From Planctomycetaceae bacterium (GTDB lineage Bacteria > Planctomycetota > Planctomycetia > Pirellulales > Pirellulaceae), in the NCBI GenBank assembly GCA_002724245.1, contig PBOG01000228.1, positions 1 to 48,379 of the forward strand: a stretch of 48,379 bases of DNA, written 5' to 3'. Position numbers and translations under genes: made by a program. Below are positions 1 through 48,379 of this stretch, one piece after another (position 1 is the first letter of the stretch; each line of letters starts with the position of its first letter). The notes beneath the pieces are model-generated. The model was given only the letters and a program-made list of their open reading frames with translations. It made no database searches and was not told the origin of the DNA.

Positions 1-1
1 C

Positions 2-160
2 ACAATTGCCAGGGTACTCCGCCACGAAAGCTGGGAAACTACCCGCCGGCATTATGCCCCAGGGGACGTCCAGAAAGACGCCGGATTGCTGCGAGAATTG
101 CTAGGGCAGGATATGTACCCACTTTTAGGTGGGTACACGTCAAATCTCAAATCGTCGTAA
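2..160 (+). CDS. Tyrosine recombinase/integrase, C-terminal end (partial)
   Basis: The gene enters from the left edge, and only the last 52 codons are present in reading frame 2. The peptide contains LRHESWETTRRHYA, which fits the end of the tyrosine recombinase catalytic domain: the His of LRH would be the second conserved active-site His and the Tyr of RHYA the DNA-cleaving nucleophile. A charged helix follows (GDVQKDAGLLRELLG). The gene stops 6 bases from the 3' end of the convergent tRNA-Arg, the usual place for an integrase of an element inserted at a tRNA. The tail after LLG (about 17 residues) crosses an inverted repeat and may be specific to this element. Family assignment rests on this motif alone, because the Arg and Lys catalytic residues lie outside the window. 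Confidence 0.72.
   Translation, partial: TIARVLRHESWETTRRHYAPGDVQKDAGLLRELLGQDMYPLLGGYTSNLKSS
114..137. repeat. 9-bp perfect inverted repeat in integrase 3' end
   Basis: TGTACCCAC and GTGGGTACA flank a 6-base loop. The hairpin lies in the last codons of the recombinase and about 30 bases beyond the 3' end of the tRNA on its transcript. No T-run follows on either strand, so it could be a tRNA 3' processing or termination hairpin, or a recombinase binding arm. Confidence 0.5.
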
Positions 161-166
161 CTCAAG

Positions 167-240
<74 letters not shown>

Positions 241-348
241 GTCCACCGAAACTGAACACTACCCAGGTTAACGCTTTCCTGACCAGCTGGCTAGAGCCGG
301 GCCGCACAGAGCCTGCGACGGCAACCCGGAAAACGACGACACCAGCCT

Positions 349-1545
349 CTAAAGATAGTGGTCAAACCACTCGGCAATCCGTCGTTCGGCAAGTGGCGGC
401 ACGGCGTGGCCCTGACGGTGATTCAGCAAACCTACGGGCAGCGGCGACCCGTACCACCGCGACATCGGCAAAACGGCTTTGATAAATGGCCAGCTGCGGT
501 CCCCGTCGGCCGAATCGCCGCCCAACAGGAGAAAGGGGCGCGGCATCGCCAGCGCCAGCAGTTCGTGATGGGCGCGGACAAACTCCGAGCTGCGAATTGC
601 GGGGCCCAAATACCAGGGCGCGTCCCAATTGGAAAAACGCGTTCCGATGCCCCCTTCGCTACTGATCGTGACCTTCACCCGTTCGTCAAAGGCAGCCAGA
701 TAGAGAACCTCTTTGGCGCCCAGTGAATGCCCTACGCTTCCCAGCCGCTGCGGATCGACCTCCGGGAGAGCTGCCAGCTGGTCGACCGCTAACTGGGCAT
801 CGACCAGCATCCGGGCCATCCCTTTACTCTGCGGATGGCGTCTGAGAAACCGCTCCGCCTGCTGCCCCGCCGCGATCTTCAGACTGGTAGGCCATAGATA
901 ATTACGAGGGCAGAAGGTCACATAACCGCGGCGGGCCAACTGCAGGCCAAACGCTAACTGCGGACGTCCTTCGACGCCCGCCGGTTGCCGGATCGAATGG
1001 TCGATTGTCGAATGGAACACGGCCACACCAGGACAGGGCTGACGGATCTGCAGCGGCTTGAGCAAATACGCTTCCACCCACTCTCCCGGTTCAACCTGGT
1101 AACGGACCAGCTGTCGGTCCACCCCGTCCCGCTGGTCCCGCGCCAGTACCTCCAACCGAGGACGCGGCTGCCGCGCAAAAGGGGCCGGTCCCAGAAACGC
1201 TTGCCAGGCACGCCGCAATTCCTGCCGCCGCCGCGTCCAAGCAGCCTGCGTCTCAATCGTTTTTCCTTGACCATCGACCAATAACGCCGGCAGCCGAGGC
1301 GCATTGGCCGGCAGCGTGGCCGGCGCCCGCTGGACATCCGCCAGCCAAGGCACGCCCGATTGGGCCGATTGGGGAGCCGCACTCAAATCGCGACACAACG
1401 CCAAGGGCAACCCGAGCACGGTCGACACGACCCGCCGCCGTGACAACGCCCACCGGCGATCCTGCTGGAAACGCTCACTGATGATCATGACAGACAACCT
1501 CCGGGCCCACGAACAGGCAAATCCCCACCCCACAATCGGCCTCAC
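349..1545 (-). CDS. Secreted alpha/beta hydrolase (dienelactone-hydrolase/acetyl-esterase type)
   Basis: 398 aa. The N-terminus has an Arg-rich stretch followed by a hydrophobic segment (SRRRVVSTVLGLPLAL, about 35-50), consistent with a Sec or Tat signal; translation could also start at Met20. The core shows the nucleophile elbow GHSLG with Ser274, an acid in GGDSADGD (Asp344 or Asp348) and a His in GHAVP (His380), which together form a catalytic triad. The family includes esterases acting on acetylated sugars and dienelactones; the substrate here is unknown. Its ATG overlaps the stop of the upstream amidohydrolase by 4 bases (ATGA), so the two are translationally coupled. This also supports the chosen start. 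Confidence 0.85.
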   Translation of the reverse strand: MRPIVGWGFACSWARRLSVMIISERFQQDRRWALSRRRVVSTVLGLPLALCRDLSAAPQSAQSGVPWLADVQRAPATLPANAPRLPALLVDGQGKTIETQAAWTRRRQELRRAWQAFLGPAPFARQPRPRLEVLARDQRDGVDRQLVRYQVEPGEWVEAYLLKPLQIRQPCPGVAVFHSTIDHSIRQPAGVEGRPQLAFGLQLARRGYVTFCPRNYLWPTSLKIAAGQQAERFLRRHPQSKGMARMLVDAQLAVDQLAALPEVDPQRLGSVGHSLGAKEVLYLAAFDERVKVTISSEGGIGTRFSNWDAPWYLGPAIRSSEFVRAHHELLALAMPRPFLLLGGDSADGDRSWPFIKAVLPMSRWYGSPLPVGLLNHRQGHAVPPLAERRIAEWFDHYL

Positions 1546-3008
1546 GGCGCGCGGGAACGGCGACGGTAATCGAGTGGCGGCCGCATGTCCGCCGGCATCA
1601 GCGGCTGGTAACTACGATTGCCCAGCCGTTGATCGAGTTCGGCTCGTGCCGCGGTCAGCCGCGCCGGGTTGGAAAACAAATCCCAGGCCGTTTTGGCTAG
1701 CACGCGCGCCGCCAGATTCATGCCCAGGCGGGCCAGGTTGCGCCCACCGCAAGCCACCGCCTGCCAGGAGTGACCTGGTGTCCCTGGCACAAAACACGCC
1801 GTGTTGAAACCGGTCGTGGGTACCACCCAGGAAACATCACCCACGTCAGTCGAACCCATCCCCACGGTCCCGCTGACATCGACAACCGTCTGGATACTGT
1901 CGAGAGGCACTGGTTTGGCAAGCGTCTGCTGCAAACGCGTGGCAAACTGGACATCCTCTTGTGAATAGGCCAGGTCATTGAGCGCTTGCAGATTCTTCAT
2001 GGTGACCTGCGAAAGCGTATCGTTCGGAAGGATTTCCAGAATCCCGCCTTCAAACTTGACTTCAAGTTTGGTTTCGGTCGCCAGCGCCCCGGCCCGGGCA
2101 CACAGTACCAGACGGCGATAGAGGTCGCGCACAACGTCGCTCTTGGGGTGGCGTACATAGTAGTAGACCTCCGCAAAATTTGGCACAACGTTCGGGGCCA
2201 ATCCACCTTCGGTGATTACATGATGAATCCGGGTACCGCGCGGCGTATGTTCTCGCAATAACTGTGACGCATGATTGGTCAACTCCACCGCGTCAAGCGC
2301 TGAACGACCTTGTTCCGGAGCACCCGCGGCGTGTGCCGCCTTGCCAATAAAGCGAAACTTGACCGCATTGCGTGCCAGACTGCTCTTGTCACCCGCGGCG
2401 TTGCGGCCGGACGGGTGCCAGTGCAGGGCCGCCGCGCAATCGTCAAACGCGCCACTGCGCACCAGGAAGACCTTGGCACTGCCACCCTCTTCCGCAGGGC
2501 AACCGTAAAAGCGCACCGTGCCTCTGATCTGCCCCGCCTCAATCTGCTCGGCCAACGCAATCGCCGCCGCCGCTGAAGCAACGCCGAACAGGTGGTGACC
2601 ACAGCCGTGACCATAGCCTCCCGCCTGCACCGGTTTGATCACGGGAACTGCCCGCTGAGATAAACCGGGCAGCGCATCAAATTCACCCAGGATGGCAATC
2701 ACTGGCGCCTGGGTGCCGTAAGTCGCCGTAAACGCAGTCGGCATCCCAGCCACGCCGCGTTTGATCTCAAAACCGGCAACCTGGAGCATCTCCGCCAACA
2801 AAGCGGAAGACTTCTTTTCCTGATATCCCGGCTCCGCCCAGGACCAGATCTTTCGAGCGGCTTCCCAGGAATCGGCAGCGCGCCGATCAATCGAATCGAA
2901 CAGTGCTGACTCCTGGCCCTGCAGTAGGCCACAACGTAGTACGCCACAACTGCCAACCAGCAAGAGCCAGCACCAACCGGCAAATCGCAAATGCATGGGA
3001 AACCTCAT
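1542..3008 (-). CDS. M20-family amidohydrolase, AbgB-like
   Basis: 488 aa with a hydrophobic signal segment (about 8-30). Metal-site motifs of M20 di-zinc peptidases/amidohydrolases are visible: GEFDALPG (about 108), GHGCGHH (133-139), PAEEGG (171-176) and HWHP (196-199). The GHGCGHH/PAEEGG/WHP set resembles subunit B of p-aminobenzoyl-glutamate hydrolase and related amidases, which cleave acyl or glutamyl amide bonds. An exported copy suggests scavenging of amide-linked compounds. An alternative ATG at 2996 has a GAGG ribosome-binding sequence 5 bases upstream and still keeps the signal. The gene is the first of a two-gene unit with the hydrolase at 349-1545. Confidence 0.87.
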   Translation of the reverse strand: MRFPMHLRFAGWCWLLLVGSCGVLRCGLLQGQESALFDSIDRRAADSWEAARKIWSWAEPGYQEKKSSALLAEMLQVAGFEIKRGVAGMPTAFTATYGTQAPVIAILGEFDALPGLSQRAVPVIKPVQAGGYGHGCGHHLFGVASAAAAIALAEQIEAGQIRGTVRFYGCPAEEGGSAKVFLVRSGAFDDCAAALHWHPSGRNAAGDKSSLARNAVKFRFIGKAAHAAGAPEQGRSALDAVELTNHASQLLREHTPRGTRIHHVITEGGLAPNVVPNFAEVYYYVRHPKSDVVRDLYRRLVLCARAGALATETKLEVKFEGGILEILPNDTLSQVTMKNLQALNDLAYSQEDVQFATRLQQTLAKPVPLDSIQTVVDVSGTVGMGSTDVGDVSWVVPTTGFNTACFVPGTPGHSWQAVACGGRNLARLGMNLAARVLAKTAWDLFSNPARLTAARAELDQRLGNRSYQPLMPADMRPPLDYRRRSRAP

Positions 3009-3247
3009 TCTTCAGGTAGAGGGTTGCTCAGTTCGTAGCCTGCGTTGGATTCTAAGGTGTGTTTGATTCAATGCGGCAAAACACGACTCATGACCATCCC
3101 ACGCGTAAGGGAATGGTCGACCCCCGCACCCCGAGTACAGGTCGAAGAACTACCGCAGCACGCCCAACCACCCCGTACCGCTCAACGACCCCGTTCAACG
3201 TCACCGAGTACAGCACAGCCGATCGAAGCGCAGATGGTGGTTGCAGC

Positions 3248-3427
3248 TCAGCAGGCGCGGCAGCGCACTTCAGTAAAAATCGCGTCGGCCTGTTCGGGCT
3301 TCTCAATCGCAAAATTAAGCAAGCAGCGGATGGCTTTCCCGGCATCCGGAAGATTGTATTTCTGTCCAACTTCCACCAGATATTCGATCTGTTCCTGGTG
3401 TAAACTCACGGAAACTTCGCTACTCAT
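3248..3427 (-). CDS. Small conserved-looking protein with Cys-rich C-terminus
   Basis: 59 aa beginning MSSEVSVSLHQEQIEYL and ending RCRAC. The reading frame is open further upstream to 3562, but that extension looks non-coding, so the ATG at 3427 is preferred. The alternating N-terminal strand (EVSVSL) followed by two predicted helices recalls ribbon-helix-helix DNA-binding proteins. The C-terminal CRAC gives a CxxC pair that could bind metal or be redox active. Function is not known. It is divergent from the sugar dehydrogenase gene that starts at 3616. Confidence 0.62.
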   Translation of the reverse strand: MSSEVSVSLHQEQIEYLVEVGQKYNLPDAGKAIRCLLNFAIEKPEQADAIFTEVRCRAC

Positions 3428-3615
3428 AGCCCGCGCTTTCTGCAGTGGGGTGACTGATTGAGGGAAACACGTGTCATTGTGACAACCTGAAATCGAGAGT
3501 CCAGTAGCGGCGACCACGTTCCCCGCCTCGGATTGGCCCACTTCGCTTGCATGCAGGGTCAACCGACCGGTATCGTATTCACATTGTCCCCGCCCGCTGC
3601 GCCAGGATTACCATC

Positions 3616-6579
3616 ATGCCGTCACGCCATCGACTCATCGCTTTGCTTTCCCTGCTTACTGTGACCCTGTGTGGGCCCCTGCTGGGCGCGGACCCGGACC
3701 GTCCGTATGGCCTGGAACAGCGGATCCCCTGGACCGGAGGCCGAATCACCGGCAGTCCCGACCCCTCCTCACCCTATCGGCTGGAACGCGTCGTACCGCA
3801 ACTCCAGTTCAAGAACCCCACGTTGCTCACCAGCCTCCCGGACAGTGACCGGCTGGTGCTGGCCGAACTGGAGGGGAAGATCTACACCTTTCCCACTGAC
3901 TTCAGCGGTGACCAGGCGGATTTGTTTTTCGACATGCGGTCCGCCATCCCGGAAATGAGCCAGGTGTACGGACTGGCATTCCACCCTCAATTCACCACCA
4001 ATCGCTATTGCTATGTTTGCTATGTGCTCAACGGCAGCGACCCCGCGGGAACACGTGTATCGCGATTCCAGGTTCCCACAGCTGACCCTCCCCAGATTGA
4101 TCCGAACACCGAAGAAATAATTCTCACATGGGTCAACGGAGGCCACAACGGTGGCTGCCTGAAGTTCGGACCCGACGGATATCTCTACATCACCACCGGT
4201 GATGGCGGCCCGGCATTCCCTCCGGATCCAAAGCGATCCGGCCAGGACGTAAAGACCCTGCTCTCGTCGGTACTGCGCATCGATGTCGACCAGCGCGATC
4301 CGGGCAAGAAGTACAGCGTGCCCAGCGACAACCCGTTCGTCGACCTCAATGGTGCGCGCGGTGAAATCTGGTGTTACGGATTGCGTAACCCCTGGAAAAT
4401 GAGCTTCGATTCTCTGACCGGCGATCTCTGGGTCGGTGATGTTGGCTGGGAATTGTGGGAGATGATCTATCTCGTAAAGCGTGGTGGCAACTATGGCTGG
4501 AGCCTTGTCGAAGGGCCTCAGCCGGTACATCGCGAACGGCAGCGGGGACCGACACCGATTCTGCCACCGACCGTTGCACACTCCCACATTGAAGCCCGTT
4601 CCATTACGGGCGGGCTCGTGTATCGCGGCAGCCGGCTGTCAGGACTTTCCGGCAGTTACGTCTACGGAGACTATGTGACCGGTAAAATCTGGGCGGCCGC
4701 CTACGACGGAACCCGCGTGACAGCTGTTACCGAACTCGTGGATACCTCGCTACAAATCATCTGTTTCGGAGCGGATCAATCACAGGAACTTTACGTTGTG
4801 GGGTACGACGGAACACTCCACCGCTTACTGGCCAACGAACAGACACAAGTCAACGAAGACTTTCCGCGCCAGTTAAGTGACACCGGTCTGTTCGCTTCAA
4901 CGGCAGAACACAAAGTAGCACCCGGAGTGATCCCCTACAGTGTGAATGCCGAACCCTGGAGTGACCACGCCACGGCGGAGCGCTACGTGGCGCTCCCGGG
5001 CACCTCTCAATTGGGGCGGTACGACAAAAGCAATGTCCAGGCAGGGTACATACAGGGACACTGGAAATTCCCCACCGATGGGGTCCTGGTAAAAACGATT
5101 TCACTAGAGTTGGAGCGGGGTAATCCCGCCAGCCGACGGCGGTTGGAAACCCAGATCCTGCATCGCAATGGCGATACCTGGCAAGCGTATTCCTACATTT
5201 GGAATGCCGAGCAAGATGACGCCCTGCTCGCCGAAGATGCAGGGCGGGACGAGACCTTTACCGTACGGGATCCCCAGGCACCGGAAGGAGTCACCAAACA
5301 GCCGTACCACTTCGCCAGCCGCAGCGAATGCCTGCTGTGCCATACCACTCGCGGTGGATCCATTTATGGTTTTCAAGCCAACCAGCTTAACCGGGACCAT
5401 GATTATGGCGGCATTATTGACAATCAGCTGCGGACGCTATCCCATATCGGACTGTTCCAAACGCCGCCCCCAGCCGACACAGAAAAAATGCCGGGGCCCC
5501 ATGACCCACAAGCCAGCCTTACCCAGCGTGCCCGGGCATATCTGCATATCAACTGTGCGCACTGCCACCGTCGTGGAGGCGGAGGCACGGCAGCGCTCGA
5601 CATTCGCTACGGGCTGACGTTAGACGAAACAAATCTGCTCAATGCCCGACCCACGCAAGGTACGTTTGGCATCCTGTCCGCGTCGGTCCTCGCAGCAGGG
5701 GACCCGGCACGCAGCGTGCTTTATTATCGCATGGCCAAAACAGGCCGGGGACGTATGCCCTATTTCGGTTCACACGTAGTCGATGCACAGGGCCTGCAAT
5801 TGGTCTACGATTGGATCGCCCAGTTAAAACCAGCAGCCACTGCGCCACCCGCTTCGGTCAGCAGACAACGCGCCAATCAGCGCGCGTTACTGGCGTCACT
5901 GCACAGCCAGGAGGCCACGGCAGAACAGTTTAGTACCGCTGCCCAGCAACTCCTTGCACAAACCAGCGGGGCACTGCAGTTGATCCACATACTCCAACAG
6001 GGCAGCCTGTCCGGCGCCAAGCAACAGCGCATAATCGAACTCGTCGACGGGGTCGAGGCACTTGAAGTGCGTGATCTATTTGAACGATTTCTGCCCGAAG
6101 AAAAACGGCTCAAACGGCTAGGAACCGTGGTCGATGCCGAGGCGCTCTTGCGTCTGAATGGCGATCCCGAGCGCGGCCGGCAGCTGTTCGCCGCAGCCCG
6201 CAGCGTGCAATGTAAAAGTTGCCATCGCATCGGTGACGTTGGCCAGCAAGTGGGACCCGACTTGAAACAGATCGGAAAAAAATACGACCGCGCCCGTCTG
6301 CTCGAGAGTATCCTCGAACCCTCCAAGGTGATTGACCCCAAGTTTGTGACCTATCTGATCGAAACCAAAGAAGGGCAAATTCATACGGGTTTGTTGATCG
6401 AAAAAAATGAGCGCGAAACAGTACTGAAAGATGCACAGGGGAAATTAATTCGGATCTCTGCCGGAAACGTAGAATTCACCGCACCCCAACAAAAATCGCT
6501 CATGCCAGAGCTCCTGCTGCGCGACATGACGGCTGAGCAAGTGGCTGATCTGCTGTCTTTCCTGGAATCGTTGAAGTAG
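3616..6579 (+). CDS. PQQ-type sugar dehydrogenase fused to multi-heme cytochrome c
   Basis: 987 aa starting at the ATG preceded by AGGA; an upstream in-frame ATG at 3547 would bury the signal peptide (MPSRHRLIALLSLLTVTLCGPLLGA). Residues about 30-420 form a glucose/sorbosone-dehydrogenase beta-propeller (NGGHNGGCLKFGPDGYLYITTGDGG region, and GLRNPWKMSFD). A middle section has CLLCH (Cys572) and CAHCH (Cys647), and the C-terminal 140 residues have CKSCH (Cys866) with the GPDLKQIGKKYDRARLLESILEPS signature of planctomycete heme-binding domains. It probably oxidises sugars or aldehydes in the periplasm and passes electrons internally to its three hemes. Substrate and physiological acceptor are unknown. 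Confidence 0.88.
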   Translation: MPSRHRLIALLSLLTVTLCGPLLGADPDRPYGLEQRIPWTGGRITGSPDPSSPYRLERVVPQLQFKNPTLLTSLPDSDRLVLAELEGKIYTFPTDFSGDQADLFFDMRSAIPEMSQVYGLAFHPQFTTNRYCYVCYVLNGSDPAGTRVSRFQVPTADPPQIDPNTEEIILTWVNGGHNGGCLKFGPDGYLYITTGDGGPAFPPDPKRSGQDVKTLLSSVLRIDVDQRDPGKKYSVPSDNPFVDLNGARGEIWCYGLRNPWKMSFDSLTGDLWVGDVGWELWEMIYLVKRGGNYGWSLVEGPQPVHRERQRGPTPILPPTVAHSHIEARSITGGLVYRGSRLSGLSGSYVYGDYVTGKIWAAAYDGTRVTAVTELVDTSLQIICFGADQSQELYVVGYDGTLHRLLANEQTQVNEDFPRQLSDTGLFASTAEHKVAPGVIPYSVNAEPWSDHATAERYVALPGTSQLGRYDKSNVQAGYIQGHWKFPTDGVLVKTISLELERGNPASRRRLETQILHRNGDTWQAYSYIWNAEQDDALLAEDAGRDETFTVRDPQAPEGVTKQPYHFASRSECLLCHTTRGGSIYGFQANQLNRDHDYGGIIDNQLRTLSHIGLFQTPPPADTEKMPGPHDPQASLTQRARAYLHINCAHCHRRGGGGTAALDIRYGLTLDETNLLNARPTQGTFGILSASVLAAGDPARSVLYYRMAKTGRGRMPYFGSHVVDAQGLQLVYDWIAQLKPAATAPPASVSRQRANQRALLASLHSQEATAEQFSTAAQQLLAQTSGALQLIHILQQGSLSGAKQQRIIELVDGVEALEVRDLFERFLPEEKRLKRLGTVVDAEALLRLNGDPERGRQLFAAARSVQCKSCHRIGDVGQQVGPDLKQIGKKYDRARLLESILEPSKVIDPKFVTYLIETKEGQIHTGLLIEKNERETVLKDAQGKLIRISAGNVEFTAPQQKSLMPELLLRDMTAEQVADLLSFLESLK

Positions 6580-6666
6580 CACTCGACCAGTAGAAACCCC
6601 TGATCAAACGGTCGCCGCGTGGCACCCATCCCAACGGACCAGACAGCACCGACAGGCCGCCGCCTG

Positions 6667-8658
6667 TTAGTGGTCCCCGCCCATCGGCACGTGTTCTGCG
6701 GCCGTTTCCAGCGCCGCAGTGATCCGCTCCACGTCGTAGACACAACCACCCCCCGCCCCCCCCCCCCAGCGCTGCAACGCGGCCCACAAACGCGTATCAG
6801 CAGGCAGGTCAGGATCGGGTTGAATGTCATCGCGGAGCGGGCGCTGGGCTAGTTCCTCAGTCGCCTGCTGAGGCGAAAGAGAGCGGGACGCATCTCCCAC
6901 CAGATCGACCGATCCGGTCAGCGCATTGCGATCGACAACGATACGAATCTGGTCCCCATCGCGCAACTTGCCGATCGGACCACCCGCGAGTGCTTCCGGT
7001 CCGACATGGCCGATGCAGGCCCCGGTACTGACTCCCGAAAATCGAGCGTCGGTGAGTACAGCCACTTCACGGCCCCACGGTATGAACTTCAACGCCGAAG
7101 TAATCTGATAGGTCTCCTCCATGCCGGAACCAAGCGGCCCGCGGCCCGCCAATACCAGGATATCGCCAGGTTGAATGGGATCATCTACCTGTCCTTTGAC
7201 TGCTGCAATTGCGGCGCGCTCGCTGGTAAAGACCCGCGCCCTTCCCGTGATGCGATACACGCCATCGTCGTCCACCACCGCCGGATCAATCGCGGTCGCC
7301 TTGATGACCGAACCCTCGGGGCAAAGATTGCCCATCGGAAAACAGACTGTACTGGTCATACCTTGCTGGCGGGCCTGATCGGGCTGCAGAATCACCGTAT
7401 CCGGGTCAATCCCATCCTGCTCTTGCAAGAGGTGGCGTAACCGACTGCGGCGCTCGGACTGTTCCCACCAGGCGAGCGATTCCGCCAGGCTGACACCTGC
7501 CACAGTCCGCACATCGAGGTCAAGCAGGCCAAGTCGCGCCAGGTGCAACATCACTTCCGGGACACCACCCGCCAGAAAAACACGAACGGTCGGATGATTG
7601 GATGGCCCGTTCGGTAACACATCGACAAATCTGGGCACACTGCGATTGACCTCGTTCCAATCCTCGACAGTGGGCCGCCGTAACCCCGCCGCAAATGCGA
7701 TCGCCGGGAGGTGCAGCAGCAAGTTCGTCGAACCACCAAAGGCAGCGTGCACGACCATCGCGTTGCGAACTGAAGCCGGGGTCAGAATATCTCGCGTCGT
7801 CCATTGCTTCTCCGCCAACTGGCGGAGCGCCACGGCACTACGAGTCGCAACATCCAACCACACCGGTTGCCCACTCGGCGCCAGGGCCGAGTGGGGCAAG
7901 CTGAGTCCAAGCGCCTCGGCGACGACTTGAGCAGTAGCGGCGGTTCCCAGGAACTGACAACCGCCGCCCGCGGTGGCACAGGCCCGACACCCTGCCTCAG
8001 CCGCCTCCCGCAGCGTGATTTCACCATGCGCATAACGTGCGCCAATGGTTTGCACCTTCCCGGCATCTTCACCTTCGACAGGCGGCAGCGTCACACCGCC
8101 GGGTACCAGGACCGTCGGTAAATCCGGGGTGCCTGCCAGCGCAATCAACATGGCCGGCAGGCCCTTGTCACAGGTCGCAACGCCCAGCACACCCAAACGG
8201 GTCGGTAACGAGCGAATTAATCGCCGCAACACGGTCGCCGCATCATTGCGGTAGGGCAGACTGTCAAACATCCCTGTCGTCCCCTGACTGCGCCCGTCAC
8301 AAGGGTCGCTGCAGTACGCCGCAAATGGTAGCCCACCCGCCGCCTTGATCTCCCGAGCAGCGGCTTCCACCAACAACCCCACTTCCCAGTGTCCGGTGTG
8401 GTAGCCGAGTGCTACCGGTGTCCCGTCTGGCGCGCGTACTCCCCCCTGAGTCGATAGCAGGAGATACTGCGGACCGAGCATGTCCTCGGGTTTCCACCCC
8501 ATGCCCGCATTCTGCGTCATGCCAAACAAATGGCCGCTGGGAGACTGCCGGAGCATCTCATCCTCCAGCGGCAAGGCGCCTTCCGGTCCATGAGCCTGGG
8601 TCTGAATCGAAAAAATCGAGTCGTCCTGGGAGTCGAAAAACGCTGGAAAATCAGCCAT
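6667..8658 (-). CDS. yjhG: IlvD/Edd-family sugar-acid dehydratase, YjhG/YagF type
   Basis: 663 aa, close to the 655 aa of the E. coli YjhG/YagF D-xylonate dehydratases and collinear with them from [21 protein letters not shown] to the C-terminal GCVYDV. Iron-sulfur/active-site motifs present include [13 protein letters not shown] (117-129), CDKGLP (163-168) and [14 protein letters not shown]. The enzyme family dehydrates aldonic acids to 2-keto-3-deoxy acids. The frame is open upstream to 9024, but that stretch overlaps the promoter and start of the divergent gene and shows no homology, so the ATG at 8658 is used. A 12-base G run (coding strand) lies near the 3' end at 6756-6767. Sugar-acid specificity is inferred from the family. 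Confidence 0.9.
6749..6767. repeat. C6-G-C12 homopolymer tract inside coding sequence
   Basis: On the plus strand six C, one G and twelve C lie back to back, encoding a WGGGAGGG stretch of the dehydratase. The aligned length matches E. coli YjhG exactly, so the tract is in frame here. Confidence 0.9.
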
Positions 8659-8745
8659 TGTGATACAGCTCGCTTGGTTTTTCGGATGAGGGCTGCTGGG
8701 AATGATGACCGCTGCGCGAGTACCCCGCTGCCCGGGAAACGTCCG

Positions 8746-8754
8746 TGTTATAAT
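8746..8754 (+). promoter_or_regulatory. Extended -10 promoter element for core-MetE-like gene
   Basis: TGTTATAAT is a perfect extended -10 (TG-n-TATAAT). No good -35 is seen at 17 bases upstream, as is usual for extended -10 promoters. A start about 8 bases downstream would leave a leader of roughly 40 bases before the ATG at 8801. Confidence 0.5.
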
Positions 8755-8800
8755 GTGGGCCTTCTTCCCGTCCAATGGGCACCCAACACTGAGGCTGTGG

Positions 8801-9910
8801 ATGACTGGCCCCAGCCCGGAGCACTTGCCGCTCTTTCCCACCCAGGCAATCGGGTCATTGCCGCGGCCGCAGCTGGTTCGTGACTTGTTGGGGCAACGCC
8901 AAACATTGCCGCAACAAGAATGGAGAGCGCGCCTCGATGACTGTGTACGCTTTGCCATCCAGTTACAGCAACAAGCCGGACTGGACATCATCAGTGACGG
9001 CGAGTGGCGGCGAACCCAGTACATTCACGAATTCCTGTCGCGGGCGGGTGGCTTTCGTCGCTGTCGCCGATACCAGCACCAGGGGCAATCCCGACTTGGC
9101 CTGGTCGTCGTCGAACGGATGCAGACTGCCACACCGGTCTTTGTCGAAGACGCACAGTTCCTGGTCGACAATGCCCGGGCAGTCACCAAGGCAACCCTGC
9201 CTAGCCCGTTCTTGATTGCCGTCCGCTACTGGCAGCCAGAATACAGTGCTGCGGCATACCCGACTTGCGAACACTTTCTGGAACATCTGGCCGAAATACT
9301 GGCACGGGAAGCACAAGCCCTGGAAACGACCGGCGTCCAAATCATACAACTGGACGATCCCGCGTTGGCTTATTTCTGTGATCGTCGTCTGACATCGGGA
9401 CAAGCGATCCACGACGAACGATTGCAACGGGACTGGGACATCGGGCGCGATCTGGGCCACGCGATCGACGCGATCAATTGTGTTTGCGCAGGACTGGAAG
9501 TCGAGACACATCTGCACTGCTGCCACAGCGTCTCGAAACGTCATAGCGACGTGCAGGGAAACTATCAACCAATCCTGCCACGGCTGACCGCACTTCAGGT
9601 CGATCAACTCAATCTCGAATTCGCCTATCCCGATACGGGCGACGTCGCAGACCTGAAACACGTCCCGGAACATTTTCGGGTGGGCATGGGTGTCGTCGAC
9701 GTGCGCAAGGAACGACTCCCCTCGGTCGCTGAAATCGCCGACCTGGCACAACGCGGGTTGGTGCACCTGGCGCCGGAACGCATCGCCTTGAATCCCGATT
9801 GTGGTTTTGCGCCCGACGCGGGCGAACCCCCAACGCTCGACGAAGCCTATACGAAACTCTGCCGGCTGGTCGCAGCCGCGCGCCAGTTACGCGCCGAGCT
9901 GGCCGCATAA
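8801..9910 (+). CDS. Core-MetE-like (cobalamin-independent methionine synthase C-terminal) protein
   Basis: 369 aa, matching only the catalytic C-terminal barrel of MetE. It begins [15 protein letters not shown] and continues with [17 protein letters not shown] and TLPSPF. The zinc ligands can be placed as His and Cys in THLHCCHS (about 242) and Cys in LNPDCGF (about 333). Such short proteins transfer methyl groups to thiols, in some lineages making methionine, but many have unknown substrates. In-frame ATGs at 8702 and 8753 lie upstream of or within the -10 element, so 8801 is chosen. A paralog sits at 30807-31877. The gene is divergent from the dehydratase and overlaps the convergent zinc-ribbon gene by 64 bases. 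Confidence 0.82.
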
Positions 9911-10818
9911 TCGCCAGCGGGTACCGCCGCCAGCGGGGCCCGCACGACGGTGGCAGCGGCTGGGGTCAGCGCATGGTCCGTGACACTGGCCAGCTGCCAG
10001 GCACTCGGCGAGGGTACCGAGACATTCTTCAAAGGATCTTCCGTTTCATTATTCATCAGGAACAGAAGGCCACCACCTAAGAAACAAAAAATCGCTAACA
10101 GGACAAGCATCCGGGCGTAAAACGACTTGGCGGCGTACTTGCCAAACAAGAAAAAAAGTCCACCGGTCAAGAGTGTCAACCAACCAACAGACTGGCCCAC
10201 AGTAAATGCCTGGATCACCATCCCCACATATGCCAACCCGACCAGAACTCCCGACAGAATCTGCCAATACTGACTGAACCGCAACTTGTTCTCAGGGCTA
10301 CCACCGAACATCACGCTGCAAATGTAAACGACCACGACAATCAGCCACATCATGACCAGCCAAACCGGGGCCGACTTGCGCACCGAAGCCTGTAACAACT
10401 CGTCGCGTTTGACATCCCGCTGCGCCTTGTCCAGCACTTCGTGGCCACGCGACTTCAGCTTCACTCCCTTGAGAAGCTGGTCTGATCCGTCCTCACGCGC
10501 CTTCGACGTCTTGATGACCCTGGTCTGCAGCGTTTCGCCACTCTCCAGGTGAAACCCACAGGCCACGCACAAAACGGCGCCGGGTGGCATTCCCGCGTTA
10601 CATTTCGGACAGGCAGCCCCACCAGCACTTTCAAAACCCGCCTGGTCCATCAGACCGCCCAGTCCTCCCAGGCTGTCTTCCAGTGATTCGGATGGTGCGG
10701 GTGCAGCCTCGGCAATCACCAAGGGCTGACCGCACTTGGGACATTTTGCGCGTTTACCAGCCAGCTCGTCCTTGGCTGAGAATTTTTGTCCGCACTGGCA
10801 GGCCACCTGAATGGGCAT
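9847..10818 (-). CDS. Zinc-ribbon membrane protein
   Basis: 323 aa from MPIQVACQCGQ; a longer frame begins at 10842. The N-terminus has a CQCG...CPKCG zinc ribbon (about 7-32), then an acidic/Gly linker and a second ribbon CPKCN...CVACG (about 70-90), typical of planctomycete proteins. Four hydrophobic segments follow (about 151-173, 185-206, 211-230 and 236-257), then a variable Ala-rich tail. It is probably an inner-membrane protein with cytoplasmic zinc fingers; function unknown. The last 64 bases overlap the 3' end of the convergent methyltransferase-like gene, so the Ala-rich tail is the least certain part. Confidence 0.75.
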   Translation of the reverse strand: MPIQVACQCGQKFSAKDELAGKRAKCPKCGQPLVIAEAAPAPSESLEDSLGGLGGLMDQAGFESAGGAACPKCNAGMPPGAVLCVACGFHLESGETLQTRVIKTSKAREDGSDQLLKGVKLKSRGHEVLDKAQRDVKRDELLQASVRKSAPVWLVMMWLIVVVVYICSVMFGGSPENKLRFSQYWQILSGVLVGLAYVGMVIQAFTVGQSVGWLTLLTGGLFFLFGKYAAKSFYARMLVLLAIFCFLGGGLLFLMNNETEDPLKNVSVPSPSAWQLASVTDHALTPAAATVVRAPLAAVPAGDYAASSARNWRAAATSRQSFV

Positions 10819-11138
10819 TGTATGGGTCCTCGCTCGCTGCACCTGTCAAATTGGCAGGCTCAATTCACGGTTCAACCGAGTTACTGCCAGCTTAGTCAAT
10901 TGTAATTCGCTCGACAACTCGTCCAAACCCCGTAAGTTCAAACAAATCAGCTACTTAGAATTCTCTGTTCGCGTTTGGCGCGCGGATTGCCTAGTACAAG
11001 GTCCTTGCGTCTGCGATGCGCATAATTGACACATCGTGTGAGGCCCTGGTCTCCGCGAACGGGTTAGCACCCGAACAATACGAAATCCATCAGAGCAGTC
11101 GGCTGTACCTATTTAATTGTACCGGAGGTGGAAAGCAG
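10819..11138. other. Divergent intergenic region upstream of groES
   Basis: 320 bases between the zinc-ribbon gene (leftward) and groES (rightward); it must hold both promoters. A TTGACA hexamer lies at 11026-11031 without a convincing -10 at 16-18 bases. A single CIRCE-like half site, TTAGCACCC (11064-11072), has no matching right arm after 9 bases. An AT-rich TACCTATTTAATTGTACC lies just before the ribosome-binding site. Confidence 0.5.
11124..11130 (+). promoter_or_regulatory. groES ribosome-binding site
   Basis: GGAGGTG lies 8 bases before the ATG at 11139. It decides the start against the longer open frame from 11016. Confidence 0.85.
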
Positions 11139-11462
11139 ATGGCGTCGGCAAAGAAAAAAACAAAATCAGGCATCCAACTGCAACCGCTCGGTGATCGCGT
11201 GGTGGTGCAAAGAGAATCATCCGAAGCCACAACGTCTGGCGGTATTGTCTTGCCCGATTCGGCAAAAGACAAACCGGCCCGTGGCGTGATCATCAGCGTC
11301 GGAGATGGTGTGCTCCTGGAGGATGGCTCACGCAGCCAGCTGCAAGTCAAAGTTGGTGAGCGTGTGATCTTCAGCAGCTATGCAGGTGAAACATTTGAAG
11401 TGGGGGACGAGGAACTGCTGCTGATGCGTGAAGACGACATCCTGGCGGTGATCGACGAATAG
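11139..11462 (+). CDS. groES: Co-chaperonin GroES
   Basis: 107 aa. After a basic leader (MASAKKKTKSG) the chaperonin-10 fold is clear: QLQPLGDRVVVQ, the mobile loop ESSEATTSGGIVLPDSAKDKPARG, the roof/strand segment, and VGERVIFSSYAGETFEVGDEELLLMREDDILAVID. It caps the GroEL cavity in the cytoplasm and closes on substrates with ATP. The N-terminal Lys-rich extension is about 10 residues longer than in E. coli. groEL follows 112 bases downstream on the same strand, and no terminator is seen between them. Confidence 0.97.
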   Translation: MASAKKKTKSGIQLQPLGDRVVVQRESSEATTSGGIVLPDSAKDKPARGVIISVGDGVLLEDGSRSQLQVKVGERVIFSSYAGETFEVGDEELLLMREDDILAVIDE

Positions 11463-11535
11463 ACAACGCGAAACGCGCGAAGACCAGTGGGCCGCAAGTG
11501 TCAGGGGGGCTACCCGCAGCTTGCAGTTCCCTTGA

Positions 11536-13197
<1,662 letters not shown>

Positions 13198-13261
13198 ACC
13201 TGATCCAGGTTGGCTGGGACCTTAACCATCCCGACCAACTCGACGCTTCACTAGTTTGCAC

Positions 13262-13305
13262 AGACCTGCCGGTCCCGTATGTTGGTCCGGCAGGTCTTTC
13301 TTTTT
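13262..13305 (+). terminator. Intrinsic terminator after groEL
   Basis: AGACCTGCCGG and CCGGCAGGTCT form a perfect 11-bp stem with a 14-base loop. TTCTTTTT follows immediately. It closes the groES-groEL operon. Confidence 0.93.
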
Positions 13306-13323
13306 GCGCCGTTTTGTACGTGA

Positions 13324-13371
13324 GCCAGTGAACCCTTGAAGGCCAGTGAATGAAGGCCAGTGAACCCTTGA
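13324..13371 (+). repeat. 16-bp direct repeat spanning a start codon
   Basis: GCCAGTGAACCCTTGA occurs at 13324-13339 and again at 13356-13371, with a partial copy (GGCCAGTGAA) between them. The ATG of the WD40 gene lies in the middle copy, so the start region looks like a recent local duplication. Confidence 0.85.
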
Positions 13372-15266
13372 CTTCTCTCGATGGCGGAACTTCCGATCCG
13401 CAACCTGGCCAGGCCGATTCGCAGCCCAAGTCGCAGCGAAAATCAGGCCGCCTCCAGCTCTGGCGCTGGACCCTCAGCCTGTTACTGGTGGCAACGGCCG
13501 GCTTTTGCTTCATACGACTGCGGCAACGTGAAGGTGAGCTCGGACAGGTTCGTCAGGCATTGACTTCGGCCTACGTGCAAACTGCCGTGGAGCTGCTCGA
13601 GAAGCAAAATCGCACCGAGGGTCTGTTGAAGTTGTTCCAGGCCTACCAGGTGACGAATGACGGAGATCCCGCCACGGTACCCATTCGCCGGATGCTGGCT
13701 GGCTGGAGCCGAACACTGGGGCCACCACTGCTCCACGATGACTCCATTGTGGCGCTCGCGGTCAGCCGAGATGGCCGCCTGGCCGTGACCGCCAGTCACG
13801 ACAACACCGCGCGCTGTTGGAATCTGGAAAACGGCCAACCCATCGGACAGGCATGGGAACACGAAGAAGACGTCGTTGATGTCGCGTTATCCGCCGACGG
13901 CCTGTTAGCAGTTACCGCCTGCGACGACAATCTCGCACGGCTCTGGAATACGGCAACTGCGACGCGCCAGGGTAAACCGTTCAAACACAAGGGTGATGTG
14001 ACCGCCGTCGCGATCTCCGCCGACGGCAGCCGAGTGGTCACCGTCAGTGGGCAGGTCGCGCAGATCTGGCGTACTGCAGACCACCAGCCTGTGGGAGCCC
14101 CTCTGGAACACAGACAAGCGATCAGAGATGTAGAGATCAGCTCCTCTGGAACTCTAGTGCTAACTGCCGGCGCTGATCACAACGCGCAGCTCTGGAATGC
14201 GACCACCGGTAAACCTCTTGGCAACCCCTGGCAACACACCGACGAGGTCGTGGCGATCGCCTTGAGTGAAGATGAAAAGATCGCGGTCACAGGCAGTTTA
14301 GATCACACCGCCCGGATCTGGGATGTCGCTACGGGAACACCTCTGGGTGCCCCCCTGATCCACGACCAGGACGTACTCGACGTGGCGCTAGCCCACAATG
14401 GCAAGACGGTCGTTACCGGAAGTCGCGACGGCTCTGCACAGGTCTGGCGGATACCGACAGGAGAACCACAGGGAACACCCCTCGTCCATGGAGGCGCGGT
14501 TCTCGCAGTGGCGATGAGTGACAACGGCAATCTCATCGTCACTGCAGGGGAAGATGACACCTGCCGTTGTTGGGACGGTGTTACCGGGGCACCCATCGGT
14601 TTCCCGCGCCCCCACGATCACGCTGTCGTAGCGGTTGCAATCTGTGGCAATGGCGCGGTCGCAGTCAGTGGCAGCCTGGACGGCACGGCACGCATTTGGC
14701 GACCGGAACTGGACCAACCCGTGGGCACGCCACGCAAAGGTGATGGAAACGAGCTGCGCCTGAAAAGCTCAAAAGACGGTCAAATCACCATCGTGCAAAC
14801 AGCAGAAAACCAGCTGCAGGTACGTGAGGTTTCGACAGGCCGAATCCTCGCGGCACCCCAGCTGTCCAACCGCTACCTGATCTCCCATGCCATCAGCTCC
14901 GATGGCAAAACCGTGATCACCGGTTGCGATGATAACACCGTCCAAATCTGGGATGTCGCGACCGGTTGGCCGTTAGCGGCTCCCTGGCAACATCAGGTTC
15001 CGCTCGTCTGTGTGGCGATCACTGCCGAAAATCAGGCAATCAGCGGCGGTAGCGATGAACAGAGCTGGCAGTGGCCGCAGGCGGCCGCCGCCACAGACCA
15101 GCGACAGCGTCTGCGTTTGTCCGTCGAAGTTCGCACCGGCCGGACCTGGCAGCAGGATGGCACCACACGTCGTCTGGCGCAGCATGAATGGCTGGCACGC
15201 ATGTCCCAGCTGCAACAGCTGGGCGGACTGGGCGATGCGCCGTCAAACCAGATTCCCTCTCCCTGA
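13350..15266 (+). CDS. Membrane-anchored WD40 beta-propeller protein
   Basis: 638 aa. A Gln/Ser-rich cytoplasmic N-terminus of about 38 residues precedes one TM segment (WTLSLLLVATAGFCFIRL, about 39-57), a helical stalk, and then about eleven WD40-like repeats from about 128 to 575. Eight are regular, each with a HxxxVxxVAxSxDG start, a GSxDxTARxWD core and a G-x-PLG-x-P ending; the ninth and eleventh are degenerate. This suggests one large or two packed propellers outside the membrane. In planctomycetes similar repeats follow kinase domains, but no kinase is present here. It is probably a protein-interaction scaffold. The ATG lies within a local direct repeat. Confidence 0.83.
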   Translation: MKASEPLTSLDGGTSDPQPGQADSQPKSQRKSGRLQLWRWTLSLLLVATAGFCFIRLRQREGELGQVRQALTSAYVQTAVELLEKQNRTEGLLKLFQAYQVTNDGDPATVPIRRMLAGWSRTLGPPLLHDDSIVALAVSRDGRLAVTASHDNTARCWNLENGQPIGQAWEHEEDVVDVALSADGLLAVTACDDNLARLWNTATATRQGKPFKHKGDVTAVAISADGSRVVTVSGQVAQIWRTADHQPVGAPLEHRQAIRDVEISSSGTLVLTAGADHNAQLWNATTGKPLGNPWQHTDEVVAIALSEDEKIAVTGSLDHTARIWDVATGTPLGAPLIHDQDVLDVALAHNGKTVVTGSRDGSAQVWRIPTGEPQGTPLVHGGAVLAVAMSDNGNLIVTAGEDDTCRCWDGVTGAPIGFPRPHDHAVVAVAICGNGAVAVSGSLDGTARIWRPELDQPVGTPRKGDGNELRLKSSKDGQITIVQTAENQLQVREVSTGRILAAPQLSNRYLISHAISSDGKTVITGCDDNTVQIWDVATGWPLAAPWQHQVPLVCVAITAENQAISGGSDEQSWQWPQAAAATDQRQRLRLSVEVRTGRTWQQDGTTRRLAQHEWLARMSQLQQLGGLGDAPSNQIPSP

Positions 15267-15364
15267 AATCATCAGGCTGGGAAAACGACACCTGGCAACA
15301 ACCAGCAAGCGGTGTTCGACGGACCACCTGTTGTCATCACGACGGCAGCCAGTTGGCCCCCACT

Positions 15365-16594
15365 CTACTTTGAATTGGACGGATCAAGCTTGCGGATCGC
15401 CGCTGGCAGCTCGGGATCCACCAGACCGAGTACACCGCGCCCCTCATCCAAACGGATCTGGACGTCCTCCTTGACATCCTCCACCCGCGCCTCCCAATAG
15501 CGAATGATTGTTTGACGCGGTAATTCCACCAATGATCGCACGACACGAAATCCAACACCACGGGCAGGATCACTGGTGAACCACCATGGACTCAAAGGCA
15601 GATTAGGGTCTTCCTGCTTCCAGTTGACGTCATGCGAACCGAGCCGCGATGCCGATCGACACGCAATGGCATCCTCTTCCCAGGAGCCACCACAAACCAT
15701 TCGCGGGTAGGCCCGTGTGGGCCACACAACCGCCTCGGCCAGTGTCAACGACTTGCCACCAAAACGCTGGTAACCGTCCTCCAGAAATTCATCGATGACC
15801 CATTCCCAGACATTTCCATGCATGTCGTGCAAGCCCCAGCGATTGGGTTTCTTGAGGCCCACGTGTTGCGGATGTTCGTCCGCGTTGTCGAAATACCAGG
15901 CGTATTCTCCCAACCTGTCCGGAGCGTCTCCAAAATGGTAGGCGGTGGATGCACCTGCCCGGCAGGCATACTCCCACTCCGCATTACTCGGCAAACGGTA
16001 CTGGTGGGTAGTGACCCCCGCTAACCATTTCGTATATTGCCGAGCGGCAAACTGAGTCATCGTGACCGCCGGCTGCTGCGGGTCCTCACCGTAGGTAAAG
16101 GTAAAACTGGGATCGTATAACTCGGTAGGTGCCGTAACCGCGTCGGCACGATTCATGGGAGTCACTGCACGTAATTGACGCGAATCGAACTCCTTAAAGA
16201 TCCCGTAAAGTTTCATGTACTCCTTGTATTCCGCCCAATTCACTTCACACCGTGCCATCCAAAACGGTGGTACCGTGACCTCAAACTGGGGACCTTCTGT
16301 GGGCTGGCGACCCGGTTCGGTCGCAGGACTGCCGATCTTGATTTTGCCGCCGGGAATCGGAACCATCTGAAAGGAGACTGCGGTTCCCGGAATCTGCTGC
16401 GTGTAGGGAACCATAAAGCCCTGCGAGGTCTCTACCGACCGCGTCTTGGATGGCCGCGCAGCAACTAAACCCAACCGGTTTTCGGCCGGTAACGCCACCT
16501 GGGACAAGGGCCACAACAGGCCGAACATGAACAAACAAACATAGCGCACAGCAAATCGAACATCAGCGGTAGGATACATTGCACTCACATTCAA
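15365..16594 (-). CDS. FGE-sulfatase (SUMF1/EgtB-like) domain protein
   Basis: 409 aa with a signal peptide (VCLFMFGLLWPLSQVALPA; Met6 at 16579 is an alternative start). Residues about 73-350 are an FGE-sulfatase domain: MVPIPGGKIKIGS, EVNWAEYKEYM, YRLPSNAEWEYACRAG, GLHDMHGNVWEWV, CGGSWEEDAIACRSASR and GVGFRVVRS. Family members include formylglycine-generating enzymes and many non-catalytic carbohydrate or peptide binders. One Cys (IACRSASR) falls near the catalytic-cysteine region but the canonical pair is not obvious, so enzymatic activity is doubtful. A 50-residue charged tail follows. It is convergent with the WD40 gene and divergent from rsmE. Confidence 0.85.
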   Translation of the reverse strand: MNVSAMYPTADVRFAVRYVCLFMFGLLWPLSQVALPAENRLGLVAARPSKTRSVETSQGFMVPYTQQIPGTAVSFQMVPIPGGKIKIGSPATEPGRQPTEGPQFEVTVPPFWMARCEVNWAEYKEYMKLYGIFKEFDSRQLRAVTPMNRADAVTAPTELYDPSFTFTYGEDPQQPAVTMTQFAARQYTKWLAGVTTHQYRLPSNAEWEYACRAGASTAYHFGDAPDRLGEYAWYFDNADEHPQHVGLKKPNRWGLHDMHGNVWEWVIDEFLEDGYQRFGGKSLTLAEAVVWPTRAYPRMVCGGSWEEDAIACRSASRLGSHDVNWKQEDPNLPLSPWWFTSDPARGVGFRVVRSLVELPRQTIIRYWEARVEDVKEDVQIRLDEGRGVLGLVDPELPAAIRKLDPSNSK

Positions 16595-16661
16595 GAGAGA
16601 GGATTCCTGTCATTGTAGTCCTCAGCCGTCGATATCTACAGCCGCAACCGAGCTTCTCCTC

Positions 16662-17390
16662 ATGAACCGTCGTTTTTTCTCACCAGCACCTCTCCAGATC
16701 GGCCCACTCCAGTTAACCGGCACAGAAGCCCATCACCTGCTACACGTGCTGCGCGCCACACCGGGAGATGAAATCATCCTTTTCGATGGCGCGGGTGGCG
16801 AATTTTCCGCGTGCATTGAAAGCACGGCCCGCAAGACAGTGACTTGCCAGGTTGTTCAGCAGAGAACCGTTAACCGCGAACTCCCCGCGGAACTCGTACT
16901 CGGCGTCGCTTTGCCAAAAGGTGAGCGTCAGCGTTGGCTGGTAGAAAAAGCAACCGAACTTGGTGTCACCCGCCTGGTCCCTGTAGAGACTTCACGAAGC
17001 ACACAGCAACGTGTAAAACAACAACGCAGCAGCACTCCAGGCGATCGTTTACAGCGGACCGTGATCGAATCCTGTAAACAATGCGGACGCAATCAGTTGA
17101 TGGACATCAGCCCGCCCGCCAGTCTGGATGTATTCCTGCGCGCTGCTCCTGCTGAAAGTCACCGCTGGATGGCGCATCCGCAGGACGCGACTTCGGCCCG
17201 CGGATGCGTTACCCCCACCATCGATTTACCCACGTGGCTGCTGGTGGGACCGGAGGGTGGGTTCACCGAAAACGAAACCACCCAAGCGAAGGCTGAGGGC
17301 TGGCAGACCATTGACCTCGGACCACGCATCCTGCGCGTGGAAACGGCGGCCATCGCGCTGACGAGCCTGGTCACGCTGCCCACGGGATAG
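16662..17390 (+). CDS. rsmE: 16S rRNA (uracil1498-N3)-methyltransferase RsmE
   Basis: 242 aa, the usual length. The N-terminal PUA-like part (FFSPAPLQIGPLQLTGTEAHHLLHVLRATPGDEIILFDG) is followed by a SPOUT knot with KGERQRWLVEKATELGV, RSTQQ, ESCKQCGRNQ, LLVGPEGGFTENE and LGPRILRVETAAI. It methylates U1498 of 16S rRNA at the decoding centre using S-adenosylmethionine. The gene stands alone, about 67 bases from the divergent FGE-domain gene. Confidence 0.96.
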   Translation: MNRRFFSPAPLQIGPLQLTGTEAHHLLHVLRATPGDEIILFDGAGGEFSACIESTARKTVTCQVVQQRTVNRELPAELVLGVALPKGERQRWLVEKATELGVTRLVPVETSRSTQQRVKQQRSSTPGDRLQRTVIESCKQCGRNQLMDISPPASLDVFLRAAPAESHRWMAHPQDATSARGCVTPTIDLPTWLLVGPEGGFTENETTQAKAEGWQTIDLGPRILRVETAAIALTSLVTLPTG

Positions 17391-17456
17391 CAACGTTGCC
17401 CAACCAGATCAGCGGGATTCGGATGGCACAGTGGCTTTCTCCAGTCTGAGGAAACT

Positions 17457-18023
17457 TTAGTCGCCGCTCGCCTTTTTCTCCGCGTCTTTCTTCTTGTCGT
17501 TCTTTTTCTCTGCGTCCTTGTCGGTAACTTTCACCAGCTGTCCGAACAGGTGTCCACCTACCTCACCGTGCTGCCAGGTACCCGCGTATTTCTGATTGTA
17601 GAGAACGACTCTTGAAGTGAAGGTACCCAGTAAGGGAATCGTCACATTCGTCAACGTGATGACCGGCGTGTCACCGGCCCATTGAACATCCAGATTGAGC
17701 GCAATGGGCACATCCAGGGACCCGTATTTGATCCTGGTATTGAATCGCCAAAGATCTCCTTTGGCGAGCTTCTCCACGCTGTGGATAGTGTACTCTTCCT
17801 TGGCCAGGGGGCCCTGATCGGCACCCAGCACCGTAAAATTTCCGACCAACTTCACACCGTTCAGCATCTCACGGAATTGCTTGTGGCGCGCTTGTTGGGC
17901 AGCTTGTTGCTTCTCGGTATCAGGCTCGGCAGCAGCATCTTCCCCAATGGCACGGGTCCCGTTCATGCCCCAAACCAGTAAACAGCTGGCGCACAGCAGC
18001 AGACTCATCTTCTTGTATCGCAT
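17457..18023 (-). CDS. Small secreted protein of unknown function
   Basis: 188 aa from the ATG at 18023, which has GAGGTG at a proper distance; an in-frame GTG at 18038 overlaps that ribosome-binding site and is rejected. A signal peptide (MSLLLCASCLLVWGMNGTRAIGE) leads to a beta-rich domain with the sequence GVKLVGNFTVLGADQGPLAKEEYTIHSVEKLAKGDLWRF and a later NQKYAGTWQHGEVGGHLFG. The C-terminus is a Lys/Asp-rich tail (DKDAEKKNDKKKDAEKKASGD). No family is recognised. It looks like a periplasmic protein and is convergent with rsmE. Confidence 0.75.
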   Translation of the reverse strand: MRYKKMSLLLCASCLLVWGMNGTRAIGEDAAAEPDTEKQQAAQQARHKQFREMLNGVKLVGNFTVLGADQGPLAKEEYTIHSVEKLAKGDLWRFNTRIKYGSLDVPIALNLDVQWAGDTPVITLTNVTIPLLGTFTSRVVLYNQKYAGTWQHGEVGGHLFGQLVKVTDKDAEKKNDKKKDAEKKASGD

Positions 18024-18167
18024 CGTTTCACACCTCACATAAGCGGCGTCCTGGCCGGCCAGGATTACGCAGCCGACCCCATCAAAACAGTAAGATTATC
18101 GCAAAGCCCACAGCCTCCTTCAATGCGGCGAGAAAGCAGCGCGACTCGCGGTACTGGGCAGACGGTT

Positions 18168-18219
18168 AATGCACTGCGCCGCTAAATGCACTGCGCCGCT
18201 AAACGCACTGCGCCGGCTA
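18168..18219. repeat. Three 17-bp tandem repeats ending in the SDR stop codon
   Basis: AATGCACTGCGCCGCTA occurs twice (18168-18184, 18185-18201) and a near copy follows (18202-18219, with one T-to-C change and one added G). The last copy contains the stop codon of the leftward SDR gene. Confidence 0.9.
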
Positions 18220-19002
18220 GTGTACGGTGCACTTGCGATCCAGATGAGTGTAACCACCATCGACGTAAATAATTTGGCCGGTCGTGTGCGCCGACCGCGA
18301 CGACGCCAGGAACACCACCATATTCGCAATTTCCTCGGCTGTCGTAAATCGCTGACCCAACGGGATCAGCTGCTCAATCTCAGACCGCGCAGCGACTGGA
18401 TCCTCCATGGTTTGCAGCCACTTATCGTAGAGGGGCGTCCATGTTTCAGCCGGGATCACCGCATTCACGCGCACCCCAGCGGATGCCAGGTCAACTGCCC
18501 ACTCCCGCGTCAGTGCATTCACACCACCTTTGGCCGCCGCGTAACCCGATGTCCCCCCTTGGCCGGTCACCGCCACCTTGGATCCGATGTTCACGATGGC
18601 ACCCTGATGGCGTTTTAACTCGGCCAATCCATAATGTGCCAGCGCGTAATAATGAACCAGATTACGTTGCAGCGACTGCCACATGGCCTCGGGCCCTTGA
18701 TCGAGGCCCACTCCATCATTGACTCCGGCATTGTTGACCAGCACATCCAGCCGTCCCCAGGTATCCAGTACAGTCTCGACGGCGCGGCGCGACGTTTCCC
18801 ATTCGGTCAGATCTCCCTGGATAAAAGCGTACGACTGGCCGGCACGCTCCGCTTCTGCAGCAAGTGCCTCCCCTTCCGGTCCAGGCCGATTCACATTGGC
18901 GACGCGCGCCCCTTCCTGGCAGAACGCGCGGACGATGGCCGCACCAATCCCCTTGGAACCACCCGTAACCAATACCACCTTCTGTTCCAGTTGCATTTCC
19001 AT
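18217..19002 (-). CDS. Short-chain dehydrogenase, L-fucose-dehydrogenase-like
   Basis: 261 aa classical SDR with TGGSKGIG (nucleotide binding), NNAG, a Ser in NIGSKVAV and YAAAK (catalytic Tyr/Lys). The substrate loop PAETWTPLYDKWLQTMEDP and the IPLGQRFTTAEEIANMVVFLAS segment resemble L-fucose dehydrogenases and related sugar oxidoreductases, so oxidation of a sugar hemiacetal with NAD(P) is plausible. AGGGA 6 bases upstream supports the start. The last residues DRKCTVH are encoded next to a tandem repeat. It is divergent from an ABC exporter with 220 bases between the starts. Confidence 0.86.
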   Translation of the reverse strand: MEMQLEQKVVLVTGGSKGIGAAIVRAFCQEGARVANVNRPGPEGEALAAEAERAGQSYAFIQGDLTEWETSRRAVETVLDTWGRLDVLVNNAGVNDGVGLDQGPEAMWQSLQRNLVHYYALAHYGLAELKRHQGAIVNIGSKVAVTGQGGTSGYAAAKGGVNALTREWAVDLASAGVRVNAVIPAETWTPLYDKWLQTMEDPVAARSEIEQLIPLGQRFTTAEEIANMVVFLASSRSAHTTGQIIYVDGGYTHLDRKCTVH

Positions 19003-19222
19003 CTTGATCCCTGTCTTTCCGCATCTTCCAGATCTGCATCCTCGTCCAGGTCGACGTATTGAAACCGCCCGCTTGGCAGGTAGTTCGTTCTGGTGGACAC
19101 CGCAGCGGATCGTACTTTAACCTGACCGGGAAACGGAGAACACCGCCTATTGGCCGCCAGGCTGGCCAGCAAACTGGCTACACCCCTTGCACGAACCGCC
19201 TTGCTTTCGATCCAATGGAGAA

Positions 19223-20185
19223 ATGGAAACTCCCGCCATCCGCTGTCGCGAGCTGTTCAAGACCTACGCCGGGCGCCCTCCCGTCGAAGCAGTACGCGGC
19301 ATTGATATGACCGTTGCAGAAGGCGAGTGTTTTGGCGTGCTCGGCCCTAACGGGGCGGGAAAAACAACCACCATTGAAATCCTCGAAGGCCTGTTGCCCC
19401 AAACATCGGGTGAAGTCGAAATACTAGGCATGCAGTGGCAACACGCTGCCGAATCCATTCGCGAATCGATCGGCATTTCGCTTCAAGAAACCAGGTTTTC
19501 CGACAAGTTGAGTGTGCTGGAAACACTGACTCTGTTTCGCAGCTTCTATCGTGACGGCATCACCGTAAGCGAAGCCATCGAATGTGTCGGACTGGAAGAC
19601 AAAGCCCAAGCCTGGGTGAAAAATCTCTCTGGAGGACAACAGCAGCGGCTGGCAGTGGCAGCGGCGATTGTTGGCGACCCGCGACTGCTTTTCCTCGACG
19701 AACCGACGACCGGGCTGGACCCGCAGTCTCGACGACAGCTGTGGGACATCATCCGTCGCTACGGTGCCCAGGGACGCAGTGTTCTGTTAACGACCCATTA
19801 TATGGAAGAGGCGGAACAGCTCTGCGACCGGGTGGCCATCATCGACCATGGTAAGATCATCGCCCTGGGATCGCCGCGCGAACTGATCGCCCGCCTGGGC
19901 GGCGAACATGTCATTGAATTCACCCTGACACCCAATGCCACGACGTTGAATCAGCAAGAAAATGGCTGGACCCAGGTCAACCACGTCACCGGTTCCGTTT
20001 ACGAAGACGGCTGCCATCGCCTGACGGTTACCCAACCGCATCTGGTCATCCCCCAGATCCTGAGTCACGTCGAGCAAGCTGGTGCCCAACTGGCCAGTCT
20101 GACAACGCGGCATGCACGTCTGGAGGATGTGTTTGTCCAATTAACCGGTCGCCATCTGGATGACACGCTGGAGAAGCAGGCATGA
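19223..20185 (+). CDS. ABC transporter ATP-binding protein
   Basis: 320 aa. Walker A GPNGAGKTTT (41-50), Q-loop in ISLQETRFSDKLS, signature LSGGQQQR, Walker B LLFLDEPTTGLDP and the H-loop in TTHYMEEAEQL are intact. The C-terminal 90 residues are the extra domain of the DrrA/CcmA-type subfamily. The ATG at 19223 follows GGAGAA; a longer frame from 19187 is unlikely. It drives the membrane protein encoded next, whose start overlaps its stop by 4 bases. Confidence 0.93.
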   Translation: METPAIRCRELFKTYAGRPPVEAVRGIDMTVAEGECFGVLGPNGAGKTTTIEILEGLLPQTSGEVEILGMQWQHAAESIRESIGISLQETRFSDKLSVLETLTLFRSFYRDGITVSEAIECVGLEDKAQAWVKNLSGGQQQRLAVAAAIVGDPRLLFLDEPTTGLDPQSRRQLWDIIRRYGAQGRSVLLTTHYMEEAEQLCDRVAIIDHGKIIALGSPRELIARLGGEHVIEFTLTPNATTLNQQENGWTQVNHVTGSVYEDGCHRLTVTQPHLVIPQILSHVEQAGAQLASLTTRHARLEDVFVQLTGRHLDDTLEKQA

Positions 20186-21267
20186 ATCCCCCTGTCTCGG
20201 GCAACCGCCTGGCTCGACATCCAATGATGCAACTCGTACTGAGCCGCATGCGTGAATTCTGGCGGCAACCAGCCGCGGTGTTCTGGGTCTATGGCTTCCC
20301 CTTATTGATGATGGTCGCGCTGGGAACCGCTTTCCGCAATCGTCCGGTCGACAAGATTCCCGTGACCATCGTCGAGACGAGCGAGGCACCAGCGATCCTG
20401 AAAATTCTCCAGCAGGATGAACGGTTTATCGGTCCTGGTGGAGGCGTCGAAATCCTCTCACTAGAAGAATGCAAACAACGGCTGAGGACCGGCAAAACGC
20501 TGGTGATGATCTCCGCCAACGCGAGCCCGGATGCCGACTATACATTCACCTATGATCCCGAACGCCCGGGTAGCCTGGCCGCCCGGAACACGATCAACAA
20601 TCTCCTGCAAAAAGCCGGTGGACGGCTCGATCCGCTCACCGTCTCCAATAACGAAGTCCGTGAACCTGGTGGACGCTACATCGACTTTCTGGTCCCGGGC
20701 TTGCTGGGTATGGGCTTGATGGGCGGTGGAATGTGGGGAGTCGGCTTTGCCATTGTCAACCTGCGAATTCGCAAATTGCTGAAACGGTATCTGGCCACGC
20801 CCATGAAACGCAGTCATTTTCTCGGTTCGATGATGATAAGTCGTTTGTTATTCACTGTCACCGAAGTCTTAATCCTAGTACTAGGTGCGCGCTGGTTGTT
20901 TGGTGTGGTCAACCACGGATCCTTCCTGGCAGTCGCGCTGCTGGTCATCCTGGGCGCTTGTCAATTCGGTGGTATGGGTCTGCTGATTGCCAGTCGTGCT
21001 GAAACGACCGAAACCGTTTCTGGCCTGATGAATCTGGTGATGCTGCCTATGTGGATCGGATCCGGAGTGTTTTATTCGGTCGAACGTTTTCCCGCTGTGC
21101 TGCAGATGGTGCTTAATGCCTTGCCATTGACGCCCCTGATCTACAGTTTGCGCAGTGTCATGCAGGATGGCGCAAGTTTGCTCTCGCTACTCCCCCAGAT
21201 CGGCTTGATTTCCCTCTGGACGATCGTCACATTTGCTCTTGCCATGCGCTGGTTCCGCTGGCAATAG
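20182..21267 (+). CDS. ABC-2 type transporter permease
   Basis: 361 aa. One N-terminal TM (AAVFWVYGFPLLMMVALGTAF, about 33-53) is followed by an external loop of about 120 residues and then five TM segments from about 173 to 355, the usual ABC-2 export topology. ATGA overlap couples it to the ATPase gene upstream. The transported substrate cannot be read from the sequence; relatives export drugs, lipids or polysaccharides. Confidence 0.9.
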   Translation: MNPPVSGNRLARHPMMQLVLSRMREFWRQPAAVFWVYGFPLLMMVALGTAFRNRPVDKIPVTIVETSEAPAILKILQQDERFIGPGGGVEILSLEECKQRLRTGKTLVMISANASPDADYTFTYDPERPGSLAARNTINNLLQKAGGRLDPLTVSNNEVREPGGRYIDFLVPGLLGMGLMGGGMWGVGFAIVNLRIRKLLKRYLATPMKRSHFLGSMMISRLLFTVTEVLILVLGARWLFGVVNHGSFLAVALLVILGACQFGGMGLLIASRAETTETVSGLMNLVMLPMWIGSGVFYSVERFPAVLQMVLNALPLTPLIYSLRSVMQDGASLLSLLPQIGLISLWTIVTFALAMRWFRWQ

Positions 21268-21284
21268 TAGCTGATAGTAGTGGC

Positions 21285-21497
21285 TCACAGGACGCAAGGA
21301 CCGTCAGGTACCCGCCCCTTCAACGACCGAACGAAATTCATGATGCTCAACGATCCGTGGACACGCTTGGGGGTCTTGATGTAGTAATGCCGCAGCCCCG
21401 TAGAGGGTTCTTTCGAGAGAATCTGTGTCCACGTTTTACCGCCATCCGTCGTCTTATATCGTCCGTGTTGCCGGACAGGAATAACTTCCGGGACCAC
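21285..21497 (-). pseudogene. Fragment with BNR/Asp-box repeat
   Basis: This frame lies opposite an untranslated stretch and encodes GRYKTTDGGKTWTQIL. That is a good Asp-box (S/T-x-D-x-G-x-T-W) as found in sialidase-like and Vps10-like propellers. Only one box is present and the start is a GTG that overlaps the leader of the next gene. It is best read as the decayed end of a larger BNR protein, though a short coding gene cannot be excluded. Confidence 0.35.
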
Positions 21498-21514
21498 GCG
21501 AGCTGGAGATTCAA

Positions 21515-23533
21515 ATGGAAACGAATGCCGTAGTTCGCCGGGGGCTGGTGGCTACGTTGATCCTGTGGGGACATCTCTGGACGCCACCGATTCGAGCGAC
21601 CACCGATACCCCGGCCAGTACAACCGCCAGCGAACTGGGAAAGGTAGTTGCTGAATTTGCCCTCGCCGACGTGGACGGAAAAACCCACCGGTTATCCGAT
21701 GTCCGAGATCAGCCGCTAGTCGTCATCGCTTTTCTCGGCACCGAATGTCCGCTCGCCAAACTGTACGGAACGCGACTCGCGGAACTGGCCCGCCACTACG
21801 AACCGCAGGGAGTCGTTTTCTTTGGTGTAAACTCCAACTGCCAGGATACGTTGCGGGAAATAGCAGCCTACGGACAACGCCACCAGATTCCGTTTCCCCT
21901 GCTGAAGGATGTTGGAAACCGGTTCGCTGACCAACTGCACGCCCAGCGGACACCCGAAGTGTTCGTCTTAGACCAACAGCGAAAGCTGCGGTACACCGGG
22001 CGGATTGACGACCAGTACAGCGTCGGCGTCAGCCGCGATCGGCCACAACAACAAGACCTTCGTGACGCCCTAGATGACCTGCTGGCGGGACGTACCGTAA
22101 GGCGACCCTGCACAGCAGCGGTAGGCTGTTACATCGGCCGCCTGCAGCAACCTCGCAAGAACGCGCCCGTCACTTACTCTCGACAAATTGCCAGGCTCTT
22201 TCAAAAGCACTGCGTGGAGTGCCACCGGGATGGAGAAATCGGACCCTTTTCACTCCTTCGCTACGACGATGTCGTGGGCTGGGCAGACACCATTGCGGAA
22301 GTCGTCGAGAGCCGTCGTATGCCACCCTGGCACGCCTCCCCGCGCCACGGTCAATTCCGTAATGCGCGGGTGATGACACCCGCAGAACGTCAACTGATCT
22401 TTCAATGGGTGCGTGATGGAGCACCCGAAGGGAATCCAGACGAGTTGCCAGCGCCACGGGTGTTTGTACCGGGCTGGAAGCTACCGACAACACCGGACCA
22501 AGTGATCGCAATGCGGGACACACCCTTCACTGTGCCCAGTCAGGGAACGGTCGAATACCAGTACTTCGTCGTCGATCCAGAGTTTACTGAGGATCGCTGG
22601 ATTTCCGCAGCCGAAGTCATCCCCGGAAATCGCAGCGTCGTGCACCATGTGATCGTCTTCTACCGACCTCCACGACGGACCCGCCGCGCCGGCATTGGCT
22701 GGCTTACCGCATACGTTCCAGGCCAAAGCACCCTCGGGTTGCCGGCCGGCCAGGCCAAACGCGTCCCGGCCGGTTCGCAACTAGTGTTCCAAATTCACTA
22801 CACGCCGAATGGCACTCGACAACAAGACCTCACCCGCGTGGGACTCACGTTTGTCGATCCCGAGTCGGTTCAGGAAGAGGTTTTCACATTGATCGGAATC
22901 AACCGCGACTTTGAGATTCCGCCACATGCCGACCGCCATCGCGTAACCATGATATTGGACAAATTCCCTGCCGATGCTCGGCTGCTGGCAATCGCGCCTC
23001 ACATGCATTTGCGCGGTCGGTCGTTTCGTTTCACAGCCCGCACAAGGGACCGACAGGAGGTCCTCCTGGACGTTTCCCAGTACGACTTCAATTGGCAACA
23101 CGCCTACAAATTTGTGAAGCCGCTCGAGTTGAAACCTGGCCTCGAAATTGAGTGTGTCGCTGAGTACGACAACTCCAAACAAAACCTGGTCAATCCCGAT
23201 CCCACCGCAACCGTTCGCTGGGGAGATCAAAGCTGGGAAGAAATGATGGTGGCCTATTTGGAAGTCGCCATTCCTCGCGATTCAGCGCAACCCGACCGAC
23301 GGAAAGAAACCGAACGTTCCCAGGCAGCGCAATTGCGAGCGCGACGACGGGCAACCCAGTTCCTGGAACGATTCGACAAGAATAATGACCGCCGAATCGA
23401 ACGTGACGAACTCCCCAAGGCAATGGCCCGTTTCGCCTTCGAACGTTTTGACCGAGACGGCAACCTGGTTATCGACGAAGCAGAGGTATTTCGCACTGCA
23501 CTGCAATCCAAACAGCAACGCAACGACCGCTGA
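21515..23533 (+). CDS. Redoxin / cytochrome c / copper monooxygenase / EF-hand fusion
   Basis: 672 aa with a signal segment (about 10-28). Domains in order: a thioredoxin-fold redoxin (about 42-190; FLGTECPLAKLYG with Cys78); a c-type cytochrome with C233-VEC-H237 (KHCVECHRDGEIGPFSL, RRMPPWHA); and a two-lobed type II copper monooxygenase. The last has HHVIVF (His377/378), QIHY (His428), HMHLRG (His496/498) and a Met in WEEMMVAY, matching the two copper sites of peptidylglycine monooxygenases. Two EF-hands (FDKNNDRRIERDEL, FDRDGNLVIDEAEVF) close the protein. It is presumably a periplasmic oxidative enzyme; substrate unknown. Module order is read directly, activity is inferred. Confidence 0.87.
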   Translation: METNAVVRRGLVATLILWGHLWTPPIRATTDTPASTTASELGKVVAEFALADVDGKTHRLSDVRDQPLVVIAFLGTECPLAKLYGTRLAELARHYEPQGVVFFGVNSNCQDTLREIAAYGQRHQIPFPLLKDVGNRFADQLHAQRTPEVFVLDQQRKLRYTGRIDDQYSVGVSRDRPQQQDLRDALDDLLAGRTVRRPCTAAVGCYIGRLQQPRKNAPVTYSRQIARLFQKHCVECHRDGEIGPFSLLRYDDVVGWADTIAEVVESRRMPPWHASPRHGQFRNARVMTPAERQLIFQWVRDGAPEGNPDELPAPRVFVPGWKLPTTPDQVIAMRDTPFTVPSQGTVEYQYFVVDPEFTEDRWISAAEVIPGNRSVVHHVIVFYRPPRRTRRAGIGWLTAYVPGQSTLGLPAGQAKRVPAGSQLVFQIHYTPNGTRQQDLTRVGLTFVDPESVQEEVFTLIGINRDFEIPPHADRHRVTMILDKFPADARLLAIAPHMHLRGRSFRFTARTRDRQEVLLDVSQYDFNWQHAYKFVKPLELKPGLEIECVAEYDNSKQNLVNPDPTATVRWGDQSWEEMMVAYLEVAIPRDSAQPDRRKETERSQAAQLRARRRATQFLERFDKNNDRRIERDELPKAMARFAFERFDRDGNLVIDEAEVFRTALQSKQQRNDR

Positions 23534-23627
23534 TTACACCATGCCTGGGACTTGTCACTATTCAACGTGCGTCGCAACCGCCGCCCCGCAGGTCGGCCTG
23601 CTGACGGTAGACTTCTCGTGACCCAAG

Positions 23628-25877
23628 TTGGTTGATGTGGACCATCTCGCCTCGCTACTGATTCAACACCGACGCTTCGTCTGGGCAGGAATTCTCTGCT
23701 TGACAGGCCTTGCGTGCTACGGATTGCTGTACCACCCGCCACCGCAAGCGCCAGGCGGCCAGCAGGAAGGGGATGCCCTGCAGACGTCTGGGGCGTCGTT
23801 TGATCTGCCGCGACCAGACGCTCTGCTGGTCATCGAAGTCGAGAATTTGTTTGAACCCGCAACGGTGATCGCATTGCGTGCGATGGCAGCGGCTGTCGAA
23901 CAACTCGATTACGTAGCAACACTCAACTGGATTGATCGTATTCCGGTCTTGAATACGTTTGGGCTGGAGGACCCGCTACTACCACCCAACGACGCGTCCC
24001 AGGAACGATTTGCGCTCGCCCGACAAAAAGTCCTCCAGCACCCGGTGCTTGTTGGACAATTGATTTCCGCAGACGGACGAACGCTGCTGATGCCGGTCAC
24101 ATTTGACTGGCTGGCAGTGACCGATGATGCGGACTGCACCGAACAACTACTGCGTGTGGCTCGCGCTGCCATTGCCGACAGAGGTGGCTCCATCCGGGTT
24201 TCCCTGACCGGGCCCGTCCCCTTGTTCCTGGAACACGACGATGCGTTTCATCGCAATCGCCGAAAATTCCAGCTGATCGCCTACAGCCTGGTGATCGCGA
24301 TTTCCCTGTTCCTGTTTCGCAAACTCTCAACGGTACTGATCGTCTCCGCCGGTCCACTGCTGGGTGTCTTCTGGACTTGGGGCATCCTGAACTGGATGCA
24401 AGCGCTTTCCAACCCGTTGACCACCGTCGTCTTGCCCGTGCTGCTGACGATGATCGGAATGACCGATGGCCTGCACTTGATGGTCCACATCCGACGCCTC
24501 CGCAAGGAAGGGGCCACGCCCTTGCACGCCGCCCAGTTGTCCATCCAGCGGGTGGGAACCGCGTGCCTGCTGACCTCTGTGACAACCGCCATCGGTTTTG
24601 CGTCGCTGCTCCTTGCCCATAACGAATTTGTCCAGGGCTTTGGGCGCTCTTGCGCGATCGGTGCGATCCTAACATTAGTGGCAGTGATCACCGTCATCCC
24701 GCTGGCCAGTGTGACTCGATTAGGGCGTTTCGTCCATCACGGCCATGGGCATCGGCTGGTCGACCAGGGCCTCCAGAAGTTAACCTGGCTGGTCGATTCG
24801 TTGATCCACCGGCCACGTCAAATCAGCCTGCTGGGAATCGTGCTGACACTGGCGCTGGCAGCTATCTGTTCGACGCTCCGCCCGGACAACCGTACCCGGG
24901 ACGCCCAGCCTACGGGAAGTCCGGCCTACGCCGCGCTGGCGCATTGCGATCGGGAATTGGGTGGGATTGAACTGGTTCATGTGGTCATGCATTGGCCCGA
25001 TTCGATCCCTCATGATTCCGGTCAGATCATGCAAGCACTCCTATCAGTCGAAACGCTTATTGATCGCGAACAACCACTTCTGCAGTTTCCGCTGTCGATC
25101 CGCAACCTGCTCGATTCAATTCCTGCCAACGCGCCACTGGAGCAGCAGATGCCACTGTTAAGCCTGCTTCCCGATTCAATCCTGCAGCCGTACTACAACA
25201 CCACGTCCCGAAAAGCGCGGATCACAGTCCGCATCAGTGATTTAGGAATCGCCCGCTACGAAACTGTATTTCGCCGCCTGGAGAAAGACTTTAGTAAGCT
25301 CGCAACAGAGTACCCGGGATTTCATTTTTCCCTGGAAGGCGAGCCCGTCGAACGCGGCCGCGCGCTGCAAGAAATCGTCACAGATCTGGCTGCCAGTCTG
25401 GGAACCGCCTCGGTCATCATTCTGATCGTCATGACCGTTGTCTATCGCTCCCTGCGCGTTGGCTTGATCACGATTGTTCCCAATCTCTTTCCGCTGGCTG
25501 TCACGGGTAGCATGTTGGTCATGATGGGTTGGCCTCTCAACGTCGCCAGCGTCTGTTCTTTCGTCGTCTGCCTGGGAATCGCGGTAGATGACACGATCCA
25601 CTTTCTAACCCGCTACGGCTACGAACGCGCGGAGGGACAATCTACGCCCACAGCCATTCGCAGCGCTTTTGTTCACGTCGGAACCGCACTCATCTTGACC
25701 ACGTTGATCCTGGTAGCAGGTTTCAGTACGGTTTTGACCAGTGATCTGGCAATCCAGCGCAGTTTTGCTGCGATGGCGTGCTCCACGATTCTCGCGGCTC
25801 TGGTGGGCGACTTGATCTTTCTGCCGGCAATGCTGATGTGGTGGGATCGCAAGCGGCCCGACCCGGGCGATTCTTGA
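23628..25877 (+). CDS. RND/MMPL-family exporter
   Basis: About 749 aa. A first TM (FVWAGILCLTGLACYGLLY) precedes a periplasmic domain; then come a block of five or more TM segments with the motif GMTDGLHLMVHIRRL, a second periplasmic domain, and a second TM block with GIAVDDTIHFLTRYGYER, the Asp pair expected for proton coupling. This is the two-fold MMPL arrangement of hydrophobe exporters. No ATG is available: an in-frame TGA lies at 23619-23621, so translation must start at the TTG at 23628 or the GTG at 23637, neither with a clear ribosome-binding site. No adaptor or outer-membrane partner is adjacent. Confidence 0.88.
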   Translation: MVDVDHLASLLIQHRRFVWAGILCLTGLACYGLLYHPPPQAPGGQQEGDALQTSGASFDLPRPDALLVIEVENLFEPATVIALRAMAAAVEQLDYVATLNWIDRIPVLNTFGLEDPLLPPNDASQERFALARQKVLQHPVLVGQLISADGRTLLMPVTFDWLAVTDDADCTEQLLRVARAAIADRGGSIRVSLTGPVPLFLEHDDAFHRNRRKFQLIAYSLVIAISLFLFRKLSTVLIVSAGPLLGVFWTWGILNWMQALSNPLTTVVLPVLLTMIGMTDGLHLMVHIRRLRKEGATPLHAAQLSIQRVGTACLLTSVTTAIGFASLLLAHNEFVQGFGRSCAIGAILTLVAVITVIPLASVTRLGRFVHHGHGHRLVDQGLQKLTWLVDSLIHRPRQISLLGIVLTLALAAICSTLRPDNRTRDAQPTGSPAYAALAHCDRELGGIELVHVVMHWPDSIPHDSGQIMQALLSVETLIDREQPLLQFPLSIRNLLDSIPANAPLEQQMPLLSLLPDSILQPYYNTTSRKARITVRISDLGIARYETVFRRLEKDFSKLATEYPGFHFSLEGEPVERGRALQEIVTDLAASLGTASVIILIVMTVVYRSLRVGLITIVPNLFPLAVTGSMLVMMGWPLNVASVCSFVVCLGIAVDDTIHFLTRYGYERAEGQSTPTAIRSAFVHVGTALILTTLILVAGFSTVLTSDLAIQRSFAAMACSTILAALVGDLIFLPAMLMWWDRKRPDPGDS

Positions 25878-25968
25878 CAGCCTTTCGGCCGCCCCTTTCA
25901 ATAGTTACTCATGTTCACCCATTGTGACACCGGCACTAGGCTTCCAGGAATTCTGCAGGACAATACGC

Positions 25969-26754
25969 ATGGCTCTCAGGACGTGTTCTCTCTGTTTTGC
26001 TGGTTTGTGTCTGCTGCTGGCATGGGTGCCCCCTCTGCCAGGAGAGCAGCCAAACCAATTGACGTCTGCAGAACGCGCAGCCGGATTTCGCCTGTTATTC
26101 GATGGCAAGTCCTTCAACGGCTGGAAACAACAGGGAAATTGGACCATCGTCGAACAAGCCCTCTACCGCGGGCGCGGCGGCGGCGGACTGACCTGCGTGG
26201 CTCAGCAAATCCCCGACGACTTCGAATTGCGGTTTCAATGGAAAGTCGCGCGGGGCAGCAATAGTGGGGTGTACTACCGACCCGGCCAGTATGAGTACCA
26301 GATTCTCGACAATGCAGTACACATCGACGGCAAGAACCCACGGACCAGCGCCGCTTCCCTCTATTTCTGTATGGCACCATCGCGGGATGTAACACGACCC
26401 GTAGGAAAGTGGAACGATGGACGCATAGTCTGTCAGGGGTCCATTATCCAGCACTGGCTCAACGGCCAGAAAGTGATCGACTTTGACTACACCGACAAAC
26501 GCTGGTCACAGCCGGTCGCACTGCTCAAGAAACGCGGCGGCACTTTGTCAGCGCGCGGACGAGCGCTGTTTCTGCAGGACCACGGAGACCCGGTCTGGTA
26601 CCGCACCATCCGCCTGCGGACGATTCCCAAGGCAGAAACAATCCCACACCAAACCGTGCAGCCAGCGCTCATTCCACCCGAAATCCGCAAAGCTGAAGAG
26701 GAAAAACTACGCCGCATTATCGAAAACCGACGCCGTCAGAAAGCGGCCCCCTAG
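25969..26754 (+). CDS. DUF1080 (3-keto-disaccharide hydrolase-like) protein
   Basis: 261 aa starting at the ATG after GCAGGA, which begins a signal peptide (MALRTCSLCFAGLCLLLAWVPPLPG). The DUF1080 LamG-like fold is evident: FRLLFDGKSFNGWKQQGNWTIVEQALYRG, DFELRFQWKVARGSNSGVYYR, YEYQILDN and IQHWLNGQKVIDFD. Family members hydrolyse 3-keto-glycosides or bind glycans in the periplasm. A 25-residue basic tail (RKAEEEKLRRIIENRRRQKAAP) extends past the domain. It starts about 90 bases after the RND gene on the same strand. Confidence 0.87.
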   Translation: MALRTCSLCFAGLCLLLAWVPPLPGEQPNQLTSAERAAGFRLLFDGKSFNGWKQQGNWTIVEQALYRGRGGGGLTCVAQQIPDDFELRFQWKVARGSNSGVYYRPGQYEYQILDNAVHIDGKNPRTSAASLYFCMAPSRDVTRPVGKWNDGRIVCQGSIIQHWLNGQKVIDFDYTDKRWSQPVALLKKRGGTLSARGRALFLQDHGDPVWYRTIRLRTIPKAETIPHQTVQPALIPPEIRKAEEEKLRRIIENRRRQKAAP

Positions 26755-26764
26755 GCAGTTTCGC

Positions 26765-26781
26765 AGCGGCGTCTCGCCGCT
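26765..26781 (+). terminator. GC-rich hairpin after DUF1080 gene
   Basis: AGCGGCG-TCT-CGCCGCT lies 10 bases past the stop codon. No T-run follows, so it may slow rather than end transcription. Confidence 0.3.
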
Positions 26782-26938
26782 ACCGGCGTACGGTTGGCCT
26801 GGGACTCAGCGACCTGGGACCCGCGAGTCGCAGCGTCATCCATTGGTGGCCCTGCGGTTCGCTGCGGGTCGCAAAACGCCCCGCAACTCCCTGTTGCCTG
26901 ACCCCCGCAACCAGCCCGTCGCCGGTGCTGCCGGCCGT

Positions 26939-26967
26939 ATTTACGCACCACGTTATTTACGCACCAC
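26939..26967 (+). repeat. 13-bp direct repeat upstream of rlmKL
   Basis: ATTTACGCACCAC occurs at 26939-26951 and 26955-26967, a 16-base period ending 18 bases before the rlmKL ATG. It could be a local duplication or a paired binding site. Confidence 0.6.
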
Positions 26968-26985
26968 TTCGAAACCTGATCTTCC

Positions 26986-29241
26986 ATGACCACTCCCCTG
27001 ACGCTCATCGCGACAACAGCATTTGGACTGGAAGCTGTCGTGAAACGGGAGCTGGCTGCGTTGGGATACGAGGGACAGGTCATTGCTCCAGGATGGATCC
27101 GGTTTACGGGCGACGAGTTAGCGATTTGCCGCTGTAACCTGTGGCTCCGTTGTGCAGACCGCGTGTTGATCCAGGTCGCCCGTTTTGAGGCCGACAATTT
27201 CGACACCCTGTTTGAAACGACCCGTGCGCTCAACTGGCACGATTGGATTTGTCCGACCGGTGCCTTTCCGGTCGTCGGTCGATCCCTGAAGTCACAGTTA
27301 TCAAGTGTGCCTGCCTGCCAGCGAACCGTCAAAAAAGCTGTGGTGGAAAGCCTGCAACGCGGCCATCAGTGCCAGCAGCTGACGGAAGATGGCCCTCTCT
27401 TCAAAATTCAAATCGCGCTGTTGGACAACCAGGCAACCCTCACGCTGGACACCACGGGCCCCAGTCTGCATAAGCGCGGCTATCGCCGGCACGCAGCTCC
27501 GGCACCACTCAAGGAAACACTTGCCGCCGCGCTGTTGGAATTGAGTTTCTGGAATCCCCACCGGCCTCTGCTTGACCCTTTCTGCGGAGCCGGGACGATT
27601 ATCATCGAAGCGGCGCGGATTGCCCGCAACATGGCTCCCGGACTGGAACGCCCGTTCGTCTCCGACAGTTGGCCCTGGCTGCAGAGTGCCTACTGGAACG
27701 CAGCGCGCACAGAAGCCCGTGACCTGGTGCAGCCGCCTCCTGCTGAACGCCTAGTTGGCACCGACCAGAGCGATCGCGTGCTGGCAGCCGCGCGGCAAAA
27801 TGCCGCCGCCGCCGGTGTCGATGACCAGGTTCATTTTCAACGGCGCATGTTTGCCGACTTGAGCAGCCGACGGCAATACGGCTGCCTGGTGACCAACCCG
27901 CCTTATGGACAACGCCTGGAGAGTGGGCCCCTCGCCGAACTCTACCAGTCGATTCCAGAAGTCCTTCGGAAACTCCCCAGCTGGTCACACTTTGTCCTCA
28001 CCGCACACCCAGACTTCGAAAATCTCGTCGAACGTCAGGCCGACCGGCGGCGCAAGTTGTACAACGGGCGCATCGAGTGCACCTACTACCAGTTCCACGG
28101 ACCGCGGCCCCCCCGTCCTGATTCCCGTCCTGATTCCCGTCCTGATTCCCTGCCTACACAGCAACTCCTGTCGGACGATCCGGCAGCAAAGACAAAACGG
28201 CCAGATACCTCTGCGGCCTCCCCAGAGTCGCCAGCCGTCGTCAACACTGCCGTTTTTGGTGGCCTGACCAGCAAAGGCAAAGAGCAAGCAGCGCTGTTCC
28301 ACAATCGCCTCGCTAAACGGGCCCGTCACCTGCGTCGCTGGCCGGGAAAACGGGGCATTACTTGCTTCCGGATCTACGACCGTGACATCCCGGAGATCCC
28401 GCTGACCGTCGACCGCTATGAAGACTATCTGCACCTCGTCGAATTCGAACGTCCCCACAACCGCAGCCGCGCTGAACATGCCGACTGGCTCGACTTGATG
28501 ATGCAGACTGCGGCCACCACTTTGGGGGTCACAAGGAAGCATGTGTTCCTGAAGCGCAAACAACCGCAACGCGGCAAGTCCCAGCATCCGCGACTCGACA
28601 ACCAACGGCATGAAATTACGGTGCGCGAAGGGGGGCTGCAATTCCTGGTCAATCTCTCCGACTATATCGACACAGGTCTATTTCTCGATCACCGAACCAC
28701 GCGGTCCATGGTGCAACAGGCGGCCACAGGAACACGGTTTTTGAACTTGTTCGGTTACACGGGTGCTTTCACGGTGTACGCCGCCCGTGGTGGCGCTGCC
28801 ACCACGACCACCGTCGACCTCTCACCGACCTACCTGGACTGGTCACGGAGGAATCTCAAGCTCAATGGCTTCGAAGCACCAGAACACGATTTGGTGCGCG
28901 CCGATGCGTTGGATTACATTCGCGGGCTACGCCCGGTACCCAGCTTCGATCTCGCCGTGGTCGACCCGCCCACCTTCTCCAACAGCAAACGCACCGAATC
29001 GGATTGGTCGATTCAACAAAACTACGCAGAACTGCTCAACGGGGTACTGCGGGTCATGCAGCCCGGCGGCACAGTCTTCTTCTCCACGAATTTTCGTCGC
29101 TTCAAATTCGACCCGGAGAGCATCGCACCGGCCCCGACTATCGAGATCAGTAAACAGACGGTCCCCGATGACTACCGCAACCGACGGATTCATCGCTGCT
29201 GGAAAATTACCGTTCCCGAGGAACAAGCCAGTCACTCGTAA
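26986..29241 (+). CDS. rlmL: Bifunctional 23S rRNA methyltransferase RlmKL
   Basis: 751 aa. The N-terminal RlmL half has a ferredoxin-like/THUMP region (about 1-155), DPFCGAGTIIIEAARIA and the catalytic NPPYG (304-308), which makes m2G2445. The C-terminal RlmK half has NLFGYTGAFTVYAARGGAATTTTVDLSPTYL and VVDPPTFSNSKR (Asp660 to Arg669), which makes m7G2069. E. coli RlmKL is 702 aa; the extra length is mostly a Pro/Ser-rich linker at about 365-420 carrying three tandem RPDS units. The upstream 230 bases are non-coding with a hairpin and a direct repeat. Confidence 0.95.
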   Translation: MTTPLTLIATTAFGLEAVVKRELAALGYEGQVIAPGWIRFTGDELAICRCNLWLRCADRVLIQVARFEADNFDTLFETTRALNWHDWICPTGAFPVVGRSLKSQLSSVPACQRTVKKAVVESLQRGHQCQQLTEDGPLFKIQIALLDNQATLTLDTTGPSLHKRGYRRHAAPAPLKETLAAALLELSFWNPHRPLLDPFCGAGTIIIEAARIARNMAPGLERPFVSDSWPWLQSAYWNAARTEARDLVQPPPAERLVGTDQSDRVLAAARQNAAAAGVDDQVHFQRRMFADLSSRRQYGCLVTNPPYGQRLESGPLAELYQSIPEVLRKLPSWSHFVLTAHPDFENLVERQADRRRKLYNGRIECTYYQFHGPRPPRPDSRPDSRPDSLPTQQLLSDDPAAKTKRPDTSAASPESPAVVNTAVFGGLTSKGKEQAALFHNRLAKRARHLRRWPGKRGITCFRIYDRDIPEIPLTVDRYEDYLHLVEFERPHNRSRAEHADWLDLMMQTAATTLGVTRKHVFLKRKQPQRGKSQHPRLDNQRHEITVREGGLQFLVNLSDYIDTGLFLDHRTTRSMVQQAATGTRFLNLFGYTGAFTVYAARGGAATTTTVDLSPTYLDWSRRNLKLNGFEAPEHDLVRADALDYIRGLRPVPSFDLAVVDPPTFSNSKRTESDWSIQQNYAELLNGVLRVMQPGGTVFFSTNFRRFKFDPESIAPAPTIEISKQTVPDDYRNRRIHRCWKITVPEEQASHS
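28114..28149 (+). repeat. Three 12-bp tandem repeats in the RlmKL linker
   Basis: CGTCCTGATTCC occurs three times head to tail and encodes three RPDS units from about residue 377, in frame. Confidence 0.95.
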
Positions 29242-29264
29242 AGCAATTGGCGGTCCGCAGCGGA

Positions 29265-29681
29265 TCACTTGCCTCGAGTACCAGATCGGTCCATCGAGAA
29301 CGTCCCTTGGAACTTGCTCGAGGTGTAGGTGGATTCGAAATGGCCGTCGCGTACCGTGGCATCGTATTCGAAGGTCCCGTAGCGGCGACTGACAAAGGTT
29401 GACCCACGCAGTCGAATGCTGCCGTCCTCTTGCTCTTCTGCGTCCAAGACAACCGTATATCGAAACGGCAAGACAAGGAAAAAACGGCCGCGAAAAACGA
29501 CCTGGTACTGGCTGTCGTTGAGCGCAGTAAATCGGCCTCGCAGCGGACCGGTATGTCGGTTGTTGCTATTGGACCAGGTCCCCTTCCAGGCACCACTCAG
29601 GTCCTCCGCCGACACTGTGGAGTACCAGGCCGCAGAAGTCATGAAGAAAACAACCATTACCAGCAAACGCATCATTTTCAT
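29265..29681 (-). CDS. Small secreted beta-rich protein
   Basis: 138 aa. A signal peptide (MMRLLVMVVFFMTSAAWYSTVSAE) leads to a compact domain DLSGAWKGTWSNSNNRHTGPLRGRFTALND...FRGRFFLVLPFRYTVVLD...GTFEYDATVRDGHFESTYTSSKFQGTFSMDRS, made of regular beta-strands that suggest a lipocalin-like or other barrel. GGGAG lies upstream of the ATG. Similar hypothetical proteins occur in planctomycetes as far as I recall; the role is unknown. It is convergent with rlmKL with a 23-base gap. Confidence 0.75.
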   Translation of the reverse strand: MKMMRLLVMVVFFMTSAAWYSTVSAEDLSGAWKGTWSNSNNRHTGPLRGRFTALNDSQYQVVFRGRFFLVLPFRYTVVLDAEEQEDGSIRLRGSTFVSRRYGTFEYDATVRDGHFESTYTSSKFQGTFSMDRSGTRGK

Positions 29682-29913
29682 CGCGGAGGCTCCCTGGTTC
29701 GTCTACAGACGGCACGGATCGGACCTCATGCACTGAGATCAACTGCGACCGGTACCGCGCGCATCCCAAAATCCACAACCGGTATACCAAATATGTCTAT
29801 CCCTGGCATCTTCAGAAGCGGTCGCTCGACTGCGTTGACGGCTTCGGGTTGCCAGATCCGCCTGCGATCGTCGCAGAATAGCAGGGCCGCCAGACTGCTG
29901 GCGCAGTCACGTG

Positions 29914-30789
29914 CTAACGGACAGGCGGGTCGTGAGGAAAGCCATGTTGCTCGCTTTCACGGGCCATCTGTTGCCAATGGTGCTGCGGTTGCCAGCCAAG
30001 CATCGCCTTCAACTTGGCGCAATCAATCAACCCCGTGCGGTCTGCCAGGACGCCACGTACATCCCTGATCTGGGGCAAATGTTCGGCGAGCAATTGTGCT
30101 GTGGAAATATCGACGCACACGTCGTCGGCCGCCACATTGAATACCTCACAACCTGACAAATCGGATTCGATCCAGGCCAGGCAAGCGGATGCCACGTCAC
30201 GGGCATCGACATAGGACCAGAGCGCATCCACGGCCGCACCAGGATCCCCGGTAAACCGGCGAAATCGCCATTCGTAGGACTGTTCGTAAACGATCCGCTG
30301 TGGTCGCAGCGCTGCGATGGCAATCCCGTACCAACGCGCGTAGTGAGCAGCCAGCGTTTCCAGGTTTTGCTTGGCTGCCCCGTAAATACTATCCGGATGC
30401 GCCGGGCTGTTCTCATCAACAGGCAGGTAAGGAACACGCATCAAGTCCCCATAAATTTCGGGGCTACTCGCCAGCACGAGACGCTGGATTCCCAACCGGG
30501 CCGCGGCTTGGAGAACATGGAACCCACCCAAGGCAAGGTTTTCGTACGCAGTGTGCCAACTGGTCCACGCGTCAGTCGGTAAACTTCCGAAATGAACGAT
30601 CGCATCCGCGCCCGCGCAGATGTCGTAGAGGCTCGCGCCGTCCCGTAAATCCACTTGGCGATAGCCGGTTTCCCAAATGGCACAGGGCTTGAGATCGAGC
30701 CCTAATACATCCCAGCCCGCCGCCTCGAACGCAGAGACAATCGACGGTCCGGTCCCTCCCTTCGCTCCCGTTACAATCACACGTCCCAT
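29914..30789 (-). CDS. NAD-dependent epimerase/dehydratase
   Basis: 291 aa from MGRVIVTGAKGGTG; the frame is open to 30852 but that part overlaps the upstream gene. An extended SDR: TGAKGGTG nucleotide site, DLRDG, IVHFGSLPTD, a Ser in LASSPEIYG, the SIYGAAK Tyr/Lys pair, and a C-terminal substrate lobe. Such enzymes epimerise, dehydrate or reduce nucleotide sugars or sugar acids. It begins 17 bases after the stop of the core-MetE-like gene, so the two are co-transcribed. Confidence 0.85.
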   Translation of the reverse strand: MGRVIVTGAKGGTGPSIVSAFEAAGWDVLGLDLKPCAIWETGYRQVDLRDGASLYDICAGADAIVHFGSLPTDAWTSWHTAYENLALGGFHVLQAAARLGIQRLVLASSPEIYGDLMRVPYLPVDENSPAHPDSIYGAAKQNLETLAAHYARWYGIAIAALRPQRIVYEQSYEWRFRRFTGDPGAAVDALWSYVDARDVASACLAWIESDLSGCEVFNVAADDVCVDISTAQLLAEHLPQIRDVRGVLADRTGLIDCAKLKAMLGWQPQHHWQQMARESEQHGFPHDPPVR

Positions 30790-30806
30790 CGAACACGCAC
30801 TCCCTG

Positions 30807-31877
30807 TCAAGAAACCTCGCTGCGCAACTGTTTTGCCGCCAGCCCCAGGCATTTCAGTTTTTCATACGCTTCATCGAGCGGCACATCGTGGTCCTTGCCA
30901 GGCGCAAACCCGCAATCAGGGTTCAGCGTCAGCCGCTCGGGCGCCACATGTTCCAGCGCACCGTGGACGCGCTGGACAATCTGTTCTGACGACTCGATCT
31001 CCGGAAAGCGAACATCCACACACCCCAGGCCAATCAAGCACGATGCGGGCAGCTCGCTCAGGATCGCCACGTCGCCCGCAACCGGAATACTGAATTCCAG
31101 CATCAGCTGATCGACTTGAAGTTGTTGGATGTAGGGCAGAATTGCTTCGTAGCCCCCGGCCGCACCCCAACCACGTCGACCCCAGTTACGACGACAGAGA
31201 TGGACTGCCAGACGGACGCCAGAGATTCCCTCGACAATGGCGTTGATCCACTCCACTGCGCGGGCCATCTCGGCCTCCGGGTCTGCAAAACGCGCGCGGA
31301 CCTGGGGATCGACAAGCACGCAAAGGTGTGGCTCATCCAACTGGATCACATCGACACCCATATCCCGGATCGCCAGCAATTCAGCACGCAGCGGATCGAT
31401 AAGCGCCTCGCAAAATTGCTCCCTGCGGGGATACGCCTGCTCCGAAACACCGGGAACCCACATCCGCTGCCCGATCAAGTACGGTGACGGAAGACACGCT
31501 TTCACCTGGCCCTCCGCTGCCGCTTTGAGGAATTGCGCCTCACGAGCCACGATGCCGGGATTCCAGACTTCAACGGGGCGCATTACCACCTGGTGGTAAC
31601 CAAATTCTTCCCGTTGCATCCACTCAAACCCTGAGAGCAGCTCGGCAATCACGTCGACGTACGTTTCCCGGCGCCATTCACCATCAGAGACAATATCAAT
31701 ACCCGCTTGTTCCTGAAGGCGCACACAGTAGCGGACCGCATCATCCATCCGCTGTTGCCACTCCGGGGAAGTCGCACCAGCAGTACGCGAACCGGTGGCA
31801 AACAAGTCCTTCACGAACGGCGGTCGGGGCATGCTACCGATCACCGTCGTGGGAAAAAGAGGAGACGCCGTCACCAT
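30807..31877 (-). CDS. Core-MetE-like protein, second paralog
   Basis: 356 aa, clearly paralogous to the protein at 8801-9910 along its length: PLFPTTVIGSMPRP, SDGEWRRETYVDV, CLPSPYLIGQR, VIQLDEPHLCVL, and zinc ligands in VHLCRRN (His, Cys) and LNPDCGF (Cys). It lacks the N-terminal half of full MetE. A methyl or related transfer to or from a thiol is expected, but the substrate is unknown. GGAAG lies upstream of the ATG. It forms an operon with the epimerase downstream. Confidence 0.82.
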   Translation of the reverse strand: MVTASPLFPTTVIGSMPRPPFVKDLFATGSRTAGATSPEWQQRMDDAVRYCVRLQEQAGIDIVSDGEWRRETYVDVIAELLSGFEWMQREEFGYHQVVMRPVEVWNPGIVAREAQFLKAAAEGQVKACLPSPYLIGQRMWVPGVSEQAYPRREQFCEALIDPLRAELLAIRDMGVDVIQLDEPHLCVLVDPQVRARFADPEAEMARAVEWINAIVEGISGVRLAVHLCRRNWGRRGWGAAGGYEAILPYIQQLQVDQLMLEFSIPVAGDVAILSELPASCLIGLGCVDVRFPEIESSEQIVQRVHGALEHVAPERLTLNPDCGFAPGKDHDVPLDEAYEKLKCLGLAAKQLRSEVS

Positions 31878-32202
31878 GATCTTCCTGCTCCCTGCGAATC
31901 AAACCCGTACCAGTGATTGCCTTATCAACGCCTCTTGATTCACGCAATGTTAGAGGGCCACGCTGTGATTCGCCAGTCGCAAAATGTGCCGCAACGCAAA
32001 GGGCGGACGCGTCAATCCACAACACCGAGCGAAACGTAGCCTACCTATTTTCACAGAGGATTTTCGCGTTTTTTTTTCACTAATGGTAGAACTCGTTTGA
32101 CGTGCTGATAATTGTCGCTACGTTGCAACCTGCGATGCTTGCATCGATCGAGAAGGATCTGACACTGCACGCCCGGGAACAAATAGAAAACGGAATCTGT
32201 CT
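31878..32202. other. Divergent intergenic region upstream of the MoxR operon
   Basis: 325 bases between the leftward MetE-like gene and rightward moxR. It contains a run of nine T (about 32070-32079), a GATAAT hexamer (32108-32113) without a matching -35, and a small inverted repeat CGATGC-TT-GCATCG (32134-32147). The promoter of the large operon should lie here, but none can be named with confidence. No further gene is seen. Confidence 0.5.
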
Positions 32203-33237
32203 ATGTCATCGAGCATTTCACAAAACGCGGGGCAAGGCCACACGCTGGACGATCAAGACCTCAAGATGGCCGAAAACCTGGCCCAGGAGTACAGCCGGCT
32301 GACAACCGAGTTATCCAAGGTGATCGTCGGGCAGGACGAAGTCCTGAAGCAGGTCTTGCTGGCCCTCTTTTGTCGTGGCCATTGCCTTTTGGAAGGGGTT
32401 CCTGGACTGGCAAAAACATTGATGATCTCCAGCATTGCCGAGTTGCTTTCACTGGAATTCAGTCGTGTTCAGTTCACACCAGACCTCATGCCCTCAGACA
32501 TTACGGGCACGGAAATTCTCGAGGAAGAGGAGGGAACCGGCCGCCGTCGTATGCGTTTTGTCAAAGGCCCTATCTTCGGCAACATTCTCCTGGGCGACGA
32601 AATCAACCGGACACCGCCCAAAACCCAGGCGGCCCTGCTGCAAGCGATGCAGGAATACAAAGTCACCACAGCAGGCAAGGATTACCCCCTCGACCAGCCG
32701 TTCATCGTACTGGGCACACAAAACCCGATTGAACAAGAAGGCACCTACCCCCTCCCCGAAGCCCAGCTTGATCGCTTCATGTTTCGGATCCATGTCGATT
32801 ATCCGAATTTTGAACAGGAATTGCAGATCGCGGAAATCACGACGGCTGACGGTTTTCCCGAACTCACTTCGATCCTCGACCGGGACGACATCCTGCTGTT
32901 GCAACGGATTGTCCGCAAAGTACTGATCGGACGTTCGGTATCGGCGTTTGCGGTTCGCCTCGTACGGGCGACCAGGCCCCTGTCAGAAGATGCGCCCGAC
33001 TTTGTCAAGAAGTATCTCACCTGGGGTGCCGGCCCGAGAGCCTGCCAGGCAATCCTGCTGGGCGCGAAAGCGCACGCCCTGTTAGACGGTCGGATCAACG
33101 TTTCTACTGACGACATTCGCTACATCGCATATCCAGTCCTGCGGCATCGCCTGGTCACCAGCTTCGCTGCGGAAAGCGACGGCGTCTCGACCGACAACAT
33201 CGTAGAAATGCTGATCAAAGTGACCAGTGAAGAGTAA
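32203..33237 (+). CDS. MoxR-family AAA+ ATPase
   Basis: 344 aa. Walker A GVPGLAKT (65-72), Walker B ILLGDEINR (128-136), the sensor segment VLGTQNPIEQEGTYPLPEAQLDRF with its arginine-finger region, and a C-terminal lid domain. MoxR ATPases are cytoplasmic and act as chaperones that remodel or insert metal into VWA-domain partners. It heads a co-directional block with DUF58 and VWA proteins next, the standard arrangement. Confidence 0.95.
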   Translation: MSSSISQNAGQGHTLDDQDLKMAENLAQEYSRLTTELSKVIVGQDEVLKQVLLALFCRGHCLLEGVPGLAKTLMISSIAELLSLEFSRVQFTPDLMPSDITGTEILEEEEGTGRRRMRFVKGPIFGNILLGDEINRTPPKTQAALLQAMQEYKVTTAGKDYPLDQPFIVLGTQNPIEQEGTYPLPEAQLDRFMFRIHVDYPNFEQELQIAEITTADGFPELTSILDRDDILLLQRIVRKVLIGRSVSAFAVRLVRATRPLSEDAPDFVKKYLTWGAGPRACQAILLGAKAHALLDGRINVSTDDIRYIAYPVLRHRLVTSFAAESDGVSTDNIVEMLIKVTSEE

Positions 33238-33341
33238 ACCTGGAGGCCGTAGCAGGAGACGAACGCAACCGTAGCAGATAGTCGCTTTTGTACTCCGCTG
33301 TCTGAAATCTAACGGATTCTTCATTTCACGATTGAACTGCC

Positions 33342-34232
33342 ATGGCTGCTACGCGTTATCTGGATCCTGCTGGACTGGCCCGTCTGGGAAATATGGAACT
33401 CGTTTCCAGGCAAGTCGTCGACGGCTTTCTGACCGGCCGTCACCGTAGCCCTTACCATGGATTTTCGGTGGAGTACCTGGATCATCGCGCCTATACACCC
33501 GGCGACGACATGCGGACCATGGACTGGAAAATGCTGGCCCGCAGTGACAAGTACTATGTCAAACTGTTTGAAGATGAAACGAATCTCCGCGCGTATATTT
33601 TGCTCGACTGCTCAGAATCGATGGGTTTTCGCAGCGGTGAAATCAGCAAACTTGACTACGGCGCGTTCCTGGCTGCCTCGCTCAGTTACCTGCTGATTCG
33701 ACAAAATGACGCGGTAGGTACGCTGTTGTTTGACTCCGACATCCGCACCTATGTCCCGCCCCGCGCCCACCCCTCTCAATTCCGCCGCATGCTGGAGACA
33801 CTCGAGGGTCTCCAGCCGGGTGGAGAAACCAGTATTGGCTCCATCCTCAATCTCGCTGCCGAACGTACCAAACGGCGCGGATTGATCATCCTGATCAGTG
33901 ACTTGATCGACAACGAGGCCGAAATTGCCCACGGCCTGCAGCGGTTTCGTCACAGCCAACACGAAGTCATTGTATTTCACGTCATGGACGATGCCGAACT
34001 GACCTTTCCCTACGACCGGCTCACGCGATTCAAGGATATGGAAGGCGCGGGCCGCGTGGTCACCAACCCCAAGAACCTCCGCAAGCGCTACCTGGAACGC
34101 ATCCGCGAATTTCAAGCCCGCTTGCGCGGTGACTGTCTGGAACGCAAAGTCGATTACAACTTGGTGAAAACAACAGAACCTTACGATAAATTTTTGTCCG
34201 CCTACCTCGACAAGCGCTCACGCATGGGATGA
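33342..34232 (+). CDS. DUF58 domain protein (VWA-like partner of MoxR)
   Basis: 296 aa, soluble. DUF58 signature HGFSVEYLDHRAYTPGDDMRTMDWKMLARSDKYYVKLFEDE (about 39-79), followed by a VWA-like fold with a MIDAS-type DCSES (89-93). No TM segment is seen, although many DUF58 proteins have two. It is expected to bind a divalent metal and dock on the MoxR ATPase. It lies 104 bases downstream of moxR and 92 upstream of the BatA-like gene. Confidence 0.92.
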   Translation: MAATRYLDPAGLARLGNMELVSRQVVDGFLTGRHRSPYHGFSVEYLDHRAYTPGDDMRTMDWKMLARSDKYYVKLFEDETNLRAYILLDCSESMGFRSGEISKLDYGAFLAASLSYLLIRQNDAVGTLLFDSDIRTYVPPRAHPSQFRRMLETLEGLQPGGETSIGSILNLAAERTKRRGLIILISDLIDNEAEIAHGLQRFRHSQHEVIVFHVMDDAELTFPYDRLTRFKDMEGAGRVVTNPKNLRKRYLERIREFQARLRGDCLERKVDYNLVKTTEPYDKFLSAYLDKRSRMG

Positions 34233-34324
34233 TCCGGTTAGCCGACAGATAAAGTGGCAGATCAGTCACCACTCCCGGCGCGAGTATCACGTCGATTCAC
34301 TTCTTTGAGAAGAGAACCCGGTTT

Positions 34325-36700
34325 ATGAGTTTCCTGCACTCGGGACTCCTGTGGGTTTTGCCTCTGGCGCTGATCCCGATCGTCCTGCACTTGTTGACCT
34401 TGCACCGCATTAAAACGGTGGATCTGAGCACGTTCCGGTTCCTGTTCGATAGCTATGTTCAACAGCGCCGACGGATGAAATTCCTGGAAGTACTGATTGC
34501 CATGCTGCGGACGGCTTTCGTACTGTTTCTCATCTTCAGCATCGCGCGACCCGTAGTCCAGCATTGGGACTCCCTGCTGGGCGGCGGCGGCGGACGTGAC
34601 ATTGTTTTGATGATCGACGGCTCGGCCAGTATGGCCGCGGCCACCAAAGGCGTGACATCGATGGCCCGGGCGCGACAGGCCGCCACCAAGATTGTCGAAC
34701 GGCTCAGTAAAGACGACCGTGTGACCATTATCCGCGTAGGAGCCCGGCCAGAAGAAATCTGCAGCCGCTTCTCCGGCGATGCCAAAGCACTGACCGCCGA
34801 AATTGACCAGCTCAAGTCAGGCTCCTCACGCGGCAACCTCTTCGCCGCGCTGACCGACGTGTTCGGTGAAGGTGCCCGGGAGTTGAACAATCCGCGTGTC
34901 TACCTGTTAACCGACCTGCAGGCCAGCGACTGGAAGGAATTAAAAGATGGTGTGGCCGACAACCTGGTCCCTCCAGAAACCGAGGTGGTGGTCGTCAATA
35001 TCGGTTCCAACCAGACCATTCCTAATCGCGCTGTCATCGGCAGCAAACCGGAAAAATCACGCGTGCTGGTCGGGCTTCCGATTCATCTCCGCCCCCGCGT
35101 CGTCAATCACACCATGCTGACCGCGGATAACGCGGCAGTCGCAGAAAAAGTCGAAGTGGTCGTGTTATTAAATGAAAAGGAAATTGCTCGCAAGAGCCTC
35201 AGTCTCAAACCGGGTGAAACGAAAGAAACTGAGATCATCTACCGGCCAACTGAGCCGGGGCCTTTACGCGGTCGGTTTGAAATCTCGTCCGATCGATTCA
35301 CCCATGACGATCGTTTTCGGTTCTCCATGGAGGTCGTTCCCAGAATCAAGATCTTGCTGGTCAATGGAAATCCGTCTGCCAAACCGCTGGAAAATGAAGG
35401 CCTCTATCTACGGACCGCCATGTATTCCACCGCAGCCCAGAGTGACTCGACCGAAGACCCGGAAACAACAGGTCCGGCAAGCACCCCCGCGATCCCCTTG
35501 CCACAACAGGAGTTGTTGCAGGCATTGGATGTCGTCGATCTACCGGAAGCAAATCTCAACGCGGAAACGTTGCGTGACACCGCCGCAGTCATTCTGGCAA
35601 ACTGTGGGGCCCTCAACGCCGCGCAGTTTGCCCTGTTAAGCGGTTTCGTGGCCGACGGAGGTGGCTTACTCATCTTCCCAGGCGATAAAGTCAACCCCGA
35701 CACCTACAACAAACAGCTCTTCGTCGGGCCCACGCTGCCCGAAGAAAAACTGATGTCCGCCGAACTGGGAGCGATCGTCGGGGATCCAGACAAAGCGGAA
35801 ACCTTTCAGCGATTTGGTGCCGTTGACCTGGCCCATCCGATCTTCTCGGTGTTTGCCAATGCGGACCAACCCTACATGACACGGATCAATGTCTATCGTC
35901 GGTTTCCTTTGACAATGGCGGAGACCGACGGCAATGCCTGGCCGACTGTGGAATTTTCTGATGGCTCCCCCGCATTGCTGGAAAGTCGCTTCGGCACTGG
36001 ACGGGTTCTGGTGAGCGCGTTCCCCCTGAACACGCGCTGGAGCAACTTGCCGATGACCCCCGAGTTTGTGCCACTGGTGTTGCGGATGATCAGTCATGTC
36101 CGGAGGCCTGACGACCTGGATAGCCCGGCGGTCGTCTCAGCGGGCGGCACCGCGGAATTCACGGTCGCGCCCACCTGGGCACCCGCCAATGGAAAAGTTA
36201 CCGACATTCGCGGACGGGTTACCCCGGTTAGTTTTCAACGCTCCAACTCGCAGCTCAAAGGCGCTTTCCACGAAACCACGACCACCGGTTACTACACCGT
36301 GGAGGTCACTGGTGGAAGAACTGAAGACCCCAAACAAGGAACCGTTTCCTTCGCCGTCAACCTGTCCGAAGACGAATCCAACTTCAGCGGTTTACAGCCT
36401 GATCAAATCGAACGCATGCTGCCGTCGGCCGACGTCACCACGATTGACGCTTCTGCTGAAGCACAACAAGACTACGGCAACATTGGTAACCAGCGGGAAA
36501 TCTGGCGACCGCTGATCCTGCTCATTCTGGCAATTATTGGAGTTGAGTTCCTGCTTTCCACGCTGGGTGGCCAGCACGTCGCTGGGGAGGAACCGCAGAC
36601 GACAGCCGCCCGCATTCGCCACCTGGCAAGTGGACGCTGGGTCGGCAAGATGACCGGTGCGGGCGTCGAAGAGATCGCCGCGGAAACCGTGGAACCATAG
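34325..36700 (+). CDS. BatA/VWA membrane protein with GATase-like domain
   Basis: 791 aa. The N-terminal BatA segment (MSFLHSGLLWVLPLALIPIVLHLLTLHR, about 1-75) contains two TM helices. A VWA domain follows with the MIDAS DGSAS (98-102). A beta-sandwich section leads to a Rossmann/GATase-like region around ILANCGALNAAQFALLSGFVADGGGLLIFPG (about 420-455). One C-terminal TM (PLILLILAIIGVEFLLSTLGG, about 725-745) precedes a short cytoplasmic tail. Most of the protein should face the periplasm. It is the MIDAS partner of the MoxR/DUF58 pair upstream. Confidence 0.9.
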   Translation: MSFLHSGLLWVLPLALIPIVLHLLTLHRIKTVDLSTFRFLFDSYVQQRRRMKFLEVLIAMLRTAFVLFLIFSIARPVVQHWDSLLGGGGGRDIVLMIDGSASMAAATKGVTSMARARQAATKIVERLSKDDRVTIIRVGARPEEICSRFSGDAKALTAEIDQLKSGSSRGNLFAALTDVFGEGARELNNPRVYLLTDLQASDWKELKDGVADNLVPPETEVVVVNIGSNQTIPNRAVIGSKPEKSRVLVGLPIHLRPRVVNHTMLTADNAAVAEKVEVVVLLNEKEIARKSLSLKPGETKETEIIYRPTEPGPLRGRFEISSDRFTHDDRFRFSMEVVPRIKILLVNGNPSAKPLENEGLYLRTAMYSTAAQSDSTEDPETTGPASTPAIPLPQQELLQALDVVDLPEANLNAETLRDTAAVILANCGALNAAQFALLSGFVADGGGLLIFPGDKVNPDTYNKQLFVGPTLPEEKLMSAELGAIVGDPDKAETFQRFGAVDLAHPIFSVFANADQPYMTRINVYRRFPLTMAETDGNAWPTVEFSDGSPALLESRFGTGRVLVSAFPLNTRWSNLPMTPEFVPLVLRMISHVRRPDDLDSPAVVSAGGTAEFTVAPTWAPANGKVTDIRGRVTPVSFQRSNSQLKGAFHETTTTGYYTVEVTGGRTEDPKQGTVSFAVNLSEDESNFSGLQPDQIERMLPSADVTTIDASAEAQQDYGNIGNQREIWRPLILLILAIIGVEFLLSTLGGQHVAGEEPQTTAARIRHLASGRWVGKMTGAGVEEIAAETVEP

Positions 36701-36817
36701 GGACAACTGACGGGTGTGCCATTCAGCACAACCGGCCGGTGGTGGCCGCGAGCACAACCAGACAAATCAAGCAGCAAAGAACAAAACTCACTGACATCGA
36801 ACAGGCTGCCAGGGTGA

Positions 36818-36949
36818 ATGGAAATGATTGACTCCCTTAGGAGATTTGTCGAATACCGTGAAAATGGGAAGTTACCAATGATCGGCCGCTTGTACTTGGA
36901 ACAGCTGCAGCGATGCCTTGTGCCTGCCGGCACTCAACATCGTTGCTAG
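36818..36949 (+). CDS. Possible 43-aa small ORF
   Basis: In the 289-base gap between two operon genes an ATG preceded by CAGGGTGA opens a 43-codon frame (MEMIDSLRRFVEYRENG ... LYLEQLQRC). It has an amphipathic helical look, but no homology is recognised and the start is weak. Confidence 0.25.
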   Translation: MEMIDSLRRFVEYRENGKLPMIGRLYLEQLQRCLVPAGTQHRC

Positions 36950-36989
36950 TAGTGGATAAGAAACGTTATTCCCGGGAGATAGCAGAACC

Positions 36990-39900
36990 ATGGTGGGACA
37001 ATCTGCACACGAGAATTCAGATCAACAACCAGGCACACCAGGTGTCCTCGACACGTCCAAAATCACTCAGCTGATTCATCGGACTCGTCTCCTCTTGCGG
37101 ACGACCTGGCTGGCCACTGGAGTCGGGGTGACTCTCGGCTTGCTGCTGGCGACACTGGTAACCGTCAGCCTCACCGATCTGTTGGTCTACACGCTACCGC
37201 CGTGGCTACGCTTGACCGGCCTGCTGTGCATCGTGATTCCCACGTTGTGGGTCTTTTTTCTCGGGGTTATCCGGCCTTTGTTCCGCCGTTTGACCGAAGT
37301 CATCGTAGCCCGTCACATCGAACGTGAAATTCCCGGCATCCACAATCGTTTGATCAGTTGCATCGACCTGGCACGCAACGGCAGCACGGAAACGGGAGTG
37401 CATTCACAGGCATTCCACGTCAGGCTGGTCAACGAGGCGCTCTCGCGGATTGCGGATTTCAGTCCGCGGAAGGTACTCGACCTGATCAGTTTGCGAAAAT
37501 CGATCCTCTTCGCGGTGGCGACTACCGTGACCCTGGTCATCGCATTTGTCGGTTTTGACGATCGGCTCTCTACAGCCGTCGCGCGTATCGTCTACTTCTA
37601 CCGCGACATTCCGCCTAACTCGGGTGTGGGCTACCAGGTCGTCACCGGGGACCGAGAGCAACCGGGAAACGACCAGACTCTCCGTGGTGAAGACGTCCAA
37701 TTCACCGTTACCGTAACCAAAGGCGACCTCGGTCTCTTGAAGACTGATGCGTTAACCCTGGAAGTGGAAACCACCGACAAAGACGGCAACCCGACCAGGA
37801 TGGTACACGAGTTTCCCGAACTCAAAGAAGTCGATACCACAGCGGCGGACCCACCAGACCCGACGGAACGCATCACCCGACAGACCAGTTTTTCGCTCGT
37901 TGGCATGCAACGTAATTTCCGCTACCGCGTCCGCGGCGGCCAAACCTGGACTCCCCAGTTTCAGGTCACCATGCTGGAAAGACCACGGATCGTCGGTCTG
38001 CAAACGGTGCTGCATTACCCGGAATACATGCGGATTGCGGAACCACGCTATGGCGCTCCTCAAACCAAAGACGTTACCGGACCCAAAGACAGCAAAGTCG
38101 AAGTGATCGTCCAGGTCGAGGGAGATGTGGCAGACGGAGAGATCGTACTGCTGGAACCACGCATGACACGGGTGGCCATCACCGACCGACCCGAACGTGA
38201 AAGGATCTGGTTCTCCGATGCCCTGCCGTCCGGGGCCACCGCCGAAGGAACCTGGCAATGGGATGAACAGACAGCCGGACGCAAAGGACATTTTGACGCT
38301 CCCGCAGCCGGTCCTCATGCGCACGGTTTCAGTGGTGTCCCGGTGGGCTATCAAATTCAACCGGAGGAGGTGTTATTCGCCAAAGTCTGGGTTGTCGATG
38401 GACAGGTGCCCGAACAAATTATGCTGCAGTGGAACGACGGCGAAAACTGGGAACATCGCGCGTTCTGGGGCGCGGACAAGATCGCCGAGGGGACCTTAGG
38501 TACCCCCAGTCGGCACGCGCTCGGCGAGTTACCCGAAACGGGTGCCTGGGTCACTCTCGAAGTCCCCGCCGACGCGGTGGGACTCACCGGCAAACGCATC
38601 ACGGGCATGCGATTTCGCCTTGTCGGAGGCCATTGTATCTGGGGCGCCACCGGAACGCTGCCGCCGACCGATCGGCTGGTGCGCAAACTGGTTCCCACCG
38701 AACGATTCCCCGTCAAAAAGCTAACACGCAGTACCGACGATCCGGTTGCCAGCAGCGGCGGGTCAGCTAACGGATCCGGCAGTTCGGCCCCCGAACCGGC
38801 AGCCGCCAGCGTCAAACAAAGTCGCTGGTCCGGTACGTTTGACCTGTTGAAAGACGGCTACTACCGCGTGGAGTTGCGTAATCAGGCCGGCTATCCGAAC
38901 CAGAGTATGGAAGAGGGGAAGCTCGATGCCATCGTCGACGAGGCCCCCTGGGTCGAAATCGAGCGGCCAGGTATCGACCTGGTCGTCAGTACCCCCGTCA
39001 AGGTGCCTATTTTTCTTCGTGCTAGTGACGATTACGGTATTGCCCACGTTGAGCTGGCGGTCCAGAAGGGGGAAGAAGAGGCATTCCAGGGTCGCCCCGT
39101 GGAGAGCTTTGACCAGCCGCCACGGTCCGTGACTCAAGTGGTCACTTTGGATTTAGCCGAAGAAGCTCTGGCGGTCGGCGCCAGCCTGAAGTACCGCATT
39201 GTTGTGCGCGACGGCAAAGGTAGTAGTGCCACCTCACGGGACTACACGATTCGCCTGGCCGATGAGAGCAAAGCCGCGGACAAACAGTTCGAGCAATATG
39301 AAACGCAAACCGATACCTTTCGCGAAAAACTCGCCGAGTTGATTACCGAGCAGGACAAGATTCGTGAATCGGCAGAGCAGTTAGTTGAAAAGTACGAACC
39401 GCTCACCGAAAAACTGGAGGCCGCTGCTGCCGAAGCAAAGCAGGACGTTGACCCTGCCGACCCACAGGCCAAGCCTGCGCCCCTGAAATTGGACGAGGAA
39501 ACGACCAAACAACGCGACGAATTGCGCGAGGAGCTGACCCAACTGGCAGCGCAGGAAAACAAGAATGTAGAACTCGGCAAACAAGTGGCCAACGACCTCA
39601 AACAACTCGCCGAAGAAGCCAACAACCAGGCCTTCCTGCCACCGGAAATCACCCGCCAACTGGAAGCGATGCAGGAGGCTTTCCAGGATCTAGCCGTCGA
39701 GCCAATGCAGCAGTTAGCTAACCAGGCACAGGCGGCCGCCCAGCCGCAAGAAGAGAATCCTCCGCTGGAGACCATTCAGCAGCAGAGTGAAAAGGTCCAG
39801 AAAAACCTGGATGACCTGCAGAATCGCCTGGAATCGCTCGCCGACGCGCAAACGGAAAGCCGCACCGATGCAGAGTCCGCGCTCACCGATTTGCGGCGCG

Positions 39901-40988
39901 AACTGATGCAGCAGGACGCCCAATTAACCGCTTCAGACCTGGCCGACCTGCGTGACGTTCTGGAAGCCAAACGGGCCGACCTCGATACGTTGCAAGGCAG
40001 CCAGGAGGAGTTGCTCGAAGACGCCACCCAGGACCTCTCGGACCGCGGCTTTCAAGCCATCGAGGAGGAACAAACTCAACTCGACGTAGAATCCAACGAC
40101 GAGCTCGAAAGTGTCCGCGACCTGCTCGAACAATTACGGGAGATCAAAGATCCTCCCCAATTCCCGGCGAGACCCAATGATCCCAAACAGGAAGCCAACA
40201 AGGCCCCCCCCATGGAACAGGATACTGCCGATACGGAAAACGATAAAAAGCAAGCTGAACAGGCGCCCGAACCGGCGCTGGAAGCAGACGAGGGTGAGAC
40301 CCCAGAGACAGAGCCCGAGTTGTTTCGGCCGGCACTCGGTGGGCCGGTTCCCGAAATGGACGAGCGATTTGCTGACAAGCTGAGTGATCTGAAAGAACAA
40401 GTCAAACAGGCTGATGAGCGGCAAGCCGATCAACCGGGCCGGAAAGAAATGCGGTCGCGTCAGGTGGACCGTGTCGAAGAGCTGGACCAGGCCCAACGGG
40501 CGCTCGGTGCGGACAAGAACTCGCTCGAGAAACTGCTCGAACAACTGGAAAACCTGACGAACCAGTCCAATCAGCCGATGTCTCCTAGCCAACTGGACCA
40601 GCTGGACCAGAAGATGCAAGAACAGATGCAGTCGGACGCAATGCAAGCAGCGCGGGCGATGATGCAACGTCTCCAACAAATGCTCGGTCAAGCGGACACC
40701 CCCCAGGATCAGCAGCCGGAGGGCCAACAGCCGCCACAACCGGCACCGCCACCAACTCCCAGTACGCTGAGCGAAGCGGCCAACGCAACGGCCGTCGTCG
40801 ACCAGATCGTCGAAGAACTGGGGGACTTTGACGCTGGTACACGTTCGGTGATCATCGGTATGCAAAAACGTCAGCGTGAAGACTTGCTGCAAAGCCTCAA
40901 AAGCAAGGGGCCCGAAGGCTATCGCGCCTTTGTCAGAGAGTATTTTCGCAAACTCGCCAAGGTGAAAGGCGAGCCAACAGGCAAGTAA
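36990..40988 (+). CDS. Giant membrane coiled-coil protein (DUF4175-like) of the MoxR operon
   Basis: 1332 aa. Three TM segments (about 40-66, 72-96, 170-188) are followed by an extracytoplasmic region with beta-domains. From about 405 to 560 a discrete module is inserted (DALPSGATAEGTWQW ... IMLQWNDGENWEHRAFWG ... GMRFRLVGGHCIWGATG), resembling a stand-alone domain seen in many planctomycete proteins. Another beta-domain (about 610-755) leads to a very long Gln/Glu-rich coiled coil (about 765-1250), with Pro/Gln-rich linkers and a basic C-terminal helix. It is probably a scaffold spanning the periplasm. It starts 289 bases after the BatA gene and ends 60 before the next VWA gene. Confidence 0.85.
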   Translation: MVGQSAHENSDQQPGTPGVLDTSKITQLIHRTRLLLRTTWLATGVGVTLGLLLATLVTVSLTDLLVYTLPPWLRLTGLLCIVIPTLWVFFLGVIRPLFRRLTEVIVARHIEREIPGIHNRLISCIDLARNGSTETGVHSQAFHVRLVNEALSRIADFSPRKVLDLISLRKSILFAVATTVTLVIAFVGFDDRLSTAVARIVYFYRDIPPNSGVGYQVVTGDREQPGNDQTLRGEDVQFTVTVTKGDLGLLKTDALTLEVETTDKDGNPTRMVHEFPELKEVDTTAADPPDPTERITRQTSFSLVGMQRNFRYRVRGGQTWTPQFQVTMLERPRIVGLQTVLHYPEYMRIAEPRYGAPQTKDVTGPKDSKVEVIVQVEGDVADGEIVLLEPRMTRVAITDRPERERIWFSDALPSGATAEGTWQWDEQTAGRKGHFDAPAAGPHAHGFSGVPVGYQIQPEEVLFAKVWVVDGQVPEQIMLQWNDGENWEHRAFWGADKIAEGTLGTPSRHALGELPETGAWVTLEVPADAVGLTGKRITGMRFRLVGGHCIWGATGTLPPTDRLVRKLVPTERFPVKKLTRSTDDPVASSGGSANGSGSSAPEPAAASVKQSRWSGTFDLLKDGYYRVELRNQAGYPNQSMEEGKLDAIVDEAPWVEIERPGIDLVVSTPVKVPIFLRASDDYGIAHVELAVQKGEEEAFQGRPVESFDQPPRSVTQVVTLDLAEEALAVGASLKYRIVVRDGKGSSATSRDYTIRLADESKAADKQFEQYETQTDTFREKLAELITEQDKIRESAEQLVEKYEPLTEKLEAAAAEAKQDVDPADPQAKPAPLKLDEETTKQRDELREELTQLAAQENKNVELGKQVANDLKQLAEEANNQAFLPPEITRQLEAMQEAFQDLAVEPMQQLANQAQAAAQPQEENPPLETIQQQSEKVQKNLDDLQNRLESLADAQTESRTDAESALTDLRRELMQQDAQLTASDLADLRDVLEAKRADLDTLQGSQEELLEDATQDLSDRGFQAIEEEQTQLDVESNDELESVRDLLEQLREIKDPPQFPARPNDPKQEANKAPPMEQDTADTENDKKQAEQAPEPALEADEGETPETEPELFRPALGGPVPEMDERFADKLSDLKEQVKQADERQADQPGRKEMRSRQVDRVEELDQAQRALGADKNSLEKLLEQLENLTNQSNQPMSPSQLDQLDQKMQEQMQSDAMQAARAMMQRLQQMLGQADTPQDQQPEGQQPPQPAPPPTPSTLSEAANATAVVDQIVEELGDFDAGTRSVIIGMQKRQREDLLQSLKSKGPEGYRAFVREYFRKLAKVKGEPTGK

Positions 40989-41048
40989 TCAGGCGTCCCT
41001 GGGTCCGCCGGACTGGAAAACCGGCGCCAGTAGCAGAATGGAAATTCG

Positions 41049-43463
41049 ATGGAAAGTTTTCTTCGCTCAATTGGCATCGCCGACGAAGTGGTCAACAATC
41101 TCGACCAGGTGACAATCACCGTCCAGCGACCCGTGGTGTTGTGGGTCGGTCTGATTCTGTTGTTCCCTCTTGGCTATTTCATCTACCGGCGGCAGCGCGA
41201 GAACCTCAGCACCATCCCGAAAAAGTACCGGGTGGCTTTGAGCGCCACGCGCATCCTGATTCTGGCCATCCTGATAGGTGTGCTGGCGGGACCTTACCTC
41301 GAACTCGACCACCGCGAAAAACGCAAGCCTATCCTGGCAGTGCTGCTAGACCACTCCCAGAGTATGCGACTGCCTGCGGGCCCGTTCATCTCCAACGATG
41401 AACTGCTGAAAGTGGCCGCCGCCGCGGGCTACGACACCAGCGCGGGAAGTGTCGCGCCCGATGCGCGCAAAGCGCTCAATCGGATTGCCCGTTCTGAGTT
41501 GGCAACCTCGGTGATCGAAACCAGTAAACCGGGGTGGATCGAACCCCTGCAAGAGGATTTTGAAGTGCGTTACTACGGGTTTTCACGCCAAGTGACTCCC
41601 GTCTCCATCACGACTGGAGACGACCAAACCGAGGCGGCAGGCAGCACCTCCGGTGGCAACGCATCCCATCTGGGAGACGCCATTTTCCACGTGCTCGACG
41701 AGGCCCAGGGACAGTACGTTTCAGGAATGCTCTTGCTCTCCGATGGCCAGAATACAGGCGGGCGATCGCCTTCCCTGGCAGCCCGCGCCGCGGCATCCGC
41801 CGAGAGCCGTATCTTCGTCGTGCCTTTGGGATCGACTCAGCCGATGCAGGATGTATCGATCGTCGATGTCTACACCAGCGGTCAGGTCGCCGTCGGGGAC
41901 ATGGTCAGCGTCCATGTGACACTGGCATCCCAGGGCTTCGATAGCCGTCCAGTCACCGTCGAATTGAAGGAAGGCGACGAAGTCCTGGCCAGCAAGCAGG
42001 CCCTGGTCCGCGACAGGGAACACCAGCACCTGGAATTGACCTTTGAAGCCAAGCAGGCGGGTGAACGTCTGCTGACAGTTCACGTGCCACCACTGAAAGA
42101 GGAAACCGAAGCGCTCCAGGCCAACAACACGGATTCCGCGTTCGTGCAAATTAGCGAAGAGAAGCTGCGCGTGCTGCTGATCGACGGACTGCCCCGGTGG
42201 GATTTTCGCTTCATCAAGAACGCCATCCGTCGAGACAACGGCCTGGCAGGGCGGACCGGCGATCAACCCGACATCGTCGTGGAAACTGAATGGCGACGCC
42301 TCCCTGATCCAGCCCGGGCTGCCGCGCTGCCGCGCACCCTGGAAGAGCTGACCGAATACCACACCGTCATGGTCGGCGATGCGACACCCGAATTGTTGAC
42401 GCCCGAATTCTGCGCACTTCTGGCCCAGGGAGTCGAAGAAAAAGGAGTCGGGCTGATCGTCTCCGCTGGCACGGAAGCGATGCCGCATCGGTTCGGGCCG
42501 GTTCTACACAAGCTGCTGCCGGTCGTGCTGAACCCAAGCGACGATGGAATCGAAGCGGTCGCCCGAAATGAATACGGTGGTTTCCAAATGGAAATCAGTC
42601 CCGCGGGTATCATCCACGAGACGATGCGGCTGTACGACGACCCGGGACGTAATCAGAAAGTCTGGGGGGATATGCCGGGTTATTTCTGGTGCGCAGCCGT
42701 GGAGCGGCTCAAGCCAGCAGCTACCGCACTCGCCTACAACCCACTGCGTGAAGGGGGTGGAATTCGCGAGATGCCACTGATTGCCTGGCATTACGAAGGC
42801 AGTGGCAAGGTGATGTTTGTGGGAACCGATTCGACCTGGATGTGGCGTCAGAATGTGGGCGATCGTTTCTTCTACAAGTTCTGGGGACAATCCATTCGTT
42901 TCGTAAGCCGTAAAAACGAAGACGAGGGTCAGAAAACCCAGTTCCGGGTACGGCCGGTTCGCGCCCAGCCTGGCGAAGAAGCACAACTCGAATTACTCGC
43001 GTACACGGCCCAGGGACGCCCTCTGGAAGACCCCACCCAATCCGTCGTGCTGCTCAGCCCGGGAACACGGGAAACTCTCACCCTGCAAGCCGACCCCAAT
43101 GAAAAGGGACGTTACACCGGAGCCTTCACGCCGACGGATGCCGGCAAGCACCTCCTGGTTTTCGACCCACGGAATGGCACGGAACCTGTCGAAACGTCTC
43201 TGCAAGTTCTGATCGCACCCGAAGAGTACCGCAATCCCAATCTGAACCGTCCTCAACTGGAGCTCCTGGCGAATACTACGGGGGGACGGGTGATCGACCT
43301 CGACGAGCTGGATACGGTTCCCGACCAATTGGAAAATCGTGCTCCCGAAGAACGCCAATTACATCGGGAAGCCACACTCTGGGACAACTGGCTGATTCTA
43401 TTGATCCTGGTTTTGACCTACACGCTGGATGTGGGCATTCGACGTCTGATGGGACTTTCGTAA
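41049..43463 (+). CDS. Second VWA-like membrane protein
   Basis: 804 aa. Two N-terminal TM segments (about 29-46 and 64-84) precede a VWA-like domain beginning KPILAVLLDHSQSM, with a DHSQS MIDAS candidate (101-105) and ISGMLLLSDGQNTGG. A Rossmann/GATase-like part (VLLIDGLPRWDFRFIKNAIRR; MVGDATPELLTPEFCALLAQGVEEKGVGLIVSAG) and a beta-sandwich follow. A last TM (WLILLILVLTYTLDVGIRRLMGL) ends the protein. The order mirrors the 791-aa protein upstream, so the two may pair. Its stop overlaps the start of the next gene by one base. Confidence 0.88.
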   Translation: MESFLRSIGIADEVVNNLDQVTITVQRPVVLWVGLILLFPLGYFIYRRQRENLSTIPKKYRVALSATRILILAILIGVLAGPYLELDHREKRKPILAVLLDHSQSMRLPAGPFISNDELLKVAAAAGYDTSAGSVAPDARKALNRIARSELATSVIETSKPGWIEPLQEDFEVRYYGFSRQVTPVSITTGDDQTEAAGSTSGGNASHLGDAIFHVLDEAQGQYVSGMLLLSDGQNTGGRSPSLAARAAASAESRIFVVPLGSTQPMQDVSIVDVYTSGQVAVGDMVSVHVTLASQGFDSRPVTVELKEGDEVLASKQALVRDREHQHLELTFEAKQAGERLLTVHVPPLKEETEALQANNTDSAFVQISEEKLRVLLIDGLPRWDFRFIKNAIRRDNGLAGRTGDQPDIVVETEWRRLPDPARAAALPRTLEELTEYHTVMVGDATPELLTPEFCALLAQGVEEKGVGLIVSAGTEAMPHRFGPVLHKLLPVVLNPSDDGIEAVARNEYGGFQMEISPAGIIHETMRLYDDPGRNQKVWGDMPGYFWCAAVERLKPAATALAYNPLREGGGIREMPLIAWHYEGSGKVMFVGTDSTWMWRQNVGDRFFYKFWGQSIRFVSRKNEDEGQKTQFRVRPVRAQPGEEAQLELLAYTAQGRPLEDPTQSVVLLSPGTRETLTLQADPNEKGRYTGAFTPTDAGKHLLVFDPRNGTEPVETSLQVLIAPEEYRNPNLNRPQLELLANTTGGRVIDLDELDTVPDQLENRAPEERQLHREATLWDNWLILLILVLTYTLDVGIRRLMGLS

Positions 43464-44611
43464 TGGATTCGAAAATCGACAAGAAACACCCGGCGCCAAC
43501 CGACAGCAGCCGCGCCAGCGGACGCCCTCTCAGGCTGGCGGGACTGGCGTGTCTGACGGCTCTCGCCGTCGGAATTGCCGTACCACGCCCCGGCCTGCGG
43601 GAGCCTGTGCAGGCCCAGCAGAAAGAAGCCTCCGGGAAGTCCAGTTCGGCGGAACTGCTCACCGAAACCGAAGTGGTCAACCGCGTCCGTGGGTCTGTCA
43701 CAAAATCACTGGAATACCTGGCGATCCAACAGCGGCCTGACGGCGCCTGGGACGGCAACAACGCGCCCAACGCGTTGGCTCTGCTGGCGTTCATGGGGGC
43801 CGGACACGTGCCCGGACGTGGCCCCTATCGCGACGTCCTGGAAAAAGGAAAACGATTCATCTTGCGCACCCAGAATGAACAGGGGGTCTTTGTCCCCCAG
43901 CGCAATGCCGGTTCCGGGCCCATGTACCAGCAGGGTTTGGCAACGCTGGCCATGGCAGAACTCTACGGCATGGACCCGGACCCAGAACTGGAAACCAAGC
44001 TCCGCAAGGCGGTCGATCTGTTGATTCGCTGCCAGTCTCCCAAAGGAGGCTGGCGCTATCAACCCAATCCAAGCGACCAGGATCTGAGTGTGACCGTGAT
44101 GCAGATCATGGCCCTCCGGGCAGCCAACAATGCCGAGATTCCGGTACCCGCGGCCACCATCGAAAAAGCCGTCAACTACGTCCGCTCCTGTGCCGACCCG
44201 AAGGGGGGGTACGGCTACCAGGGCCCCAGTCGCAAGCCGCCCACATCGGCCGCTGGCATCGTATCACTCCAATTACTGGGTTATTACGACGACCCAACCG
44301 TGAGCAAGGGGCTGGAGTACCTCTCCACGTTACCCGTCGAGTGGGGCACGGGCGGCAGCATCACCTACTGGTACTACTTTCACTATTACGCGATCCAAGC
44401 GAACTACCAGGCGGGTGGTCAGCGATGGGCCGATTGGCATCCGCGGATTCGCGAGTTATTGCTGGAAAAACAGAACGACGATGGGAGCTGGGACCTGCCT
44501 GGTGGATCCGAGGGGGCAAATGTCGTCGGGGTAAACAAAGTCTACTGGACCAGCATGGCCACGCTGGTGCTGGAAATCTACATGCACTTTCTACCGGCCT
44601 ACCAAAGGTGA
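43463..44611 (+). CDS. Squalene-cyclase/prenyltransferase-like repeat protein
   Basis: 382 aa. An N-terminal signal anchor (RLAGLACLTALAVGIAVPRPG, about 23-43) is followed by an alpha-alpha toroid of about six repeats. The repeats carry QW-type motifs: QQRPDGAWDG, QSPKGGWRYQPN, DPKGGYGYQG, and QNDDGSWDLPGG near the end. The DxDD acid of squalene-hopene cyclases is absent, so a binding or structural role in the periplasm is more likely than cyclisation. The start overlaps the previous stop (TAATG), implying tight coupling to the VWA protein. Confidence 0.86.
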   Translation: MDSKIDKKHPAPTDSSRASGRPLRLAGLACLTALAVGIAVPRPGLREPVQAQQKEASGKSSSAELLTETEVVNRVRGSVTKSLEYLAIQQRPDGAWDGNNAPNALALLAFMGAGHVPGRGPYRDVLEKGKRFILRTQNEQGVFVPQRNAGSGPMYQQGLATLAMAELYGMDPDPELETKLRKAVDLLIRCQSPKGGWRYQPNPSDQDLSVTVMQIMALRAANNAEIPVPAATIEKAVNYVRSCADPKGGYGYQGPSRKPPTSAAGIVSLQLLGYYDDPTVSKGLEYLSTLPVEWGTGGSITYWYYFHYYAIQANYQAGGQRWADWHPRIRELLLEKQNDDGSWDLPGGSEGANVVGVNKVYWTSMATLVLEIYMHFLPAYQR

Positions 44612-44616
44612 TTGAT

Positions 44617-44886
44617 ATGCGCGAGCACCTCTATCACCTGGCCAGCCTCGTCGGCGGCATCACATTACTTCTGTCTTCTGCCGTATCGAGTGCCCCACCT
44701 GGCAACGAAGGTACCATTCCGGGACAGCGCGTTCCGGCCGACAGTGCGGGTAAAGTGGTGCCTTTCCACCGCGCTTCGGGCAAAACGTTTTCCGGAAAAG
44801 TCGATTCGCAAATAGGCTCTTTCTCGATCGGGCCATTCCCTTTCAAAGGCATACACGCCTGCCGGATAGACTTTGCCACCAGCTAA
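44617..44886 (+). CDS. Small secreted protein in MoxR operon
   Basis: 89 aa. AGGTGA, which overlaps the stop of the previous gene, lies just upstream of the ATG. A signal peptide (MREHLYHLASLVGGITLLLSSAVSSAPP) is followed by a short unrecognised stretch with GKVVPFHRASGKTFSGK. It is short for an extracellular protein and may be a truncated relic of a longer gene, since the following 170 bases are non-coding. A 151-codon frame on the other strand is judged a shadow. Confidence 0.52.
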   Translation: MREHLYHLASLVGGITLLLSSAVSSAPPGNEGTIPGQRVPADSAGKVVPFHRASGKTFSGKVDSQIGSFSIGPFPFKGIHACRIDFATS

Positions 44887-45060
44887 CTGGAAGGCAGCAA
44901 CCTGCAGGTCCCCCATCCGACTACGTGGAAGAACAACCACTCTCAGCAGAAGATCTGGCGACAACGTAAGACTGGTCGAATTTGACCCCAGCAAACACGG
45001 TGTTGAGTAACAGCTACGACTCCACTGATCCTGACCTTTCGTCTCCAAACTACAACAGGA

Positions 45061-48000
45061 ATGTCGACCGTGAAACACGGCAACCACATCTCGACTGCTC
45101 GCACACACCGACTCTGGCACGTCCTGGCGGAGCTATCCACACCCAAATGGCAACGAACGCCTGGTCGTATATTGGTAGCGTTACTACTGTCCTTGGCAGC
45201 TTCCACAGGCCACACGCAAGCTCCCCAGAAGGATACGGTAGCCACACGCAAATACAGTGTTGCACTCGGTTTTCAGAAGAAAAAACTGTTCGACCAGGCA
45301 GCCCAGCGCTGGCAACAGTTCATCAAGGATTATCCGCAAAATAAACGAGTACCGACGGCATATCACCATCTGGGCGTCTGCCAGATCCAGTCTCAAAAAT
45401 TCGTTGAAGCCGCCGGCGCATTCCGTACTTTGCTATCCACGTTTCCTCAATTCCCTGCACGTGACAGTGCCCAATTCAACCTGGCAATGGCACTCTACAA
45501 CGCGGCCCTGGCAAGTACCAAACCTGCCGACTTTAACGCCGCGGCGGCTGGCTTTGCCACGGTCACTGCACAGTACGGAAAGAGTCCCCTGGTCGATCAG
45601 TCGCTTTACTACCAGGCAGAATGTCTCTGCCTCGCCAAAAAACAAAGTGAGGCAGTTCCAGTCTACGAACAACTCATCGCCCAGTTCCCCAAAAGCAGCC
45701 TCCTTAATCAAGCCCATTATTCACTTGCAGCCACCCTTCAAGAATTGAAAAAAGAAGAACCAGCAGCCACAGTGCTGGCGACTTTCCTAACCAGGTTTCC
45801 CAAAGACCCACTGATTCCCGATGTCCAGTTGCGGCTGGGACTGTCACTGTTCAATCAGGGAAAGTTTGCGGAGTCCGAACCCCTGTTTGTCCAGGCAGCA
45901 AGTAGTAAAGAGTATCCCCACGCTGATTATGCACTCATGCACCAGGGCCAAGCTTTGTTCGAACAGGACAAGGTTTCGGAAGCAGCCACTGCCTACGAAT
46001 CCGTGCAACAGCGATTTCCCAAAAGTAGCCTGTTACCGGCAACACAGCTGGCGGCGGGCAAGTGTCGCTATCGACTCGAACAGTTTCCACAAGCGCAACA
46101 GCAGTTTGGCGCGGCAGTCGCCGCCAAGGGCGAGGATGCGCCCGAAGCCGCCCATTGGCTGGGACGGACGTTGCTGCGGCTGAAAAAGCCTGCCGAGGCG
46201 ATTACCGTCCTCGATCAGGCCATCGCCGATTACCCAAAGAGTGCGTCTATCCCCAATTGCAAGTATGCGCGGATTGACGCCATCGCCATGATTCCTGATC
46301 GACAACCCGAAGCGGTGAAGCTCTATGCTCAATTTTCCGAGCAACACCCGGCACACCCGAAGGCTCCTGACTCACTCTACCAGGCCGCCTTTATCGCCTT
46401 GCAGCTGACCGATGTGGCTGCGGCACAAAAACATTGCGAAACGTTCCTTGCCAACCCCACGAACTTGAAGCATGCGATCGCACCCCACTTACTCTTGACG
46501 GCGGCGGACGCTTACCTGCAAGGAAAAACCCCAGATCCTCAAAAGTCCGAAGGATTCTACCGCCAAATCGTGTCCGGATTCCCGAACCATGAACGGGTAC
46601 CCCGCGCGCAACTGGGAATCGGAATTTGCCTCCGCGCGCAGCAACAGTGGGACGCCGCAATCAAGCAGTTGACCACCAGCGAAGCTGCCTTTCAACAACC
46701 CGCTCTACTGGCCGAATCACGACTCCTTATCGGACAAAGTCACCTCGCTGCCAAACGACCACCTGACGCCGTTGCGGCTTTACGTTCGGCAATCGCCGCC
46801 AAACCTGACTGGGAACATGTGGACGAAATTCGTTTTGTGCTAGGTGTCTCACTGCGGGCTGCCCAGGAAATGGATGCCGCCATTGCCGAACTGGAGCAGT
46901 TCAACGCAATTCACCTTAAGAGTACCTACCGGGATCAGGCTTTGATCCAATTAGCAGAAATCCAGTCACTGCAGAACAAATACGATCTGGCAATCGCCAC
47001 CTATGGAAAGCTTATCGCCGAACTGCCGACGAGCACACGACTGCCAGCCGCGCTTTACGGTCTGGGATCTGGACAATTCGAACTCGGGCAAGTGCCAGCC
47101 GCTTTGAAAACTCTCGATCAGCTTGTGGCGAACCATCCCCAATCCGACGTGATCCCGCGTGGACGCTACTTGCGAGGTTTATGCCGACTGAACGCGCAGC
47201 AATACGCTCCAGCGAGCGAAGACCTGCAGGCATTCTTGAACAGTAAACCCGATCCGGAACCACTCGCCGATGCGCAATTCGCACTCGCCCGTTGCCAGCT
47301 GGGTTTAAAACAAGTCCAGCCGGCCACGCAAACCATGAACGCTTTGCTCAAGCAGAATCCCAATTACCCGCGTGCTGATGATGTCTATTACGAGTTGGGA
47401 TTTGCTTATCTGGAACTCGAGGACAACAAACAGGCCATCGCTGCGTTTACCACCCTGGCGAACAAATTACCAGACAGCCCACGGGCAGCTGAAAGCGCTT
47501 ACCGTGTTGGTGAACTTGAAGAACAGGCCAACCACTTTCCCGAAGCTGCAGCCGCGTTCCAACTTGGTTTGCAACGCCCGGGTGAAGTCGTGGTTCGCGA
47601 AAAGCTGTTTTATCGGCTCGGCAATCTTCAGTACCAGCAAAAACAATACGACGAGGCAGTGGCCACGTTCGAGAAACAGCTGGCCGAAATCCCCACAGGA
47701 GAATTGAGCTTTGCAGCCATTTACCTGTCCGGAGAAAGCCGATTTGCGCAAAAACAATTTCGCCAGGCGTTGGACACGTATTCGCGCATCGTCGAAAGCA
47801 AGGCAGAAACCGCGCGTGAATTCCAGGCACGTGCCTTGTACCGCGGTGGTATCTGCGCCTCTCAGCTCAGTGATTGGCCACTCAGCGAACAAAGATTTGC
47901 GGCCCTCGTCCAGCAATTCCCCAAGTTCCAGCAACTGGGCGAAGCCCGTTACGGACTGGGAGTGGCAATGCAAAACCAGAAGAAGCTGGACGAGGCCAAG

Positions 48001-48306
48001 AGTGTATTCGGGAAAATTACCGTAGACCTGCCAGACACGGAAACCGCTGCCAAAAGCTGGTTCATGATGGGGCAGTGTTGCTTCGCACAGAAACAGTTTG
48101 CCGAGGCGATCGACTGTTTCTCCGAAGTCGCGTTCGGTTTCAAACATCCGGAATGGCAACCGTTGAGTTACTTCGAAGCGGGTCGATGTTATGTGCAATT
48201 GAAGAATGTCAAAGCGGCGCGCAAGATGCTAACAGCAGTCGTCAAAGAATTCCCCAAACACGCCCGTGTGAAGGATGCCCAGACAATCCTCAAGCAACTG
48301 AAATGA
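45061..48306 (+). CDS. Giant TPR-repeat protein
   Basis: Up to 1081 aa. A signal peptide (RILVALLLSLAASTGHTQA, about 36-54) leads into about 25 tetratricopeptide-type repeats covering the whole remaining length, with recurring A-x-x-x-Y-x-x-L-I-x-x-F-P-K-S-x-x-x-x-x-A-x-Y-x-L-G patterns. It resembles YbgF/BamD-type periplasmic TPR proteins but is several times longer. AGGA abuts the ATG at 45061, too close for initiation; the GTG at 45070, 9 bases from AGGA, may be the true start. It is probably an interaction platform for the envelope proteins encoded upstream. Confidence 0.9.
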   Translation: MSTVKHGNHISTARTHRLWHVLAELSTPKWQRTPGRILVALLLSLAASTGHTQAPQKDTVATRKYSVALGFQKKKLFDQAAQRWQQFIKDYPQNKRVPTAYHHLGVCQIQSQKFVEAAGAFRTLLSTFPQFPARDSAQFNLAMALYNAALASTKPADFNAAAAGFATVTAQYGKSPLVDQSLYYQAECLCLAKKQSEAVPVYEQLIAQFPKSSLLNQAHYSLAATLQELKKEEPAATVLATFLTRFPKDPLIPDVQLRLGLSLFNQGKFAESEPLFVQAASSKEYPHADYALMHQGQALFEQDKVSEAATAYESVQQRFPKSSLLPATQLAAGKCRYRLEQFPQAQQQFGAAVAAKGEDAPEAAHWLGRTLLRLKKPAEAITVLDQAIADYPKSASIPNCKYARIDAIAMIPDRQPEAVKLYAQFSEQHPAHPKAPDSLYQAAFIALQLTDVAAAQKHCETFLANPTNLKHAIAPHLLLTAADAYLQGKTPDPQKSEGFYRQIVSGFPNHERVPRAQLGIGICLRAQQQWDAAIKQLTTSEAAFQQPALLAESRLLIGQSHLAAKRPPDAVAALRSAIAAKPDWEHVDEIRFVLGVSLRAAQEMDAAIAELEQFNAIHLKSTYRDQALIQLAEIQSLQNKYDLAIATYGKLIAELPTSTRLPAALYGLGSGQFELGQVPAALKTLDQLVANHPQSDVIPRGRYLRGLCRLNAQQYAPASEDLQAFLNSKPDPEPLADAQFALARCQLGLKQVQPATQTMNALLKQNPNYPRADDVYYELGFAYLELEDNKQAIAAFTTLANKLPDSPRAAESAYRVGELEEQANHFPEAAAAFQLGLQRPGEVVVREKLFYRLGNLQYQQKQYDEAVATFEKQLAEIPTGELSFAAIYLSGESRFAQKQFRQALDTYSRIVESKAETAREFQARALYRGGICASQLSDWPLSEQRFAALVQQFPKFQQLGEARYGLGVAMQNQKKLDEAKSVFGKITVDLPDTETAAKSWFMMGQCCFAQKQFAEAIDCFSEVAFGFKHPEWQPLSYFEAGRCYVQLKNVKAARKMLTAVVKEFPKHARVKDAQTILKQLK

Positions 48307-48353
48307 CACCTGTTGAACAGCCTGGGAAACCACCTTTCCAATAAGAAGGCACT

Positions 48354-48379
48354 ATGAACATGAACCAAGACAAATGGCA
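48354..48379 (+). CDS. Next operon gene, 5' end only
   Basis: AAGAAGGC followed 3 bases later by ATG opens a frame MNMNQDKW that runs off the window. In comparable planctomycete operons a MotA/TolQ/ExbB-type proton channel tends to follow the TPR gene, but eight codons cannot show it. Confidence 0.5.

Follow-up and report, generated by a model that had tools for sequence, protein, structure and literature searches.

The 672-residue protein encoded at positions 21,515–23,533 (+ strand, ATG start) of the planctomycete DNA analysed here is probably a secreted, cytochrome-fed dicopper monooxygenase of PHM/DBM-like type, whose substrate would be a hydrophobic molecule of the periplasm connected with an RND pump. 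This reading builds on the domains and ligands of the protein, its predicted fold, the co-conservation of its heme and copper sites and the pairing of its gene with that of the pump. More tentatively, and in our estimate at somewhat less than even chance, the protein represents a planctomycete family of PHM/DBM-type monooxygenases that need no ascorbate and are self-sufficient through a tethered heme c as built-in reductant; one clade of it would form a dedicated oxygenase and RND unit that oxidises, at the periplasmic face, an apolar molecule other than a hopanoid. The parts are known; for the nearly fixed heme c-dicopper unit across the phylum and for the RND pairing, no description was found. 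Among the literature matches listed, with most subscription papers outside the scope, no planctomycete or cytochrome-fused PHM is described. Such a family would offer a PHM-like enzyme possibly free of ascorbate, in which the cytochrome fused beside the copper core provides an optical handle (the heme redox state) on electron entry, and the conserved pump is a concrete lead to the substrate.

Domain organisation

The window, meaning the whole 48,379-nucleotide stretch analysed, lies in contig C197 of a 7.79 Mb genome (287 contigs, 98.8% complete). The nearest public relative of the ORF, from a Planctomycetaceae bacterium (L010), shows 89% amino acid identity, and dN/dS between the two is 0.13. 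A sequence-only reading had described a five-module redox protein at this place, and this layout is confirmed: a redoxin, a heme c domain, a dicopper core and two EF-hand loops follow one another in a single chain. They are preceded by a signal-like segment (residues 1–29; 21,515–21,601, + strand), judged by eye from its basic start, the hydrophobic GLVATLILWGHLW and the small residues thereafter, which is unfolded and of low confidence in the AlphaFold2 model. The whole-chain model, built from 79 sequences, has a mean pLDDT of 88.2 and a pTM of 0.80, the latter suggesting a defined packing of the domains.

The dicopper core

Residues 338–591 (22,526–23,287, + strand) are assigned to a dicopper core like that of the PHM/DBM superfamily (Pfam PF01082/PF03712, clan CL0612) by fold match and invariant ligands. 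In the predicted model, residues 327–591 superpose on PHM 3mlj with a Z of 22.0 (VIA) and an rmsd of 2.4 Å over 246 residues, the Foldseek match to PHM 3mll has an E of 6.7e-13, and human DBH is matched with a Z of 19.8 and an rmsd of 4.0 Å. The sequence similarity is weak, which counts against our preferred reading. The Pfam family Cu2_monoox_C matches residues 489–582 with 17.9 bits in the whole protein and 20.4 bits in the domain alone, short of the curated cut-off of 23; among 40 relatives, 27 match this family at E≤0.01 (best 2.3e-6) and none matches PF01082 at the same threshold. A copper-domain profile run against the PDB returns DBH at a weak E of 0.14 together with two unrelated chains, while with a full-length profile no PHM or DBH is found among the best 60 of 396 matches, a list filled by redoxin and EF-hand matches.

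The profile alignment to DBH places three groups of His residues, the His-His pair, that of HY and the two of HxH, on HH, HY and HTH of DBH, so that five of the six ligands align; it stops before the Met, and M577 lies inside the Cu2_monoox_C match. For DBH itself, the structural report gives H262/H263/H333 and H412/H414/M487 as copper ligands (PMC4846438). The putative CuH ligands of the window protein are H377 and H378 (22,643–22,648) and H428 (22,796–22,798), and the putative CuM ligands are H496 (23,000–23,002), H498 (23,006–23,008) and M577 (23,243–23,245), all on the + strand. Their conservation was followed in a first set drawn from a genome-contig scan, which confirmed 218 relatives and from which the best 80 were kept, all titled as planctomycete taxa or as 'bacterium'. 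Together with the query and a paralogue in the same genome (L004) these make 82 aligned rows, with three copies of the same two genes (L001–L003) omitted. Twelve residues are identical in all 82 rows: the redoxin cysteines C78 and C205, the heme residues C233, C236, H237 and M269, and the six copper ligands H377, H378, H428, H496, H498 and M577. Both copper sites and the heme site are thus complete, as the sequence-only reading had held. Other His and Met residues of the copper domain vary (H471, H475, H529, M479 and M578), and M497, which is no predicted ligand, is likewise invariant. In a 79-row alignment (A1) all twelve fall among 58 invariant columns, with a chance probability of about 6e-14 by a simple hypergeometric calculation over 672 positions that ignores the commoner conservation of Cys, His, Trp and Gly columns. 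Taken together, the predicted fold and the intact ligands support a two-lobed jelly-roll, PHM/DBM-like dicopper core.

The very low identity to known enzymes (about 16%), the C-terminal EF-hands and the large N-terminal assembly would also suit a degenerate, non-catalytic PHM-fold protein with a structural or binding role. This we consider highly improbable, as the six copper ligands are invariant while H471, H475 and H529 drift (the non-ligand M497 being invariant as well), and the dN/dS of the ORF is low.

The preferred reading, an active PHM/DBM-like enzyme, is specified further by comparison with the animal proteins. With PHM (PDB 1OPM, 3MLJ) the planctomycete core shares the two-lobed fold, a CuH site of three His, a CuM site of two His and one Met, and the positions read as Q170 and Q272, at an identity of only about 16–17%. 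The last two are Q426 and Q528, read by eye from weak alignments with an actinomycete relative as bridge; of 156 rows, 142 have Gln at 426 and 13 have Glu there, while all 156 have Gln at 528. The PHM study places Q170 and Q272 in a network of waters that also involves H108 and the substrate (PMC6123673). Unlike PHM, the planctomycete core is fused to a heme c, and no ascorbate dependence is known for it. The PHM domain carries disulfides, which have no counterpart here, the single Cys of the planctomycete copper domain (C547) being not conserved. The position matching PHM R240, which we take to be the contact to the peptide carboxylate, is Ala494 in the window protein and Arg in one of 156 rows. 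A peptidylglycine is therefore an unlikely substrate, and since both the R240 counterpart and the disulfides are absent the protein is not filed as PHM. Human DBH (4ZEL) has the same core, but DOMON and dimerisation domains, according to its structural report, where the planctomycete protein has a cytochrome c, a redoxin and EF-hands (PMC4846438); the protein is filed as neither PHM nor DBM.

Heme c and copper as a conserved unit

The heme c domain (residues 215–322; 22,157–22,480, + strand) carries CVECH at 22,211–22,225 and the axial Met M269 at 22,319–22,321, and the signature C233-x-x-C236-H237 with this distal Met is present in all 82 rows. Cytochrome_CBB3 (PF13442) matches residues 223–274 with 23.2 bits in the whole protein and with 27.2 bits, against a cut-off of 27, when the heme domain is scanned alone; all 60 relatives scanned match it at E≤0.01. 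Modelled alone, the domain has a pLDDT of 87.7. Foldseek gives no match to this model at E below 1.5, and the six entries listed at a Z of at least 2 are all heme c proteins, the best being the monoheme PccH (Z 6.5), a weak match that proves little alone. The cytochrome c peroxidase YhjA is among these weak matches (Z 5.2).

In order to follow the two sites beyond the close relatives, a wider set of 158 rows was assembled from the query, the 80 relatives, 29 sequences of a phylum survey, 47 chosen for variant architectures and one actinomycete sequence (L119), L001–L004 being omitted. All twelve residues are kept in 147 of these rows, and the full heme and copper ligand sets in 156. The two exceptions, which speak against the preferred reading, are L119, the one actinomycete copper core without heme found in a search of plasmid records, and the planctomycete ORF at 745–1896 of L120, which has the heme while its copper ligands are lost.

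Because the first scan used peptide patterns that included the heme motif and the M577 region, the test was repeated with a profile of the copper domain only (A2). The PHM-type core, best known from animal hormone-making enzymes, was detected in this way in 28 of 89 sampled planctomycete genomes (E≤1e-6). Copper-domain ORFs numbering 41 were then read in 40 regions (35 from the A2 survey and five from a second genome scan, with places already examined omitted). All 41 have the six copper ligands, and, although they were gathered without the heme domain, 40 of them have a CxxCH domain directly in front; the remaining one, L186, is a 340-residue ORF with the PHM part only and likewise counts against the preferred reading. 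In one of the 41 sequences, L179, the M269 column of the alignment holds a Leu, though an MPP motif is present. Heme c and dicopper core thus form a nearly fixed unit in Planctomycetota, in which the redoxin is optional. Such co-conservation is expected if the heme feeds the coppers, and it supports the earlier suggestion of electron transfer from heme to copper; the direction of flow is not fixed by co-conservation.

Redoxin and EF-hands

The redoxin or thioredoxin-like domain (residues 42–207; 21,638–22,135, + strand) is matched by AhpC-TSA of Pfam at residues 42–160 (E 1.4e-17), and residues 37–212 of the predicted model superpose on 3u5r and 2cvb with Z of 26.0 and 25.6. It shares the fold and the C78/C205 cysteine pair with the stand-alone thioredoxin-like proteins 3U5R, 2CVB and 2YWI, from which it differs in being fused to heme and copper domains. 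A thiol-redox domain had been proposed in front of the heme; the Pfam match and the invariant cysteine pair bear out the domain and its thiols, while a CxxC motif is lacking, C78 (21,746–21,748) being paired with the far-off C205 (22,127–22,129).

The same reading had named a thiol as one source of electrons. In its strict form the redoxin thiols would be the physiological donor, passing electrons from thiol to heme to CuH to CuM within one chain, and the fusion itself, the invariance of C78 and C205 in the 82 close family rows and the defined domain packing suggested by the pTM would all agree with such a route. A redoxin match is found, however, in only 24 of the 41 ORFs gathered by their copper domain alone. 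Among the 17 others, one lies at a contig edge (L160) and one has stops in the wider match (L167), leaving about 15 clear cases; heme c and the dicopper core are thus near-constant, and the thiol domain is optional. The cysteines can also be lost while the domain stays. In three genomes of one genus (L128, L129, L130), three such genes lie head to tail: the first copies have C78 and lack C205, the second have neither, position 78 being Asp, and the third have both. One or both redoxin cysteines are hence gone in six of nine tandem copies, in all of which the heme and copper ligands are intact, which argues against a thiol step through the redoxin being indispensable in every chain. The transfer from a two-electron thiol to a one-electron heme is, moreover, chemically awkward, and CxxC is absent. 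The thiol as electron source is weakened by these findings to the point of being unlikely. The redoxin is better seen as a lineage-specific add-on, which may protect against peroxide or handle disulfides.

The C-terminus holds two EF-hand loops, at residues 621–632 (DKNNDRRIERDE; 23,375–23,410, + strand) and 646–657 (DRDGNLVIDEAE; 23,450–23,485, + strand). EF-hand_6 of Pfam matches residues 616–638 at 24.7 bits against a cut-off of 25, and both loops show the expected pattern of acidic residues or Asn at positions 1, 3 and 5 and Glu at 12 (D621/N623/D625/E632 and D646/D648/N650/E657). Among rows with the EF region, D621 is conserved in 76 of 77 and E632, D646 and E657 in 75 of 76 each. The proposal of calcium-binding loops behind the copper core stands as far as these key positions go; the usual Gly at loop position 6 is absent from both loops of the window protein (R626 and L651), and several branches of the family have no EF-hands. 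The EF-hands are thus another lineage-specific add-on, which may stabilise or dock the protein.

Proposed electron route

For the steps that we infer from this pattern, namely export, loading with heme and copper, the direction of electron flow, monooxygenase activity and a hydrophobic substrate, the following scheme would fit. The protein would be exported by means of its signal-like N-terminus and matured with heme c and two coppers. A periplasmic reductant would reduce the heme c, which would pass single electrons to CuH (H377/H378/H428) and on to CuM (H496/H498/M577), where O2 would be bound and a C-H bond hydroxylated. The tethered cytochrome would in this way replace ascorbate, which in the account of DBH delivers two electrons, with CuH as the suggested electron-transfer site (PMC4846438). 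That a heme c can supply electrons to a secreted bacterial copper monooxygenase has been described for the cytochrome domain of Cellvibrio Cbp2D (CjX183), which according to the report drives an LPMO in place of ascorbate and with less peroxide than ascorbate gives (PMC8981238). LPMOs are, however, monocopper enzymes and unrelated, and in that system cytochrome domain and LPMO are separate proteins. In the clade of the window protein, the enzyme and its HAE3-like RND transporter would act as a two-gene unit, the pump delivering or removing the hydrophobic substrate or product. A further parallel is the copper nitrite reductase of three domains, in which a cytochrome c is fused to the enzyme.

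Pairing with an RND transporter

The next gene (23,628–25,877, + strand) encodes a transporter of 749 amino acids that matches MMPL with 95.4 bits (cut-off 20.5, E 4.1e-27) and the HAE3 model TIGR00921 with 174.3 bits (E 3.2e-51), the cut-off of 351.9 being not reached. As the MMPL cut-off is passed and that of TIGR00921 missed, we name it an HAE3-like MMPL transporter. The HpnN model TIGR03480 gives 87.1 bits against a cut-off of 751.85; among proteins of solved structure, the one nearest to this transporter is HpnN (E 1.8e-9), which transports hopanoids. According to the literature, transport by HAE3 pumps is directed into the periplasm, and HpnN and AmeD, a monoterpene pump, are characterised examples (PMC6394551); the sterol transporter BstA is reported to be likewise HpnN-like (PMC10942540). 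The partner gene resembles these pumps in being MMPL/HAE3-like, and it differs in falling below both the HAE3 and the HpnN cut-offs, in its length of about 750 amino acids and in being paired with a copper oxygenase and not with ame genes. As pumps of the HAE3-like type are described as moving their substrates into the periplasm, the substrate or product is probably hydrophobic, and delivered or removed by the pump.

The pairing extends well beyond the window. Nine of the 80 loci end less than 1.5 kb downstream; in 55 of the 71 that can be tested, an RND gene is next on the same strand, the distance between the two ORFs ranging from −127 to +383 nt. In the wider set, the forms with EF-hands comprise 64 paired with RND, 44 that lack the partner despite 900 nt or more of downstream sequence, and three too short, while none of 42 forms without EF-hands is paired and four are too short. 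When a tree of the heme-copper core is built with FastTree and rooted on L119, the 65 RND-paired sequences (window included) all fall in one clade of 79, which also holds 11 unpaired and three too short; its node support is 0.49 only, that of the 104-tip clade above it is 1.0, and that of the 25-tip sister clade is 0.91. This sister clade has EF-hands too, and none of its 25 members is paired with RND. A further comparison covered 40 whole genomes, a non-random choice that mostly favoured genomes with family members. An RND orthologue (E≤2.6e-172) is present in 21 of them, directly downstream of the family gene in 20; in the last, G274, it and the two copper-domain genes lie on different contigs. 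In ten of the 40 genomes the best match to the query extends into the EF-hands and there is no RND match at E≤1e-30 (G087, G121, G205, G283, G321, G327, G333, G339, G365 and G381). Since pairing is confined to one clade and lacking elsewhere, the pump goes with the clade of the window protein. The window genome has a second RND gene, 39% identical, on contig C19, on which the copper-domain profile finds no match. This gene, and the unpaired branches with the same core, imply that the pump is not bound exclusively to this chemistry. That these branches share the core, that 11 members of the paired clade lack an adjacent RND gene and that the pump falls below the HAE3 cut-off are further points against the preferred reading.

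A hopanoid or sterol substrate was considered, with the RND partner as hopanoid carrier and the oxygenase as hopanoid hydroxylase. Of the solved proteins, HpnN is indeed the one closest to the pump, potential hopanoid production has been described for relatives of Gemmata, a sterol maker (PMC6606645), and cyclase-superfamily proteins are present in the window genome (best PF13243 score 97.7 bits). The pump is, however, far below the HpnN cut-off, and the distribution of hopene cyclase does not follow that of the pump. A match to the hopene cyclase model is found in 36 of the 40 chosen genomes, and those without the RND gene frequently have one, whereas at E≤1e-30 there is none in three of the 21 with the RND orthologue: the window genome (23 of 26 first-look candidates scored), G274 and G344. 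The best PF13243 scores of these three (98, 76 and 80 bits, respectively) are far below the 371 bits of the G291 cyclase; G291 has a weaker member of 83 bits as well, and the matches in the three genomes thus look like other cyclase-like proteins. The hopanoid substrate was therefore set aside as very unlikely, and as the hopene cyclase model has no match at E≤1e-30 in the window genome we regard another apolar molecule as the probable substrate.

The pump bears as well on a role in stress or metal handling, in which the copper sites would react with peroxide, or bind and oxidise copper, with the redoxin as a peroxidase arm and without hydroxylation of a substrate. Such a role would accord with the peroxidase-like redoxin in front and with the weak fold match between the heme domain and YhjA. 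We hold it to be improbable, if a little less so than a thiol donor: two separate PHM/DBM-type copper sites are preserved, together with the residues read as counterparts of Q170 and Q272, the redoxin is dispensable, and the CusA/CzcA metal model matches the linked pump far less well than the MMPL/HAE3 models do.

The remaining neighbours of the gene are less constant. For the ABC permease upstream, matches are confined to L010 and L011, the two nearest relatives. An all-against-all comparison of ORFs of at least 150 residues from the 80 loci recovers the enzyme, the RND gene and groups of opposite-strand ORFs, with other groups in at most 12 loci; the opposite-strand groups are taken for antisense shadows.

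Paralogues, neighbouring genes and hopene cyclase

The genome of the window encodes a second member of the redoxin-heme c-PHM/DBM-like family (L159, G000:C108:21216-22985), which is 48% identical to the window protein and gives no EF-hand match, and around which the MMPL/HAE3-like RND gene is absent in the 9 kb read. The same genome also holds another RND gene of this kind, 39% identical to the one in the window (G000:C19:31649-33805), and no copper-domain match was found on its contig. In the window, the family gene is immediately preceded by a drug/lipid-type ABC transporter comprising ATPase and permease (19187-21267, + strand), and a 3-keto-disaccharide hydrolase (PF06439) domain protein is encoded downstream of the RND gene (25924-26754, + strand). 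Of the 80 loci compared, the best of 218 confirmed relatives, none but the two closest relatives gave a match to the ABC permease. A hopene cyclase match (E<=1e-30), bearing on a hopanoid substrate, was found in 36 of the 40 genomes compared; at this threshold none was found in the entire genome from which the window comes or in three other planctomycete genomes (G274, G307 and G344), and the cyclase-like proteins of the hopene-cyclase-negative genomes are weaker ones only.

Tandem copies and architectural variants

Three genomes of one genus each carry three redoxin-heme-PHM genes arranged head to tail, with overlapping stop-to-stop ORFs (L128:2755-8333, +; L129:85-5486, -; L130:3196-8627, +). 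Two of the three copies in each triplet have lost one or both redoxin cysteines, while the heme and copper ligands are intact in every copy, and the products perhaps form a hetero-oligomer. Elsewhere the copper domain is matched as two separate pieces (L126:3103-5127, L127:3089-5488 and L174:1468-3516), as if a segment of ~35-45 residues had been inserted. The predicted calcium module shifts position among family members, EF-hand matches lying N-terminal to the redoxin and replacing or adding to those after the copper domain (L131:3518-5782, L172:1099-3360 and L194:591-2477). One member retains the heme with the copper ligands gone (L120:745-1896, -) and another the copper core with the heme domain missing (L186:2459-3478, +); these could be frameshifts or genuine variants.
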